DNA of 37,826 nucleotides from Oscillospiraceae bacterium (GTDB lineage: Bacteria; Bacillota; Clostridia; Oscillospirales; Acutalibacteraceae), in NCBI GenBank assembly GCA_015066465.1, contig SVOI01000019.1:1-37826 (forward strand), written 5' to 3'. Below are positions 1 to 37,826 of this stretch, one piece after another; position 1 is the first letter of the stretch, and every line of letters begins with the position of its first letter. The position numbers and the translations under genes were made by a program. Under the pieces are notes generated by a model, which worked only from the letters and a program-made list of their open reading frames with translations, had not been told where the DNA came from and did no database searches.

Positions 1-547
1 TGTTAGTACCTATCGCTTTTTCCGGTGCGCTTAAATCAATAGCGGGTAATTGTGAAGTTCTTAAAGATAAAGCATCTAAAGAAATACCAATACCAGGGGC
101 TATTGTGCAACCTAAAAATACGTTACCCTCATCTATAACAGAAATTTTTGTTGCTGTGCCTAAATCCATAACAAGACAAGGTAATTCATATTGTGAAATA
201 GCACCAACTGCACCAGCAACTAAATCTGCACCAACTTCTTTTGGATTATCAGTAGCAATTTTAAGACCGTTTTTAATTCCAGCAGCAACAACAAGTGGCT
301 CTACCTTTGCAACTTTTTTAATTGCATCTTTAAAAGCACGGGTAAGCTCAGGAACAACAGAGCTTATAACTGCACCCTCAAAGCTACCATTTATATTTTC
401 TAAATTGAAAACAGCGTTAAGCTCAATAGCATATTGTTCACTTGTTCTGTGCCTCTGAGTTGCGAGTCTTGAAACTAAAATCAATTCATCGTTTTTATAT
501 ATACCAAGTGTTATATTTGTGTTACCAATATCAGCAACTAATACCAA
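1..547 (-). CDS. coaX: type III pantothenate kinase, C-terminus cut by window edge
   Basis: This is the ATP-dependent kinase for the first step of coenzyme A synthesis (pantothenate to 4'-phosphopantothenate), a cytosolic ASKHA-fold enzyme. The minus-strand translation begins with the phosphate-binding motif VADIGNTNITLG and continues with SEQYA and the hallmarks GAVISSVVP, DNPKEVGADLVAGA and VMDLGTATK, in the usual CoaX order. About 182 codons are visible; CoaX is normally near 255 residues, so roughly the last quarter lies outside the window. The start is the TTG at 547, because an AAGGTGGTG ribosome binding site sits just upstream (554-562, minus strand) and the P-loop follows directly. 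It is divergent from mscL and has its own promoter. Family is confident; the TTG start is likely. Confidence 0.95.
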   Translation of the reverse strand, partial: MVLVADIGNTNITLGIYKNDELILVSRLATQRHRTSEQYAIELNAVFNLENINGSFEGAVISSVVPELTRAFKDAIKKVAKVEPLVVAAGIKNGLKIATDNPKEVGADLVAGAVGAISQYELPCLVMDLGTATKISVIDEGNVFLGCTIAPGIGISLDALSLRTSQLPAIDLSAPEKAIGTN

Positions 548-576
548 AAGAAACACCACCTTGTTAGTTTTTAATA

Positions 577-605
577 ATTATACACCCGAAAAAGTAAATT
601 ATCAA
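577..605 (-). promoter_or_regulatory. sigma-A type promoter for coaX
   Basis: On the minus strand TTGATA (600-605) and TATAAT (577-582) are separated by exactly 17 bases and lie 30 bases upstream of the coaX TTG start. This is a near-consensus housekeeping promoter read directly from the sequence. Confidence 0.75.
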
Positions 606-677
606 GCGAATTGAGATTTAAAAAGCAAAAAAAATTATTGAAATTGAAATAAAATACTTTAAATTTATTGTGCAATA

Positions 678-686
678 TGTTATAAT
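678..686 (+). promoter_or_regulatory. extended -10 promoter upstream of mscL
   Basis: TGTTATAAT gives a TG-N-TATAAT extended -10 box 31 bases before the mscL ATG. No good -35 hexamer is seen at 16-18 bases, which is tolerated by extended -10 promoters. It would drive mscL-murT-gatD. Confidence 0.5.
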
Positions 687-716
687 ATATCAAACTTTTG
701 TAAGGAGTTGTGGAAT

Positions 717-1277
717 ATGGCAGATATTCAGACGAATGTTGAAACTGCTTTGAAAAAAGATATGGAAAACAAATTAAAAAAAGAATTGCAAAAAGAATTA
801 AAGAAAGGTTCAGGTTTTATGAACGAATTTAAAAAATTTATATCACGCGGTAATGTTATTGACCTTGCAGTTGGTGTTATTGTTGGTAGTTCGTTTACTG
901 CTATTGTTAATTCACTTGTAAATAATATCATTACACCACTTATTACGCTTATTACTGGTAAGGTTTCAGTGAAAGAGCTTTTTATATCTCTTGATGGTAA
1001 AGAATATGACTCTTTAGAAGCTGCAACAGAAGCAGGGGCTGCTACATTAAGTTATGGTCTTTTTATTCAATCTGTAATTGACTTTATTATTATCGCGTTT
1101 GTTGTATTCCTTATGGTAAAGGGTATTAACAGAATTCGTGATATAGGTAAAAGTAAAGAAGCACCAGTAGAAGAAGCACCAACAACAAAGGTTTGCCCTT
1201 TCTGTAAGAGTGAAATTAATATTGAAGCAACAAGATGCCCTAACTGTACTTCACAATTAGAAGGAGAAGCAGAATGA
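717..1277 (+). CDS. mscL: large-conductance mechanosensitive channel with C-terminal zinc ribbon
   Basis: MscL is a homopentameric membrane channel that opens under membrane tension to release solutes during hypo-osmotic shock. After a Lys/Glu-rich N-terminal extension of about 30 residues comes the family signature FKKFISRGNVIDLAVGVIVG, with TM1, an extracellular loop of about 40 residues, and TM2 (SVIDFIIIAFVVFLMVKGI). The tail carries a treble CPFC...CPNC zinc ribbon instead of the plain C-terminal helix bundle of E. coli MscL. At 186 residues it is longer than the usual 130-150 because of both extensions. The ATG at 717 is preferred over the upstream in-frame TTG at 708, because AAGGAG at 702-707 is spaced correctly for 717. 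It overlaps murT by 4 bases. Confidence 0.95.
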   Translation: MADIQTNVETALKKDMENKLKKELQKELKKGSGFMNEFKKFISRGNVIDLAVGVIVGSSFTAIVNSLVNNIITPLITLITGKVSVKELFISLDGKEYDSLEAATEAGAATLSYGLFIQSVIDFIIIAFVVFLMVKGINRIRDIGKSKEAPVEEAPTTKVCPFCKSEINIEATRCPNCTSQLEGEAE

Positions 1278-2659
1278 GTGAATTAAGATATTTTATAGCA
1301 TTGTGGGCATCAAAGTCCGCTTATATTCTTTTAAAGCTTTTAAAAAGAAATGCAACAATGTTCCCGGGGTATTTGGCACTTAAAATCTGCCCTGATTATT
1401 TAGCACAAACAAAGAAAAGTCCTAATGTGCTTTGTGTTACAGGTACAAATGGTAAAACTACAACTACCAATATGGTTGCTGATATTCTTTCTGAAAGTGG
1501 CTACAGGGTAGTTTCAAACAGATATGGCTCAAATATCAACACAGGTGTTGCAACTGCATTGACTCATAGCGTAAATGTGTTTGGTAAACCTAAAATTGAC
1601 GTGTTGGCGTTAGAGGTTGACGAGCGTTTTTCAAGACTCATTTTGCCATTTATTAAGCCAGATTACCTTATTGTTACAAACCTTTTCAGAGATTCAATAA
1701 AGCGTAACGCTCACCCTGAATATATTTTCAGTATTTTAGACACTTACGTGCCAAAAACTACAAAGCTTATTCTTAATGCGGACTGTTTGCAGTCTTCACA
1801 ACTTCTTAAAGAAAATGAGAGAGTTTATTTTTCAATTGACAGACTTCCTACAGACGTTACCGAATGTGTAAATTTGATTAACGACTTTTCATTCTGTCCT
1901 AAATGTAACGAAAAATTAAAGTTTAATTTTCTCAGATATCACCATATAGGTAATGCTTATTGTCCTAATTGTGATTTCAAGTCATATGAAGCGAAATATC
2001 ATCTTACAAATATTGATTATGATAACCAGTTAATAACAGTAAGTATTGATGGTAAAGAAGATACTTACCCTATGGTTAACCGTGCACTTTACAATATTTA
2101 TAACGAGCTTGCGGCTATTTCTTTAATGAATGAATTTAACGTTGATACCGAAAAAGTAAAAGATTATCTTCGTAAAATCAGTGTTACCCAGACCCGTTAT
2201 AAAGAGGGTAAGGTTGGTAACACGTCTATTATACGTACTATGGCTAAAGGTCAGAACTCAGTTTCTTGCTCAAGAACTCTTGATTTTGTTGGTCACGAAG
2301 AAGGCGAAAAATCAGTATTTATTATGATTGACGACCTTTTTGAAAGAAAAGATTCTTCAGAGTTTATTGGCTGGATTTATGATGCTGATTTTGAATTTTT
2401 AAATACACCTGAAATGAAGCAGGTTATTTTAGCAGGTCCAAGATGCTTTGACTACAAATTAAGACTTTTAATTGCAGGTCTTCCAGAAGAAAAAATTCTT
2501 TGTGAAGAAGATGAGTTCAAGGCAATAAAGTTAATTGATAAAAACGTCTCAAAATTCTACCTTCTTCACGATACTTCAACCTACGATTTAGCGTGTGAAG
2601 TAGAAGAAAAAATCATAGCTGACTTTAAAGCATTCAATGAGAATGGGGGTAAACAATAA
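1274..2659 (+). CDS. murT: MurT-like Mur ligase, putative lipid II isoglutaminyl synthase subunit (divergent)
   Basis: MurT is the ATP-dependent ligase subunit that, with GatD, amidates the alpha-carboxylate of D-Glu in lipid II. The Mur ligase P-loop VTGTNGKTTTTNMVADIL is intact near residue 55, followed by the family's NRYGSNINTGVATAL and by VLALEVDE. A CPKC...CPNC zinc ribbon typical of MurT lies near residues 212-237, and the DUF1727-type C-terminal domain follows. That C-terminal domain has drifted: the usual KNPxGxNxxL region reads AKGQNSVSCSRTL, and the usual NDxxADGxDxSWIWD region reads DDLFERKDSSEFIGWIYD. The gene overlaps mscL by 4 bases and gatD by 1, so translational coupling is likely. 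The family is secure. Whether it still amidates lipid II is open, given the state of its partner. Confidence 0.87.
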   Translation: MSELRYFIALWASKSAYILLKLLKRNATMFPGYLALKICPDYLAQTKKSPNVLCVTGTNGKTTTTNMVADILSESGYRVVSNRYGSNINTGVATALTHSVNVFGKPKIDVLALEVDERFSRLILPFIKPDYLIVTNLFRDSIKRNAHPEYIFSILDTYVPKTTKLILNADCLQSSQLLKENERVYFSIDRLPTDVTECVNLINDFSFCPKCNEKLKFNFLRYHHIGNAYCPNCDFKSYEAKYHLTNIDYDNQLITVSIDGKEDTYPMVNRALYNIYNELAAISLMNEFNVDTEKVKDYLRKISVTQTRYKEGKVGNTSIIRTMAKGQNSVSCSRTLDFVGHEEGEKSVFIMIDDLFERKDSSEFIGWIYDADFEFLNTPEMKQVILAGPRCFDYKLRLLIAGLPEEKILCEEDEFKAIKLIDKNVSKFYLLHDTSTYDLACEVEEKIIADFKAFNENGGKQ

Positions 2660-3366
2660 TGAAAATTGAAATTCTTTACCCTGAGGTTTGTTGTCTTTTT
2701 GGTGACAAAGCGAATATGCGCTATTTTAAATTGTGTTTACCAGATGAAGAATTCATTGAAACACCTATTAAAGAAAATCCAAGATTTTTAACTGAAGACG
2801 TTGATATGGTTTATATCGGTTCTTGCAGTGAATCAAATCAGGAGAAAATTCTTTCACGTTTAAAGGGTTACGAAGAAAGAATAAATACACTTATAGATAA
2901 AGGTGTTGTATTTTTAACTACTGGTAATGCGTTTGAGATTTTTGGTAAGTATATTGAGAATACGGATGGAACAAAAATTGATGCTTTAAATATCTTTTCG
3001 TTTAATTCTGTAAGAACTATTCCAAAAAGAAATAACTCGCTTTTTGTTGGTGAATATGAGAATATTGATATTGTTGGTTACACAAGCAGATTTTCACATA
3101 CTTACAATATAGAAAAAAACGACGAGTTTATTTCAGTGAAAAAGGGCTTTGGTGCTTCAATTGAGAGTAAAAATGAAGGTGTTAAGAGAAATAATTTCTT
3201 TGGCACGTATCTTTTAGGACCTTTCTTAATTCAGAACCCACTTTTCACAAAAGAGCTTATGAAAAAGTTGGGAGTTGAAAACCCTGAGCTTCCATTTGAA
3301 GCTGATATTATGAAAGCTTATGAAGTAAGACTTGTAGAGCTTAATAAAGATATTGTATTTGATTAA
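2659..3366 (+). CDS. gatD: GatD-like glutamine amidotransferase subunit lacking apparent catalytic Cys and His
   Basis: GatD is the class-I (CobB/CobQ-type) glutaminase partner of MurT and feeds ammonia from glutamine to it. Fold-level features are present: the N-terminal ILYPEVCCLFGDKANM, a central strand GVVFLTTGNAFEIFG, and a C-terminal GTYLLGPFLIQNP. In working members the central motif carries the nucleophilic Cys (CGGYQxxG-like) and the C-terminal one reads YLHGP with the catalytic His. Here the Cys region (residues 86-91, TTGNAF) has no Cys and the His position is Leu186. Its 235 residues are close to the family length. It starts on the overlapping stop/start of murT and ends at a strong terminator. 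I infer a catalytically dead or repurposed amidotransferase subunit. Membership is clear, glutaminase function doubtful. Confidence 0.82.
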   Translation: MKIEILYPEVCCLFGDKANMRYFKLCLPDEEFIETPIKENPRFLTEDVDMVYIGSCSESNQEKILSRLKGYEERINTLIDKGVVFLTTGNAFEIFGKYIENTDGTKIDALNIFSFNSVRTIPKRNNSLFVGEYENIDIVGYTSRFSHTYNIEKNDEFISVKKGFGASIESKNEGVKRNNFFGTYLLGPFLIQNPLFTKELMKKLGVENPELPFEADIMKAYEVRLVELNKDIVFD

Positions 3367-3373
3367 GAAAAAC

Positions 3374-3410
3374 AACAGTTAATCGCTTTATTGTCGATTA
3401 ACTGTTTTTT
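3374..3410 (+). terminator. rho-independent terminator after gatD
   Basis: A perfect 12-bp inverted repeat (AACAGTTAATCG, 3374-3385, with 3395-3406) and a 9-base loop are followed by a T run, directly after the gatD stop. Confidence 0.9.
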
Positions 3411-3413
3411 ATA

Positions 3414-3442
3414 TTGACATTATTTAGTAAAAGTAGTATGAT
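3414..3442 (+). promoter_or_regulatory. sigma-A promoter of the blaI operon
   Basis: TTGACA (3414-3419), a 17-base spacer and TATGAT (3437-3442) make a near-consensus promoter 58 bases before the blaI start. A palindrome lies just downstream. Confidence 0.85.
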
Positions 3443-3450
3443 TTGTCTAT

Positions 3451-3470
3451 CAGATTAAACTTTTAATCTG
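3451..3470 (+). promoter_or_regulatory. candidate BlaI operator, 20-bp near-perfect palindrome
   Basis: CAGATTAAA and TTTAATCTG form a palindrome broken only at the two central bases, placed at roughly +2 to +21 of the predicted transcript. BlaI/MecI-type repressors bind dyads overlapping their own promoters, so this is the obvious autoregulatory site. It does not match the staphylococcal TACA/TGTA core, so the assignment rests on position and symmetry. Confidence 0.5.
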
Positions 3471-3500
3471 TACTTAATTGCATGAAGGGGTGATGAGAGG

Positions 3501-3860
3501 GTGGAAACACCAAAAGTATTTGAAAGTGAATATCGTTTTTGCCTTATTATGTGGGAAAATGCACCGATGACTATGTCAGACCTTGCGAAAGTTTGTAAGG
3601 AGAAAATTGGCTGGTCCAGAACTACTACATATACGGTAATTAAACGATTAGAAGAGCGTGGGGTTCTCAAAAAAGAAGGTTCAACAGTAATTCCTGTTTA
3701 CACAAAAGAAGAAATTCAGGTTTCTGAGGTTGATGAGCTTATTGAGAAAAAATTTGAAAATAACTTACCTGCATTTATTGCTGCTTTTTCAAAAAGCAAA
3801 AAGTTAAGTAAAACAGATATCGACGAGATTAAAAAGATTATTGAAAATGCAGGAGAATAA
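3501..3860 (+). CDS. BlaI/MecI/CopY family winged-helix repressor
   Basis: This is a DNA-binding repressor that in known systems is inactivated by proteolysis triggered by a cognate M56 (BlaR1/MecR1) membrane peptidase. The 119-residue length, the winged-helix region APMTMSDLAKVC...WSRTTTYTVIKRLEERGVLKKEG and the acidic, helical C-terminal dimerisation part match the family. The GTG at 3501 is chosen because AAGGGGTG (3485-3492) is at good spacing and the protein begins at the usual place for the family. It is followed 2 bases later by the M56 gene, giving the classic repressor-sensor pair. No beta-lactamase or PBP2a-like gene is present; the third gene of the operon is an FN3 protein. Confidence 0.93.
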   Translation: METPKVFESEYRFCLIMWENAPMTMSDLAKVCKEKIGWSRTTTYTVIKRLEERGVLKKEGSTVIPVYTKEEIQVSEVDELIEKKFENNLPAFIAAFSKSKKLSKTDIDEIKKIIENAGE

Positions 3861-3862
3861 TT

Positions 3863-5206
3863 ATGAAAGAAATGTTTGAGTTGCTATTTTCTGTAACATT
3901 GTCATCCAATGTTTTTATAATGGCGATACTTTTAATTCGTTTCTTATTTAAAAACTCGTCAAAAAATTCAAGGTTAATTTTATGGTTACTTATTGGAATA
4001 AAACTGATTTTACCATTTAATATAGAAAGTAAGTTCAGTTTGTTGCCATCATCTTTTGTCACAATTATAGGTGAACAGAAGAGTGTTACCACCAATGTTG
4101 TTGCACCACAAATAGAAAGTGTTGGTAACTCGGGTAATGACTGGTCTGTGGTTTGTGGCTTGTGGGCAATAGGTACTTCGATTATCTTGATTTATGGCGT
4201 AGTTAGTTTTTGGAGATTATATAAAAATACAAGAGATGCGATAAAAATGGAGGATAATATTTTCCAGAGTGAAAGAATAGTTTCGCCATTTGTTTTAGGG
4301 GTAATGAAACCTAAAATATATATTCCGTTCAATTTAGATGATGAAACACTTTCACATATTATATCGCACGAAAAATCCCATATCAAAAGCTTTGATAATG
4401 TAACAAAGCTTTTTGCGTTCATATTACTGGCAGTTCATTGGTTTAATCCGTTGGTTTGGGTTTGCTTTAAACTTTTTACTAAAGATATTGAACTTGCTTG
4501 TGATGAAAGAGTAGTTAAAAACTACACATTAGAAAAGAGAAAATTGTATGCCGAGGCGTTGCTCAGATGTGCAGTAAATGAAGGCAGAGGGATTATTCAT
4601 CCATTGGCATTTGGCGAAGTAAGCATAAAGGATAGAATAAAATTTGTAGTGTCTTATAAAAAGAGTTTAAAAATGGTTTTAGTTCTGTTTTTTATTGCAG
4701 TAATTGTTGTAGCTGTGTGTCTGGGTACAGTTCCAAAGGTCAGTGCGAAAGAATCTGCACAAAATAAAATCCCTGTTGTAGAAGAATCTACCACAGAAGT
4801 GTATGTTGAAGAAACTACAACAGAACCTGTTACAGAAGAGGTTACAGAGCCTACTACAGAAATAGCAGAATATAATGCTGAATATCAGGAAACTCAACCA
4901 GAATTTAATCTTGATGATATTGACCCTGAATATCGAGAAGCGTTTTCAATAGCACAAGAAGAAGGGATACACGTAGGTGAAGTTATGCTTCGTCAGTCTT
5001 TGGAAGAACAAGCTGAAGAATACAGAGAAATGTATAATGATTTGCCTACAAGGGAACAGGTAACTTACCCAGCAGTCAAAGAAATACCAGAGGTGATAGA
5101 ACTTTTCCCGGAGCCTGAATTACCACAGACTGGTTTTGACGTGGGTAGTGATAAAAGCAATGGTGTACAAAGAATACCTGGTTTAACGGCGTATTCATTT
5201 CCATGA
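3863..5206 (+). CDS. M56 family metallopeptidase, BlaR1/MecR1-like, without penicillin-sensor domain
   Basis: This is an integral-membrane zinc peptidase expected to sense a signal and trigger removal of the adjacent BlaI-type repressor. Several TM helices occupy the first ~290 residues, and the zinc motif HEKSH lies at residues 169-173 with the downstream ELACDERVV motif supplying the third ligand. A final TM (MVLVLFFIAVIVVAVCLG, near residue 272) leads into an extracellular tail of about 150 residues rich in Thr/Glu (TTEVYVEETTTEP-like), with no transpeptidase-like SxxK sensor domain. The input is therefore probably not a beta-lactam bound to a PBP-like domain. An LPQTG at residues 420-424 lacks the hydrophobic and basic tail of a sortase signal. 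It is the second gene of a three-gene operon. Confidence 0.88.
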   Translation: MKEMFELLFSVTLSSNVFIMAILLIRFLFKNSSKNSRLILWLLIGIKLILPFNIESKFSLLPSSFVTIIGEQKSVTTNVVAPQIESVGNSGNDWSVVCGLWAIGTSIILIYGVVSFWRLYKNTRDAIKMEDNIFQSERIVSPFVLGVMKPKIYIPFNLDDETLSHIISHEKSHIKSFDNVTKLFAFILLAVHWFNPLVWVCFKLFTKDIELACDERVVKNYTLEKRKLYAEALLRCAVNEGRGIIHPLAFGEVSIKDRIKFVVSYKKSLKMVLVLFFIAVIVVAVCLGTVPKVSAKESAQNKIPVVEESTTEVYVEETTTEPVTEEVTEPTTEIAEYNAEYQETQPEFNLDDIDPEYREAFSIAQEEGIHVGEVMLRQSLEEQAEEYREMYNDLPTREQVTYPAVKEIPEVIELFPEPELPQTGFDVGSDKSNGVQRIPGLTAYSFP

Positions 5207-5237
5207 TGATATTAAGATAAATATAAGGAGAGATTAA

Positions 5238-8036
5238 ATGAAAACAACCAAAAAATTTATAATGATGATTCTTGCAGTGATTATGCTTTTTAGTATAATT
5301 GCAGTTGGAGCACAAGCTGCATCAGTTGATTTTATTAAAGCAAATTACGGCTATATGGTGCCGACAGATGCTAAGTTTACAAAAAGTATTTCCACAGTAA
5401 AGCTTTATGGTGATTATGATTACATCAATTTTTTAATTGAATCAACTTCTAATGATGTATATTTCTTTTATGAAATTTACTCCGATAAAGATATGACCAA
5501 GCTTGTAGGTGGTGGCTCTACTTATTGTGCTGATTCGGGGTCATATGTTTTTTCACCTGCAATTAAATTAAAGGGTAATTTCAAATCAGATAAAACGTAT
5601 TATTGTGCTACATATGCTGCGAAAACAGAAGATGGAGAGAACGTTAAGGTTTCAGAAAAATCAGTAAAAAGCTTTAAACTCAAAGTAACACTTAAGCCTA
5701 AATTCAAGCAAAAAGTTGTTATTTTAAAAAGTGTAAAAAACACTGTGGATGGCCCTACAATCACTTGGAAGAAACTTTCAAACGGTACAACAAAGTACGT
5801 TGTGTATCGTAAAGGTGTAACCGATGCCAAATGGAAGAAAATTGCAACTGTGAAAGGTGATACTTATTCTTATACAGATAAATCAATAAAAGATAAGAAC
5901 GTTACCTATATGTATACAGTAAAGGGTTGCGACAAAAACGGAACTAAAACAAGGTGTCAATATAACGGTCTTTTGGCGCTTTATGCTAAAGCACCTAAGG
6001 TTACTGCCGTTAATGTTACAACAGATAATAAAATAGAAATTAAATGGAAGAGCTCTTCTCCTACTGCTACATATAGAATTTACAGAAGTGAAAACAATGG
6101 TAAATATAAGCTTGTAGCAAAAAACATAACTGGTACAACTTACTATGATGACACTGCAAAAAATAGTGGTAGTCGTTATAAATATGCAGTTAAAGCGGCT
6201 ATTCCTACGGAGTATGGTACGGCAGTAAGCTCATATAAGGCTACTAAAAACAGAACTTTCTTAGCAGCTCCTGAGCTTAATCCTGTTGTTGTGACTGATA
6301 ACGGACTTAGTATCAGTTGGAGTTCTGTAAATGGTGCTACGGGTTATACAGTTTACAGAAAAACTTTAGATGAAAAGGCTGAGTTCACAGAGTTAGCGAA
6401 GGTTGATGCAAATACACTTGCATTTACCGATACAACCGCAAATGCTCAAAGTGCATTTAGCTACACTGTACGTGCAACTACCGAAAAAGTGAATGGTAGT
6501 TATAATAGCAAGGGCGCTGAATATTTTGTTCTTGGTAAGCCTGTAATTACCAAAGTAGAAATTTGGCTTGGTGAAGGTTACCAGAAAATCTCCTGGACTG
6601 GTGATAGTAGGACTACAAAATACAATGTTTATGTAAAAGGGAATAATGACTGGGAGTTGTTAGGTTCAACTGTTTTCAATGAATTCCAAACATACGATAC
6701 GGGTAAAGAACTTTTTGGTAAGTTGGAATTTTGTGTGGAAGCGGTTCGAGGGGATTTAATGAGCACAAGTGACTCTTATGAATTTGAATCATATCCTAAT
6801 GTTAATATAACAGCTAAAGAGAATCTTGTTGCAGGAAATCGTTTACAATGGGAAGTAAACAAATTAGCAGAAAAATACAATGTTTACAGAGCTACTGTTG
6901 ATAAAGAAACAGGTGAAAAGACTCAATATGAACTTATAATAACACTAAATGCATCAGGTGATAAAAAGTATTTAGAAGTGCTTGATGAAACTGCAATTGA
7001 TGGTGTGAATTATGTTTATAAAATCAATGCGTTTTATTATGGGGAGGAACACGAAAGCGCTACAGAAATGAATATTTACAGAACTGCTCCAAATGTATCT
7101 TTACCAAATGAAAAGATTGAATTGGAATCATATAGTAGTTATGAGTATCGTGATGTTAATAATTACATTTGGATAGCAACGAAGGAAGATGAGGTTATTC
7201 CTCGTGTATATTATTTCTATGATTATCAAACACGAAATTGGGTTAATGTTTTTTCACATTACGCAAATGGAAACTCAGAGCAGATAGCAGAAAGTCAGTT
7301 AAGAGATGCTGGTGTTTATCCTGATGCAAATGGCGAATATAAAATGGCAGTTGTGTATTTAACAGGTGATAATGGTTTTTATACAGAAACAACATCTATA
7401 GACAGAAATGTAATAACTATTAAATTTCCTGATAAGTATGTAGAAGAAATTTCAGCTGAATTGGAATCCAAACAAATTAAATTGAATTGGAAAAATGTTG
7501 AAGGTGCCAAAAAATATATAGTTACCTATACTGATGCTTCATATAAAGAAAATTCGATAGAGGTAGAAAGATGTGCATCAGCAACAACTTATTGTTATTT
7601 ACCTTCGAATTTAGAAAAAGGTTGTACCTACGATGTTAAACTTGCGACAATTTATGAGGATGGTTCAAAAAGTTATTTGAGTGGCAAAAAGGTTAATTTG
7701 CATGGTATCCCGAAATTGACTCATGTAAATAAGGTTGTTTCAAAGGTTGATGGCTCAAATTTAGTTTATGTGCATCTTGAAGAGGCCATCTTTTACAGTG
7801 ATACTGCTATTTTATACAGAAAAGCCCCTGGTTCTACAAACTGGGAAGTAGTAAAATCCCTTGGCGATTTTCATTCTTACTCAACAAAATACGGTTACGC
7901 TTATCAAGATGAAACAGCTAATGGTTTAATTGCATACACCTATACTGTAAGATATAAAGAGGATGAATCAAAAGTAGGTCCAGAAACAGATATTGGTAGT
8001 TGGTATGACGAGAAAGGTGTAACATTAAAGATTTAA
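5238..8036 (+). CDS. large secreted protein built of fibronectin type III-like repeats
   Basis: A signal peptide (MKTTKKFIMMILAVIMLFS...AQAAS, about 28 residues) points to export. The rest is a chain of beta-sandwich, FN3-like units beginning near residues 152, 250, 343, 432, 518, 616, 729 and 822, each with the ITW/ISW-x-x-xxATxYxVYRK pattern and a YxYTVRA-like last strand. No catalytic domain, LPxTG signal, SLH or dockerin module is visible at the C-terminus, so it is probably a free or non-covalently bound surface protein. AAGGAG precedes the ATG at good spacing, 31 bases after the M56 gene. It is thus the probable target of the BlaI/M56 control, and a terminator follows. Ligand and role are unknown. 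Confidence 0.85.
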   Translation: MKTTKKFIMMILAVIMLFSIIAVGAQAASVDFIKANYGYMVPTDAKFTKSISTVKLYGDYDYINFLIESTSNDVYFFYEIYSDKDMTKLVGGGSTYCADSGSYVFSPAIKLKGNFKSDKTYYCATYAAKTEDGENVKVSEKSVKSFKLKVTLKPKFKQKVVILKSVKNTVDGPTITWKKLSNGTTKYVVYRKGVTDAKWKKIATVKGDTYSYTDKSIKDKNVTYMYTVKGCDKNGTKTRCQYNGLLALYAKAPKVTAVNVTTDNKIEIKWKSSSPTATYRIYRSENNGKYKLVAKNITGTTYYDDTAKNSGSRYKYAVKAAIPTEYGTAVSSYKATKNRTFLAAPELNPVVVTDNGLSISWSSVNGATGYTVYRKTLDEKAEFTELAKVDANTLAFTDTTANAQSAFSYTVRATTEKVNGSYNSKGAEYFVLGKPVITKVEIWLGEGYQKISWTGDSRTTKYNVYVKGNNDWELLGSTVFNEFQTYDTGKELFGKLEFCVEAVRGDLMSTSDSYEFESYPNVNITAKENLVAGNRLQWEVNKLAEKYNVYRATVDKETGEKTQYELIITLNASGDKKYLEVLDETAIDGVNYVYKINAFYYGEEHESATEMNIYRTAPNVSLPNEKIELESYSSYEYRDVNNYIWIATKEDEVIPRVYYFYDYQTRNWVNVFSHYANGNSEQIAESQLRDAGVYPDANGEYKMAVVYLTGDNGFYTETTSIDRNVITIKFPDKYVEEISAELESKQIKLNWKNVEGAKKYIVTYTDASYKENSIEVERCASATTYCYLPSNLEKGCTYDVKLATIYEDGSKSYLSGKKVNLHGIPKLTHVNKVVSKVDGSNLVYVHLEEAIFYSDTAILYRKAPGSTNWEVVKSLGDFHSYSTKYGYAYQDETANGLIAYTYTVRYKEDESKVGPETDIGSWYDEKGVTLKI

Positions 8037-8103
8037 AATAACCAAAAATTACAAAAACACACCCAAAAGTTACATTTTGAGCAAATTTTATATTAAAAAG
8101 AAT

Positions 8104-8142
8104 AAAATACAGATGAAGGTAAAACTTCATCTGTATTTTTAT
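8104..8142 (+). terminator. rho-independent terminator after the FN3 gene
   Basis: AAATACAGATGAAG (8105-8118) pairs with CTTCATCTGTATTT (8125-8138) around a 6-base loop, followed by T-rich sequence. It separates the blaI operon from the tandem membrane-protein array, although the next gene starts only about 20 bases later. Confidence 0.88.
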
Positions 8143-8158
8143 TTTGTGGGTGATTATT

Positions 8159-8530
8159 ATGAAAAATTCAAAAGAAAAGTGGAAGTTAGAGCCATTAGTA
8201 AAAAAGGTTTGTTTAGTTACAACTATATATTATTTCGTTATAATCGCTCTTGCGGGATTAATTTACCTTTCAATGTTTTTCTTATCATTCAGTGGAGTCG
8301 GAGATATTTTGTTTTCAATTATATGTTGGGTGCACATCTTCTTTTATTGGACTAAGGTGATTTACATTCCGCCTATAATTATAACAATGTTTTTATTATC
8401 AGTTGCTTTTATAGAATTAGTGAAAAGGAAGAATCCAAGAGTATTTGTTCATCCGTTAGTGCTTTCTTCAATTGCATCATCTGTTGTAGGTACAGTGGTT
8501 ATTACAAATCTGATAGAAAGAGCGTTTTAA
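8159..8530 (+). CDS. small multi-pass membrane protein, tandem paralogue 1 of 4
   Basis: A 123-residue protein of unknown family. It has a short basic N-terminus (KWKLEPLVKKVC), a long first hydrophobic segment (VTTIYYFVIIALAGLIYLSMFF), two more segments in the middle, a KRKNPRVFVHPLV motif near residue 95 and a last hydrophobic segment ending ERAF. It shares the termini, but not the middle, with the three genes that follow. Copy 1 and copy 4 share an identical DNA stretch covering LEPLVKKVCLVTT, which suggests gene conversion. The ATG at 8159 is preferred over the upstream TTG at 8144 because GGGTG sits 6 bases before it and the paralogues align from there. No function can be named; immunity, receptor or stress roles are possible. 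Confidence 0.78.
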   Translation: MKNSKEKWKLEPLVKKVCLVTTIYYFVIIALAGLIYLSMFFLSFSGVGDILFSIICWVHIFFYWTKVIYIPPIIITMFLLSVAFIELVKRKNPRVFVHPLVLSSIASSVVGTVVITNLIERAF

Positions 8531-8571
8531 ATATAAATTTATAAGTGATTTTGTTATTGAGGAGTATTATT

Positions 8572-8982
8572 ATGAAATTTTTGAAAAGTGAAAAATGGAA
8601 GTTAGAAGAGGCAACAAGGTGTATATGTCTTTTAGTAAGTATATTTTATGGTTTCGCAATTTTTCTTGGAGGACTCATAAATATTATTGATTTTGTTGCA
8701 GATTTTTTACCTTCAGAATTGTATGATGTTTTTGACTCCGTTACAAAAATATTAAATTTTTTGATAGTTGTACTTCTTTATGTGAGTCTTATCTTATACA
8801 TTACAAAATTAATATATGTTATTCCTGTAATTGTAACGATATTTTTAATATCGGTTGCTTTTATAGAATTAGCAAAAAGAAAGAATCCGAGAGTATTTGT
8901 TCATCCGTTAGTGGTTTTTTCAATTGTAATATCTTTTATCGGAAGTTTTGGTATTATTCATTTTGTTGAAAATTCTTTTTAG
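8572..8982 (+). CDS. small multi-pass membrane protein, tandem paralogue 2 of 4
   Basis: A 136-residue member of the same unknown family, with GAGGAG at 8559-8564 placing the start at 8572. The N-terminus (KSEKWKLEEATRCICLL) is the most divergent of the four. The region after the first hydrophobic segment is longer and acidic (DFLPSELYDVFDS), while the FIELAKRKNPRVFVHPLV block is almost the same as in copy 1. It ends IIHFVENSF, a tail shared with copy 3 down to the DNA level. The polarity of the loop after TM1 differs sharply from the other copies, so that segment may determine specificity. Same strand and about 40 bases after copy 1, so probably co-transcribed. Confidence 0.78.
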   Translation: MKFLKSEKWKLEEATRCICLLVSIFYGFAIFLGGLINIIDFVADFLPSELYDVFDSVTKILNFLIVVLLYVSLILYITKLIYVIPVIVTIFLISVAFIELAKRKNPRVFVHPLVVFSIVISFIGSFGIIHFVENSF

Positions 8983-9012
8983 TAAGCATTTGTGTTGTTA
9001 AGGGGTGTTATT

Positions 9013-9393
9013 ATGAAAAGTGAAAAATGGAAGTTAGAGCCAATAGTAAAAAAAGTTTGTTTAGCTACAACTATATTTTATGGAGTAATACTCACTCTTA
9101 TTGGTTTAGTGTATTTAGAAAAATTCTGCTCATCAAATGGAGTGTTAGAAAATATTGATTTAAGTGGAACTGTACTTACATTTTTGCTTGTTTTATATAT
9201 CCCATTGTATTACTCTATGTTGCTTTATGTTATTCCGTTTGTTATTGTATTTTATTTAATAAGTGTAGTATTTAATGAAGTGAAAGAGAATAGGAATTCA
9301 TTGTTGGGTATTCATCCATTAATAATTTCTTCAATTGCAACATCTATTGCTGGAACTTACGGTATTGTTCATTTTGTTGAAAATTCTTTTTAG
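9013..9393 (+). CDS. small multi-pass membrane protein, tandem paralogue 3 of 4
   Basis: A 126-residue family member with AAGGGGTG before the ATG at 9013. The N-terminus SEKWKLEPIVKKVCLATTIFYG and the tail GIVHFVENSF are near copies of its neighbours, but the middle is distinct (EKFCSSNGVLENIDLSG), and the usual KRKNPRVFVHPL block is altered to KENRNSLLGIHPL. A 63-base stretch covering the end of copy 2, the spacer and the start of this gene (8957-9019) recurs without change at the copy 3/copy 4 junction (9368-9430). That points to recent unequal duplication. Function unknown. Confidence 0.78.
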   Translation: MKSEKWKLEPIVKKVCLATTIFYGVILTLIGLVYLEKFCSSNGVLENIDLSGTVLTFLLVLYIPLYYSMLLYVIPFVIVFYLISVVFNEVKENRNSLLGIHPLIISSIATSIAGTYGIVHFVENSF

Positions 9394-9423
9394 TAAGCAT
9401 TTGTGTTGTTAAGGGGTGTTATT

Positions 9424-9813
9424 ATGAAAAACGAAAAATGGAGGTTAGAGCCATTAGTAAAAAAGGTTTGTTTAGTTACAACTATATTTTACGGAGTGAT
9501 AATTGCTCTTGTTGGTTTAATGTATTTGTCACCAAATTTGCCGTTTGTAAATAAGGGGTTTATTGACTATTTTGGAAGTATTATTTTTTTGATTGTAATG
9601 GCGGTAGTTTTTTTACATTATCAAACTAATATAGGTTTTATTTTACCGATAATAGTAACAATCTTTTTTATTGTTGTTTCTTTTATAGAGTTTAAAAAAA
9701 GAAGAAATGCAAGAGTGTTTGTTCATCCTTTAGTGCTCTTATCAATTATAACTTCTTTTGTAGCAACATTTGGTATTATGTCGATGGTTGAAATGCTTGA
9801 GTGTGGATTTTAA
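9424..9813 (+). CDS. small multi-pass membrane protein, tandem paralogue 4 of 4
   Basis: A 129-residue family member whose ATG at 9424 is preceded by AAGGGGTG. It begins KNEKWRLEPLVKKVCLVTTIFYG, its middle is unique (SPNLPFVNKGFIDYFG), it keeps the basic RRNARVFVHPLV block and ends MSMVEMLECGF. Its 5' end resembles copy 1 more than copy 3, giving a mosaic pattern across the array. A LytTR response regulator gene starts 65 bases downstream behind what looks like its own -10 box, so the array and the two-component system may be separate transcripts with a linked role. Function unknown. Confidence 0.78.
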   Translation: MKNEKWRLEPLVKKVCLVTTIFYGVIIALVGLMYLSPNLPFVNKGFIDYFGSIIFLIVMAVVFLHYQTNIGFILPIIVTIFFIVVSFIEFKKRRNARVFVHPLVLLSIITSFVATFGIMSMVEMLECGF

Positions 9814-9878
9814 TACAAAACAGTAGCAATTTACCGCTGTTTATGGTATAGTGTAAATAATTGGGGTAGGTGGTTATA

Positions 9879-10589
9879 ATGCTTACAATCGCAATTTGTG
9901 ATGATGAAAAGAAAATATGCGATTATATAGAAAATCGTACAACTGAATTTTTAGCAAAAAATGATTTAGAAGCAGAAGTTTCTGTGTTTTATGATGGTAG
10001 TGAGCTTCTTAAAAAATGTGAAAACAATACACAGCACTTTGATATCATTTTTCTTGATATAAAAATGAAGACGTTAAACGGTGTTGAGTGTGCAAAGCTT
10101 TTAAGAGATATTGGCGTTAATTCGCTTATTGTGTTCATTACTTCTTCTGCAGAGTATGTTTTTTCGGGTTATGAAGTTAAGGCGTTCCGTTATATTTTAA
10201 AGACCGATTTAGTCAACGCGTTTTCACGTGTTTTTGGAGAGTGTCTTTTAGAACTAAAAAAACTCAACACGAGCTTCTTTACTGTAAAAACATCTTCGAA
10301 TGTGAAAAATATTCCACTTTCAGATATTTTATATTTTGAAAGCAACAAACGACTTTTAAATATACACACTAAAAACGAAGTTCTTTCTTTCTATGAAAAA
10401 CTTGATAATGTAGAAAATGAACTTAAAGAAAAAGATTTTATAAGAATACACCAGAGTTACTTAGTAAATGCACAAAAAATTAAAAGTGTGTCAAAAGATT
10501 CGGTTCTACTTATAAACGGTTTTAGCTTGCCTGTAAGTAAAAGCAAGGCAACAAAGGTTAAAGACGCTTATTTGTGGTCAAAGAGGTAG
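9879..10589 (+). CDS. LytTR family (AgrA-like) response regulator
   Basis: A cytosolic regulator of 236 residues: receiver domain (AICDDE acidic pocket, phosphoacceptor Asp60 in FLDIKMK, conserved Thr/Ser in FITSSAEY, Lys in FRYILK), then a LytTR DNA-binding domain (residues ~140-236) with ILYFESNKRLLNIHT and FIRIHQSYLVN. LytTR regulators typically bind direct repeats upstream of peptide-signalling, bacteriocin or cell-surface genes. The ATG at 9879 is chosen over the in-frame GTG at 9870, because GGGGTAGGTGG ends 5 bases before it and the family starts with MLxIAICDDE. The cognate kinase gene follows after 4 bases. Upstream, TATAGT at 9847-9852 could be its -10 box. Confidence 0.93.
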   Translation: MLTIAICDDEKKICDYIENRTTEFLAKNDLEAEVSVFYDGSELLKKCENNTQHFDIIFLDIKMKTLNGVECAKLLRDIGVNSLIVFITSSAEYVFSGYEVKAFRYILKTDLVNAFSRVFGECLLELKKLNTSFFTVKTSSNVKNIPLSDILYFESNKRLLNIHTKNEVLSFYEKLDNVENELKEKDFIRIHQSYLVNAQKIKSVSKDSVLLINGFSLPVSKSKATKVKDAYLWSKR

Positions 10590-10593
10590 TTAA

Positions 10594-11922
10594 ATGTTAG
10601 AATTTTTAGAAACATCACTATTCTATTTAATAAGACTTTTTTCTTCAACGTTAGAAATTCTTCTTGCATTTTTACTTATGAATGTGTTTTTTGAGGATAA
10701 ATTCAAAAGTAAAAACCCGAAAAGAATTGCATTTATAGTAAGTGCAGGAATTCTTTTAGCACTTCAGGAAACAGGTCAAAGCGGTAATATTAAAACAGTT
10801 ATTCAGATGCTTTTAATGATTGCCATTGTCTTTATAATTTTTGACGGGCAAAAACGTTTGAAAGCAGTTTTTGTAGTTATTTATTCATTGTTTGTAGCAC
10901 TTTCAAAGTTAGTGTCTTATTTTGCGTTTTCTTTCTTTATAGATGAATATATAACAAAAATTCCTTATATGGATACTGAAAGCTTCTTTTACAGAATTCT
11001 TTCAATCGAAATGCCTAATCTAATTATGCTTTTAATAATTATTCTTTTGGGTCTTTTCACAAAATCAAAAAACAAAAATGTGCCTTTAAGATATTGGCTT
11101 TTACTTCTTACTGTGCCAGTTACTACACTTGGTACGCTTACAGTTTACCAGTATTATATAGACCGTTTAGCACCTGGTGAAGAAATAAATGCTTATATCA
11201 TCGTTTCAACAATAGGTATCCTTTTTATTAATGTTCTTGTATTTATGCTTTTCTCACGACTTCAAAATCAGTTAGAAATGCAAAGACGCCAAGACCTTTT
11301 AAATACACAAATGCGTCTTGAAAAAGAGTCGTTTTTAAGAATTGAAGAAAGCTATAACAGAACGAGAGAATTAAGGCACGATTTGAAAAATCATATATTC
11401 TCTTTAAAGGGTATAGCAGAAAATGGCTCAAAAGAAGAGCTTTTAGAATACCTCGAAAAAATGACCGATGCAGTTGAAGAGGCTACATATATTTCAATGA
11501 GCAAAAATTCTGCAATAGATGCGGTTATAAATGAAAAAATGCTTATGGCACAAAAAAGCGGAATAGCGACACATTTTCAGGTTGATTCACTTGAAAAGAT
11601 TAATGTGCCGAGTATGGATATCTGCACAATTTTAAGTAACGCACTTGATAATGCTATTGAAGCGAATGTAAAAATAGAAAAAATGAGTGACAGATATATT
11701 GAAACAAAAATAACAAATGATGAAAGCGGTATTTTTATTTCTATAAAAAATCCGTCACTCGAAGCACCAAAGAAAAGGGCGGGTAATTACATTTCTTCAA
11801 AAACCGACAAAGAAAATCACGGTCTCGGTTTAAAGAGTATTAAAAGAACTGTTGACAAGCACAAAGGCGATATGCTTATTAAATATGAGAATAAGGTATT
11901 CACGATAATTGTAAACATATAA
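10594..11922 (+). CDS. AgrC/GHKL-type sensor histidine kinase
   Basis: Partner of the preceding LytTR regulator. The first ~225 residues hold about six TM helices of the AgrC/BlpH sort. A coiled linker (MQRRQDLLNTQMRLEKESF) leads to the phosphoacceptor motif RELRHDLKNH with His262, and the ATPase domain carries ILSNALDNAIEA and NHGLGLKSIKR. At 442 residues it is of normal length for the class. AgrC-type kinases usually sense secreted peptides, but no agrB or agrD-like gene is visible in the window. The signal may come from elsewhere or relate to the membrane-protein array upstream. The reading frame ends at a bidirectional terminator. Confidence 0.92.
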   Translation: MLEFLETSLFYLIRLFSSTLEILLAFLLMNVFFEDKFKSKNPKRIAFIVSAGILLALQETGQSGNIKTVIQMLLMIAIVFIIFDGQKRLKAVFVVIYSLFVALSKLVSYFAFSFFIDEYITKIPYMDTESFFYRILSIEMPNLIMLLIIILLGLFTKSKNKNVPLRYWLLLLTVPVTTLGTLTVYQYYIDRLAPGEEINAYIIVSTIGILFINVLVFMLFSRLQNQLEMQRRQDLLNTQMRLEKESFLRIEESYNRTRELRHDLKNHIFSLKGIAENGSKEELLEYLEKMTDAVEEATYISMSKNSAIDAVINEKMLMAQKSGIATHFQVDSLEKINVPSMDICTILSNALDNAIEANVKIEKMSDRYIETKITNDESGIFISIKNPSLEAPKKRAGNYISSKTDKENHGLGLKSIKRTVDKHKGDMLIKYENKVFTIIVNI

Positions 11923-11966
11923 AAGATAGCACACTTGATTTTTTCAAGTGTGCTGTCTTTTAATAT
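11921..11966. terminator. bidirectional terminator between convergent genes
   Basis: AAAAGATAGCACACTTGA (11921-11938) pairs with TCAAGTGTGCTGTCTTTT (11944-11961) with one G-T wobble. A- and T-rich flanks serve both directions. The hairpin begins inside the kinase stop codon and ends inside the stop codon of the minus-strand isomerase gene, so the two convergent genes share it. Confidence 0.88.
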
Positions 11967-12856
11967 CTAATGATTGTATTCTCTACAATCTTTGCTTTTT
12001 CTAAACAACTTTTAAGTGCATCAGCCGCAACATCAAAAGCTTCACGATTTGTTTTGTATGTGAAATCGTCTTTTAATTTATCAGCTGTGCCACCTTCTTC
12101 TTCAAGGTCTTTAAGTCCGTCAAATACTTTTAAATGAGGCTCAAGTGTTAAGAATGTGTCGCCATTTTTTACTTCGTTAAATCTTTTTAAAAGTTCAACT
12201 ATTTCACCATCACCAGCACCTGCCGGGCGGATGCTACCGTCAGAATAAACACAGTCTTTAATGTGAAGATAGTCAATATAATCTTTTAAAAGCTCAAATG
12301 CTGGTAAAATTTTAACACCGCATTGGATGAAGTTTGCAGGGTCAAAAACACCTTTTAATTTACCTTTGAAATGAGAAAGAATTTCAAAACATCTTTCTTC
12401 ATTGTCGCCATAAATGCCTTTTTCATTTTCGTGACAGCAGAAAATTCCGTTTTCTAAAGCATAGTTACACATTAATTCTATTCTTCTGAAAACCTCGTCT
12501 TTGTAATCTTCAAATTTTTCATTTTCTGAGAAATAGAAGCTGAACATTCTTATTCTCTTTGCGCCTAAAATCTTTGCAACCTTAACACAGTTTTTGAAGT
12601 TTTCAAAGTGTTCTGTGAAATCATCTGTTATTTTGATTTTGCCATAATGTGAGCCGATTGCAGAAATCTGAATTTTACTTTCATCTAAAATCTTTTTAAG
12701 TGCTTTTGCTTGTTCTTCTGTGTAAAGTGAAATGTTTCCTTCGTCAAGTCCACGTGGCTCAATATGAGTCATACCATGCGCCTTTAAAGCTTCAATTTGT
12801 TCTTTAATTCCGCCACCTGCTTCATCAGCGAATGCTGAAAGATAAAATGTAGCCAT
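11960..12856 (-). CDS. sugar phosphate isomerase/epimerase-like TIM barrel protein
   Basis: A xylose isomerase-like (AP_endonuc_2) TIM-barrel protein of 298 residues, of the type that isomerises or epimerises sugars or inositol derivatives with a divalent metal. Visible features are the start LSAFADEAGGGIKEQIEALKAHG, the metal-region CCHENEKGIYGD (His-Glu), GVFDPANFIQCG, YLHIKDC and LEPHL. The ATG at 12856 is preferred over the GTG at 12865, because AAGGTG lies 6 bases before it. It is the last gene of a four-gene minus-strand set (apt-like, rsmI, membrane protein, this gene). The substrate cannot be told from sequence. Confidence 0.85.
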   Translation of the reverse strand: MATFYLSAFADEAGGGIKEQIEALKAHGMTHIEPRGLDEGNISLYTEEQAKALKKILDESKIQISAIGSHYGKIKITDDFTEHFENFKNCVKVAKILGAKRIRMFSFYFSENEKFEDYKDEVFRRIELMCNYALENGIFCCHENEKGIYGDNEERCFEILSHFKGKLKGVFDPANFIQCGVKILPAFELLKDYIDYLHIKDCVYSDGSIRPAGAGDGEIVELLKRFNEVKNGDTFLTLEPHLKVFDGLKDLEEEGGTADKLKDDFTYKTNREAFDVAADALKSCLEKAKIVENTIIRY

Positions 12857-12867
12857 TTTTATCACCT

Positions 12868-13473
12868 TTAATTTATAAAAATTTCTTTGTTTGATTTTAC
12901 GTATTTACTGACTAATTCATAGAGCTTATTCGGGTTGTAAATTTCTTTGAATTTGTCATCTGTTTTATCTATTACTGTGTAATCAATAGAAACGTCACTG
13001 TTGTCATCATACATCGGGTAAATCGTTTCAATAAGTGGTAAAATATCTTCGTAACCGACAGTTCTTATTGCCTGTGTTATAAAATCTGTAAGGGGAGAAC
13101 CGTTATTTTTAAAGAATGTTGAAAGACTTTTACTGGAATCTTCATCAAAATACTCTAAGCAATAAACAAATTTCTTTTCTTCTGGTAGCTTTAAAAACGC
13201 TTCATTCATATCAGGTGCATTTTCTAATTCAATCTGAATATTCATACACACACCAGAAAGCATTTTATTAGTATTAGTTGAATTGATTTTTTCTAAGGTA
13301 AGTGTTTTGAATTCTTGCCTTAATTCGTAATCTTTTTTCCAGATTTCTGCTTCTTTTTTTAATCTTTCACGTCTTATTCTTGAAGCAGACATTGCTTTAA
13401 TCCAGACGAAAATTGCCAATATACTTACAATTACAAGAAGTACCCACAAGTACCATTGTACGCCAAATAACAT
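12868..13473 (-). CDS. unknown single-pass membrane protein
   Basis: I do not recognise this 201-residue protein. It has one N-terminal TM helix (WYLWVLLVIVSILAIFVWIKA), then a basic, coiled-coil-like stretch (RIRRERLKKEAEIWKKDYELRQE) and a mostly acidic cytosolic or extracellular domain without Cys pairs or obvious catalytic motifs. The start at 13473 has AGGTGTG upstream. It sits 14 bases after rsmI and 11 bases before the isomerase-like gene, so it belongs to that operon. The basic stretch after the TM suggests the C-terminal domain is cytosolic. Confidence 0.75.
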   Translation of the reverse strand: MLFGVQWYLWVLLVIVSILAIFVWIKAMSASRIRRERLKKEAEIWKKDYELRQEFKTLTLEKINSTNTNKMLSGVCMNIQIELENAPDMNEAFLKLPEEKKFVYCLEYFDEDSSKSLSTFFKNNGSPLTDFITQAIRTVGYEDILPLIETIYPMYDDNSDVSIDYTVIDKTDDKFKEIYNPNKLYELVSKYVKSNKEIFIN

Positions 13474-13487
13474 TTAATCACACCTAA

Positions 13488-14315
13488 TTACGTATTTTGT
13501 AATGCTTTATAAATATCGCTCTTTTTAAGACCTGTTTTCTTTGCGATTTCTTTAGATGCTTCGTTAATTGAAACACCGCTTTTTATTAATTCTTTTGCCA
13601 TAGAGGTAGCATCCTCTAAAGTGATTTCTGTCTTTTCTTCTTCAGGTTTACCTTCAACTATAACTACAAATTCACCCTTTGGTGCAACTTCGTTATACTT
13701 ATCTCTTGCACTAAAAAGGGTAGTGTGCTCAACGTTTTCATGAATTTTAGTGAGCTCTTTTACGAGTGCTATTTTTCTGTCACCAAAATATTCTGCCATA
13801 TCTTTTAAAGTAGCAGGTAATTTGTGTGGTGCTTCGTAAAAAATCATAGTACGCTTTTCGTTTACTAACTCTTCTAAATGCTTTTTTCTGTTCTGCTTTG
13901 TAGTAGTTAAAAAACCTTCAAAAGTAAATCTGCCGGCACTCATTCCCGAAATGGCAAGTGCAGTTATTAAAGCACTTGGACCTGGAACAGCACACACTTC
14001 AATATTGTTTTCATAGCAAAGCTTTGTTAAATCTTCACCCGGGTCAGAAATAATAGGCATACCCGCATCTGAAACAAGAGCACAGGTTTCACCATTTAAT
14101 ATTCTTTCAATAATTTTATTGCCACGCCCTGCTTTGTTATGCTCATAATAGCTTATCATTGGTTTTTTTATACCAAAGTGGTTCAAGAGCTTTATTGTGA
14201 CTCTTGTGTCTTCTGCTGCAATGAAATCACAAGAAGAAAGAGTTTCAACTGCTCTCGGTGAAAAATCGCCTAAGTTACCAATGGGTGTACCAACTACAAA
14301 AAGTTTACCAGCCAT
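13488..14315 (-). CDS. rsmI: 16S rRNA (cytidine(1402)-2'-O)-methyltransferase
   Basis: RsmI is the SAM-dependent methyltransferase that 2'-O-methylates C1402 in the decoding centre of 16S rRNA. The N-terminal VGTPIGNLGDFSPRAVETL and AAEDTR motifs, the SDAGMPIISDPGEDL motif and the central VPGPSALITALAISG are diagnostic of this tetrapyrrole-methylase-fold family. The C-terminal ~60 residues include the short helical SINEASKEIAKKTGLKKSDIYKAL, typical of the family. At 275 residues it is full length. Its ATG overlaps the stop of the phosphoribosyltransferase gene by one base, implying coupling. Confidence 0.97.
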   Translation of the reverse strand: MAGKLFVVGTPIGNLGDFSPRAVETLSSCDFIAAEDTRVTIKLLNHFGIKKPMISYYEHNKAGRGNKIIERILNGETCALVSDAGMPIISDPGEDLTKLCYENNIEVCAVPGPSALITALAISGMSAGRFTFEGFLTTTKQNRKKHLEELVNEKRTMIFYEAPHKLPATLKDMAEYFGDRKIALVKELTKIHENVEHTTLFSARDKYNEVAPKGEFVVIVEGKPEEEKTEITLEDATSMAKELIKSGVSINEASKEIAKKTGLKKSDIYKALQNT

Positions 14316-14866
14316 TATTCTAATACCGTTCCGTCATTTTTAAAGAGTGGGAGTTTTTCTAAGTAGATAATATCTTTTCTATCTGCGGCATCACCCTCAG
14401 CAAGAATAGTCATATTAGCAACAATGTTAGCACCTGCTTTTTCTAAAAGAGTCTGCACTGCTTTTAAAGATTCGCCAAGAGAAATAACGTCGTCAGCAAT
14501 AATAACTCTCTTGCCTTTGATTTCTTCTGCTTCTGCAGTATCTAAATAAAGCTTTTGTTCACCTTCGGTTGTAATAGAATTAACAATAGCTTCAAAAACA
14601 CCTGTCATATAAAGCTTTGGTTTCTTTCTTGCAACAAAGTATTTTTTGCCACTTTGTCTTGACATTTCGTGTGCAAGTGGAATACCCTTTGCTTCTGCTG
14701 TAACTATGTAATCGAATTCTGGTGCTTTTTCTAATAAATCTCTTGCACATGCAACTGTGAGTTCAGCATCGCCAAAAATAACAAAAGCTGCAATTTTAAG
14801 GTCGTCGTTTAATCTGCAGAGAGGGAGTTTTCTCTCAAGACCTGCAATAGTCATTGAATGGTACAT
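14315..14866 (-). CDS. adenine phosphoribosyltransferase-like protein
   Basis: A type I phosphoribosyltransferase of 183 residues. The PRPP-binding loop reads VIIADDVISLGESLKA (about residues 120-135), preceded by the substrate/pyrophosphate loop region VTAEAKGIPLAHEMSRQSGKKYFVARKK, which matches Apt (salvage of adenine to AMP) better than Hpt or Upp. The first ~35 residues (MTIAGLERKLPLCRL) are unlike the usual Apt start, so another purine-related or regulatory PRTase is possible. It is the first gene of the minus-strand operon with a good promoter upstream, and AAGAAGG precedes the ATG. Confidence 0.82.
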   Translation of the reverse strand: MYHSMTIAGLERKLPLCRLNDDLKIAAFVIFGDAELTVACARDLLEKAPEFDYIVTAEAKGIPLAHEMSRQSGKKYFVARKKPKLYMTGVFEAIVNSITTEGEQKLYLDTAEAEEIKGKRVIIADDVISLGESLKAVQTLLEKAGANIVANMTILAEGDAADRKDIIYLEKLPLFKNDGTVLE

Positions 14867-14909
14867 AATAAAACCTTCTTATCTTTTTAAATTTTAACAA
14901 TACACTTTA

Positions 14910-14937
14910 ATTATAATATATTGTAAGAAAATGTCAA
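14910..14937 (-). promoter_or_regulatory. promoter of the apt-like/rsmI operon
   Basis: On the minus strand TTGACA (14932-14937), a 16-base spacer and TATAAT (14910-14915) lie 44 bases before the start codon. Both hexamers are consensus. Confidence 0.85.
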
Positions 14938-14983
14938 GGAAATACGAAGCTCAAAAATAATTGTTTTTATATGACGTAATATG

Positions 14984-15012
14984 TTGAAAATAATGCGTTA
15001 AATGAGTATAAT
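14984..15012 (+). promoter_or_regulatory. promoter of the DUF1643 gene
   Basis: TTGAAA (14984-14989), 17 bases, TATAAT (15007-15012), 48 bases before the ATG. It is divergent from the rsmI-operon promoter. Confidence 0.8.
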
Positions 15013-15059
15013 AAAGTATATGATTTTTTTCTGAAAACAATTATTTTTTGAGGTGAATT

Positions 15060-15686
15060 ATGCATATTCCAACCTGTGAAACACAAAAGTTAAACGTTTT
15101 ATCATTCAGTGAAGCACTCGAAAACGAAAAGAACGGTTCTTATGAATATGATATAAATAAATGGATTTATGTGCCGAATGAATATGTCGATTACCGTTAT
15201 ATTTTAGGTACAAGAGGTGAAAATCCGCTTATATGTATTGGTATAAATCCATCTACTGCAAAGCCAGATGACCTTGATAATACTTTGAAATCTGTTGAAA
15301 GAACAGCAAGGTTTAACGGCTATGACAGTTTTATTATGTTTAACGTTTATGCTCAGAGAGCAACTAATCCGAATGATATGGATTCCTGTAACAATGAATT
15401 TTTGCATAATGAGAATATGAAAGCGTTCCGTTACATACTTTCTTCATATAAAGAAGGTCTAACTCCGTCAGTATGGGCAGCGTGGGGAACAATCATTGAA
15501 AAACGACCATATTTAATAAATTGTGTTAAAGAAATGATTGAAATTGGTAACGAATATAATGCCGAATGGTTTACTGTCGGTAAACGCTCAGTAAAAGGGC
15601 ATCCGCACCACCCATTGTACCTTAAAAATAATAGCCCTGTTGAAAGTTTTGATATTGAAAATTATGTTGACACATTAAGTAAATAG
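15060..15686 (+). CDS. DUF1643 domain protein
   Basis: A 208-residue cytosolic protein of the uncharacterised DUF1643 family. Recognisable family features are the CIGINPSTAKPDDLDNT block, the FNGYDSFIMFNVYAQRATNP block, VWAAWGTIIEKRPY and the C-terminal VKGHPHHPLYL. No enzyme activity is established for the family that I know of; the conserved Asn, Thr, Arg and His residues suggest nucleotide or nucleic-acid processing, but that is guesswork. GAGGTG precedes the ATG. The promoter of the next operon begins inside its 3' end. Confidence 0.85.
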   Translation: MHIPTCETQKLNVLSFSEALENEKNGSYEYDINKWIYVPNEYVDYRYILGTRGENPLICIGINPSTAKPDDLDNTLKSVERTARFNGYDSFIMFNVYAQRATNPNDMDSCNNEFLHNENMKAFRYILSSYKEGLTPSVWAAWGTIIEKRPYLINCVKEMIEIGNEYNAEWFTVGKRSVKGHPHHPLYLKNNSPVESFDIENYVDTLSK

Positions 15687-15695
15687 GTGTATTAT
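15667..15695 (+). promoter_or_regulatory. promoter of the acyl-CoA synthetase-iorAB operon
   Basis: TTGACA (15667-15672), 17 bases and TATTAT (15690-15695). The -35 box lies inside the last codons of the DUF1643 gene and the -10 box just past its stop. It indicates that the acyl-CoA synthetase operon starts independently of the gene before it. Confidence 0.75.
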
Positions 15696-15729
15696 CTACA
15701 ATGTGTTTTCTATATTATAGTATAAAGGA

Positions 15730-17376
15730 ATGAGAAATTTGCCGATTACGGAGTATCTCGTAAACAATGCAAAGAACTTCAAAGATGATGTTGCATTGGT
15801 TGAAATTAATCCTGAGGTAGAAGAGAAAAACAGAGTTACCTGGCGTGAATATTCGCTTATTGAGCCAAGTAACACCAATTCTTTGAGAAAAGAAATGACC
15901 TGGGGCGAATTTGATAAAAAGGCAAATCGCTTCGCTAACCTTCTTCTTTCAAGAGGAATAAAAAAGGGTGACAGAGTTGCTATTCTCTTAATGAATAGCA
16001 TTGAGTGGCTTCCTGTATATTTTGGTGTTTTAAAAGCGGGTGCTTTAGCAGTACCGCTTAACTATCGTTATACAGCTGAAGAAATTAAATACTGTTTAAA
16101 ACTTTCAGATAGTAGTGTTCTTGTTTTTGGTCCTGAATTTATTGGTCGTGTTGAAGAAATCTGTGACAGAATTCCTGATGTGAAATACACGTTTTACGTA
16201 GGTGAAGATTGCCCTACATTCTCAGAAAGCTACGATGAACTTGTTACATATTGCTCAACAAAAGCACCAAATGTAACATTAAGTGATGATGACGATGCAG
16301 CGGTTTATTTTTCGTCTGGTACAACAGGCTTTCCTAAAGCGATTTTACACGCTCACAGAAGCTTGGTTCACGCTGCAAAAACTGAACAGGCACACCACTC
16401 ACAAGCTAAAGACGATGTATTTTTATGTATTCCACCACTTTACCACACTGGTGCTAAAATGCACTGGTTTGGTTCGCTTGTTGTCGGAAGTAAAGCTGTT
16501 ATTTTAAAAGGTACAAAACCAAAATGGATTATAAAAACTGCAAGTGACGAAAAATGCTCTATAGTGTGGCTTCTGGTTCCTTGGGCTCAGGATATTCTTG
16601 ATGCTATCGACAGAAAAGATATTGATTTAAGTGAATACGAGCTTGATAGGTGGCGTCTTATGCACATAGGTGCACAACCAGTTCCACCAAGCCTTATAAA
16701 ACGTTGGCTTTCAGTATTTCCACACCACCAATATGATACAAACTATGGTCTTAGCGAATCAATAGGACCAGGTTGTGTTCATTTAGGTGTCGAAAACGTT
16801 CACAAGGTTGGTGCTATTGGTAAAGCGGGTTATGGCTGGGAAGTTAAGATTGTTAACGAAAACGGCGAAGCAGTAGAAAAAGGCGACGTAGGTGAGTTAG
16901 CAGTCAAAGGCCCAGGTGTTATGACCTGTTACTATAAAGACGAAAAAGCAACAAACGATGTTCTTCGTGATGGGTGGCTTTTTACTGGTGATATGGCAAG
17001 AGAAGATGAAGATGGTTTTATCTTCCTTGTTGACAGAAAGAAAGACGTTATTATTTCTGGTGGTGAAAACCTTTACCCAGTGCAGATTGAAGACTTCTTG
17101 AGAAAGCATCCTTTAATAAAAGACGTTGCAGTAATTGGGCTTCCTGATGCACGTCTTGGTGAAATTGCAACTGCAATTATTGAAGTTAAAGATGACGAAA
17201 CTCTTACAGAAGATGATATTAATGACTTCTGCTACGATTTACCAAGATATAAGAGGCCAAGAAAAATTATCTTTGCTTCTGTTCCACGTAACCCTACAGG
17301 TAAAATTGAAAAGCCTAAATTACGTGAGATGTATTGTGGCGAAAGCGTTGTTGCAAAGCAAAACGAAATTAAATAA
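15730..17376 (+). CDS. AMP-dependent acyl-CoA synthetase, putative aryl/fatty acid:CoA ligase
   Basis: An adenylate-forming enzyme (ANL superfamily) joining a carboxylic acid to CoA via an acyl-AMP. Motifs in order: P-loop YFSSGTTGFPKAI (near residue 195), LCIPPLYHTGA, YGLSESIGPG, DGWLFTGDMA, VDRKKDVIISGGENLYP and the C-terminal PRNPTGKIEKPK lysine motif. At 548 residues it is a normal full-length member. Placed directly before iorA and iorB, it probably activates an organic acid whose CoA ester IorAB makes or consumes, such as an arylacetate. The ATG at 15730 is only 1 base after AAAGG; the in-frame TTG at 15739 has better spacing and may be the real start. Confidence 0.9.
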   Translation: MRNLPITEYLVNNAKNFKDDVALVEINPEVEEKNRVTWREYSLIEPSNTNSLRKEMTWGEFDKKANRFANLLLSRGIKKGDRVAILLMNSIEWLPVYFGVLKAGALAVPLNYRYTAEEIKYCLKLSDSSVLVFGPEFIGRVEEICDRIPDVKYTFYVGEDCPTFSESYDELVTYCSTKAPNVTLSDDDDAAVYFSSGTTGFPKAILHAHRSLVHAAKTEQAHHSQAKDDVFLCIPPLYHTGAKMHWFGSLVVGSKAVILKGTKPKWIIKTASDEKCSIVWLLVPWAQDILDAIDRKDIDLSEYELDRWRLMHIGAQPVPPSLIKRWLSVFPHHQYDTNYGLSESIGPGCVHLGVENVHKVGAIGKAGYGWEVKIVNENGEAVEKGDVGELAVKGPGVMTCYYKDEKATNDVLRDGWLFTGDMAREDEDGFIFLVDRKKDVIISGGENLYPVQIEDFLRKHPLIKDVAVIGLPDARLGEIATAIIEVKDDETLTEDDINDFCYDLPRYKRPRKIIFASVPRNPTGKIEKPKLREMYCGESVVAKQNEIK

Positions 17377-17408
17377 TTAAATTTTACATAGAGAGAAAGA
17401 TTGGATTT

Positions 17409-19145
17409 ATGAAAAAATTACTTTTAGGTAACGAAGCGGTTGCACGTGGTCTTTACGAAGCCGGTTGCAGAGTTGCTTCAAGCTACCCTGGTACACCAAG
17501 TACTGAAATTACAGAATTTATTGCAGAGTATGATGAAATCAAAAGTGAGTGGGCACCAAACGAAAAAGTTGCTTGTGAAGTTGCTTTTGGTGCTGCAGTT
17601 GCAGGCGCACGTTCTTTCTGTGCTATGAAGCACGTAGGGCTTAACGTTGCAGCAGACCCACTTTTTACATCTTCTTACACAGGTGTAAATGCTGGTATGG
17701 TTATAATTGTTGCCGATGACCCTGGTATGCACTCTTCCCAGAACGAACAGGATAGCCGTCACTATGCTAAAGGCTCTAAAATTATGATGTTAGAACCATC
17801 TGACTCAGAAGAATGCCTTAAATATTCAAAATTAGCGTTCGAATTATCAGAAAGATTTGATACACCAATTCTTTTAAGACTTACTACAAGAGTTTCTCAC
17901 TCAAGAAGCCTTGCAGAAATCGGCGAAAGAGTTGACGGTGGTCTTAAATCTTATGAAAAAAATCCACAAAAGTACGTAATGGTCCCTGCCAATGCAAAGG
18001 GTAAACACGTCGTAGTGGAAAAGCGTATTTTAGAGCAGACTGAATTCTGTGAAAAAGAAGCAGTAGAAATCGGTCTTAATACAGTAGAATATAACTCAAA
18101 GAAAATTGGCGTTATTACTTCTGGTATTACATATACTTACGCAAAAGAAGCGTTGGGCGATAATGCATCTTACTTGAAATTAGGTTGTGTTTACCCACTT
18201 CCAGAAAAGCTTATTAAAGATTTCTGTAGCGAATGCGAAACTGTTTATGTTCTTGAAGAACTTGACGATTATCTTGAAACACATTGCAGAAAAATCGGTG
18301 TTAATGTAATTGGTAAAGAAGCATTTACACTTTTGGGTGAATATTCACAAGGACTTATAAAAAAAGTTGTTTTAGGTGAAGAGGTTAAGAATATTACAGC
18401 TGATGTAAATATTCCAGCACGCCCACCAGTTCTTTGTGCTGGTTGCCCACACCGTGGACTTTTCTTTGCACTTAAAAAGCTTAACGTTACTGTTAGTGGT
18501 GATATTGGTTGTTACACTTTAGGTGTTGCAAAACCACTTGGTATGATGGATACCGTTCTTTGTATGGGTGGTAGCGTTTCAGGTCTTCACGGCAGAAACT
18601 TAGCAGACCCAGAAAATGCTAACAGAAGTGTTGCAGTTATTGGCGATTCAACGTTTATCCATTCAGGTATTACAGGTCTTATAGATATTGCTTATAACAA
18701 TACAAATTCTGTTACTATTATTCTTGATAACAGCATTACTGGTATGACAGGTCACCAACAGAACCCTACAACAGGTAAAAATATTAAGGGTGACCCTGCA
18801 ACAGCAGTAAGCCTTGAAAAGCTTTGTGAAGCAGTTGGTATTAAAAATATATTTGTTGTTGACCCTTATAACTTAAAAGAAACAGAAGATGGTATTAGAA
18901 AAGCTCTTTCTTTAAATGAAGCAGCAGTTGTTATTTCAAGAAGACCTTGTGCCTTACTTAAAACAGTTAAACATAAACCTGCTTTAAAGGTAGATAAAGA
19001 TAAATGTAAGTCTTGCAAAGCTTGTATGAAAATTGGTTGCCCTGCAATCAGTATGAAAGATGGAAAAGCAGAAATTGACTTTACACAATGCTTAGGTTGC
19101 GGTGTTTGTGAACAACTTTGCAAATTCGATGCAATCGGAGAATAA
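17409..19145 (+). CDS. iorA: indolepyruvate ferredoxin oxidoreductase, alpha subunit
   Basis: Thiamine-pyrophosphate enzyme interconverting arylpyruvate plus CoA with arylacetyl-CoA, CO2 and reduced ferredoxin. The 578 residues show GNEAVARGLYEAGCRVASSYPGTPSTEI at the start, the VIIVADDPGMHSSQNEQDSR block, CAGCPHRGLF, the TPP site GDSTFIHSGITGL...DNSITGMTGHQQ, and two C-terminal [4Fe-4S] motifs (CKSCKACMKIGCP and CLGCGVCEQLC). It is full length for the family, which runs near 580-600. It lies 32 bases after the acyl-CoA synthetase and 13 bases before iorB. With the T-box-controlled paaK downstream, I infer use in reductive carboxylation of arylacetyl-CoA to make aromatic amino acids. Confidence 0.97.
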   Translation: MKKLLLGNEAVARGLYEAGCRVASSYPGTPSTEITEFIAEYDEIKSEWAPNEKVACEVAFGAAVAGARSFCAMKHVGLNVAADPLFTSSYTGVNAGMVIIVADDPGMHSSQNEQDSRHYAKGSKIMMLEPSDSEECLKYSKLAFELSERFDTPILLRLTTRVSHSRSLAEIGERVDGGLKSYEKNPQKYVMVPANAKGKHVVVEKRILEQTEFCEKEAVEIGLNTVEYNSKKIGVITSGITYTYAKEALGDNASYLKLGCVYPLPEKLIKDFCSECETVYVLEELDDYLETHCRKIGVNVIGKEAFTLLGEYSQGLIKKVVLGEEVKNITADVNIPARPPVLCAGCPHRGLFFALKKLNVTVSGDIGCYTLGVAKPLGMMDTVLCMGGSVSGLHGRNLADPENANRSVAVIGDSTFIHSGITGLIDIAYNNTNSVTIILDNSITGMTGHQQNPTTGKNIKGDPATAVSLEKLCEAVGIKNIFVVDPYNLKETEDGIRKALSLNEAAVVISRRPCALLKTVKHKPALKVDKDKCKSCKACMKIGCPAISMKDGKAEIDFTQCLGCGVCEQLCKFDAIGE

Positions 19146-19158
19146 GGGGGCAGTAAAA

Positions 19159-19728
19159 ATGGTTAAATCAATTATGATAGTTGGTGTAGGCGGTCAAGGT
19201 ACACTTCTTTCAAGTAGAATTTTAGGTACTGCACTTCTTATGAAGGGCTACGACGTTAAGGTTTCTGAGGTTCATGGTATGAGCCAACGTGGCGGTTCTG
19301 TTGTTACCTACGTGAAATACGGTGACAAAGTTTATTCACCGGTTGTAGGTCTTGGCGAAGCAGATATTATTTTAGCATTTGAACAACTTGAGGCGGCTCG
19401 CTGGTTAAATCACCTTAAAATCGGCGGTAAAATCGTTACAAACACACAAAAAATTGACCCAATGTCAGTTGTTATCGGTGATGCGGAATACCCAGAAGGT
19501 GTTATTGATTCAATAAAAAATGCTGGTGTTGAAATATATACACTTGATGCACTCTCAAAAGCAGTTGAAGCCGGTAACCCGAAATCTGCCAACGTTGTTT
19601 TAATTGGTGCTATGGCTAAGACTACCGATATTGAAAAAGATATCTGGTTAGAAGCGTTAAAACAAAACGTACCAGAGAAGTTTTTAGATGTAAACCTAAA
19701 AGCATTTGAGTTGGGCTATAACTCATAA
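19159..19728 (+). CDS. iorB: indolepyruvate ferredoxin oxidoreductase, beta subunit
   Basis: The small gamma-domain-like subunit that pairs with IorA. MVKSIMIVGVGGQGTLLSSRILG is the family's start motif; SEVHGMSQRGGSVVTYVKYG and the ADIILAFEQLEAARW block follow, and it is 189 residues long as expected. The ATG at 19159 is chosen because AAGGGGG (19144-19150) precedes it; an upstream in-frame extension overlapping iorA has no family similarity. It ends the first transcript of the aryl-acid block. The T-box leader with its own promoter begins about 50 bases further on. Confidence 0.96.
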   Translation: MVKSIMIVGVGGQGTLLSSRILGTALLMKGYDVKVSEVHGMSQRGGSVVTYVKYGDKVYSPVVGLGEADIILAFEQLEAARWLNHLKIGGKIVTNTQKIDPMSVVIGDAEYPEGVIDSIKNAGVEIYTLDALSKAVEAGNPKSANVVLIGAMAKTTDIEKDIWLEALKQNVPEKFLDVNLKAFELGYNS

Positions 19729-19776
19729 ATCGATAAAAAATATTTGATTGCAAACAAAACTTTTTTGGTAAAAGTA

Positions 19777-19805
19777 TTGACTTTTTTTAGTCAGAATGGT
19801 ATATT
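19777..19805 (+). promoter_or_regulatory. promoter of the T-box-paaK transcript
   Basis: TTGACT (19777-19782), 17 bases, TATATT (19800-19805), placed just before the first base of T-box stem I. This gives paaK and the ACT gene a transcript separate from iorAB. Confidence 0.75.
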
Positions 19806-19814
19806 CAAAATATT

Positions 19815-20085
19815 AAATGCGATGACCAGAAAGTAGTAGGTTGGAGAGTTTCTTCAGAGAGTTGCCGTACGGTGCAAGGCAATGTGACTCACTTCTCGAA
19901 TTCCTTCTGTTAGCAGTGCGCTGAACGAGATTTTCTCAATTAGGATGCAACGGGTGTTCCCGTAACAGAACTAAGGTATGATAGTACCTGATAAGGTCGT
20001 TACTGTGAGGTTGCGACAAACTGAGGTGGTACCACGGGAAAATTTCTCGTCCTCTGTATTCTTCGGAATGCGGAGGGCGTTTTTA
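19815..20085 (+). promoter_or_regulatory. T-box riboswitch, specifier read as UUC (Phe), controlling paaK-ACT
   Basis: The 406-base gap between iorB and paaK holds a complete T-box leader. Stem I runs from about 19820: the AGTA-type S-turn (AAGTAGTAGG, 19831-19840), the CAGAGAG bulge region (19855-19861), the distal arm with GGTGCAA, and the specifier strand CTCGAATTCC with TTC at 19901-19903 directly after GAA. The T-box core GAGGTGGTACCACG is at 20023-20036, where TGGT pairs with the ACCA end of the tRNA and predicts discriminator A. tRNA-Phe has A; tRNA-Ser, the alternative reading with UCC one base on, normally has G. A terminator follows. Uncharged tRNA should favour read-through. Confidence 0.93.
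20048..20085 (+). terminator. T-box regulated intrinsic terminator
   Basis: A 14-bp stem with G-T wobbles (20048-20061 with 20066-20079) capped by a TTCG tetraloop is followed by a run of T. The 5' strand overlaps the sequence after the T-box core, so antiterminator and terminator exclude each other. Confidence 0.92.
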
Positions 20086-20134
20086 TTTGCCTTTTCTCAT
20101 TTCGAAAAAACAAAACAGAAAGGGTGTACAAAAA

Positions 20135-21442
20135 ATGTCACAGAATTATTATCAAAAAGAAATTGAAACTATGTCTCGTGAGGAGATGAAAAAGCTTCAA
20201 TCAGAAAAACTTGTTAAGCAAGTAAAACACGTTTACGAAAACGTTCCTTACTACAAAAATCTTATGGATGAAAAAGGTGTAAAACCAGAAGATATCAAAG
20301 GTATTGACGATTTACATAAGCTCCCATTTTTATCAAAAGCAGATTTAAGAGATGCATATCCTTACGGACTTTTAGCAAAGCCACTTGAAGATTGCGTTCG
20401 TATTCATTCTACATCAGGTACAACAGGCCGCAGAGTAGTTGCTTTCTATACACAAAACGACGTAGATTTGTGGGAAGATTGCTGTGCTCGTGCTATTGTT
20501 GCTGCTGGCGGTAGCAACAAAGACGTTTGTCAGGTTGCTTACGGCTATGGCCTTTTCACTGGTGGTGCAGGTCTTCACGGTGGTTCTCATAAGGTCGGTT
20601 GCCTTACATTACCAATGTCTTCTGGTAATACAGACCGTCAGATTCAGTTTATGGAAGACCTTAAAGCGACAATTCTTTGTTGTACACCTTCTTATGCCGC
20701 ATATATTGGTGAAAGCTTAAAAGAACAGGGTTATAAACCAGAAGATATTCCTCTTAAAGCTGGTATTTTTGGTGCAGAACCTTGGACTGAAGAAATGCGC
20801 AGAGGTATTGAAGAAACACTCGGTATTAAAGCGTATGACATTTATGGACTTACTGAAACAAGCGGTCCTGGTGTTGCTTTTGAATGTAGTGAACAAACAG
20901 GTATGCACGTAAATGAAGACCATTTCTATGCAGAAATAATTGACCCTGATACAGGCGAGGTTTTACCAGAGGGTAGCAAGGGTGAGCTTGTATTTACTGC
21001 TCTTGATAAAGAAGCATTCCCATTACTTCGTTATCGTACACGTGATATTTGTGTGCTTACACGTAAAGAATGCTCATGTGGCAGAACACTCGTAAAAATG
21101 GCAAAGCCTATGGGTAGAACTGACGATATGCTCATAATTCGTGGTGTTAACGTATTCCCAAGCCAGATTGAAACAGTTCTTCTTAAAGAGGGTTATGAGC
21201 CAAACTACCAGATTGTTGTTGATAGAGTAAATAACAATGATACATTTGAAGTAAACGTTGAAATGACACCAGAAAAATTCACTGATAAAGTAAGTGATAT
21301 TCTCAGTATGGAAAAAAGCCTTGCAAATGCAATGAAGATTATGCTTGGTATTAATCCTACAGTACACCTTGTTGCACCGAAATCTATTGCCCGTAGTGAA
21401 GGTAAAGCAGTTCGTGTTGTTGATAAGAGAAAGCTTATATAA
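20135..21442 (+). CDS. paaK: phenylacetate--CoA ligase
   Basis: An ATP-dependent arylacetate:CoA ligase of the ANL superfamily (phenylacetate plus ATP and CoA to phenylacetyl-CoA, AMP and PPi). PaaK-type features: YYQKEIETMSREEMKKLQ at the start, the P-loop IHSTSGTTGRRVV (near residue 92), GYGLFTGGAGLHGG, YGLTETSGPGVAFEC, RYRTRDI, GRTDDMLIIRGVNVFPSQIE and the ACT-like C-terminal lid. 435 residues is the normal length. The ATG at 20135 has AAAGGGTG upstream; the longer frame begins inside the terminator. It sits behind a T-box leader and before a double-ACT gene. With IorAB it would allow salvage of environmental arylacetates into aromatic amino acids. Confidence 0.97.
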   Translation: MSQNYYQKEIETMSREEMKKLQSEKLVKQVKHVYENVPYYKNLMDEKGVKPEDIKGIDDLHKLPFLSKADLRDAYPYGLLAKPLEDCVRIHSTSGTTGRRVVAFYTQNDVDLWEDCCARAIVAAGGSNKDVCQVAYGYGLFTGGAGLHGGSHKVGCLTLPMSSGNTDRQIQFMEDLKATILCCTPSYAAYIGESLKEQGYKPEDIPLKAGIFGAEPWTEEMRRGIEETLGIKAYDIYGLTETSGPGVAFECSEQTGMHVNEDHFYAEIIDPDTGEVLPEGSKGELVFTALDKEAFPLLRYRTRDICVLTRKECSCGRTLVKMAKPMGRTDDMLIIRGVNVFPSQIETVLLKEGYEPNYQIVVDRVNNNDTFEVNVEMTPEKFTDKVSDILSMEKSLANAMKIMLGINPTVHLVAPKSIARSEGKAVRVVDKRKLI

Positions 21443-21463
21443 TTTTGAAAGGGGTATTAAATT

Positions 21464-21895
21464 ATGTCTATTAAACAGTTAACAGTATTTGTTGAAAATA
21501 AGCAGGGCGCAGTTATTCCTATAACTGAAATACTTTCTGAAAACAATATAAATATCAGAGCGTTATCTATTGCAGAAACAGAAGATTTCGGTATTCTTCG
21601 TCTTATTGTAAATGATGTAGATGCTGCTGAAAAAATGCTTAAAGAAGCAGGATATCTTATAAAGGTTACAGATGTTGTTGGTGTTAAAATCGGCGATGCA
21701 CCAGGTAAGCTTACAGAAGCATTAAAGGTTCTTTCTGAAAACAAAATTAACTTAGAATATCTTTACGCTTTTATGGCAAGAACAGAAAGACACGCTTACG
21801 TTGTTTTAAGAGTTGAAGATAATGATTTAGCAATGAAAGCGTTAACAACCTCTGGCTTCCATATTATTACTGAAGCTGACGTTGATAAGTTATAA
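21464..21895 (+). CDS. tandem ACT domain protein
   Basis: A 143-residue cytosolic protein made of two ACT domains and nothing else: the first from IKQLTVFVENKQGAVIPITEILSENNI, the second from IKIGDAPGKLTEALKVLSENKI to about residue 138. ACT domains bind amino acids; stand-alone double-ACT proteins of this kind commonly sit beside paaK and iorAB in anaerobes and are thought to be amino acid sensors. It is 21 bases after paaK with AAAGGGG before the ATG, so it shares the T-box transcript. I infer feedback sensing of aromatic amino acids or arylacetates. A hairpin repeat element begins right after its stop. Confidence 0.93.
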   Translation: MSIKQLTVFVENKQGAVIPITEILSENNINIRALSIAETEDFGILRLIVNDVDAAEKMLKEAGYLIKVTDVVGVKIGDAPGKLTEALKVLSENKINLEYLYAFMARTERHAYVVLRVEDNDLAMKALTTSGFHIITEADVDKL

Positions 21896-21896
21896 T

Positions 21897-22092
21897 AAAT
21901 GCAGAATTCAGAATGCAAAATGCAGAATTTCGGGACCTGCGGTCAGCATTATAATAATTAATCGATAAAACAACAAGATTCTATCATTTAAAGTTTACGT
22001 AAATTTTAAATGATAGAATTTGTTTATTGTTATAATGCTGACTTACTAACTACTGACCACTGATTTACTTGCAACTTGAAACTTGAAACTGC
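21897..22092 (+). repeat. heptad-armed hairpin element, copy A
   Basis: The element begins directly after the ACT gene stop with 7-base units of the type ATGCAGA/ATGCAAA, then the shared TTCGG...CTGCGG stretch. A long inverted repeat follows, with outer arms GTCAGCATTATAA (21942-21954 with 22030-22042) and core ATTCTATCATTTAAA (21978-21992 with 22005-22019). The right-hand arm is another set of 7-base units (TACTGAC, CACTGAT, CAACTTG, AAACTTG). It runs up to about 20 bases before the yunB start. The core resembles copies B, C and D, but the loop and outer arms are diverged. Confidence 0.85.
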
Positions 22093-22115
22093 ATATACTA
22101 TTATTGGTGAAGTGT

Positions 22116-22793
22116 ATGGTAAAGTTTTATTTCAAGCCGAGACGACGAAGAATACATATAAAAGCAAAAAGATATATTCCAAGAAAACAAAAACACGCAC
22201 TCACCTTTAAAATAGTGTGCGTGTTTTTAATTTTGGCTACTCTGTTTGTACTTCTTGATATTCCTATAAGACCAGTTGTAAGGGAGAATGCAAAATATAT
22301 AGTAAAAAACGAAGTTGCTCTTATGATTAATGAATGTGTTGCAGGTTATCTGCAAGAAAACAATATTGCTTACACTGATTTAATAACAGTTTCTTTAAAT
22401 GATAAAAAAGAGGTGACTGCCGTAGGTACAAACACAATAGCAGTAAACAAATTGAAAACAGATATAACAAATGCTATTGCGAATGAATTGAAAGATAGCC
22501 GTGGTGAGAAAATAAGAGTTTCTTTGGGCAATCTTTTTGACAGTTACATTTTAGACTATATCGGAATTGAATTTCAGGTTAAATTAACTGACTATGGTTT
22601 TATAGAAACTGATATTTTATCAAGTTTCAAATCTTCAGGAATCAACCAGACCATACACAGAATTAATTTGAAAATTAAAGTAGAAATAAACGTAAATATA
22701 GGTACACTTTACCAAAAAGAAACAGTAGAAACTGAAATTCTTTTAGTCGAAACTGTTCTGCTTGGGAATGTACCAGAGATGTATATAAAATAA
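22116..22793 (+). CDS. yunB: sporulation protein YunB
   Basis: YunB is a SigE-controlled sporulation protein of Bacillus and Clostridia of unknown biochemical role. The 225-residue protein has a strongly basic start (KPRRRRIHIKAKRYIPRKQK), one TM helix (FKIVCVFLILATLFVLL) and an extracytoplasmic domain with AKYIVKNEVALMINECV, RVSLGNLFDSYIL and an INLKIKVEINVNIGTL strand, all in family order. It supports a spore-forming host. The ATG at 22116 with GGTGA about 7 bases upstream is preferred; TTG or GTG codons slightly upstream are possible. Hairpin elements A and B flank it on both sides, so it has little ordinary regulatory DNA. Confidence 0.9.
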   Translation: MVKFYFKPRRRRIHIKAKRYIPRKQKHALTFKIVCVFLILATLFVLLDIPIRPVVRENAKYIVKNEVALMINECVAGYLQENNIAYTDLITVSLNDKKEVTAVGTNTIAVNKLKTDITNAIANELKDSRGEKIRVSLGNLFDSYILDYIGIEFQVKLTDYGFIETDILSSFKSSGINQTIHRINLKIKVEINVNIGTLYQKETVETEILLVETVLLGNVPEMYIK

Positions 22794-22808
22794 GTGCTGA
22801 GCGGATTT

Positions 22809-23054
22809 TAATGCATAATTCACAATGCATAATGCACAATTTCGCCTTGGTTTTAATTGAAAGTTGAAAGTTGAAAATTGAAAGTTAAGAGGCAAAGCCG
22901 ATTATAATTAAATATTAAGATAAATAAATTTATCCTATCATTTAAAGTTCGATTTAGGTATCAACTAAAAATGATAGGATAAATTTTTGGTTATTCAATT
23001 ATAATTGCCAACGCAGTTCCGAAATTCTGCATTTTGCATTCTGAATTCTGCATT
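22809..23054 (-). repeat. heptad-armed hairpin element, copy B
   Basis: About 245 bases, nearly identical to copy C but in the opposite orientation. From the left it has ATTGTGC/ATTATGC-type heptads, GTTGAAA-type heptads and GGCAAAGCCGATTATAATTA. The hairpin has a perfect 17-bp stem (22927-22943 with 22969-22985, core TATCCTATCATTT); AATTATAATTGCC, AACGCAGTTCCG and TGCATTT/TGCATTC heptads follow, running up to the apgM stop codon at 23055-23057. Relative to apgM (minus strand), the GCAGAAT arm abuts the stop, as in copies A, C and E. It fills the gap between yunB and apgM. Confidence 0.9.
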
Positions 23055-24260
23055 TTAGAAAATGAACTCGTTCATCAATTCGTGCCCAACATCAATAAAA
23101 TTACCAGTAGCCTTTGCAGTGCTTTCTGTAAATGTCTCAATACCACTGTCAGCGTGCTTCGACTTCTGATAAATCATATAAGGCACAGGGTCACTTGCGT
23201 GAGTCATAGTTTTAATTGGTGTAGGGTGGTCAGGTAAAATCATAATTTTGTAGTCATCAAGCTTCTGGAGTTCAGGGAGAATTGTGCCTAAAACAAGCTC
23301 GTCAATCATTTCAATTGCTTTAACCTTATTGTGTGGCTCGTTTCTGTGGCCACACTCGTCGGGTGCTTCTAAATGTATGTAAACAAAATCGTGAGTTTTA
23401 AGTTCATCTAAAGCACATTTTGCTTTTCCTACAAAGTTTGTGTCAATGTAGCCGGTTGCACCTTCAACCTCTGGTGCAGACATATTAGCACATTTTGCAA
23501 TGCCTTTAAGTAAATCAACTGCAGAAATTATAGAGCCACTTACGTTGTATTTCTCTTTAAAGTCAGGTAAAGCAGGCTTTGTGCCTTCACCCCAGAGCCA
23601 GATTGAGTTAGCTGGTTTTTCACCTCTTGCAATTCTCTCTTTATTAACAGGGTGCTCCATTAAAAAATTATAACTTTCTTTCATCATTTTAATTAATTCT
23701 GTTGCATTAGGTGATGAAGAAAGATGCTCTTTTATAACCTTACCAGAGATATCGTGAGGTGGTGTCATTTTTCCTAAGTTTAAAGTACCATTGTTCCACA
23801 CAAGACAATGTCTGTAAGCAACGCCACCATAGAATTTAAAAATATCATTACCAAAGTGCTCTTCAACAGATTTAATGATTTCTCTTGCTTCTTTAGTAGA
23901 AATGTCACCAGCACTGTAATCTACCATTGTTTTATCTTCATAGTTTTCTTCATCACTAAGTGTAACTAAATTGCAACGGAAGATAATATCAGTATCCTTC
24001 ATATCAACACCGATGCTTACCGCCTCAAGTGGTGAGCGACCTGTGTAGCATTCTCTTGGGTTGTAGCCTAAAACGCTCATATTCGCAATATCGCTACCAG
24101 GCTTTAAACCGTCATCAACAGTTTTTACAATACCCATTTTGCCGTGCCTTGCCAAAAAATCAAGGTTTGGCTTTTTAGCTACCTCCATAGGTGTTTTGCC
24201 ATTTAAAGCGTCAACTGGGTAGTCTGCCATACCATCATAAAGTACAACTACATATTTCAT
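23055..24260 (-). CDS. apgM: archaeal-type cofactor-independent phosphoglycerate mutase family protein, possible homoserine kinase
   Basis: An alkaline-phosphatase-superfamily protein of 401 residues. Metal and nucleophile motifs are visible: LYDGMADYP (metal Asp9), PGSDIANMSVLGYNP, YTGRSPLEA, HLEAPDECGHRNE and ILPDHPTP. The family was named for 2,3-BPG-independent phosphoglycerate mutase of archaea, but many bacterial members are thought to act as homoserine kinase. A hom gene about 5.4 kb away fits the second role, so either activity is possible. AAGGTG precedes the ATG. It is divergent from the sugar isomerase-like gene, sharing a 150-base intergenic region with a promoter on each strand, and its stop codon abuts repeat copy B. 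Confidence 0.88.
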   Translation of the reverse strand: MKYVVVLYDGMADYPVDALNGKTPMEVAKKPNLDFLARHGKMGIVKTVDDGLKPGSDIANMSVLGYNPRECYTGRSPLEAVSIGVDMKDTDIIFRCNLVTLSDEENYEDKTMVDYSAGDISTKEAREIIKSVEEHFGNDIFKFYGGVAYRHCLVWNNGTLNLGKMTPPHDISGKVIKEHLSSSPNATELIKMMKESYNFLMEHPVNKERIARGEKPANSIWLWGEGTKPALPDFKEKYNVSGSIISAVDLLKGIAKCANMSAPEVEGATGYIDTNFVGKAKCALDELKTHDFVYIHLEAPDECGHRNEPHNKVKAIEMIDELVLGTILPELQKLDDYKIMILPDHPTPIKTMTHASDPVPYMIYQKSKHADSGIETFTESTAKATGNFIDVGHELMNEFIF

Positions 24261-24300
24261 AAAATATCACCTTATATCTGTTCTGAAAAATTACTATATA

Positions 24301-24330
24301 AATATACAACTTATTTAAAGTGAATGTCAA
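24301..24330 (-). promoter_or_regulatory. promoter of apgM
   Basis: On the minus strand TTGACA (24325-24330), 18 bases, TATATT (24301-24306), 41 bases before the apgM ATG. Confidence 0.65.
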
Positions 24331-24348
24331 TAAAATGTGAAAAATATA

Positions 24349-24376
24349 TTGAAAATGTTTTTTTATGTTGTATAAT
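24349..24376 (+). promoter_or_regulatory. promoter of the sugar isomerase-like gene
   Basis: TTGAAA (24349-24354), 16 bases, TATAAT (24371-24376), 35 bases before the ATG at 24411. Placed back to back with the apgM promoter. Confidence 0.75.
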
Positions 24377-24410
24377 TAAAGAGTATTATATTTCTAAAGG
24401 AGTAATTTTT

Positions 24411-25232
24411 ATGAAATTCCCAATTGCATTACAGCTCTATTCAGTAAGAGATGATATGGAAAAAGATTTTTATGGCACACTCGAAAAGGTTAAGGCTTTA
24501 GGCTACGATGGTGTAGAATTTGCTGGTCTTTTTGGTGAAGCACCAGAGAAAATTAAAGGAAAATTAGCAGAACTTAAAATGGAACCAATTTCTGCTCATG
24601 TGCCTTATTACGATATGTTGGAAAATCCAACAGAGGTTTTAAAAGATTATAAAGAAATCGGTTGTAAATACGTTGTTGTTCCTTACCTTACAGAAGAATG
24701 TCGCCCTGGTACAGATGGCTTTTCTGATACAGTTAAGGGTATAAGAAAAATTGGTGAAGCAGCAAAAGAACTCGGTCTTCAGCTTCTTTACCACAACCAC
24801 GATTTTGAATTTATTAAAATCGACGGTGAATATGCACTCGATATTCTTTATAATGAAGTGCCTTCTGAATTTTTACAGACTGAAATTGACACTTGCTGGG
24901 TAAATGTAGGCGGTGAAAATCCTGCAGGTTATATTGAAAAATATACAGGTCGTGCACCAGTAGTTCACCTTAAAGACTTTGTTGGTTCAAACAATGGTGG
25001 TCCACTTTATAAGCTTATTGGTATTGAGGAAGAAGAAACTGAAGCTAAAGAGCAGACCTTTGAATTCAGACCAGTAGGTTATGGCGTTCAGGATTTTGAG
25101 GCTATTTTAAAAGCATCAGAAAAAGCAGGTGCTTCTTGGGTGGTTGTTGAACAGGATAATCCTTCAATGGATAAAACTCCACTTGAGTGTGCCCAGATGA
25201 GCATTGAGTATCTTAAGGGGATTAACGCTTGA
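24411..25232 (+). CDS. sugar phosphate isomerase/epimerase-like TIM barrel protein
   Basis: A second AP_endonuc_2/xylose isomerase-like TIM-barrel protein, 273 residues, only distantly like the one at 11960. It begins FPIALQLYSVRDDMEKDFYGTLEKVKALGYDGVEFAG, a form common in the IolE/YcjR-like branch, and has SAHVPY, LLYHNHDFEF (His/Asp metal region), TEIDTCWVNVGG, VVHLKDF and WVVVEQD (Glu ligand). The ATG at 24411 with AAAGGAG upstream is clearly the start; the frame is open 87 bases further upstream but crosses the promoter. Monocistronic; its stop codon is followed immediately by repeat copy C. Substrate unknown. Confidence 0.88.
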   Translation: MKFPIALQLYSVRDDMEKDFYGTLEKVKALGYDGVEFAGLFGEAPEKIKGKLAELKMEPISAHVPYYDMLENPTEVLKDYKEIGCKYVVVPYLTEECRPGTDGFSDTVKGIRKIGEAAKELGLQLLYHNHDFEFIKIDGEYALDILYNEVPSEFLQTEIDTCWVNVGGENPAGYIEKYTGRAPVVHLKDFVGSNNGGPLYKLIGIEEEETEAKEQTFEFRPVGYGVQDFEAILKASEKAGASWVVVEQDNPSMDKTPLECAQMSIEYLKGINA

Positions 25233-25480
25233 TGAATGCAGAATGCAAAATGCAAAATGCAGAATTTCGGAACTGCGTTGGCAATTATAATTGAATAACC
25301 AAAAGTTTATCCTATCATTTTTAGTTGATACCTAAATCGAACTTTAAATGATAGGATAAATTTATTTATCTTAATATTTAATTATAATCGGCTTTGCCCC
25401 TTAACTTTCAACTTTTAATTTTCAACTTTCAATTAAAATCAAGGCGAAATTGTGCATTATGAATTGTGAATTGTGCATTT
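25233..25480 (+). repeat. heptad-armed hairpin element, copy C
   Basis: The reverse complement of copy B with few changes, starting at the first base after the TGA of the isomerase-like gene. Order: ATGCAGA/ATGCAAA heptads, TTCGGAACTGCGTTGGCAA, hairpin stem 25306-25320 with 25346-25360, TTATAATCGGCTTTGCC, TTTCAAC/TTTCAAT heptads and GTGCATT/GTGAATT heptads. The number of heptads differs from copy B. A further fragment (TTTGCCTCTTAACTTTCAATTA) continues to about 25511. The 336-base gap to the next gene holds only this element, the fragment and the promoter below. Confidence 0.9.
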
Positions 25481-25513
25481 ATAAAGACTTTGCCTCTTAA
25501 CTTTCAATTAAAT

Positions 25514-25542
25514 TTGACACACAAATTACACACGACTATAAT
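25514..25542 (+). promoter_or_regulatory. consensus promoter of the OmpR-type two-component operon
   Basis: TTGACA (25514-25519), exactly 17 bases, TATAAT (25537-25542), 26 bases before the start codon. Both hexamers are perfect. It starts 3 bases after the end of the repeat fragment. Confidence 0.9.
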
Positions 25543-25568
25543 ATTATCATATCAAAGGGGGAGAGTTA

Positions 25569-26240
25569 ATGTATAAAATTCTCGTTGCAGATGATGAAAT
25601 CAAGATAAGAAACACCATAAAAGATTATCTTACAGCAAAAGATTTAAGTGTTATAACTGCAAGTGATGGTGAAGATGCAGTAGAAAAAACAGAAGAAACT
25701 GAATTTGATTTAATCATACTTGATGTTATGATGCCTAAAAAAGATGGTTTAAAAGCATGTGAAGAAATAAGAAAGTGGAGTAACGTTCCAATTCTTTTTC
25801 TCTCAGCTTTAGGTGAAGAAACAGACTATTTAAAAGGCTTTTCTTCTGGTGGTGATGATTACATAGTAAAACCATTTCCGCTTTCAGTGTTGCACCAAAA
25901 GTGCCTTTCTATGATTGCTATGTCAAAAGGAAATTTGAAACGTGACGAGATTTCATTAAATGGAATTGTAATAGATTTAGCGAAGCGAAAGGTTTTTGTT
26001 GAAAGTACAGAAATTACGCTTACTACGAAAGATTATGAATTGTTACGCTATTTAATGGAAAATAAAAATATAGTTTTAGACAGAGATAAGATTCTTAACA
26101 GAATATGGGGTTGGGAATATGAGGGAACCTCACGTGTTGTCGACACCCATATAAAAAGAATTCGTAAGGCGTTGGGCGAAAAGGCAGAGTTTATTAAGAC
26201 GGTTGTGAATGTAGGGTATACGTTTGAATGTTCGCTATAG
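25569..26240 (+). CDS. OmpR/PhoB family response regulator
   Basis: A cytosolic two-component regulator of 223 residues: receiver domain with VADDEIKI, phosphoacceptor Asp52 (IILDVMMPKKDG), FLSALGEE and DDYIVKPF, then a winged-helix Trans_reg_C domain (from ~residue 125) with LTTKDYELLRYLMENKN, RVVDTHIKRIRKALG and the closing VVNVGYTFE. Very strong AAGGGGGAGAG site before the ATG. The cognate kinase gene begins 46 bases downstream. The target genes are not evident from the window. Confidence 0.95.
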   Translation: MYKILVADDEIKIRNTIKDYLTAKDLSVITASDGEDAVEKTEETEFDLIILDVMMPKKDGLKACEEIRKWSNVPILFLSALGEETDYLKGFSSGGDDYIVKPFPLSVLHQKCLSMIAMSKGNLKRDEISLNGIVIDLAKRKVFVESTEITLTTKDYELLRYLMENKNIVLDRDKILNRIWGWEYEGTSRVVDTHIKRIRKALGEKAEFIKTVVNVGYTFECSL

Positions 26241-26286
26241 CGAAAGCGATATAAATCATTGTAAATTTAATTAAGGGGGATTTTTT

Positions 26287-27900
26287 ATGAAAAAATTATC
26301 AAATAAAAAAAGGATTTTTGGGTTCGCATCTTTAGTAATAGTTTTATGTTATATTGTTTCGATGGTAGCATTGTATATAGTAGGCTTAAACAACGAACAT
26401 TCCTATTTTTACAGATTTACAGAAAACTACTATGATGAGTTTGCTTCAAAAGTATATACGATTGGTATAGAACTTGATGATAGTAAATTTACAGAAGAAA
26501 ATTTTATGTATTCTGTTTTTAGTCCGTTCAGTTATTCAGGTGTTATGCTATTATTTGATGCAAATGGAGAACTGGTTCATACAAGTGGTAGTTATATTGC
26601 TTTTAATGATGAATATGGCGGACAAAGAATTTGCTATCTTGATGAACACTTGGAAAAAACGGAATTGGAAAAACTTTGGGAATTTAGTGAAAAAACGGAA
26701 AGTCTTCATATTATAAGTTTTAAATATTACGAATCCCAAGAAGGCGATATAGTTCCTGTTTCTCTTGTAGTTTCTGATTTTTACCCATATGGAGATTATC
26801 CTGAATGTTTTGAAATAAAAGAATTAGAAATTATTGGTGATAAAAATTATAAAGGTGAAGTTAAGGAATATACCGAAACCTATGATTTGAATGTTTACCC
26901 TGAAACAATTAAACGTGAAGAATTAAAAAATATCGTCTTGAGTGAAGAATATATGCAAGAAATGAAAGATGATTTGAGTAAAGCGTCAAATCAAGATACG
27001 CTTTTGGCAAATACTTTCGGTAGTAGTAGTGGTGGTAATTTTGCAAGTTATGATGGTTGCGTTGAGCTTTCGGGTGAATTATATTATTTTATAATATGTT
27101 TTGGGTATGATGAATTTATTGCGGTTATAAACAGTGATAGTAGTATATTTGTAACAACAACTCTTTTATTCCTGGTTTTAACTGTTGTAGTTTTAATAAT
27201 GATATCTAAATTCTATGATAAAAATAAAGCGTTTGAAGAAAGTAAAAATGCTTTCATCTCTGCTATGACACACGAAATGAAAACACCAATTGCAATTATT
27301 CAGAATCAATGCGAGTGTGTTTTAGAAAATATTGCTCCAGAAAAAAATGAGGAGTATTTAAAATCGATTTACGATGAAACACAGAAAATGGATAAGTTGG
27401 TTACTGATATGCTTCAATATAACAGAATTGCAACGAATGGCAATGTGAATGTTGAGAAATGCAATCTCAGTGATATTGTAAAGGAAGAAACAGAAAAATA
27501 TAAAAAGCAATTTGAGTTGCACGAAAAGAATGTAACTTTAAATTTAAAAGAAACTGCAATTGTAAAGTGTGATAAAAATTTAATTGCATTAGTTGTTGAC
27601 AATATGCTTTCAAATACCATAAAGCATACTGAAAATGGTGGGGAAGTAATAGTTACAGTTAAAGATGGCGTTGAGGGTTATAAGTTTAGTGTTTATAACT
27701 CAGGCTCGACCGTGCCAGAAAATGAAAAAGATAAAATCTGGTCAGTGCTTTATAAAACAGATAAATCAAGAACAGAGCGAGATAAATCAAGCGGTGTAGG
27801 TCTTGCAGTTTCAGCAAAGATTCTTGATTTACATAAGGCGAACTATGGTTGTGCGAATGTAAAGGACGGGGTGGAGTTTTATTTTACAATTAAAAATTAA
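26287..27900 (+). CDS. sensor histidine kinase with large extracytoplasmic domain
   Basis: A HisKA/HATPase_c kinase of 537 residues paired with the regulator before it. TM1 (FASLVIVLCYIVSMVALYIVG) and TM2 (VTTTLLFLVLTVVVLIMI, near residue 292) enclose an acidic extracytoplasmic region of about 250 residues with no domain I recognise. The dimerisation helix has AMTHEMKTPIAIIQNQ with His329; the ATPase domain has DNMLSNTIKHTENGG, YNSGSTVP and SSGVGLAVSAKIL. AAGGGGG is at good spacing from the ATG. The large outer domain suggests sensing of an envelope or extracellular ligand. Repeat copy D begins about 10 bases after the stop. Confidence 0.94.
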   Translation: MKKLSNKKRIFGFASLVIVLCYIVSMVALYIVGLNNEHSYFYRFTENYYDEFASKVYTIGIELDDSKFTEENFMYSVFSPFSYSGVMLLFDANGELVHTSGSYIAFNDEYGGQRICYLDEHLEKTELEKLWEFSEKTESLHIISFKYYESQEGDIVPVSLVVSDFYPYGDYPECFEIKELEIIGDKNYKGEVKEYTETYDLNVYPETIKREELKNIVLSEEYMQEMKDDLSKASNQDTLLANTFGSSSGGNFASYDGCVELSGELYYFIICFGYDEFIAVINSDSSIFVTTTLLFLVLTVVVLIMISKFYDKNKAFEESKNAFISAMTHEMKTPIAIIQNQCECVLENIAPEKNEEYLKSIYDETQKMDKLVTDMLQYNRIATNGNVNVEKCNLSDIVKEETEKYKKQFELHEKNVTLNLKETAIVKCDKNLIALVVDNMLSNTIKHTENGGEVIVTVKDGVEGYKFSVYNSGSTVPENEKDKIWSVLYKTDKSRTERDKSSGVGLAVSAKILDLHKANYGCANVKDGVEFYFTIKN

Positions 27901-27909
27901 AAATTTTAG

Positions 27910-28109
27910 AAGGCTTCCTTGATTTTAGTTGAAAGTTGAAAATTGAAAGTTGAAAGTTAAGGGGCAAAGCCGATTATAATTTAATATTAAGATAAATAAA
28001 TATATCCTATCATTTAAACTATAAATGATAGGATAAACTATTACTTATTTGATTTATAATGCCAACGCAGTTCTGAAATTTTCAACTTTCAACTTTCAAT
28101 TTTCAACTA
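27910..28109 (+). repeat. heptad-armed hairpin element, copy D
   Basis: GTTGAAA-type heptads on the left and their inverse (TTTCAAC/TTTCAAT) on the right enclose GGGGCAAAGCCGATTATAAT. The shortest core hairpin follows (28003-28016 with 28022-28035, 14 bp, 5-base loop), then TTATAATGCCAACGCAGTTCTGAAA. Unlike copies A-C, both arms are of the same heptad type, so the whole unit can fold into one long hairpin. The 326-base gap between the kinase gene and the next gene contains only this unit and a promoter. Confidence 0.88.
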
Positions 28110-28167
28110 ATACAAATCAATCCACAATAGCCAACTATCCATACTAAATCTATTTACAATTTTCGAC

Positions 28168-28196
28168 TTGAAAAACATAGCAATATATGGTAGTAT
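28168..28196 (+). promoter_or_regulatory. promoter of the small membrane protein gene
   Basis: TTGAAA (28168-28173), 17 bases, TAGTAT (28191-28196), 30 bases before the TTG start at 28227. Confidence 0.6.
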
Positions 28197-28226
28197 ATCG
28201 TCACTAAGTAAAAAAAGGTGAATGTT

Positions 28227-28748
28227 TTGAAGAAAAAAATTACATTAAACGCCTTTTCTATTGCCTTTGTTTTAGGTGTTCACGCTATACTTTGCTTTAT
28301 ATATAACAAAATCTGCTTTTTAGATGGTGTTTACCTTTGGGGTGATTTAAAAGGTGTTCTTAAAATAATAGTTATGGTGTTTATGTTTTTATTAGCACCT
28401 GTCTGCTACTATATTTCGGGGCGTATTTTCACACGCTTTGCAAATAAAAAGTTTTATATAACTACTGTGTGGGTTATATTCTCACTTCTTTCTGTTTTAG
28501 GAGTTGTGGCTGTTTTTAAACCAGAATTCCAGAACTTTTATCTTTTAGTTAATGCACCATCTTATATGTATTACTTGCTTTTTAAAGATAGTATTTTTTA
28601 TATTTCTGTTCCAGCTATGGCAATTACAGGTCTTTTCCCTGCAATGTTTTCAAGGAATGGCTACGTAAGAAAGAAACGCCAGAAGAACGAAATTACAATG
28701 GATGAATTAAATGAAAAATTAGAAAATGAAAAGAACCAAGACTCATAA
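28227..28748 (+). CDS. unknown multi-pass membrane protein
   Basis: A 173-residue protein I do not recognise. It has four hydrophobic segments (about residues 8-24, 40-60, 73-95 and 118-140) and a basic/acidic charged cytosolic tail (RKKRQKNEITMDELNEKLENEKNQ). The TTG at 28227 is chosen because AAGGTG (28215-28220) is 6 bases before it; the in-frame GTG at 28218 would lie inside that site. It converges on the zinc-ribbon gene and the two reading frames overlap by 6 bases at a shared terminator. Confidence 0.72.
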   Translation: MKKKITLNAFSIAFVLGVHAILCFIYNKICFLDGVYLWGDLKGVLKIIVMVFMFLLAPVCYYISGRIFTRFANKKFYITTVWVIFSLLSVLGVVAVFKPEFQNFYLLVNAPSYMYYLLFKDSIFYISVPAMAITGLFPAMFSRNGYVRKKRQKNEITMDELNEKLENEKNQDS

Positions 28749-28765
28749 GGTCTTGGTTCTCTCTT
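28732..28765. terminator. bidirectional terminator inside overlapping gene ends
   Basis: AGAACCAAGAC (28732-28742) pairs with GTCTTGGTTCT (28750-28760) around a 7-base loop that carries both stop codons (TAA plus strand, TGA minus strand). T-rich sequence follows on the plus strand. Confidence 0.85.
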
Positions 28766-29462
28766 TTTTCATACTTTTATTTGTTATAAAGTTTAAAATA
28801 AAATTAAAGGTGAAAAGAATTACACCTACTATAATTCCGAAGTGAACGTTGCCTGTAAAAATGCCAAGCTCTGCAGAGCTCAGATTATTAACAGCAATAC
28901 TGTAAAGAACAGGGGAGAGTATAAAGCAAAGTGCAGAAGCAGCACAAAGCACACAGTTAATTGTTGCTTTAAGTGATGAAGCACAAGCTAAAATACAAAT
29001 GAAGTTTAATACACCAAACACAACTGCTAAATAAAGAAGCAAGAGTGCAATAAATATAAATGCGAAGCTTATACCTAATTCATCTAACTTAACTAAGTTA
29101 ATTATTGAACCCCAGTTTATATTAAGAAGATTATTTAAGGTGAAATCTAAAAGTGTAACTTTTCTTGTTTCTTCGCTTAAGAATGGCAAGTTAAATATAT
29201 AAGATGCAACTGGTAAAACAAGCACAATAAGTGGAACAAAAGTGAAAATAAATCTTATAATTCTTAACTTGTTACCAAAAAGAGCACTTTTAAAGTTCTT
29301 AGTAAAAGTTCTGAAACCTCGCCACGCTTCTTCAGCCTTTTTTGCATCACGCTCTAACATATTTTCCCAATCATAGTTTGGTATGTTCGTGCCACAATGC
29401 GGACATTCTGCTTTAACGTTCCAGAAATGTAAAGTTTTAAAACAATGTGGACAATAAGACAT
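28743..29462 (-). CDS. zinc-ribbon multi-pass membrane protein
   Basis: A 239-residue protein with an N-terminal zinc ribbon (CPHC...CPHC, residues 4-26), an amphipathic charged linker (LERDAKKAEEAWRGFRTF) and about five TM helices. The function is unknown; zinc ribbon plus membrane domain is a frequent arrangement in Clostridia. The ATG at 29462 is preferred over the GTG at 29471, because GGCGGTG sits 6 bases before it and MSYCPHC is a natural start. Its upstream region is taken up by repeat copy E, so any promoter must lie in or across that element. Confidence 0.75.
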   Translation of the reverse strand: MSYCPHCFKTLHFWNVKAECPHCGTNIPNYDWENMLERDAKKAEEAWRGFRTFTKNFKSALFGNKLRIIRFIFTFVPLIVLVLPVASYIFNLPFLSEETRKVTLLDFTLNNLLNINWGSIINLVKLDELGISFAFIFIALLLLYLAVVFGVLNFICILACASSLKATINCVLCAASALCFILSPVLYSIAVNNLSSAELGIFTGNVHFGIIVGVILFTFNFILNFITNKSMKKERTKTL

Positions 29463-29485
29463 AATTTTCACCGCCCGTTTACAAA

Positions 29486-29681
29486 AGACTTCGCCTTTTG
29501 AATGCAGAATGCATAATGCATAATGCAGAATTTCGGAAGGCTTCGCCTTAATTTTTATTAATTGTCAATAAGAAGAACAAAGTCTGTCATTATATAGCTT
29601 TTTGAGAAAAGATGAAATGAAAGAATGCAGATGTTTATATAACATTATGATAGCGTCGCAGACCCTTAATTCTGCATTTTA
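29486..29681 (-). repeat. heptad-armed hairpin element, copy E (diverged)
   Basis: ATGCAGA/ATGCATA heptads on the left and an inverse TTCTGCATT arm on the right enclose TTCGGAAGGCTTCGCC and a diverged inverted repeat (GTCTG..ATTATATAGC with the region 29635-29662, which ends GCAGAC). The TATCCTATCATTT core of the other copies is not kept. The right arm reaches the stop codon of hom (29682-29684), with the same GCAGAAT-type arm facing the gene as in copies A-C. It fills the gap between hom and the zinc-ribbon gene. Confidence 0.7.
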
Positions 29682-30911
29682 TCAATAGTCTAAAACTCTG
29701 AGAATATTCTTTACTTCAATACCGAGTGCGCTGATTTTGCTTCTTGCTTCTTTTTCGTTCATAAGAGGTGTAACAAAAGCAATTTCTGTTTTTACATCTG
29801 ATTCAAGAATCTGAACGTCAGTAAATGAAGCTTTAACTTTTTCTGCTACTGCATTGTAGTCATTTACATTGGCTCTTATGTAAAGAGAAGAGCTTTGCTC
29901 TAATGGATTGATAACGTAATCATTTTCAGCATCATCCCAACCGATAAGCTTTCTTTTATCAGTATGCTTTGCGCAGTCTATAACGTCTGCAACAACGGCA
30001 CTTGCTGTTGGGAATTTACCAGCACCTCTGCCATAGAATACTACGTCGCCCACAGCGTCTCCACGAACGAGAATAGCGTTGAAAACGTCAGAAACAGATG
30101 CTAACTGGCAACCATTTTTAATAAGGCAAGGGCCAACTGTAGCAGAAATCTTGCCACTTTCAAGCTTTTTAGCACGTCCTATAAGCTTTATTACGCCACC
30201 CCAGATTTTAGCGTATTCAACATCTTCTTTTGAAATGTTTACAATACCTTCTGCTTCTACTTCATCAGGGTAAACGTGTTTACCAAAGCAAAGAGAAGCT
30301 AAAATGCAAATCTTTCTTGCAGCATCGTGACCTAAAATATCTGCTGATGGGTCTCTTTCAGCGTAGCCGTTTGCCTGAGCAATTTTAAGTGCTTCGTCAA
30401 AATCCATTCCCTCATCAATCATTTTTGTGAGGATGAAGTTTGTAGTACCGTTAAGAATACCAGCAACTTCCTGGAATTCATTTGCGGCAAGACATTGGTT
30501 AATTGGTCTTATAATTGGAATACCGCCACCAACACTTGCTTCAAACAAGAAATTAACATTGTTTTCTTTTGCTAACTCCAAAAGCTCGTAGCCTTTTGCA
30601 GCAACAAGCTCTTTGTTAGAGGTAACAACGCTTTTACCAGCTTTAAGGCATTTTGAAACAAAATCAAAAGCAGGGTTTACACCGCCCATTGTTTCAACAA
30701 CAATCTTAATATCTTTATCATTTAAAATATCGTTAAAATCTTTTGTGAAAAGCTCAGCTAACTGATGAGAAGAAAAATCACGTATATCAAGAATTCTCTT
30801 TACATCAAGAGAAGCTTGACCACTTCTTGAAGCTATACTTTTCTTGTTTTTAAGGATTAACTCGACAACGCCTGAACCGACTGTGCCGAAACCCATAACT
30901 GCAACTTGCAT
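29682..30911 (-). CDS. hom: homoserine dehydrogenase
   Basis: NAD(P)-dependent reduction of aspartate semialdehyde to homoserine, the branch point to threonine and methionine. The 409-residue protein starts with the Rossmann motif VAVMGFGTVGSGVVELI, has TSNKELVA, GGGIPIIRPINQCL, GILNGTTNFIL, ERDPSADILGHDAARK (catalytic region) and YGRGAGKFPTASAVVADV. The C-terminal ~70 residues form an ACT domain (SLYIRANVNDYNAVAEKV), the usual site for feedback inhibition by threonine. AGGGGTG precedes the ATG. The apgM-type gene nearby may supply homoserine kinase. It is monocistronic as far as can be seen. Confidence 0.97.
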   Translation of the reverse strand: MQVAVMGFGTVGSGVVELILKNKKSIASRSGQASLDVKRILDIRDFSSHQLAELFTKDFNDILNDKDIKIVVETMGGVNPAFDFVSKCLKAGKSVVTSNKELVAAKGYELLELAKENNVNFLFEASVGGGIPIIRPINQCLAANEFQEVAGILNGTTNFILTKMIDEGMDFDEALKIAQANGYAERDPSADILGHDAARKICILASLCFGKHVYPDEVEAEGIVNISKEDVEYAKIWGGVIKLIGRAKKLESGKISATVGPCLIKNGCQLASVSDVFNAILVRGDAVGDVVFYGRGAGKFPTASAVVADVIDCAKHTDKRKLIGWDDAENDYVINPLEQSSSLYIRANVNDYNAVAEKVKASFTDVQILESDVKTEIAFVTPLMNEKEARSKISALGIEVKNILRVLDY

Positions 30912-31102
30912 TTTTTACACCCCTGAATACATTTATACTTCATAATATCATAAATTAATTTGAGAATAAAGAGTTTTTTACAAAAAAATTAAAAAAAGTT
31001 AAATATTGTAAAAAAATTATGTCAATTATGAAATTTTCATTGTATTATTTATAAAAAAGGTATAATATATAATAGTAAATTTTGTAACTACAGGAGAGAA
31101 TA

Positions 31103-32257
31103 ATGGATAGCGTTATAGAAAAAAGAAAGTCGTTTATAATTAACTTTATTTACACCGTTATTTGCATAGGGCTTTTTTATGTATTTATTAAATATTGCCT
31201 TGGTGTTCTTGCACCATTTATAATAGCATTTATATTGGCTTATGCTTTACAAAGACCTATTAAATGGGCAAAGAAAAAGCTTCACTTGAAATCACATGGT
31301 ATTATATCATTTTTACTTGTGTTACTTGTGGTTTGTGTCGTGTTTGGTGTGTTATCCATTGCAGTTTTGGTTCTTTTTAATGAGCTTAAAGATTTTGCAA
31401 GTTACCTTACCACTCAGTTTTCTTCAATTGACGATTTGATAGTAACTTTAGAAAATTATGCTATGGGTGTAATAGTTCGTTTACCAGAGAGTTTAAGAGG
31501 AACAGTAGGCGACTACGTTACAAATGCTTTTGATTCATTAGGTAAAGGTCAGGCAGAACTCGATTTGTCAATGCTTTCAGCACCGCTCAGCGGAGCATGG
31601 AGCGTTGTTAAAAGCTTACCTTCAACAATTCTTTCTGTTGTTGTTGCGGTAGTTTCATGTTTCTTTATGGCGAGTGATTACGACAAGGTTAAAGAATTGG
31701 TTTTAGGTTTCTTTAGTGAAAACAAAAGAAAATCTATTGTAAAAACCAAAAGAACTGCAACAAAGGCTATTGCAAAGCTTTTAAAGGCTTACGTTACAAT
31801 TATGGCAATCACCTTTGCAGAGATGTTTTTAGGTCTTTTCCTTTTAAAGCTTATCGGCGTTTATGATGGAAGTTATATAGCAATTATTTCATTCGTAACT
31901 TGTATAATTGATATTATCCCTGTTTTAGGTACTGGTACAGTTCTCATCCCTTGGGCTGTATATAATCTCATTTTTGGTAATTTCGGAATGGGTATAGGTC
32001 TTCTTGTTATATATGCTGTTATTACTGTTATAAGACAGGTAGTAGAACCAAAGCTTGTGGCAAATCAGGCGGGGCTTCCTGCAATAGTAACAATTATGGC
32101 TATGTTCCTTGGCGTAAGAATTTTTGGTGCTTTCGGAATCATTCTTCTTCCATTTACAGTAATCATTTTAAAGCTTCTTTATGATGAAGGCGTTTTTAAA
32201 ACAAAGAACACTGTAAAAAATACAGAGAAGAAAAAAGCAATGGGAGAGAATAAATAA
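31103..32257 (+). CDS. AI-2E family transporter, YtvI-like
   Basis: A polytopic membrane protein of 384 residues of the AI-2E/UPF0118 family, whose members include the sporulation protein YtvI and assorted exporters. It has about eight TM helices, the N-terminal CLGVLAPFIIAFILAYALQRPI motif, the long amphipathic middle, and the C-terminal signature DIIPVLGTGTVLIPWAVY...VVEPKLVANQAGLPAIVTIMAMFLGVRIFGAFGIILLP. CAGGAGAG precedes the ATG, and its stop overlaps the start of the next gene by one base. Substrate unknown; autoinducer-2 transport is not supported for most family members. TATAAT at 31061-31066 is a plausible -10 box. Confidence 0.92.
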   Translation: MDSVIEKRKSFIINFIYTVICIGLFYVFIKYCLGVLAPFIIAFILAYALQRPIKWAKKKLHLKSHGIISFLLVLLVVCVVFGVLSIAVLVLFNELKDFASYLTTQFSSIDDLIVTLENYAMGVIVRLPESLRGTVGDYVTNAFDSLGKGQAELDLSMLSAPLSGAWSVVKSLPSTILSVVVAVVSCFFMASDYDKVKELVLGFFSENKRKSIVKTKRTATKAIAKLLKAYVTIMAITFAEMFLGLFLLKLIGVYDGSYIAIISFVTCIIDIIPVLGTGTVLIPWAVYNLIFGNFGMGIGLLVIYAVITVIRQVVEPKLVANQAGLPAIVTIMAMFLGVRIFGAFGIILLPFTVIILKLLYDEGVFKTKNTVKNTEKKKAMGENK

Positions 32258-33021
32258 TGATAGATTTTGGTTACATTGATATTCACTCTCATACACTCTG
32301 GGGGATGGATGATGGAGCGAGCAGTATCGAATCATCGGTTGAGCTTTGCAGACTTGCACACGAAACGGGAACCGATATACTTTTTCTGACTCCGCATATA
32401 GTTCATTGGGAAGATGCAAGTGCTCTGTATGATGCCCGTGAAGAAAGAGCAAGGTATCTTCAGAATATTTTAAACAATGAGGGCAGAGATTTAAGACTTG
32501 TTAAAGGTTTCGAAATTCTTTGTGATGACGATATATTTGATATAAAGTATTTTGCCCCATATACGTTGGGCGAGTCTGACTATATTCTTATTGAATTTGA
32601 TTTCTTTCGTACAACAGAGGATGATGTAAGTGCCTGGTGCGATTACCTTATTAACAATGGGCTTGTGCCTGTAATTGCACACCCTGAACGATATGAATTC
32701 GTAAAGAATGATATTGGAGTTATTGACCGTCTTAGTGATAAAGGTTGCCTTTTCCAGATTAATGCAGGTTCACCGGTTGGTGCATTTGGTGAAGTTGAGT
32801 GTGACGTAGCATTAAGGATGTTATTTAATGGTTACGTGGATTTTATTGGTTCAGATGCTCACGACTTAAGATGGCGTACAACTGATATTGATATGTTTAT
32901 AAGGGATTACCCGGAAGATTTAGAAGATTTGCTTTATATAGCGTTGAGAGAAAATCCTGAAAAGCTTCTTAATAACGAAGAAATAGTTCCTGAACGCTTA
33001 GGTTTTTTAGCGGATTATTAA
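32257..33021 (+). CDS. CpsB/YwqE-type PHP domain phosphatase
   Basis: A manganese-dependent PHP-fold protein of 254 residues related to the protein-tyrosine phosphatases CpsB and YwqE, which control BY-kinases in exopolysaccharide synthesis. Metal motifs: DIHSHTLWGMDDGA at the start, TPHIVHW, a central GFEILCDDD, VIAHPERYEFV and GSDAHDLRWR near the C-terminus. It is coupled to the permease gene by a one-base overlap. No BY-kinase or capsule genes are present in the window, so the substrate is not shown by context. GAGAG upstream of the ATG. Confidence 0.9.
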   Translation: MIDFGYIDIHSHTLWGMDDGASSIESSVELCRLAHETGTDILFLTPHIVHWEDASALYDAREERARYLQNILNNEGRDLRLVKGFEILCDDDIFDIKYFAPYTLGESDYILIEFDFFRTTEDDVSAWCDYLINNGLVPVIAHPERYEFVKNDIGVIDRLSDKGCLFQINAGSPVGAFGEVECDVALRMLFNGYVDFIGSDAHDLRWRTTDIDMFIRDYPEDLEDLLYIALRENPEKLLNNEEIVPERLGFLADY

Positions 33022-33174
33022 GTAAAAAACAGATGGTAATTAAAAAAAATGCCGGTTTGTTAACAAAAAATTTAAATTTTTTAAAAAAATGTTGTTTTAA
33101 TTCTTTAAAAGAAAAATAAAACAGAGAATATGTGTTATTATTCCTGTGTAGATAGAATAAAGGAGGAAATAATT

Positions 33175-33399
33175 ATGGGTGATATGTTAGTTTCTATGTG
33201 GTCAATTATGGCAAACTTCGGTTTTGATACAGCTGACCTTGCTAATAAAATTGCAAATATTATTGCAAAAGACGAGAATGGTGATTACACAGGTGTACTT
33301 GCTCCTGTTGCTGAAATCCCACTTATCGGTACTGTTATCGGTCTCTTTGCTGATATCGGTAATGCATCTGGTCAGGCAACACCTACAACTATTTCTTAA
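33175..33399 (+). CDS. small orphan protein, 74 residues
   Basis: I do not recognise this protein. It begins with an amphipathic, Met-rich stretch (MGDMLVSMWSIMANFGF), then ADLANKIANIIAKDENGDYTG, and a hydrophobic Gly-rich segment (VLAPVAEIPLIGTVIGLFADIG) before a polar, Thr-rich tail. There is no signal peptidase site, no Cys and no double-Gly leader. A very strong AAAGGAGG ribosome binding site and a terminator directly after it suggest a highly expressed monocistronic product. It could be a secreted or membrane-active peptide, or a sporulation protein; none of these is shown. The 153 bases before it are very AT-rich with no clear promoter. Confidence 0.75.
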   Translation: MGDMLVSMWSIMANFGFDTADLANKIANIIAKDENGDYTGVLAPVAEIPLIGTVIGLFADIGNASGQATPTTIS

Positions 33400-33421
33400 T
33401 TTTAAAGAAGTTAGTTCATAC

Positions 33422-33456
33422 AGAGAGTGTAGTTTTCTGCACTCTCTTTTGTTTTT
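33422..33456 (+). terminator. terminator after the 74-residue gene
   Basis: AGAGAGTG (33422-33429) pairs with CACTCTCT (33440-33447), followed by TTTTGTTTTT. Confidence 0.85.
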
Positions 33457-33535
33457 ACAAATTGTTCAAATTTTGTAAATATAATATAGCATTATATATA
33501 ATAGTATATATTACATTATATAAAGAGGTGTTTTT

Positions 33536-34207
33536 GTGAGCAGTGAGAAAAATAAACTCGACAGTAAAAGCAAGCAGCTTATAGTTGGTATTTTTGCAGT
33601 TCTTATATTATTGACTTTTTCGGCAGTTATGCTTATTGCTGCTTATAATTTCAGTTTGCACAATGATGACGAAAGTACAACTTCTGCTGTGAATGATTTA
33701 CAGAATTCTGTTCCGGTAAGTGCCGTTACTACTACTGACACGTTGCAGAACAATCTTACAACTACTGGTGATTCTAAAGAACCTGTTACTGAGTCAGATG
33801 GCGGTCAGTCGGTAGAAGAAAAAGTTTCAGTTGAAGGACTTGAGGAATTTACTAAAACAGGCGATAATCAAATTTCAGATTCTCCTGACAATGAGTTTAT
33901 AAAATTAGTTGTCAATGAAAAAGGTGCTGATGCTGAAAATCTTGTAGCAATTTATGCGATTCCTGACCTTGGTAATAATTTTGTTCTTGAGTTTGATAAT
34001 AAGCGTGATAGCGAAGGTAATATTATCAGAAGTCCTAAAACGTTAAAACGTATATACCATATTAATAAAGAACGTAATATTACTGTTGCAACTGGTAAAC
34101 CAACAGGTAATGAGGGTGTAGATTACGGCACAAGCCTTATGACTTATTATCTTGTTACAGATGTAGTAATGCCAGAATTTCCTGATTATTTTTCTGACGT
34201 AGGTTAA
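33536..34207 (+). CDS. single-pass membrane protein with Ser/Thr-rich linker, unknown
   Basis: A 223-residue protein with a short cytosolic Lys-rich start, one TM helix (LIVGIFAVLILLTFSAVMLIAAY, about residues 16-39) and a polar Ser/Thr/Glu linker (residues 45-115). A folded extracytoplasmic domain follows, from FIKLVVNEKGADAENLVAIY to the end, with LGNNFVLEFDNKRDSEGN. I do not recognise that domain. It is a type II-like anchored surface protein by layout. The GTG at 33536 has AAAGAGGTG just upstream and sits directly before the polar start. Monocistronic between the 74-residue gene and the S10 operon leader. Confidence 0.75.
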   Translation: MSSEKNKLDSKSKQLIVGIFAVLILLTFSAVMLIAAYNFSLHNDDESTTSAVNDLQNSVPVSAVTTTDTLQNNLTTTGDSKEPVTESDGGQSVEEKVSVEGLEEFTKTGDNQISDSPDNEFIKLVVNEKGADAENLVAIYAIPDLGNNFVLEFDNKRDSEGNIIRSPKTLKRIYHINKERNITVATGKPTGNEGVDYGTSLMTYYLVTDVVMPEFPDYFSDVG

Positions 34208-34316
34208 ATTTTACAAACAGAACCATCTGAAAAAGGTCTTGTTTAGTGAAAAATACCCACTATACAACATTCACAAAAAAATATTAAAAAATTCTCAAAA
34301 AATGCTAAAAAAACTC

Positions 34317-34345
34317 TTGCATTTTTGAAACTATTATGTTAGTAT
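34317..34345 (+). promoter_or_regulatory. putative promoter of the S10 operon
   Basis: TTGCAT (34317-34322), 17 bases, TAGTAT (34340-34345), just before the GC-rich structured leader. Only moderately close to consensus, but the position is right for a transcript carrying the whole leader. Confidence 0.5.
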
Positions 34346-34349
34346 ATTA

Positions 34350-34632
34350 GGGCACGCGAAAGGGCGTGTCCTATTTTCATGCCCTTTTTGCGAAATGATA
34401 TGCGATGATGCGGGAGGTGGCTGCCTTTAGTGGCAGGGAATTTCCGCGGAGTATGTCCGATTTTAAACCGGGCGATTTTAAATACTGTGCAAGCTGTATT
34501 GCCTACCTTAACTGAGGCTTTCGGCGTTGTACGTAGCGCAAGTTTTTCCCGGAAGTTTATTCCGGTTTTTAAACGGAGTAAGCGAACACCCCGGGCGAGT
34601 TGTTAAAATTTGCGTAAGCCCGCCAAAATTTT
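34350..34632 (+). promoter_or_regulatory. long structured leader of the S10 operon, candidate attenuator
   Basis: The 440-base gap before rpsJ is AT-rich up to 34340, then markedly GC-richer. A hairpin (34350-34357 with 34364-34371) overlaps a second one (34359-34365 with 34381-34387) that ends in a T run, so the two exclude each other as in an attenuator. Further stems: CTGCC/GGCAG near 34420-34435, CCGGAA/TTCCGG (34549-34554 with 34560-34565) followed by five T, and CGGGC/GCCCG near the end. r-protein operons are commonly controlled by binding of one product to such a leader. I do not recognise a specific Rfam class, and the ligand is unknown. Confidence 0.6.
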
Positions 34633-34647
34633 TAGGAGGCGTTAAAC

Positions 34648-34959
34648 ATGGCAGTTAAGGAAAAAATCAGAATCAGACTCAAAGGTTACGACCACAACGT
34701 TGTTGACAAGGCAGCAGAAAAGATTGTAGAAACAGCAAAGCGCACAGGTGCTCAGGTTTCAGGTCCTATTCCGCTCCCAACAGAAAAAGAGGTTGTTACA
34801 GTTCTTAGAGCTGTTCACAAGTACAAAGATTCTCGTGAACAATTCGAACAAAGAACTCACAAGAGACTCATTGACATTCTCAGACCTTCAAACAAAACTG
34901 TTGAAGCTCTTACAGGTCTTGAGCTCCCAGCTGGTGTTGATTTTGAAATCAAACTTTAA
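34648..34959 (+). CDS. rpsJ: 30S ribosomal protein S10
   Basis: First gene of the S10 operon. The 103-residue protein shows the family pattern [40 protein letters not shown] and the THKRLIDI...[23 protein letters not shown] end. S10 is in the head of the small subunit and, as NusE, also takes part in transcription antitermination. AGGAGG sits upstream of the ATG, and a long structured leader precedes it. An unusually wide, structured 98-base gap separates it from rplC. Confidence 0.98.
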
Positions 34960-35057
34960 TCCGATAAAAGTTTGATTTTGAATATACCTATTATATATAG
35001 GTGTTGCAGGTCATGTTGGCGAAAGTCAACCAATAATCTGACAGGAGGAAAAAAATT

Positions 35058-35690
35058 ATGAAAAAAGGTCTTATCGGAAAGAAAATCGGCATGACTCAGA
35101 TTTTCGATGAAAAAGGTAACATGATTCCTGTTACTGTTATCGAAGCAGGTCCATGCGCAGTTGTTCAGAAGAAAACAACTGAAAATGACGGCTATGAAGC
35201 TGTTCAGCTTGGTTACGGCGATATGAAAGCTAACAAAGTGAACAAACCTATGAAAGGTCACTTCGGTAAAGCTGATGTTGCTCCAAAGAAAGTTCTTAAA
35301 GAATTTAAGTTAGCTGATACTTCAAGCCTTAACGTTGGCGACATCGTAAAGGCAGACATTTTTGCTGCTGGCGAATTCGTAGACGTAGTTGGTACAAGTA
35401 AGGGTAAAGGTACTGCTGGCGTTATCAAACGTTGGAACTTCGGCAGACTCAGAGAATCACACGGTACTGGTCCTGTTGCAAGACACGGCGGTTCTTTAGG
35501 TGTTATCGACCCAGCTCGTATCTTCAAAGGTAAGAAAATGGCAGGTCACCTCGGTACAGAGCGTGTAACTGTTCAGAATCTCAGCGTAGTTAAAGTTGAC
35601 AGTGAAAACAATCTTATCGCTATCAAAGGTTCAGTTCCTGGTCCTAAGGGCGGCATCGTTGTTATTGCTGACAGCGTAAAGAAAGCGTAA
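35058..35690 (+). CDS. rplC: 50S ribosomal protein L3
   Basis: A 210-residue L3, a primary binder near the peptidyl-transferase centre of 23S rRNA. It starts MKKGLIGKKIGMTQIFDEKGN, has TSKGKGTAGVIKRWNFGRLRESHGTG and the central GSLGVIDPARIFKGKKMAGHLG region, and ends GSVPGPKGGIVVIADSVKKA, all typical. GACAGGAGG precedes the ATG. rplD follows after 16 bases. Confidence 0.98.
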   Translation: MKKGLIGKKIGMTQIFDEKGNMIPVTVIEAGPCAVVQKKTTENDGYEAVQLGYGDMKANKVNKPMKGHFGKADVAPKKVLKEFKLADTSSLNVGDIVKADIFAAGEFVDVVGTSKGKGTAGVIKRWNFGRLRESHGTGPVARHGGSLGVIDPARIFKGKKMAGHLGTERVTVQNLSVVKVDSENNLIAIKGSVPGPKGGIVVIADSVKKA

Positions 35691-35706
35691 GGAAGGAGTG
35701 TAACAG

Positions 35707-36330
35707 ATGAGTAAGTTATCAGTACTTGATATGGCAGGCAAGAAAGTTTCTGACATCGAGCTTAAAGATTCTATCTTTTCAATCGAACCAAATATGTCAG
35801 CAATGCATCTTGTTGTTGTTAGCTATTTAGCAAATCAGCGTCAGGGCACTCAGTCCACAAAGACTCGTTCAGAAGTAAGCGGTGGCGGTAAAAAGCCATG
35901 GAGACAAAAGGGTACAGGTCGTGCAAGACAGGGTTCTACAAGATCACCTCAATGGTATCACGGTGGTATCGCTCTTGGTCCAAAGCCTCGCACATACGGC
36001 ATTGACGTTAACAAGAAGGTTAGAAGACTTGCAATGAAGTCTGCTCTTTCTTCAAAGGTTGCAGCAGATGAAATGATTGTTCTCGACTCTGTTAAACTTG
36101 ATGCAATCAAAACAAAAGAAATTGCTAAAATGTTCGAAGCTATTAAAGCTCAGAAGAAAGTTCTCGTAGTTCTTCCAGAAAATAACGAAGTTATCTACAA
36201 GAGCGCAAGAAACATTGAGGGTGCTAAAGTTTCTACTGTTAATACTCTTAATGTATATGACATTCTTAACTGCGATACAATCGTAGTTCTTAAGGATGCT
36301 GTTACTAAGATTGAGGAGGTATATGCATAA
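35707..36330 (+). CDS. rplD: 50S ribosomal protein L4
   Basis: A 207-residue L4 with the exit-tunnel loop region [26 protein letters not shown] and [19 protein letters not shown] intact. In E. coli L4 represses its own operon through the leader, which makes it a candidate ligand for the leader seen here, though the mechanism in Clostridia is not established. Its stop overlaps the rplW start by one base. Confidence 0.98.
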
Positions 36331-36623
36331 TGAAAATGGCACAAGACATTATCATTAAGCCTATCATCACAGAAGATTCAATGATGGGTATTGCCTCAAA
36401 GAAGTACACATTTAAAGTTGCTAACGATGCTAACAAGCTCCAGATTGCTAAAGCAGTTGAAGAGCTCTTCGGCGTTAAAGTAGCAAAGGTAAATACAATC
36501 AATGTCAGCGGTAAGTACAGAAGATACGGCGTTCACGAAGGCTACAAGGCTTCTTGGAAAAAAGCTATCGTAACACTTACTGAAGATTCAAAGACAATTG
36601 AGTTCTTTGACGGCTTGATGTAA
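36330..36623 (+). CDS. rplW: 50S ribosomal protein L23
   Basis: A 97-residue L23, which lies at the tunnel exit and docks trigger factor and SRP. It shows [46 protein letters not shown] and [20 protein letters not shown]. The ATG at 36330 overlaps the L4 stop and lies about 10 bases after GAGGAGG; the internal ATG at 36336 is less likely. A 90-base gap with inverted repeats separates it from rplB, which is wide for this operon. Confidence 0.97.
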
Positions 36624-36713
36624 TCTGTAAATTAAAAACTATAATAAATTATACCCAATGGTATAGTATGGAGTTGACATTCTCCGCAAAGCCATATTAG
36701 GAGTGTGAATAAA

Positions 36714-37547
36714 ATGTCTATTAAAGTTTATAATCCGACTACTAATGCACGTCGTGGCATGTCGGTTACAGATTATTCAGAACTTTCAAAAGTTGCTCCA
36801 GAAAAAAGTCTTTTAAGACCTCTTAAAAAGAATTCTGGTCGTAACAACTACGGTAGAATCACTGTTCGTCATCACGGTGGCGGAAACCGCAGAAAGTACA
36901 GAGTAATCGACTTCAAGAGAACAAAGTTTGACGTAGAAGCAACTGTTAAAACTCTTGAATATGATCCAAACCGTTCAGCTCACATCGCTCTCATCGAATA
37001 TGCTGATGGCGTTAAGAGCTATATCCTTGCACCTGTTGGTCTTAAAGTTGGCGACAAAATTGAAGCAGGTCCAAATGCAGATATTAAACCAGGTAACGCT
37101 TTACCTCTTACAAATATCCCAGTTGGTACTTTCATCCACAACGTTGAACTTTATCCAGGTAAAGGCGGTCAGCTTGCAAGAGCTGCAGGTAATGCTGCTC
37201 AGCTTATGGCTAAAGAAGGCGTTTACGCTCTTCTTCGTCTTCCATCAGGTGAATTAAGAAATGTTCCTGTTGAATGTATGGCAACAATCGGCCAGGTTGG
37301 TAATACTGACCACGAAAACGTTAAAATCGGTAAAGCTGGTCGTACACGCCATCTTGGTATCAGACCTACAGTTCGTGGTTCTGTAATGAACCCTAACGAC
37401 CACCCTCACGGTGGTGGTGAAGGTAAATCACCTATCGGTCGTCCAGGTCCTGTTACTCCTTGGGGTAAACCAGCTCTTGGTTATAAGACTCGTAAGAAGA
37501 AAAAACAATCTGATAAGCTTATTGTAAAGCGTATCAATGACAGATAA
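36714..37547 (+). CDS. rplB: 50S ribosomal protein L2
   Basis: A 277-residue L2, needed for subunit joining and peptidyl-transferase activity. Family landmarks: [38 protein letters not shown], the middle [19 protein letters not shown], and the C-terminal [20 protein letters not shown] with the critical His. The ATG at 36714 is chosen over the GTG at 36705, because AGGAG at 36699-36703 is spaced for the former. Confidence 0.98.
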
Positions 37548-37567
37548 GCCGGAAAGGAGCATAATTT

Positions 37568-37826
37568 ATGAGCAGAAGCGTTAAAAAAGGACCTTTCGTG
37601 CAACCTAAATTACTCGAAAGAGTTCAGAAAATGAATGAAAACGGCGAGAAAATCGTGCTCAAAACATGGAGCAGAAGCTCAACAATCTTCCCAGATTTCG
37701 TTGGTCATACTTTTGCTGTTCATGATGGTCGTAAGCATGTTCCGGTTTATGTAACTGAAGATATGGTTGGCCATAAGCTCGGTGAATTCGCACCAACAAG
37801 AACCTATAAAGGTCATGCAGGTTCAA
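37568..37826 (+). CDS. rpsS: 30S ribosomal protein S19, C-terminus cut by window edge
   Basis: The first 86 codons of S19, a protein of the small-subunit head: [71 protein letters not shown]19 is usually about 90-95 residues, so only a few codons are missing. GGAAAGGAG precedes the ATG, 20 bases after rplB. The normal next gene, rplV, would be just outside. Confidence 0.97.

Follow-up and report, generated by a model that had tools for sequence, protein, structure and literature searches.

Heptad-armed intergenic palindromes of an Oscillospiraceae genome as probable ORF-less relatives of 23S rRNA intervening sequences

INTRODUCTION

What are the hairpin elements that recur between the genes of an Oscillospiraceae bacterium, and why are their arms built of 7-base repeats? 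The question is raised by a 37,826-nucleotide stretch of DNA (assembly GCA_015066465.1, contig SVOI01000019.1), here called the window, in which a preliminary description had placed five copies within 8 kb: A (21897 to 22092), B (22809 to 23054), C (25233 to 25480), D (27910 to 28109), and E (29486 to 29681). All five are present at these coordinates. They had been taken for a MITE-like or REP-like mobile or structural RNA element with an unusual period. We argue that they are probably members, without an open reading frame (ORF), of a family of elements whose heptad arms can enclose genes for the "23S rRNA intervening sequence protein" (S23/IVP; PF05635).

RESULTS

Five palindromes with 7-base arms.

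The 7-base arrays were readily recovered: of the 22 rows that Tandem Repeats Finder (TRF) returned for the window, 11 show period 7 and another 3 show a period of 14 or 21, and all 14 lie within A to E. As had been noted, no copy contains an ORF of 80 or more amino acids in the window ORF list, and B and C, in opposite orientation, share 96% identity over 245 nt; of the five, these two alone resemble recent duplicates of one another. All five lie between protein genes, outside rRNA genes, and at Rfam gathering scores they match no model, the only hits in the window being a T-box and an S10 leader. Hairpins were listed by palindrome score; local RNA folding of the window proved unselective.

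The single architecture first proposed for the copies holds in part. E lacks the TATCATTT core, though it keeps both end modules, and the right half of A holds other heptad families, the left arm not being mirrored there. The view of the arrays needed correction: those of one copy are mutually inverted and pair, so each copy is one palindrome. The folds of B and D and the palindrome scores indicate a long stem formed by terminal inverted repeats in copies of this type. The folding energy of B is -72.4 kcal/mol (z, -7.4) and that of D is -65.7 kcal/mol (z, -10.7), and none of 200 shuffles was as good in either case.

On the forward strand, the left arm of A (21898 to 21937; sequence and TRF period 7) reads AATGCAG AATTCAG AATGCAA AATGCAG, followed by AATTTCGG and the start of a mini-hairpin, GACC-TGC-GGTC (21934 to 21944). 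The central hairpin of A (TTCTATCATTTAAAG ... TTTTAAATGATAGAATTT; 21979 to 22021) is inverted repeat I12 and was also found as a palindrome, and the right half carries ACTGACC-type and ACTTGAA-type heptads (22037 to 22094; sequence and TRF). B, also on the forward strand, has an outer left arm, AATGCAT AATTCAC AATGCAT AATGCAC AATTTCG (22810 to 22844; sequence, TRF, and fold), which in the fold pairs with 23022 to 23054 with a mismatch at each seventh base. It is followed by an inner heptad layer of the AGTTGAA type with the mini-hairpin GGC-AAA-GCC (22857 to 22899; TRF), the central hairpin TTTATCCTATCATTT ... AAATGATAGGATAAA (22929 to 22983; inverted repeat and fold), and the right mini-hairpin AAC-GCA-GTT with the right heptad arm (23007 to 23054), which ends at the stop codon of the ORF at 23055 to 24260, presumably a phosphoglycerate mutase-like gene, apgM. 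C lies on the reverse strand; its left heptad arm and mini-hairpin (25235 to 25282) are the inverted equivalent of the right end of B, and they precede a central hairpin (25306 to 25360; inverted repeat) and the mini-hairpin GGC-TTT-GCC with inner TTTCAAC-type and outer AATTGTG-type heptads (25390 to 25479; TRF). In both B and C, one side carries two layers of heptads. D (forward strand) consists of an AGTTGAA-type left arm with its mini-hairpin (27927 to 27971; TRF and fold), a central hairpin (28003 to 28035; fold), and the mini-hairpin AAC-GCA-GTT with a right arm (28061 to 28108; inverted repeat I13 and fold) of which 25 nt are perfectly complementary to the left arm. E (forward strand) retains a left arm with the mini-hairpin AAGGC-TTC-GCCTT (29501 to 29549; sequence and TRF) and, adjoining the stop codon of the ORF at 29682 to 30911, the mini-hairpin GTC-GCA-GAC with one decayed heptad (29652 to 29678). 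A designed mismatch at each seventh base was considered and rejected as a general feature; copies other than B pair through, so we read the mismatches of B as the product of two related heptad families in one copy.

The family is dispersed through the genome and the genus.

The elements are not confined to 8 kb, as the preliminary description might have implied. With B as the blastn query, there were at least 85 matches in the genome (40 of 139 candidates scored; in many cases, both strands of a single palindrome matched). A search for the pattern AATGCANAATKCANAATKCANAATT that allowed up to 1 mismatch gave 114 overlapping genome matches versus 0 for the reversed control, and at least 26 heptad-armed palindromes exceeded a fixed score in 235,263 bases of this genome (G000). 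Of the 22 genus genomes, 15 contain B-like DNA, with at most 35 candidates scored per genome. Local segmental duplication, raised earlier as a possible source of the copies, is ruled out by the dispersed genome copies and by the 15 genomes.

Like arms enclose S23/IVP genes.

This genome has nine IVP genes. At one of them (L272; G000:C65), heptads and GTGGGGCTACGCCGTAATTATA stand on one side of the gene and ACAATAGCGTCGCAGACCC and heptads on the other, and these are the end modules of the palindromes. At a second locus of this genome, L093, AATKCAY arms enclose an IVP gene (PF05635; E value, 4.5e-31), the arms alone being common to the palindromes. A full element thus runs from an inverted arm of 7-nt repeats through a mini-hairpin and an AT box to a core and then, in mirror order, through an AT box and a mini-hairpin to the inverted arm; this core can be a long hairpin, as in A to D, or an S23/IVP gene, as in L272, and seemingly also a different small gene. 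Cargo genes occur in some other members, and IVP is the sole gene met repeatedly inside heptad arms.

The association extends well beyond this genome. Inverted, mutually matched heptad arms with two-sided periodicity flank 34 of 90 IVP loci in the genus, 18 of 29 other loci from the phylum, and 11 of 12 on plasmids from five phyla; the corresponding count for control ORFs was 0 of 1,451. Periodicity at lag 7 reached at least 20 of 24 in 54 of 180 IVP flanks from the genus, versus 0 to 2 at each other lag from 4 to 12, and reached this level in 21 of 58 flanks from the phylum, versus 1 to 4 at other lags. PF05635 occurs in 47 of 299 sampled genomes of the phylum. Across the 22 genus genomes, IVP copy number and number of B-like matches are correlated (Spearman coefficient, 0.73, with kinship ignored and at most 35 candidates scored per genome). 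The 7-base period, singled out at the start as unusual, is therefore real and diagnostic but not peculiar to A to E, being common to S23/IVP elements.

The unit varies from locus to locus, yet both arms of one locus match. L242 and L243 illustrate this; they occupy the same site and their IVP proteins are 79% identical, but both arms have changed together, from AGTCGCC in one to AGATGCC in the other. The 262 IVP flanks held 109 arrays, 49 of them with about 5 units, 31 with about 4, and 6 with about 6. Arrays of more than 6 units (20 of 109) and the 8-nt or 11-nt units in the arms of L246, L262, L375, and L378 are not what a strict 7-by-5 rule predicts. The heptads share the motif NNNARTK (3.42 bits, versus at most 2.77 for shuffled units). 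Mini-hairpins stand at 37 of 65 ends, compared with a shuffle mean of 4.3 and a maximum of 10, and have 9 different stems; on stems of at least 4 bp the triloop is GNA in 30 of 31 cases, which may reflect descent from few stem families. At several ends in the window, the stem is 3 bp long and the loop is AAA or TTT.

Since like arms and mini-hairpins enclose S23/IVP genes, we read A to E as ORF-less relatives of the 23S rRNA intervening sequences, i.e., as MITE-like members of an S23/IVP heptad-arm family, and consider this reading probable. Against it, A to E themselves contain no IVP gene, and 56 of the 90 genus IVP loci did not score as having matched arms with two-sided periodicity. A second group of IVP loci in the genus has Gut-1-type hairpins in place of heptad arms, and G007 and G010, with 5 and 3 IVP genes, gave no B-like match among the at most 35 candidates scored per genome.

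Insertion sites.

IVP elements with heptad arms lie inside 23S rRNA genes (L370, L376, and L381) and inside an RNase P RNA gene (L379); L381 falls short of the matched-arm score on one side, whereas the other three pass it. L370 and L379, the two inserts that were aligned, sit at hairpin-loop positions. Such locations in rRNA and RNase P RNA could reflect survivorship. Two empty sites, both for IVP elements of Nostoc, were aligned; target-site duplication is absent, and 188 and 328 bp of the target have been replaced.

Alternative explanations.

The elements might instead be ordinary MITEs or REPINs mobilized in trans by a host transposase of the Y1/RAYT or DDE type, which we consider unlikely. 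As a description, "MITE-like" fits: the copies are short, non-coding, dispersed, and multicopy, with inverted ends and patchy occurrence among relatives. Cargo genes in some members, a 42-nt exact direct duplication at a tRNA-Leu gene (L254), and the presence of a Y1 transposase (PF01797) in the element-rich G005 and G015 also agree with such mobilization. In contrast with MITEs, however, the arms consist of tandem repeats whose unit differs from locus to locus, the two aligned insertions replaced their targets, and a search for transposases of the Y1 type found none with these ends; ends matching those of A to E enclose IVP, which is no known transposase, and IVP alone recurs inside such arms. 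REP and REPIN elements served by RAYT are likewise intergenic palindromes, but their arm structure differs, and "REP-like" is not supported in this genome, where Y1 had 0 matches (G000; assembly 80.6% complete). Among the 22 genus genomes, 6 had a Y1 match, whereas the copy-rich G000, G006, and G012 (assemblies 81 to 82% complete) had none. A search for a transposase or a retron had been suggested; neither a Y1 transposase nor a reverse transcriptase is supported as the mover.

A comparably small chance attaches to a host-serving RNA, in which the palindromes act as terminators or stabilizers of mRNA 3' ends, spread by recombination, and are kept by selection, with the heptads a by-product of slippage. 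For all 26 scored palindromes of this genome, the closest gene boundary is a stop codon, and 28 of 39 neighboring stop codons, versus 1 of 10 starts, lie within 30 nt of a palindrome; by eye, more distant relatives have a hairpin and then T's after the apgM-like gene. Nevertheless, avoidance of genes and promoters could by itself explain the 3' location. Moreover, species with 92 to 95% protein identity have wholly different content at the same site, the elements are mosaic and nested, and a host function does not predict the association with IVP.

Movement by reverse transcription in the manner of diversity-generating retroelements (DGRs), with IVP in the role of the related Avd, is very improbable. 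PF05635 does resemble DGR Avd (PMC10053308), insertions occur in structured-RNA genes, and G000 has one match to RVT_1 (PF00078). RVT_1 matched in only 4 of 22 genus genomes, leaving 18 unmatched, and was not found in the copy-rich G005, G006, G012, and G015, whose assemblies are 81 to 97% complete, so that the gene may have been missed in some. Finally, simple-sequence expansion, with slippage arrays of 7 nt made palindromic by template switching, accords with the presence of heptads in more than one phylum and with their variation by steps of 7 nt (PMC4679880), but it is scarcely credible, as it accounts neither for two-sided matched arms, conserved mini-hairpins, AT boxes, and a core nor for association with one particular gene.

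DISCUSSION

If A to E belong with the S23/IVP elements, how would they move? The PDB relatives of the protein, 2rld and 2gsc, have five chains each, and Xanthomonas S23p is a toroidal homopentamer (PMC4990558). Since its relatives are pentameric, we propose one heptad per subunit: the S23/IVP protein would bind an arm exposed as a single strand, each subunit contacting one 7-nt unit (5 × 7 = 35 nt), and thereby bring the two ends of the element together. Host enzymes might then copy or recombine the element into new places, with hairpin tips or terminator-like sites as preferred targets and with target sequence replaced rather than duplicated. ORF-less copies could be served by protein from the nine IVP genes of this genome. 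The GNA loops of the mini-hairpins suggest that the element works as single-stranded DNA, RNA being the alternative, and neither a reverse transcriptase nor a Y1 transposase seems to be needed. Movement itself, and the way it occurs, we infer.

More tentatively, these elements may form a transposable class that spans several phyla and has no classical recombinase, in which a pentameric S23/IVP reads five 7-nt units, one per subunit, and insertion at hairpin tips with loop replacement and concentric self-nesting yields both palindromes like A to E and the 23S rRNA intervening sequences. Remnants of this class would then make up much of the heptamer repetition that has long been a puzzle in Cyanobacteria, Bacteroidota, and giant sulfur bacteria. 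We hold this wider view to be possible but somewhat doubtful.

Intervening sequences of 23S rRNA are excised from the RNA by RNase III without ligation. Like the elements described here, they can sit in hairpin loops of structured RNA (here L370 and L379); unlike them, the window copies are ORF-less, lie between protein genes, number in the dozens with their kin, and have mini-hairpins and a central hairpin. Elhai and co-workers reportedly described, in 2008, short dispersed repeats of Nostoc near tandem heptamers, small, mobile-looking, and heptamer linked. The Coxiella intervening sequence shares the inverted-repeat stem, with an S23 ORF in some members, and tandem heptameric repeats adjoin its ORF (PMC4990558). 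A paper on rRNA inserts of CPR bacteria reports the 23S_rRNA_IVP domain within inserts of 16S and 23S genes and has 0 occurrences of "heptamer." The TAACTGA and other heptamers of Beggiatoaceae, Cyanobacteria, and Bacteroidetes (MacGregor 2015; PMC4679880) are also 7 nt long, intergenic, and spread over several phyla, and TAACTGA agrees with the NNNARTK motif of the present arrays when read as AGTTATC. In contrast, they were reported as direct repeats, and a function in translation was suggested for them; the text of that paper has 0 occurrences of "S23," "intervening," and "four helix" and names no S23/IVP gene. Passages of the Thiomargarita and Anabaena 90 genome papers on heptamers likewise make no link to S23, and those of an Arthrospira paper do not link its four helix bundle protein with its direct repeats. 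Within the open-license PMC literature searched, a general link between heptads and S23/IVP was not found, the Coxiella paper alone joining the two (PMC4990558).

More than 25 years after the discovery of 23S intervening sequences, a 2016 paper still considered their function and origin unclear (PMC4990558), and for the scattered heptamer repeats, a mechanism of transfer was said not to be evident (PMC4679880, abstract). The heptad-armed family may be the source of scattered 7-base repeats in several bacterial phyla. If there is indeed one S23/IVP heptad-armed family, rRNA would be just one of its habitats, a single small protein and a single 35-nt arm would allow both questions to be tested, and the common, uncharacterized PF05635 family would gain a substrate.

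Architecture and genomic distribution of the palindromes

Copies A to E lay where the preliminary description had placed them (21897-22092, 22809-23054, 25233-25480, 27910-28109, and 29486-29681, respectively), as confirmed by the sequence and by repeat coordinates, and every copy proved to be a single large palindrome. Read from the outside in, the end module consists of heptads (7-nt units), AATTTCGG or AATTGTGG, a mini-hairpin, a ATTATAAT box, AT-rich sequence, and the central hairpin, after which everything follows inverted. Predicted folds had energies of -72.4 kcal/mol for copy B (z, -7.4) and -65.7 kcal/mol for copy D (z, -10.7); the right half of copy A deviates from the common plan, and copy E has lost its core. 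The window is the complete contig C64 of host genome G000 (assembly of 2.53 Mb, 80.6% complete), and the closest named relatives of an ORF read as ribosomal protein L4 were Clostridia/Oscillospiraceae metagenome-assembled genomes at ≤80% identity. Rfam also placed a T-box leader at 19813-20057, 5' of an ORF whose product reads as phenylacetate-CoA ligase-like, and an S10-Clostridia ribosomal leader at 34396-34475.

The preliminary description had left room for purely local duplication; genome-wide blastn with copy B instead returned at least 85 matches in G000 (40 of 139 candidates scored), and the copies are thus not local. A generic heptad pattern, AATKCAN, gave 114 overlapping matches in G000 versus 0 with the reversed control, and was found in 21 of 200 sampled family genomes (own genus included) versus 2 of 200 with the reversed control. 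DNA resembling copy B was present in 15 of 22 genomes of the genus and absent from 7. Within 235,263 bases of G000 we counted at least 26 heptad-armed palindromes above a fixed score, a lower bound since weaker palindromes, A and E among them, fall below that score. A separate palindromic family of ~350 nt is bounded by CCTCTCTTCGAAGAGAGG and has GGTGGAGAGTTCTTCG as an internal repeat (locus L044, 1796-2165; L032, 1600-1945).

Heptad arms surround S23/IVP genes

Certain heptad pairs surround a small gene. At L093 this gene matches PF05635 (S23/IVP, "23S rRNA intervening sequence protein"; E = 4.5e-31), and at L272 an IVP gene lies within an element of the window type whose end modules are identical in kind. 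We consider it very probable that A to E are ORF-less relatives of S23/IVP heptad elements. PF05635 was detected in 20 of the 22 genus genomes (109 rows, 9 in G000) and in none of 14 control genomes. Flanks were read at 90 of the 109 rows, the remainder being 18 lower-ranked rows and L249, near a contig end. Periodicity of ≥20/24 was seen at lag 7 in 54 of 180 genus flanks, at lag 8 in 2, and at lags 4 to 6 and 9 to 12 in none, and at 40 of the 90 loci the two flanks were more complementary to each other than 99% of cross-locus pairs. The phylum sample comprised 29 loci, each from a different further genome (of 46 with a PF05635 match); 11 loci passed the same complementarity test and 21 of 58 flanks were periodic at lag 7, versus 1 to 4 at other lags; no array was visible by eye at L364, L365, or L380. 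IVP was matched in 29 plasmid records, of which 12 were read (8 from Cyanobacteriota and 1 each from Spirochaetota, Bacteroidota, Bacillota, and Chloroflexota), and inverted heptads were seen by eye at all 12 loci.

A single script, requiring an arm score of ≥15 and a lag 7 value of ≥17 on both sides, was applied to all sets. It passed 34/90 genus, 18/29 phylum, and 11/12 plasmid IVP loci (the sole plasmid failure was Gloeocapsa L343), 1 of 9 other ORFs within IVP loci, and 1 of 37 window ORFs, namely, 22083-22793, between copies A and B. None of 1,451 control ORFs of related genomes passed; these came from ribosomal-protein neighborhoods (L104 to L183), which are possibly repeat poor. Under a stricter rule (>18.5 and ≥18), 31 genus, 9 phylum, and 9 plasmid loci passed, again with 0/1,451 controls.

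Other small genes also lie inside heptad-armed pairs in G000 (L102, 1496-2130; L089, 2983-3689; L033, 1498-2100): two encode proteins without a Pfam match that read as membrane proteins, and one encodes a monooxygenase with an ABM domain (PF03992), as though the arms could carry cargo. According to record annotation, the plasmid IVP genes at L337, L341, L342, and L343 sit amid restriction- or defense-type genes (HsdS and HsdR; DrmD and MmeI; DUF1156 and Swt1-HEPN). The Gut-1 RNA (RF01706) had at least 247 matches in the 22 genus genomes, and at least 16 of the 109 IVP rows had such a match no more than 250 nt away (G000 contig C88, 146-218, at L273; also L252 to L258 and L270). By eye, Gut-1 often forms inverted pairs and may therefore be an arm of a second IVP-linked palindrome class and not a free small RNA.

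Arm units and mini-hairpins

Across 262 flanks of 131 IVP loci, a script found 109 arrays, of ~5 units in 49 cases, ~4 in 31, ~6 in 6, ~3 in 3, and longer in 20, with a threshold that undercounts short arrays. The unit consensus from 71 loci was NNN-A(76%)-R(93%)-T(80%)-K(77%), with 3.42 bits; letter-shuffled units averaged 2.65 bits and never exceeded 2.77. L242 and L243 share a position (flanks 71% and 82% identical; IVP, 79%), and their arms are AGTCGCC and AGATGCC, respectively, with both arms matched inside each locus. The arms therefore change together, which could reflect structural constraint or copying between arms. By eye, some IVP loci have other arm periods (8 nt at L246 and L262; 11 nt at L375 and L378).

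Ends were picked in the G000 DNA examined by AT box and heptads, with no hairpin required. A perfect stem of ≥4 bp with a loop of 3 to 4 nt was present at 37 of these 65 ends, whereas shuffled segments gave 4.3 on average and 10 at most. The triloops were GAA (16), GCA (11), GTA (2), GGA (1), and ATA (1), and six mini-hairpins had a GTAA tetraloop; many of the remaining 28 ends showed, by eye, 3-bp stems with GCA, GTA, or TTT loops. Because GNA triloops closed by C-G give very stable DNA mini-hairpins, we lean, weakly, toward single-stranded DNA as the form in which the element works.

Insertion sites and candidate movers

Sequence flanking the 3' end of the apgM-like gene beside copy B was compared by eye in 15 of 21 gene-bearing genomes. 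An element was present in G000 and its four closest relatives (G005, G006, G012, and G015; 92 to 95% protein identity), with units or core differing among the five, and absent from the ten others (G007, G009, G010, G011, G013, and G016 to G020), several of which have a hairpin and T-run instead. G005 and G012 have outer arms in common, and the G005 core is swapped for another whole element; concentric nesting was also seen by eye in L099 and copy B. With gene edges taken from script-called ORFs of ≥90 amino acids, a stop codon was the closest edge for 26/26 G000 palindromes, and 28 of 39 neighboring stops (overlaps counted) lay ≤30 nt away, versus 1 of 10 starts.

Reverse transcriptase was found in 4 of the 22 genus genomes, with one match in G000 and none in G005, G006, G012, or G015. 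Y1 transposase was found in 6 of 22, including G005 and G015, with no match in the 80.6%-complete G000 assembly. IVP copy number correlated with B-like matches (Spearman, 0.73; P = 0.0001), a statistic that ignores descent and uses B-like counts that are lower bounds. At two aligned Nostoc empty sites, 328 and 188 bp of target had been replaced by 466 and 422 bp, with no target duplication; by eye, a heptad-like CAATTCG was common to the target and one left junction. In L335 and L351, a plasmid gene for a DNA cytosine methyltransferase is interrupted by an IVP element; the gene is intact in L348 to L350.

Structured-RNA genes and the known intervening sequence

IVP elements interrupt 23S rRNA genes (L370, L376, and L381) and an RNase P RNA gene (L379). 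Heptads are visible at all four, L370, L376, and L379 passed the script, and covariance alignments put the insert in a hairpin loop in L370 and L379. At L254, an IVP element neighbors an intact tRNA-Leu, and 42 nt covering the tRNA's 5' portion and leader are present there as a second, direct copy that, by reading, ends within the anticodon loop. Tentatively, and with somewhat less than even confidence, we propose that an S23/IVP pentamer would read five heptads and that host enzymes would place the element at hairpin tips.

A report on the Coxiella 23S rRNA intervening sequence (IVS) describes strain-variable tandem heptameric repeats 5' of the S23p ORF, a 28-bp terminal stem, and replacement of rRNA helix tetraloops, and calls the origin unclear (PMC4990558); heptads in one IVS have therefore already been published. 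The literature searched yielded no general tie between heptad-bearing IVSs and intergenic elements. The S23/IVS element was already known, and what is added here is its intergenic, multiphylum, gene-less form.
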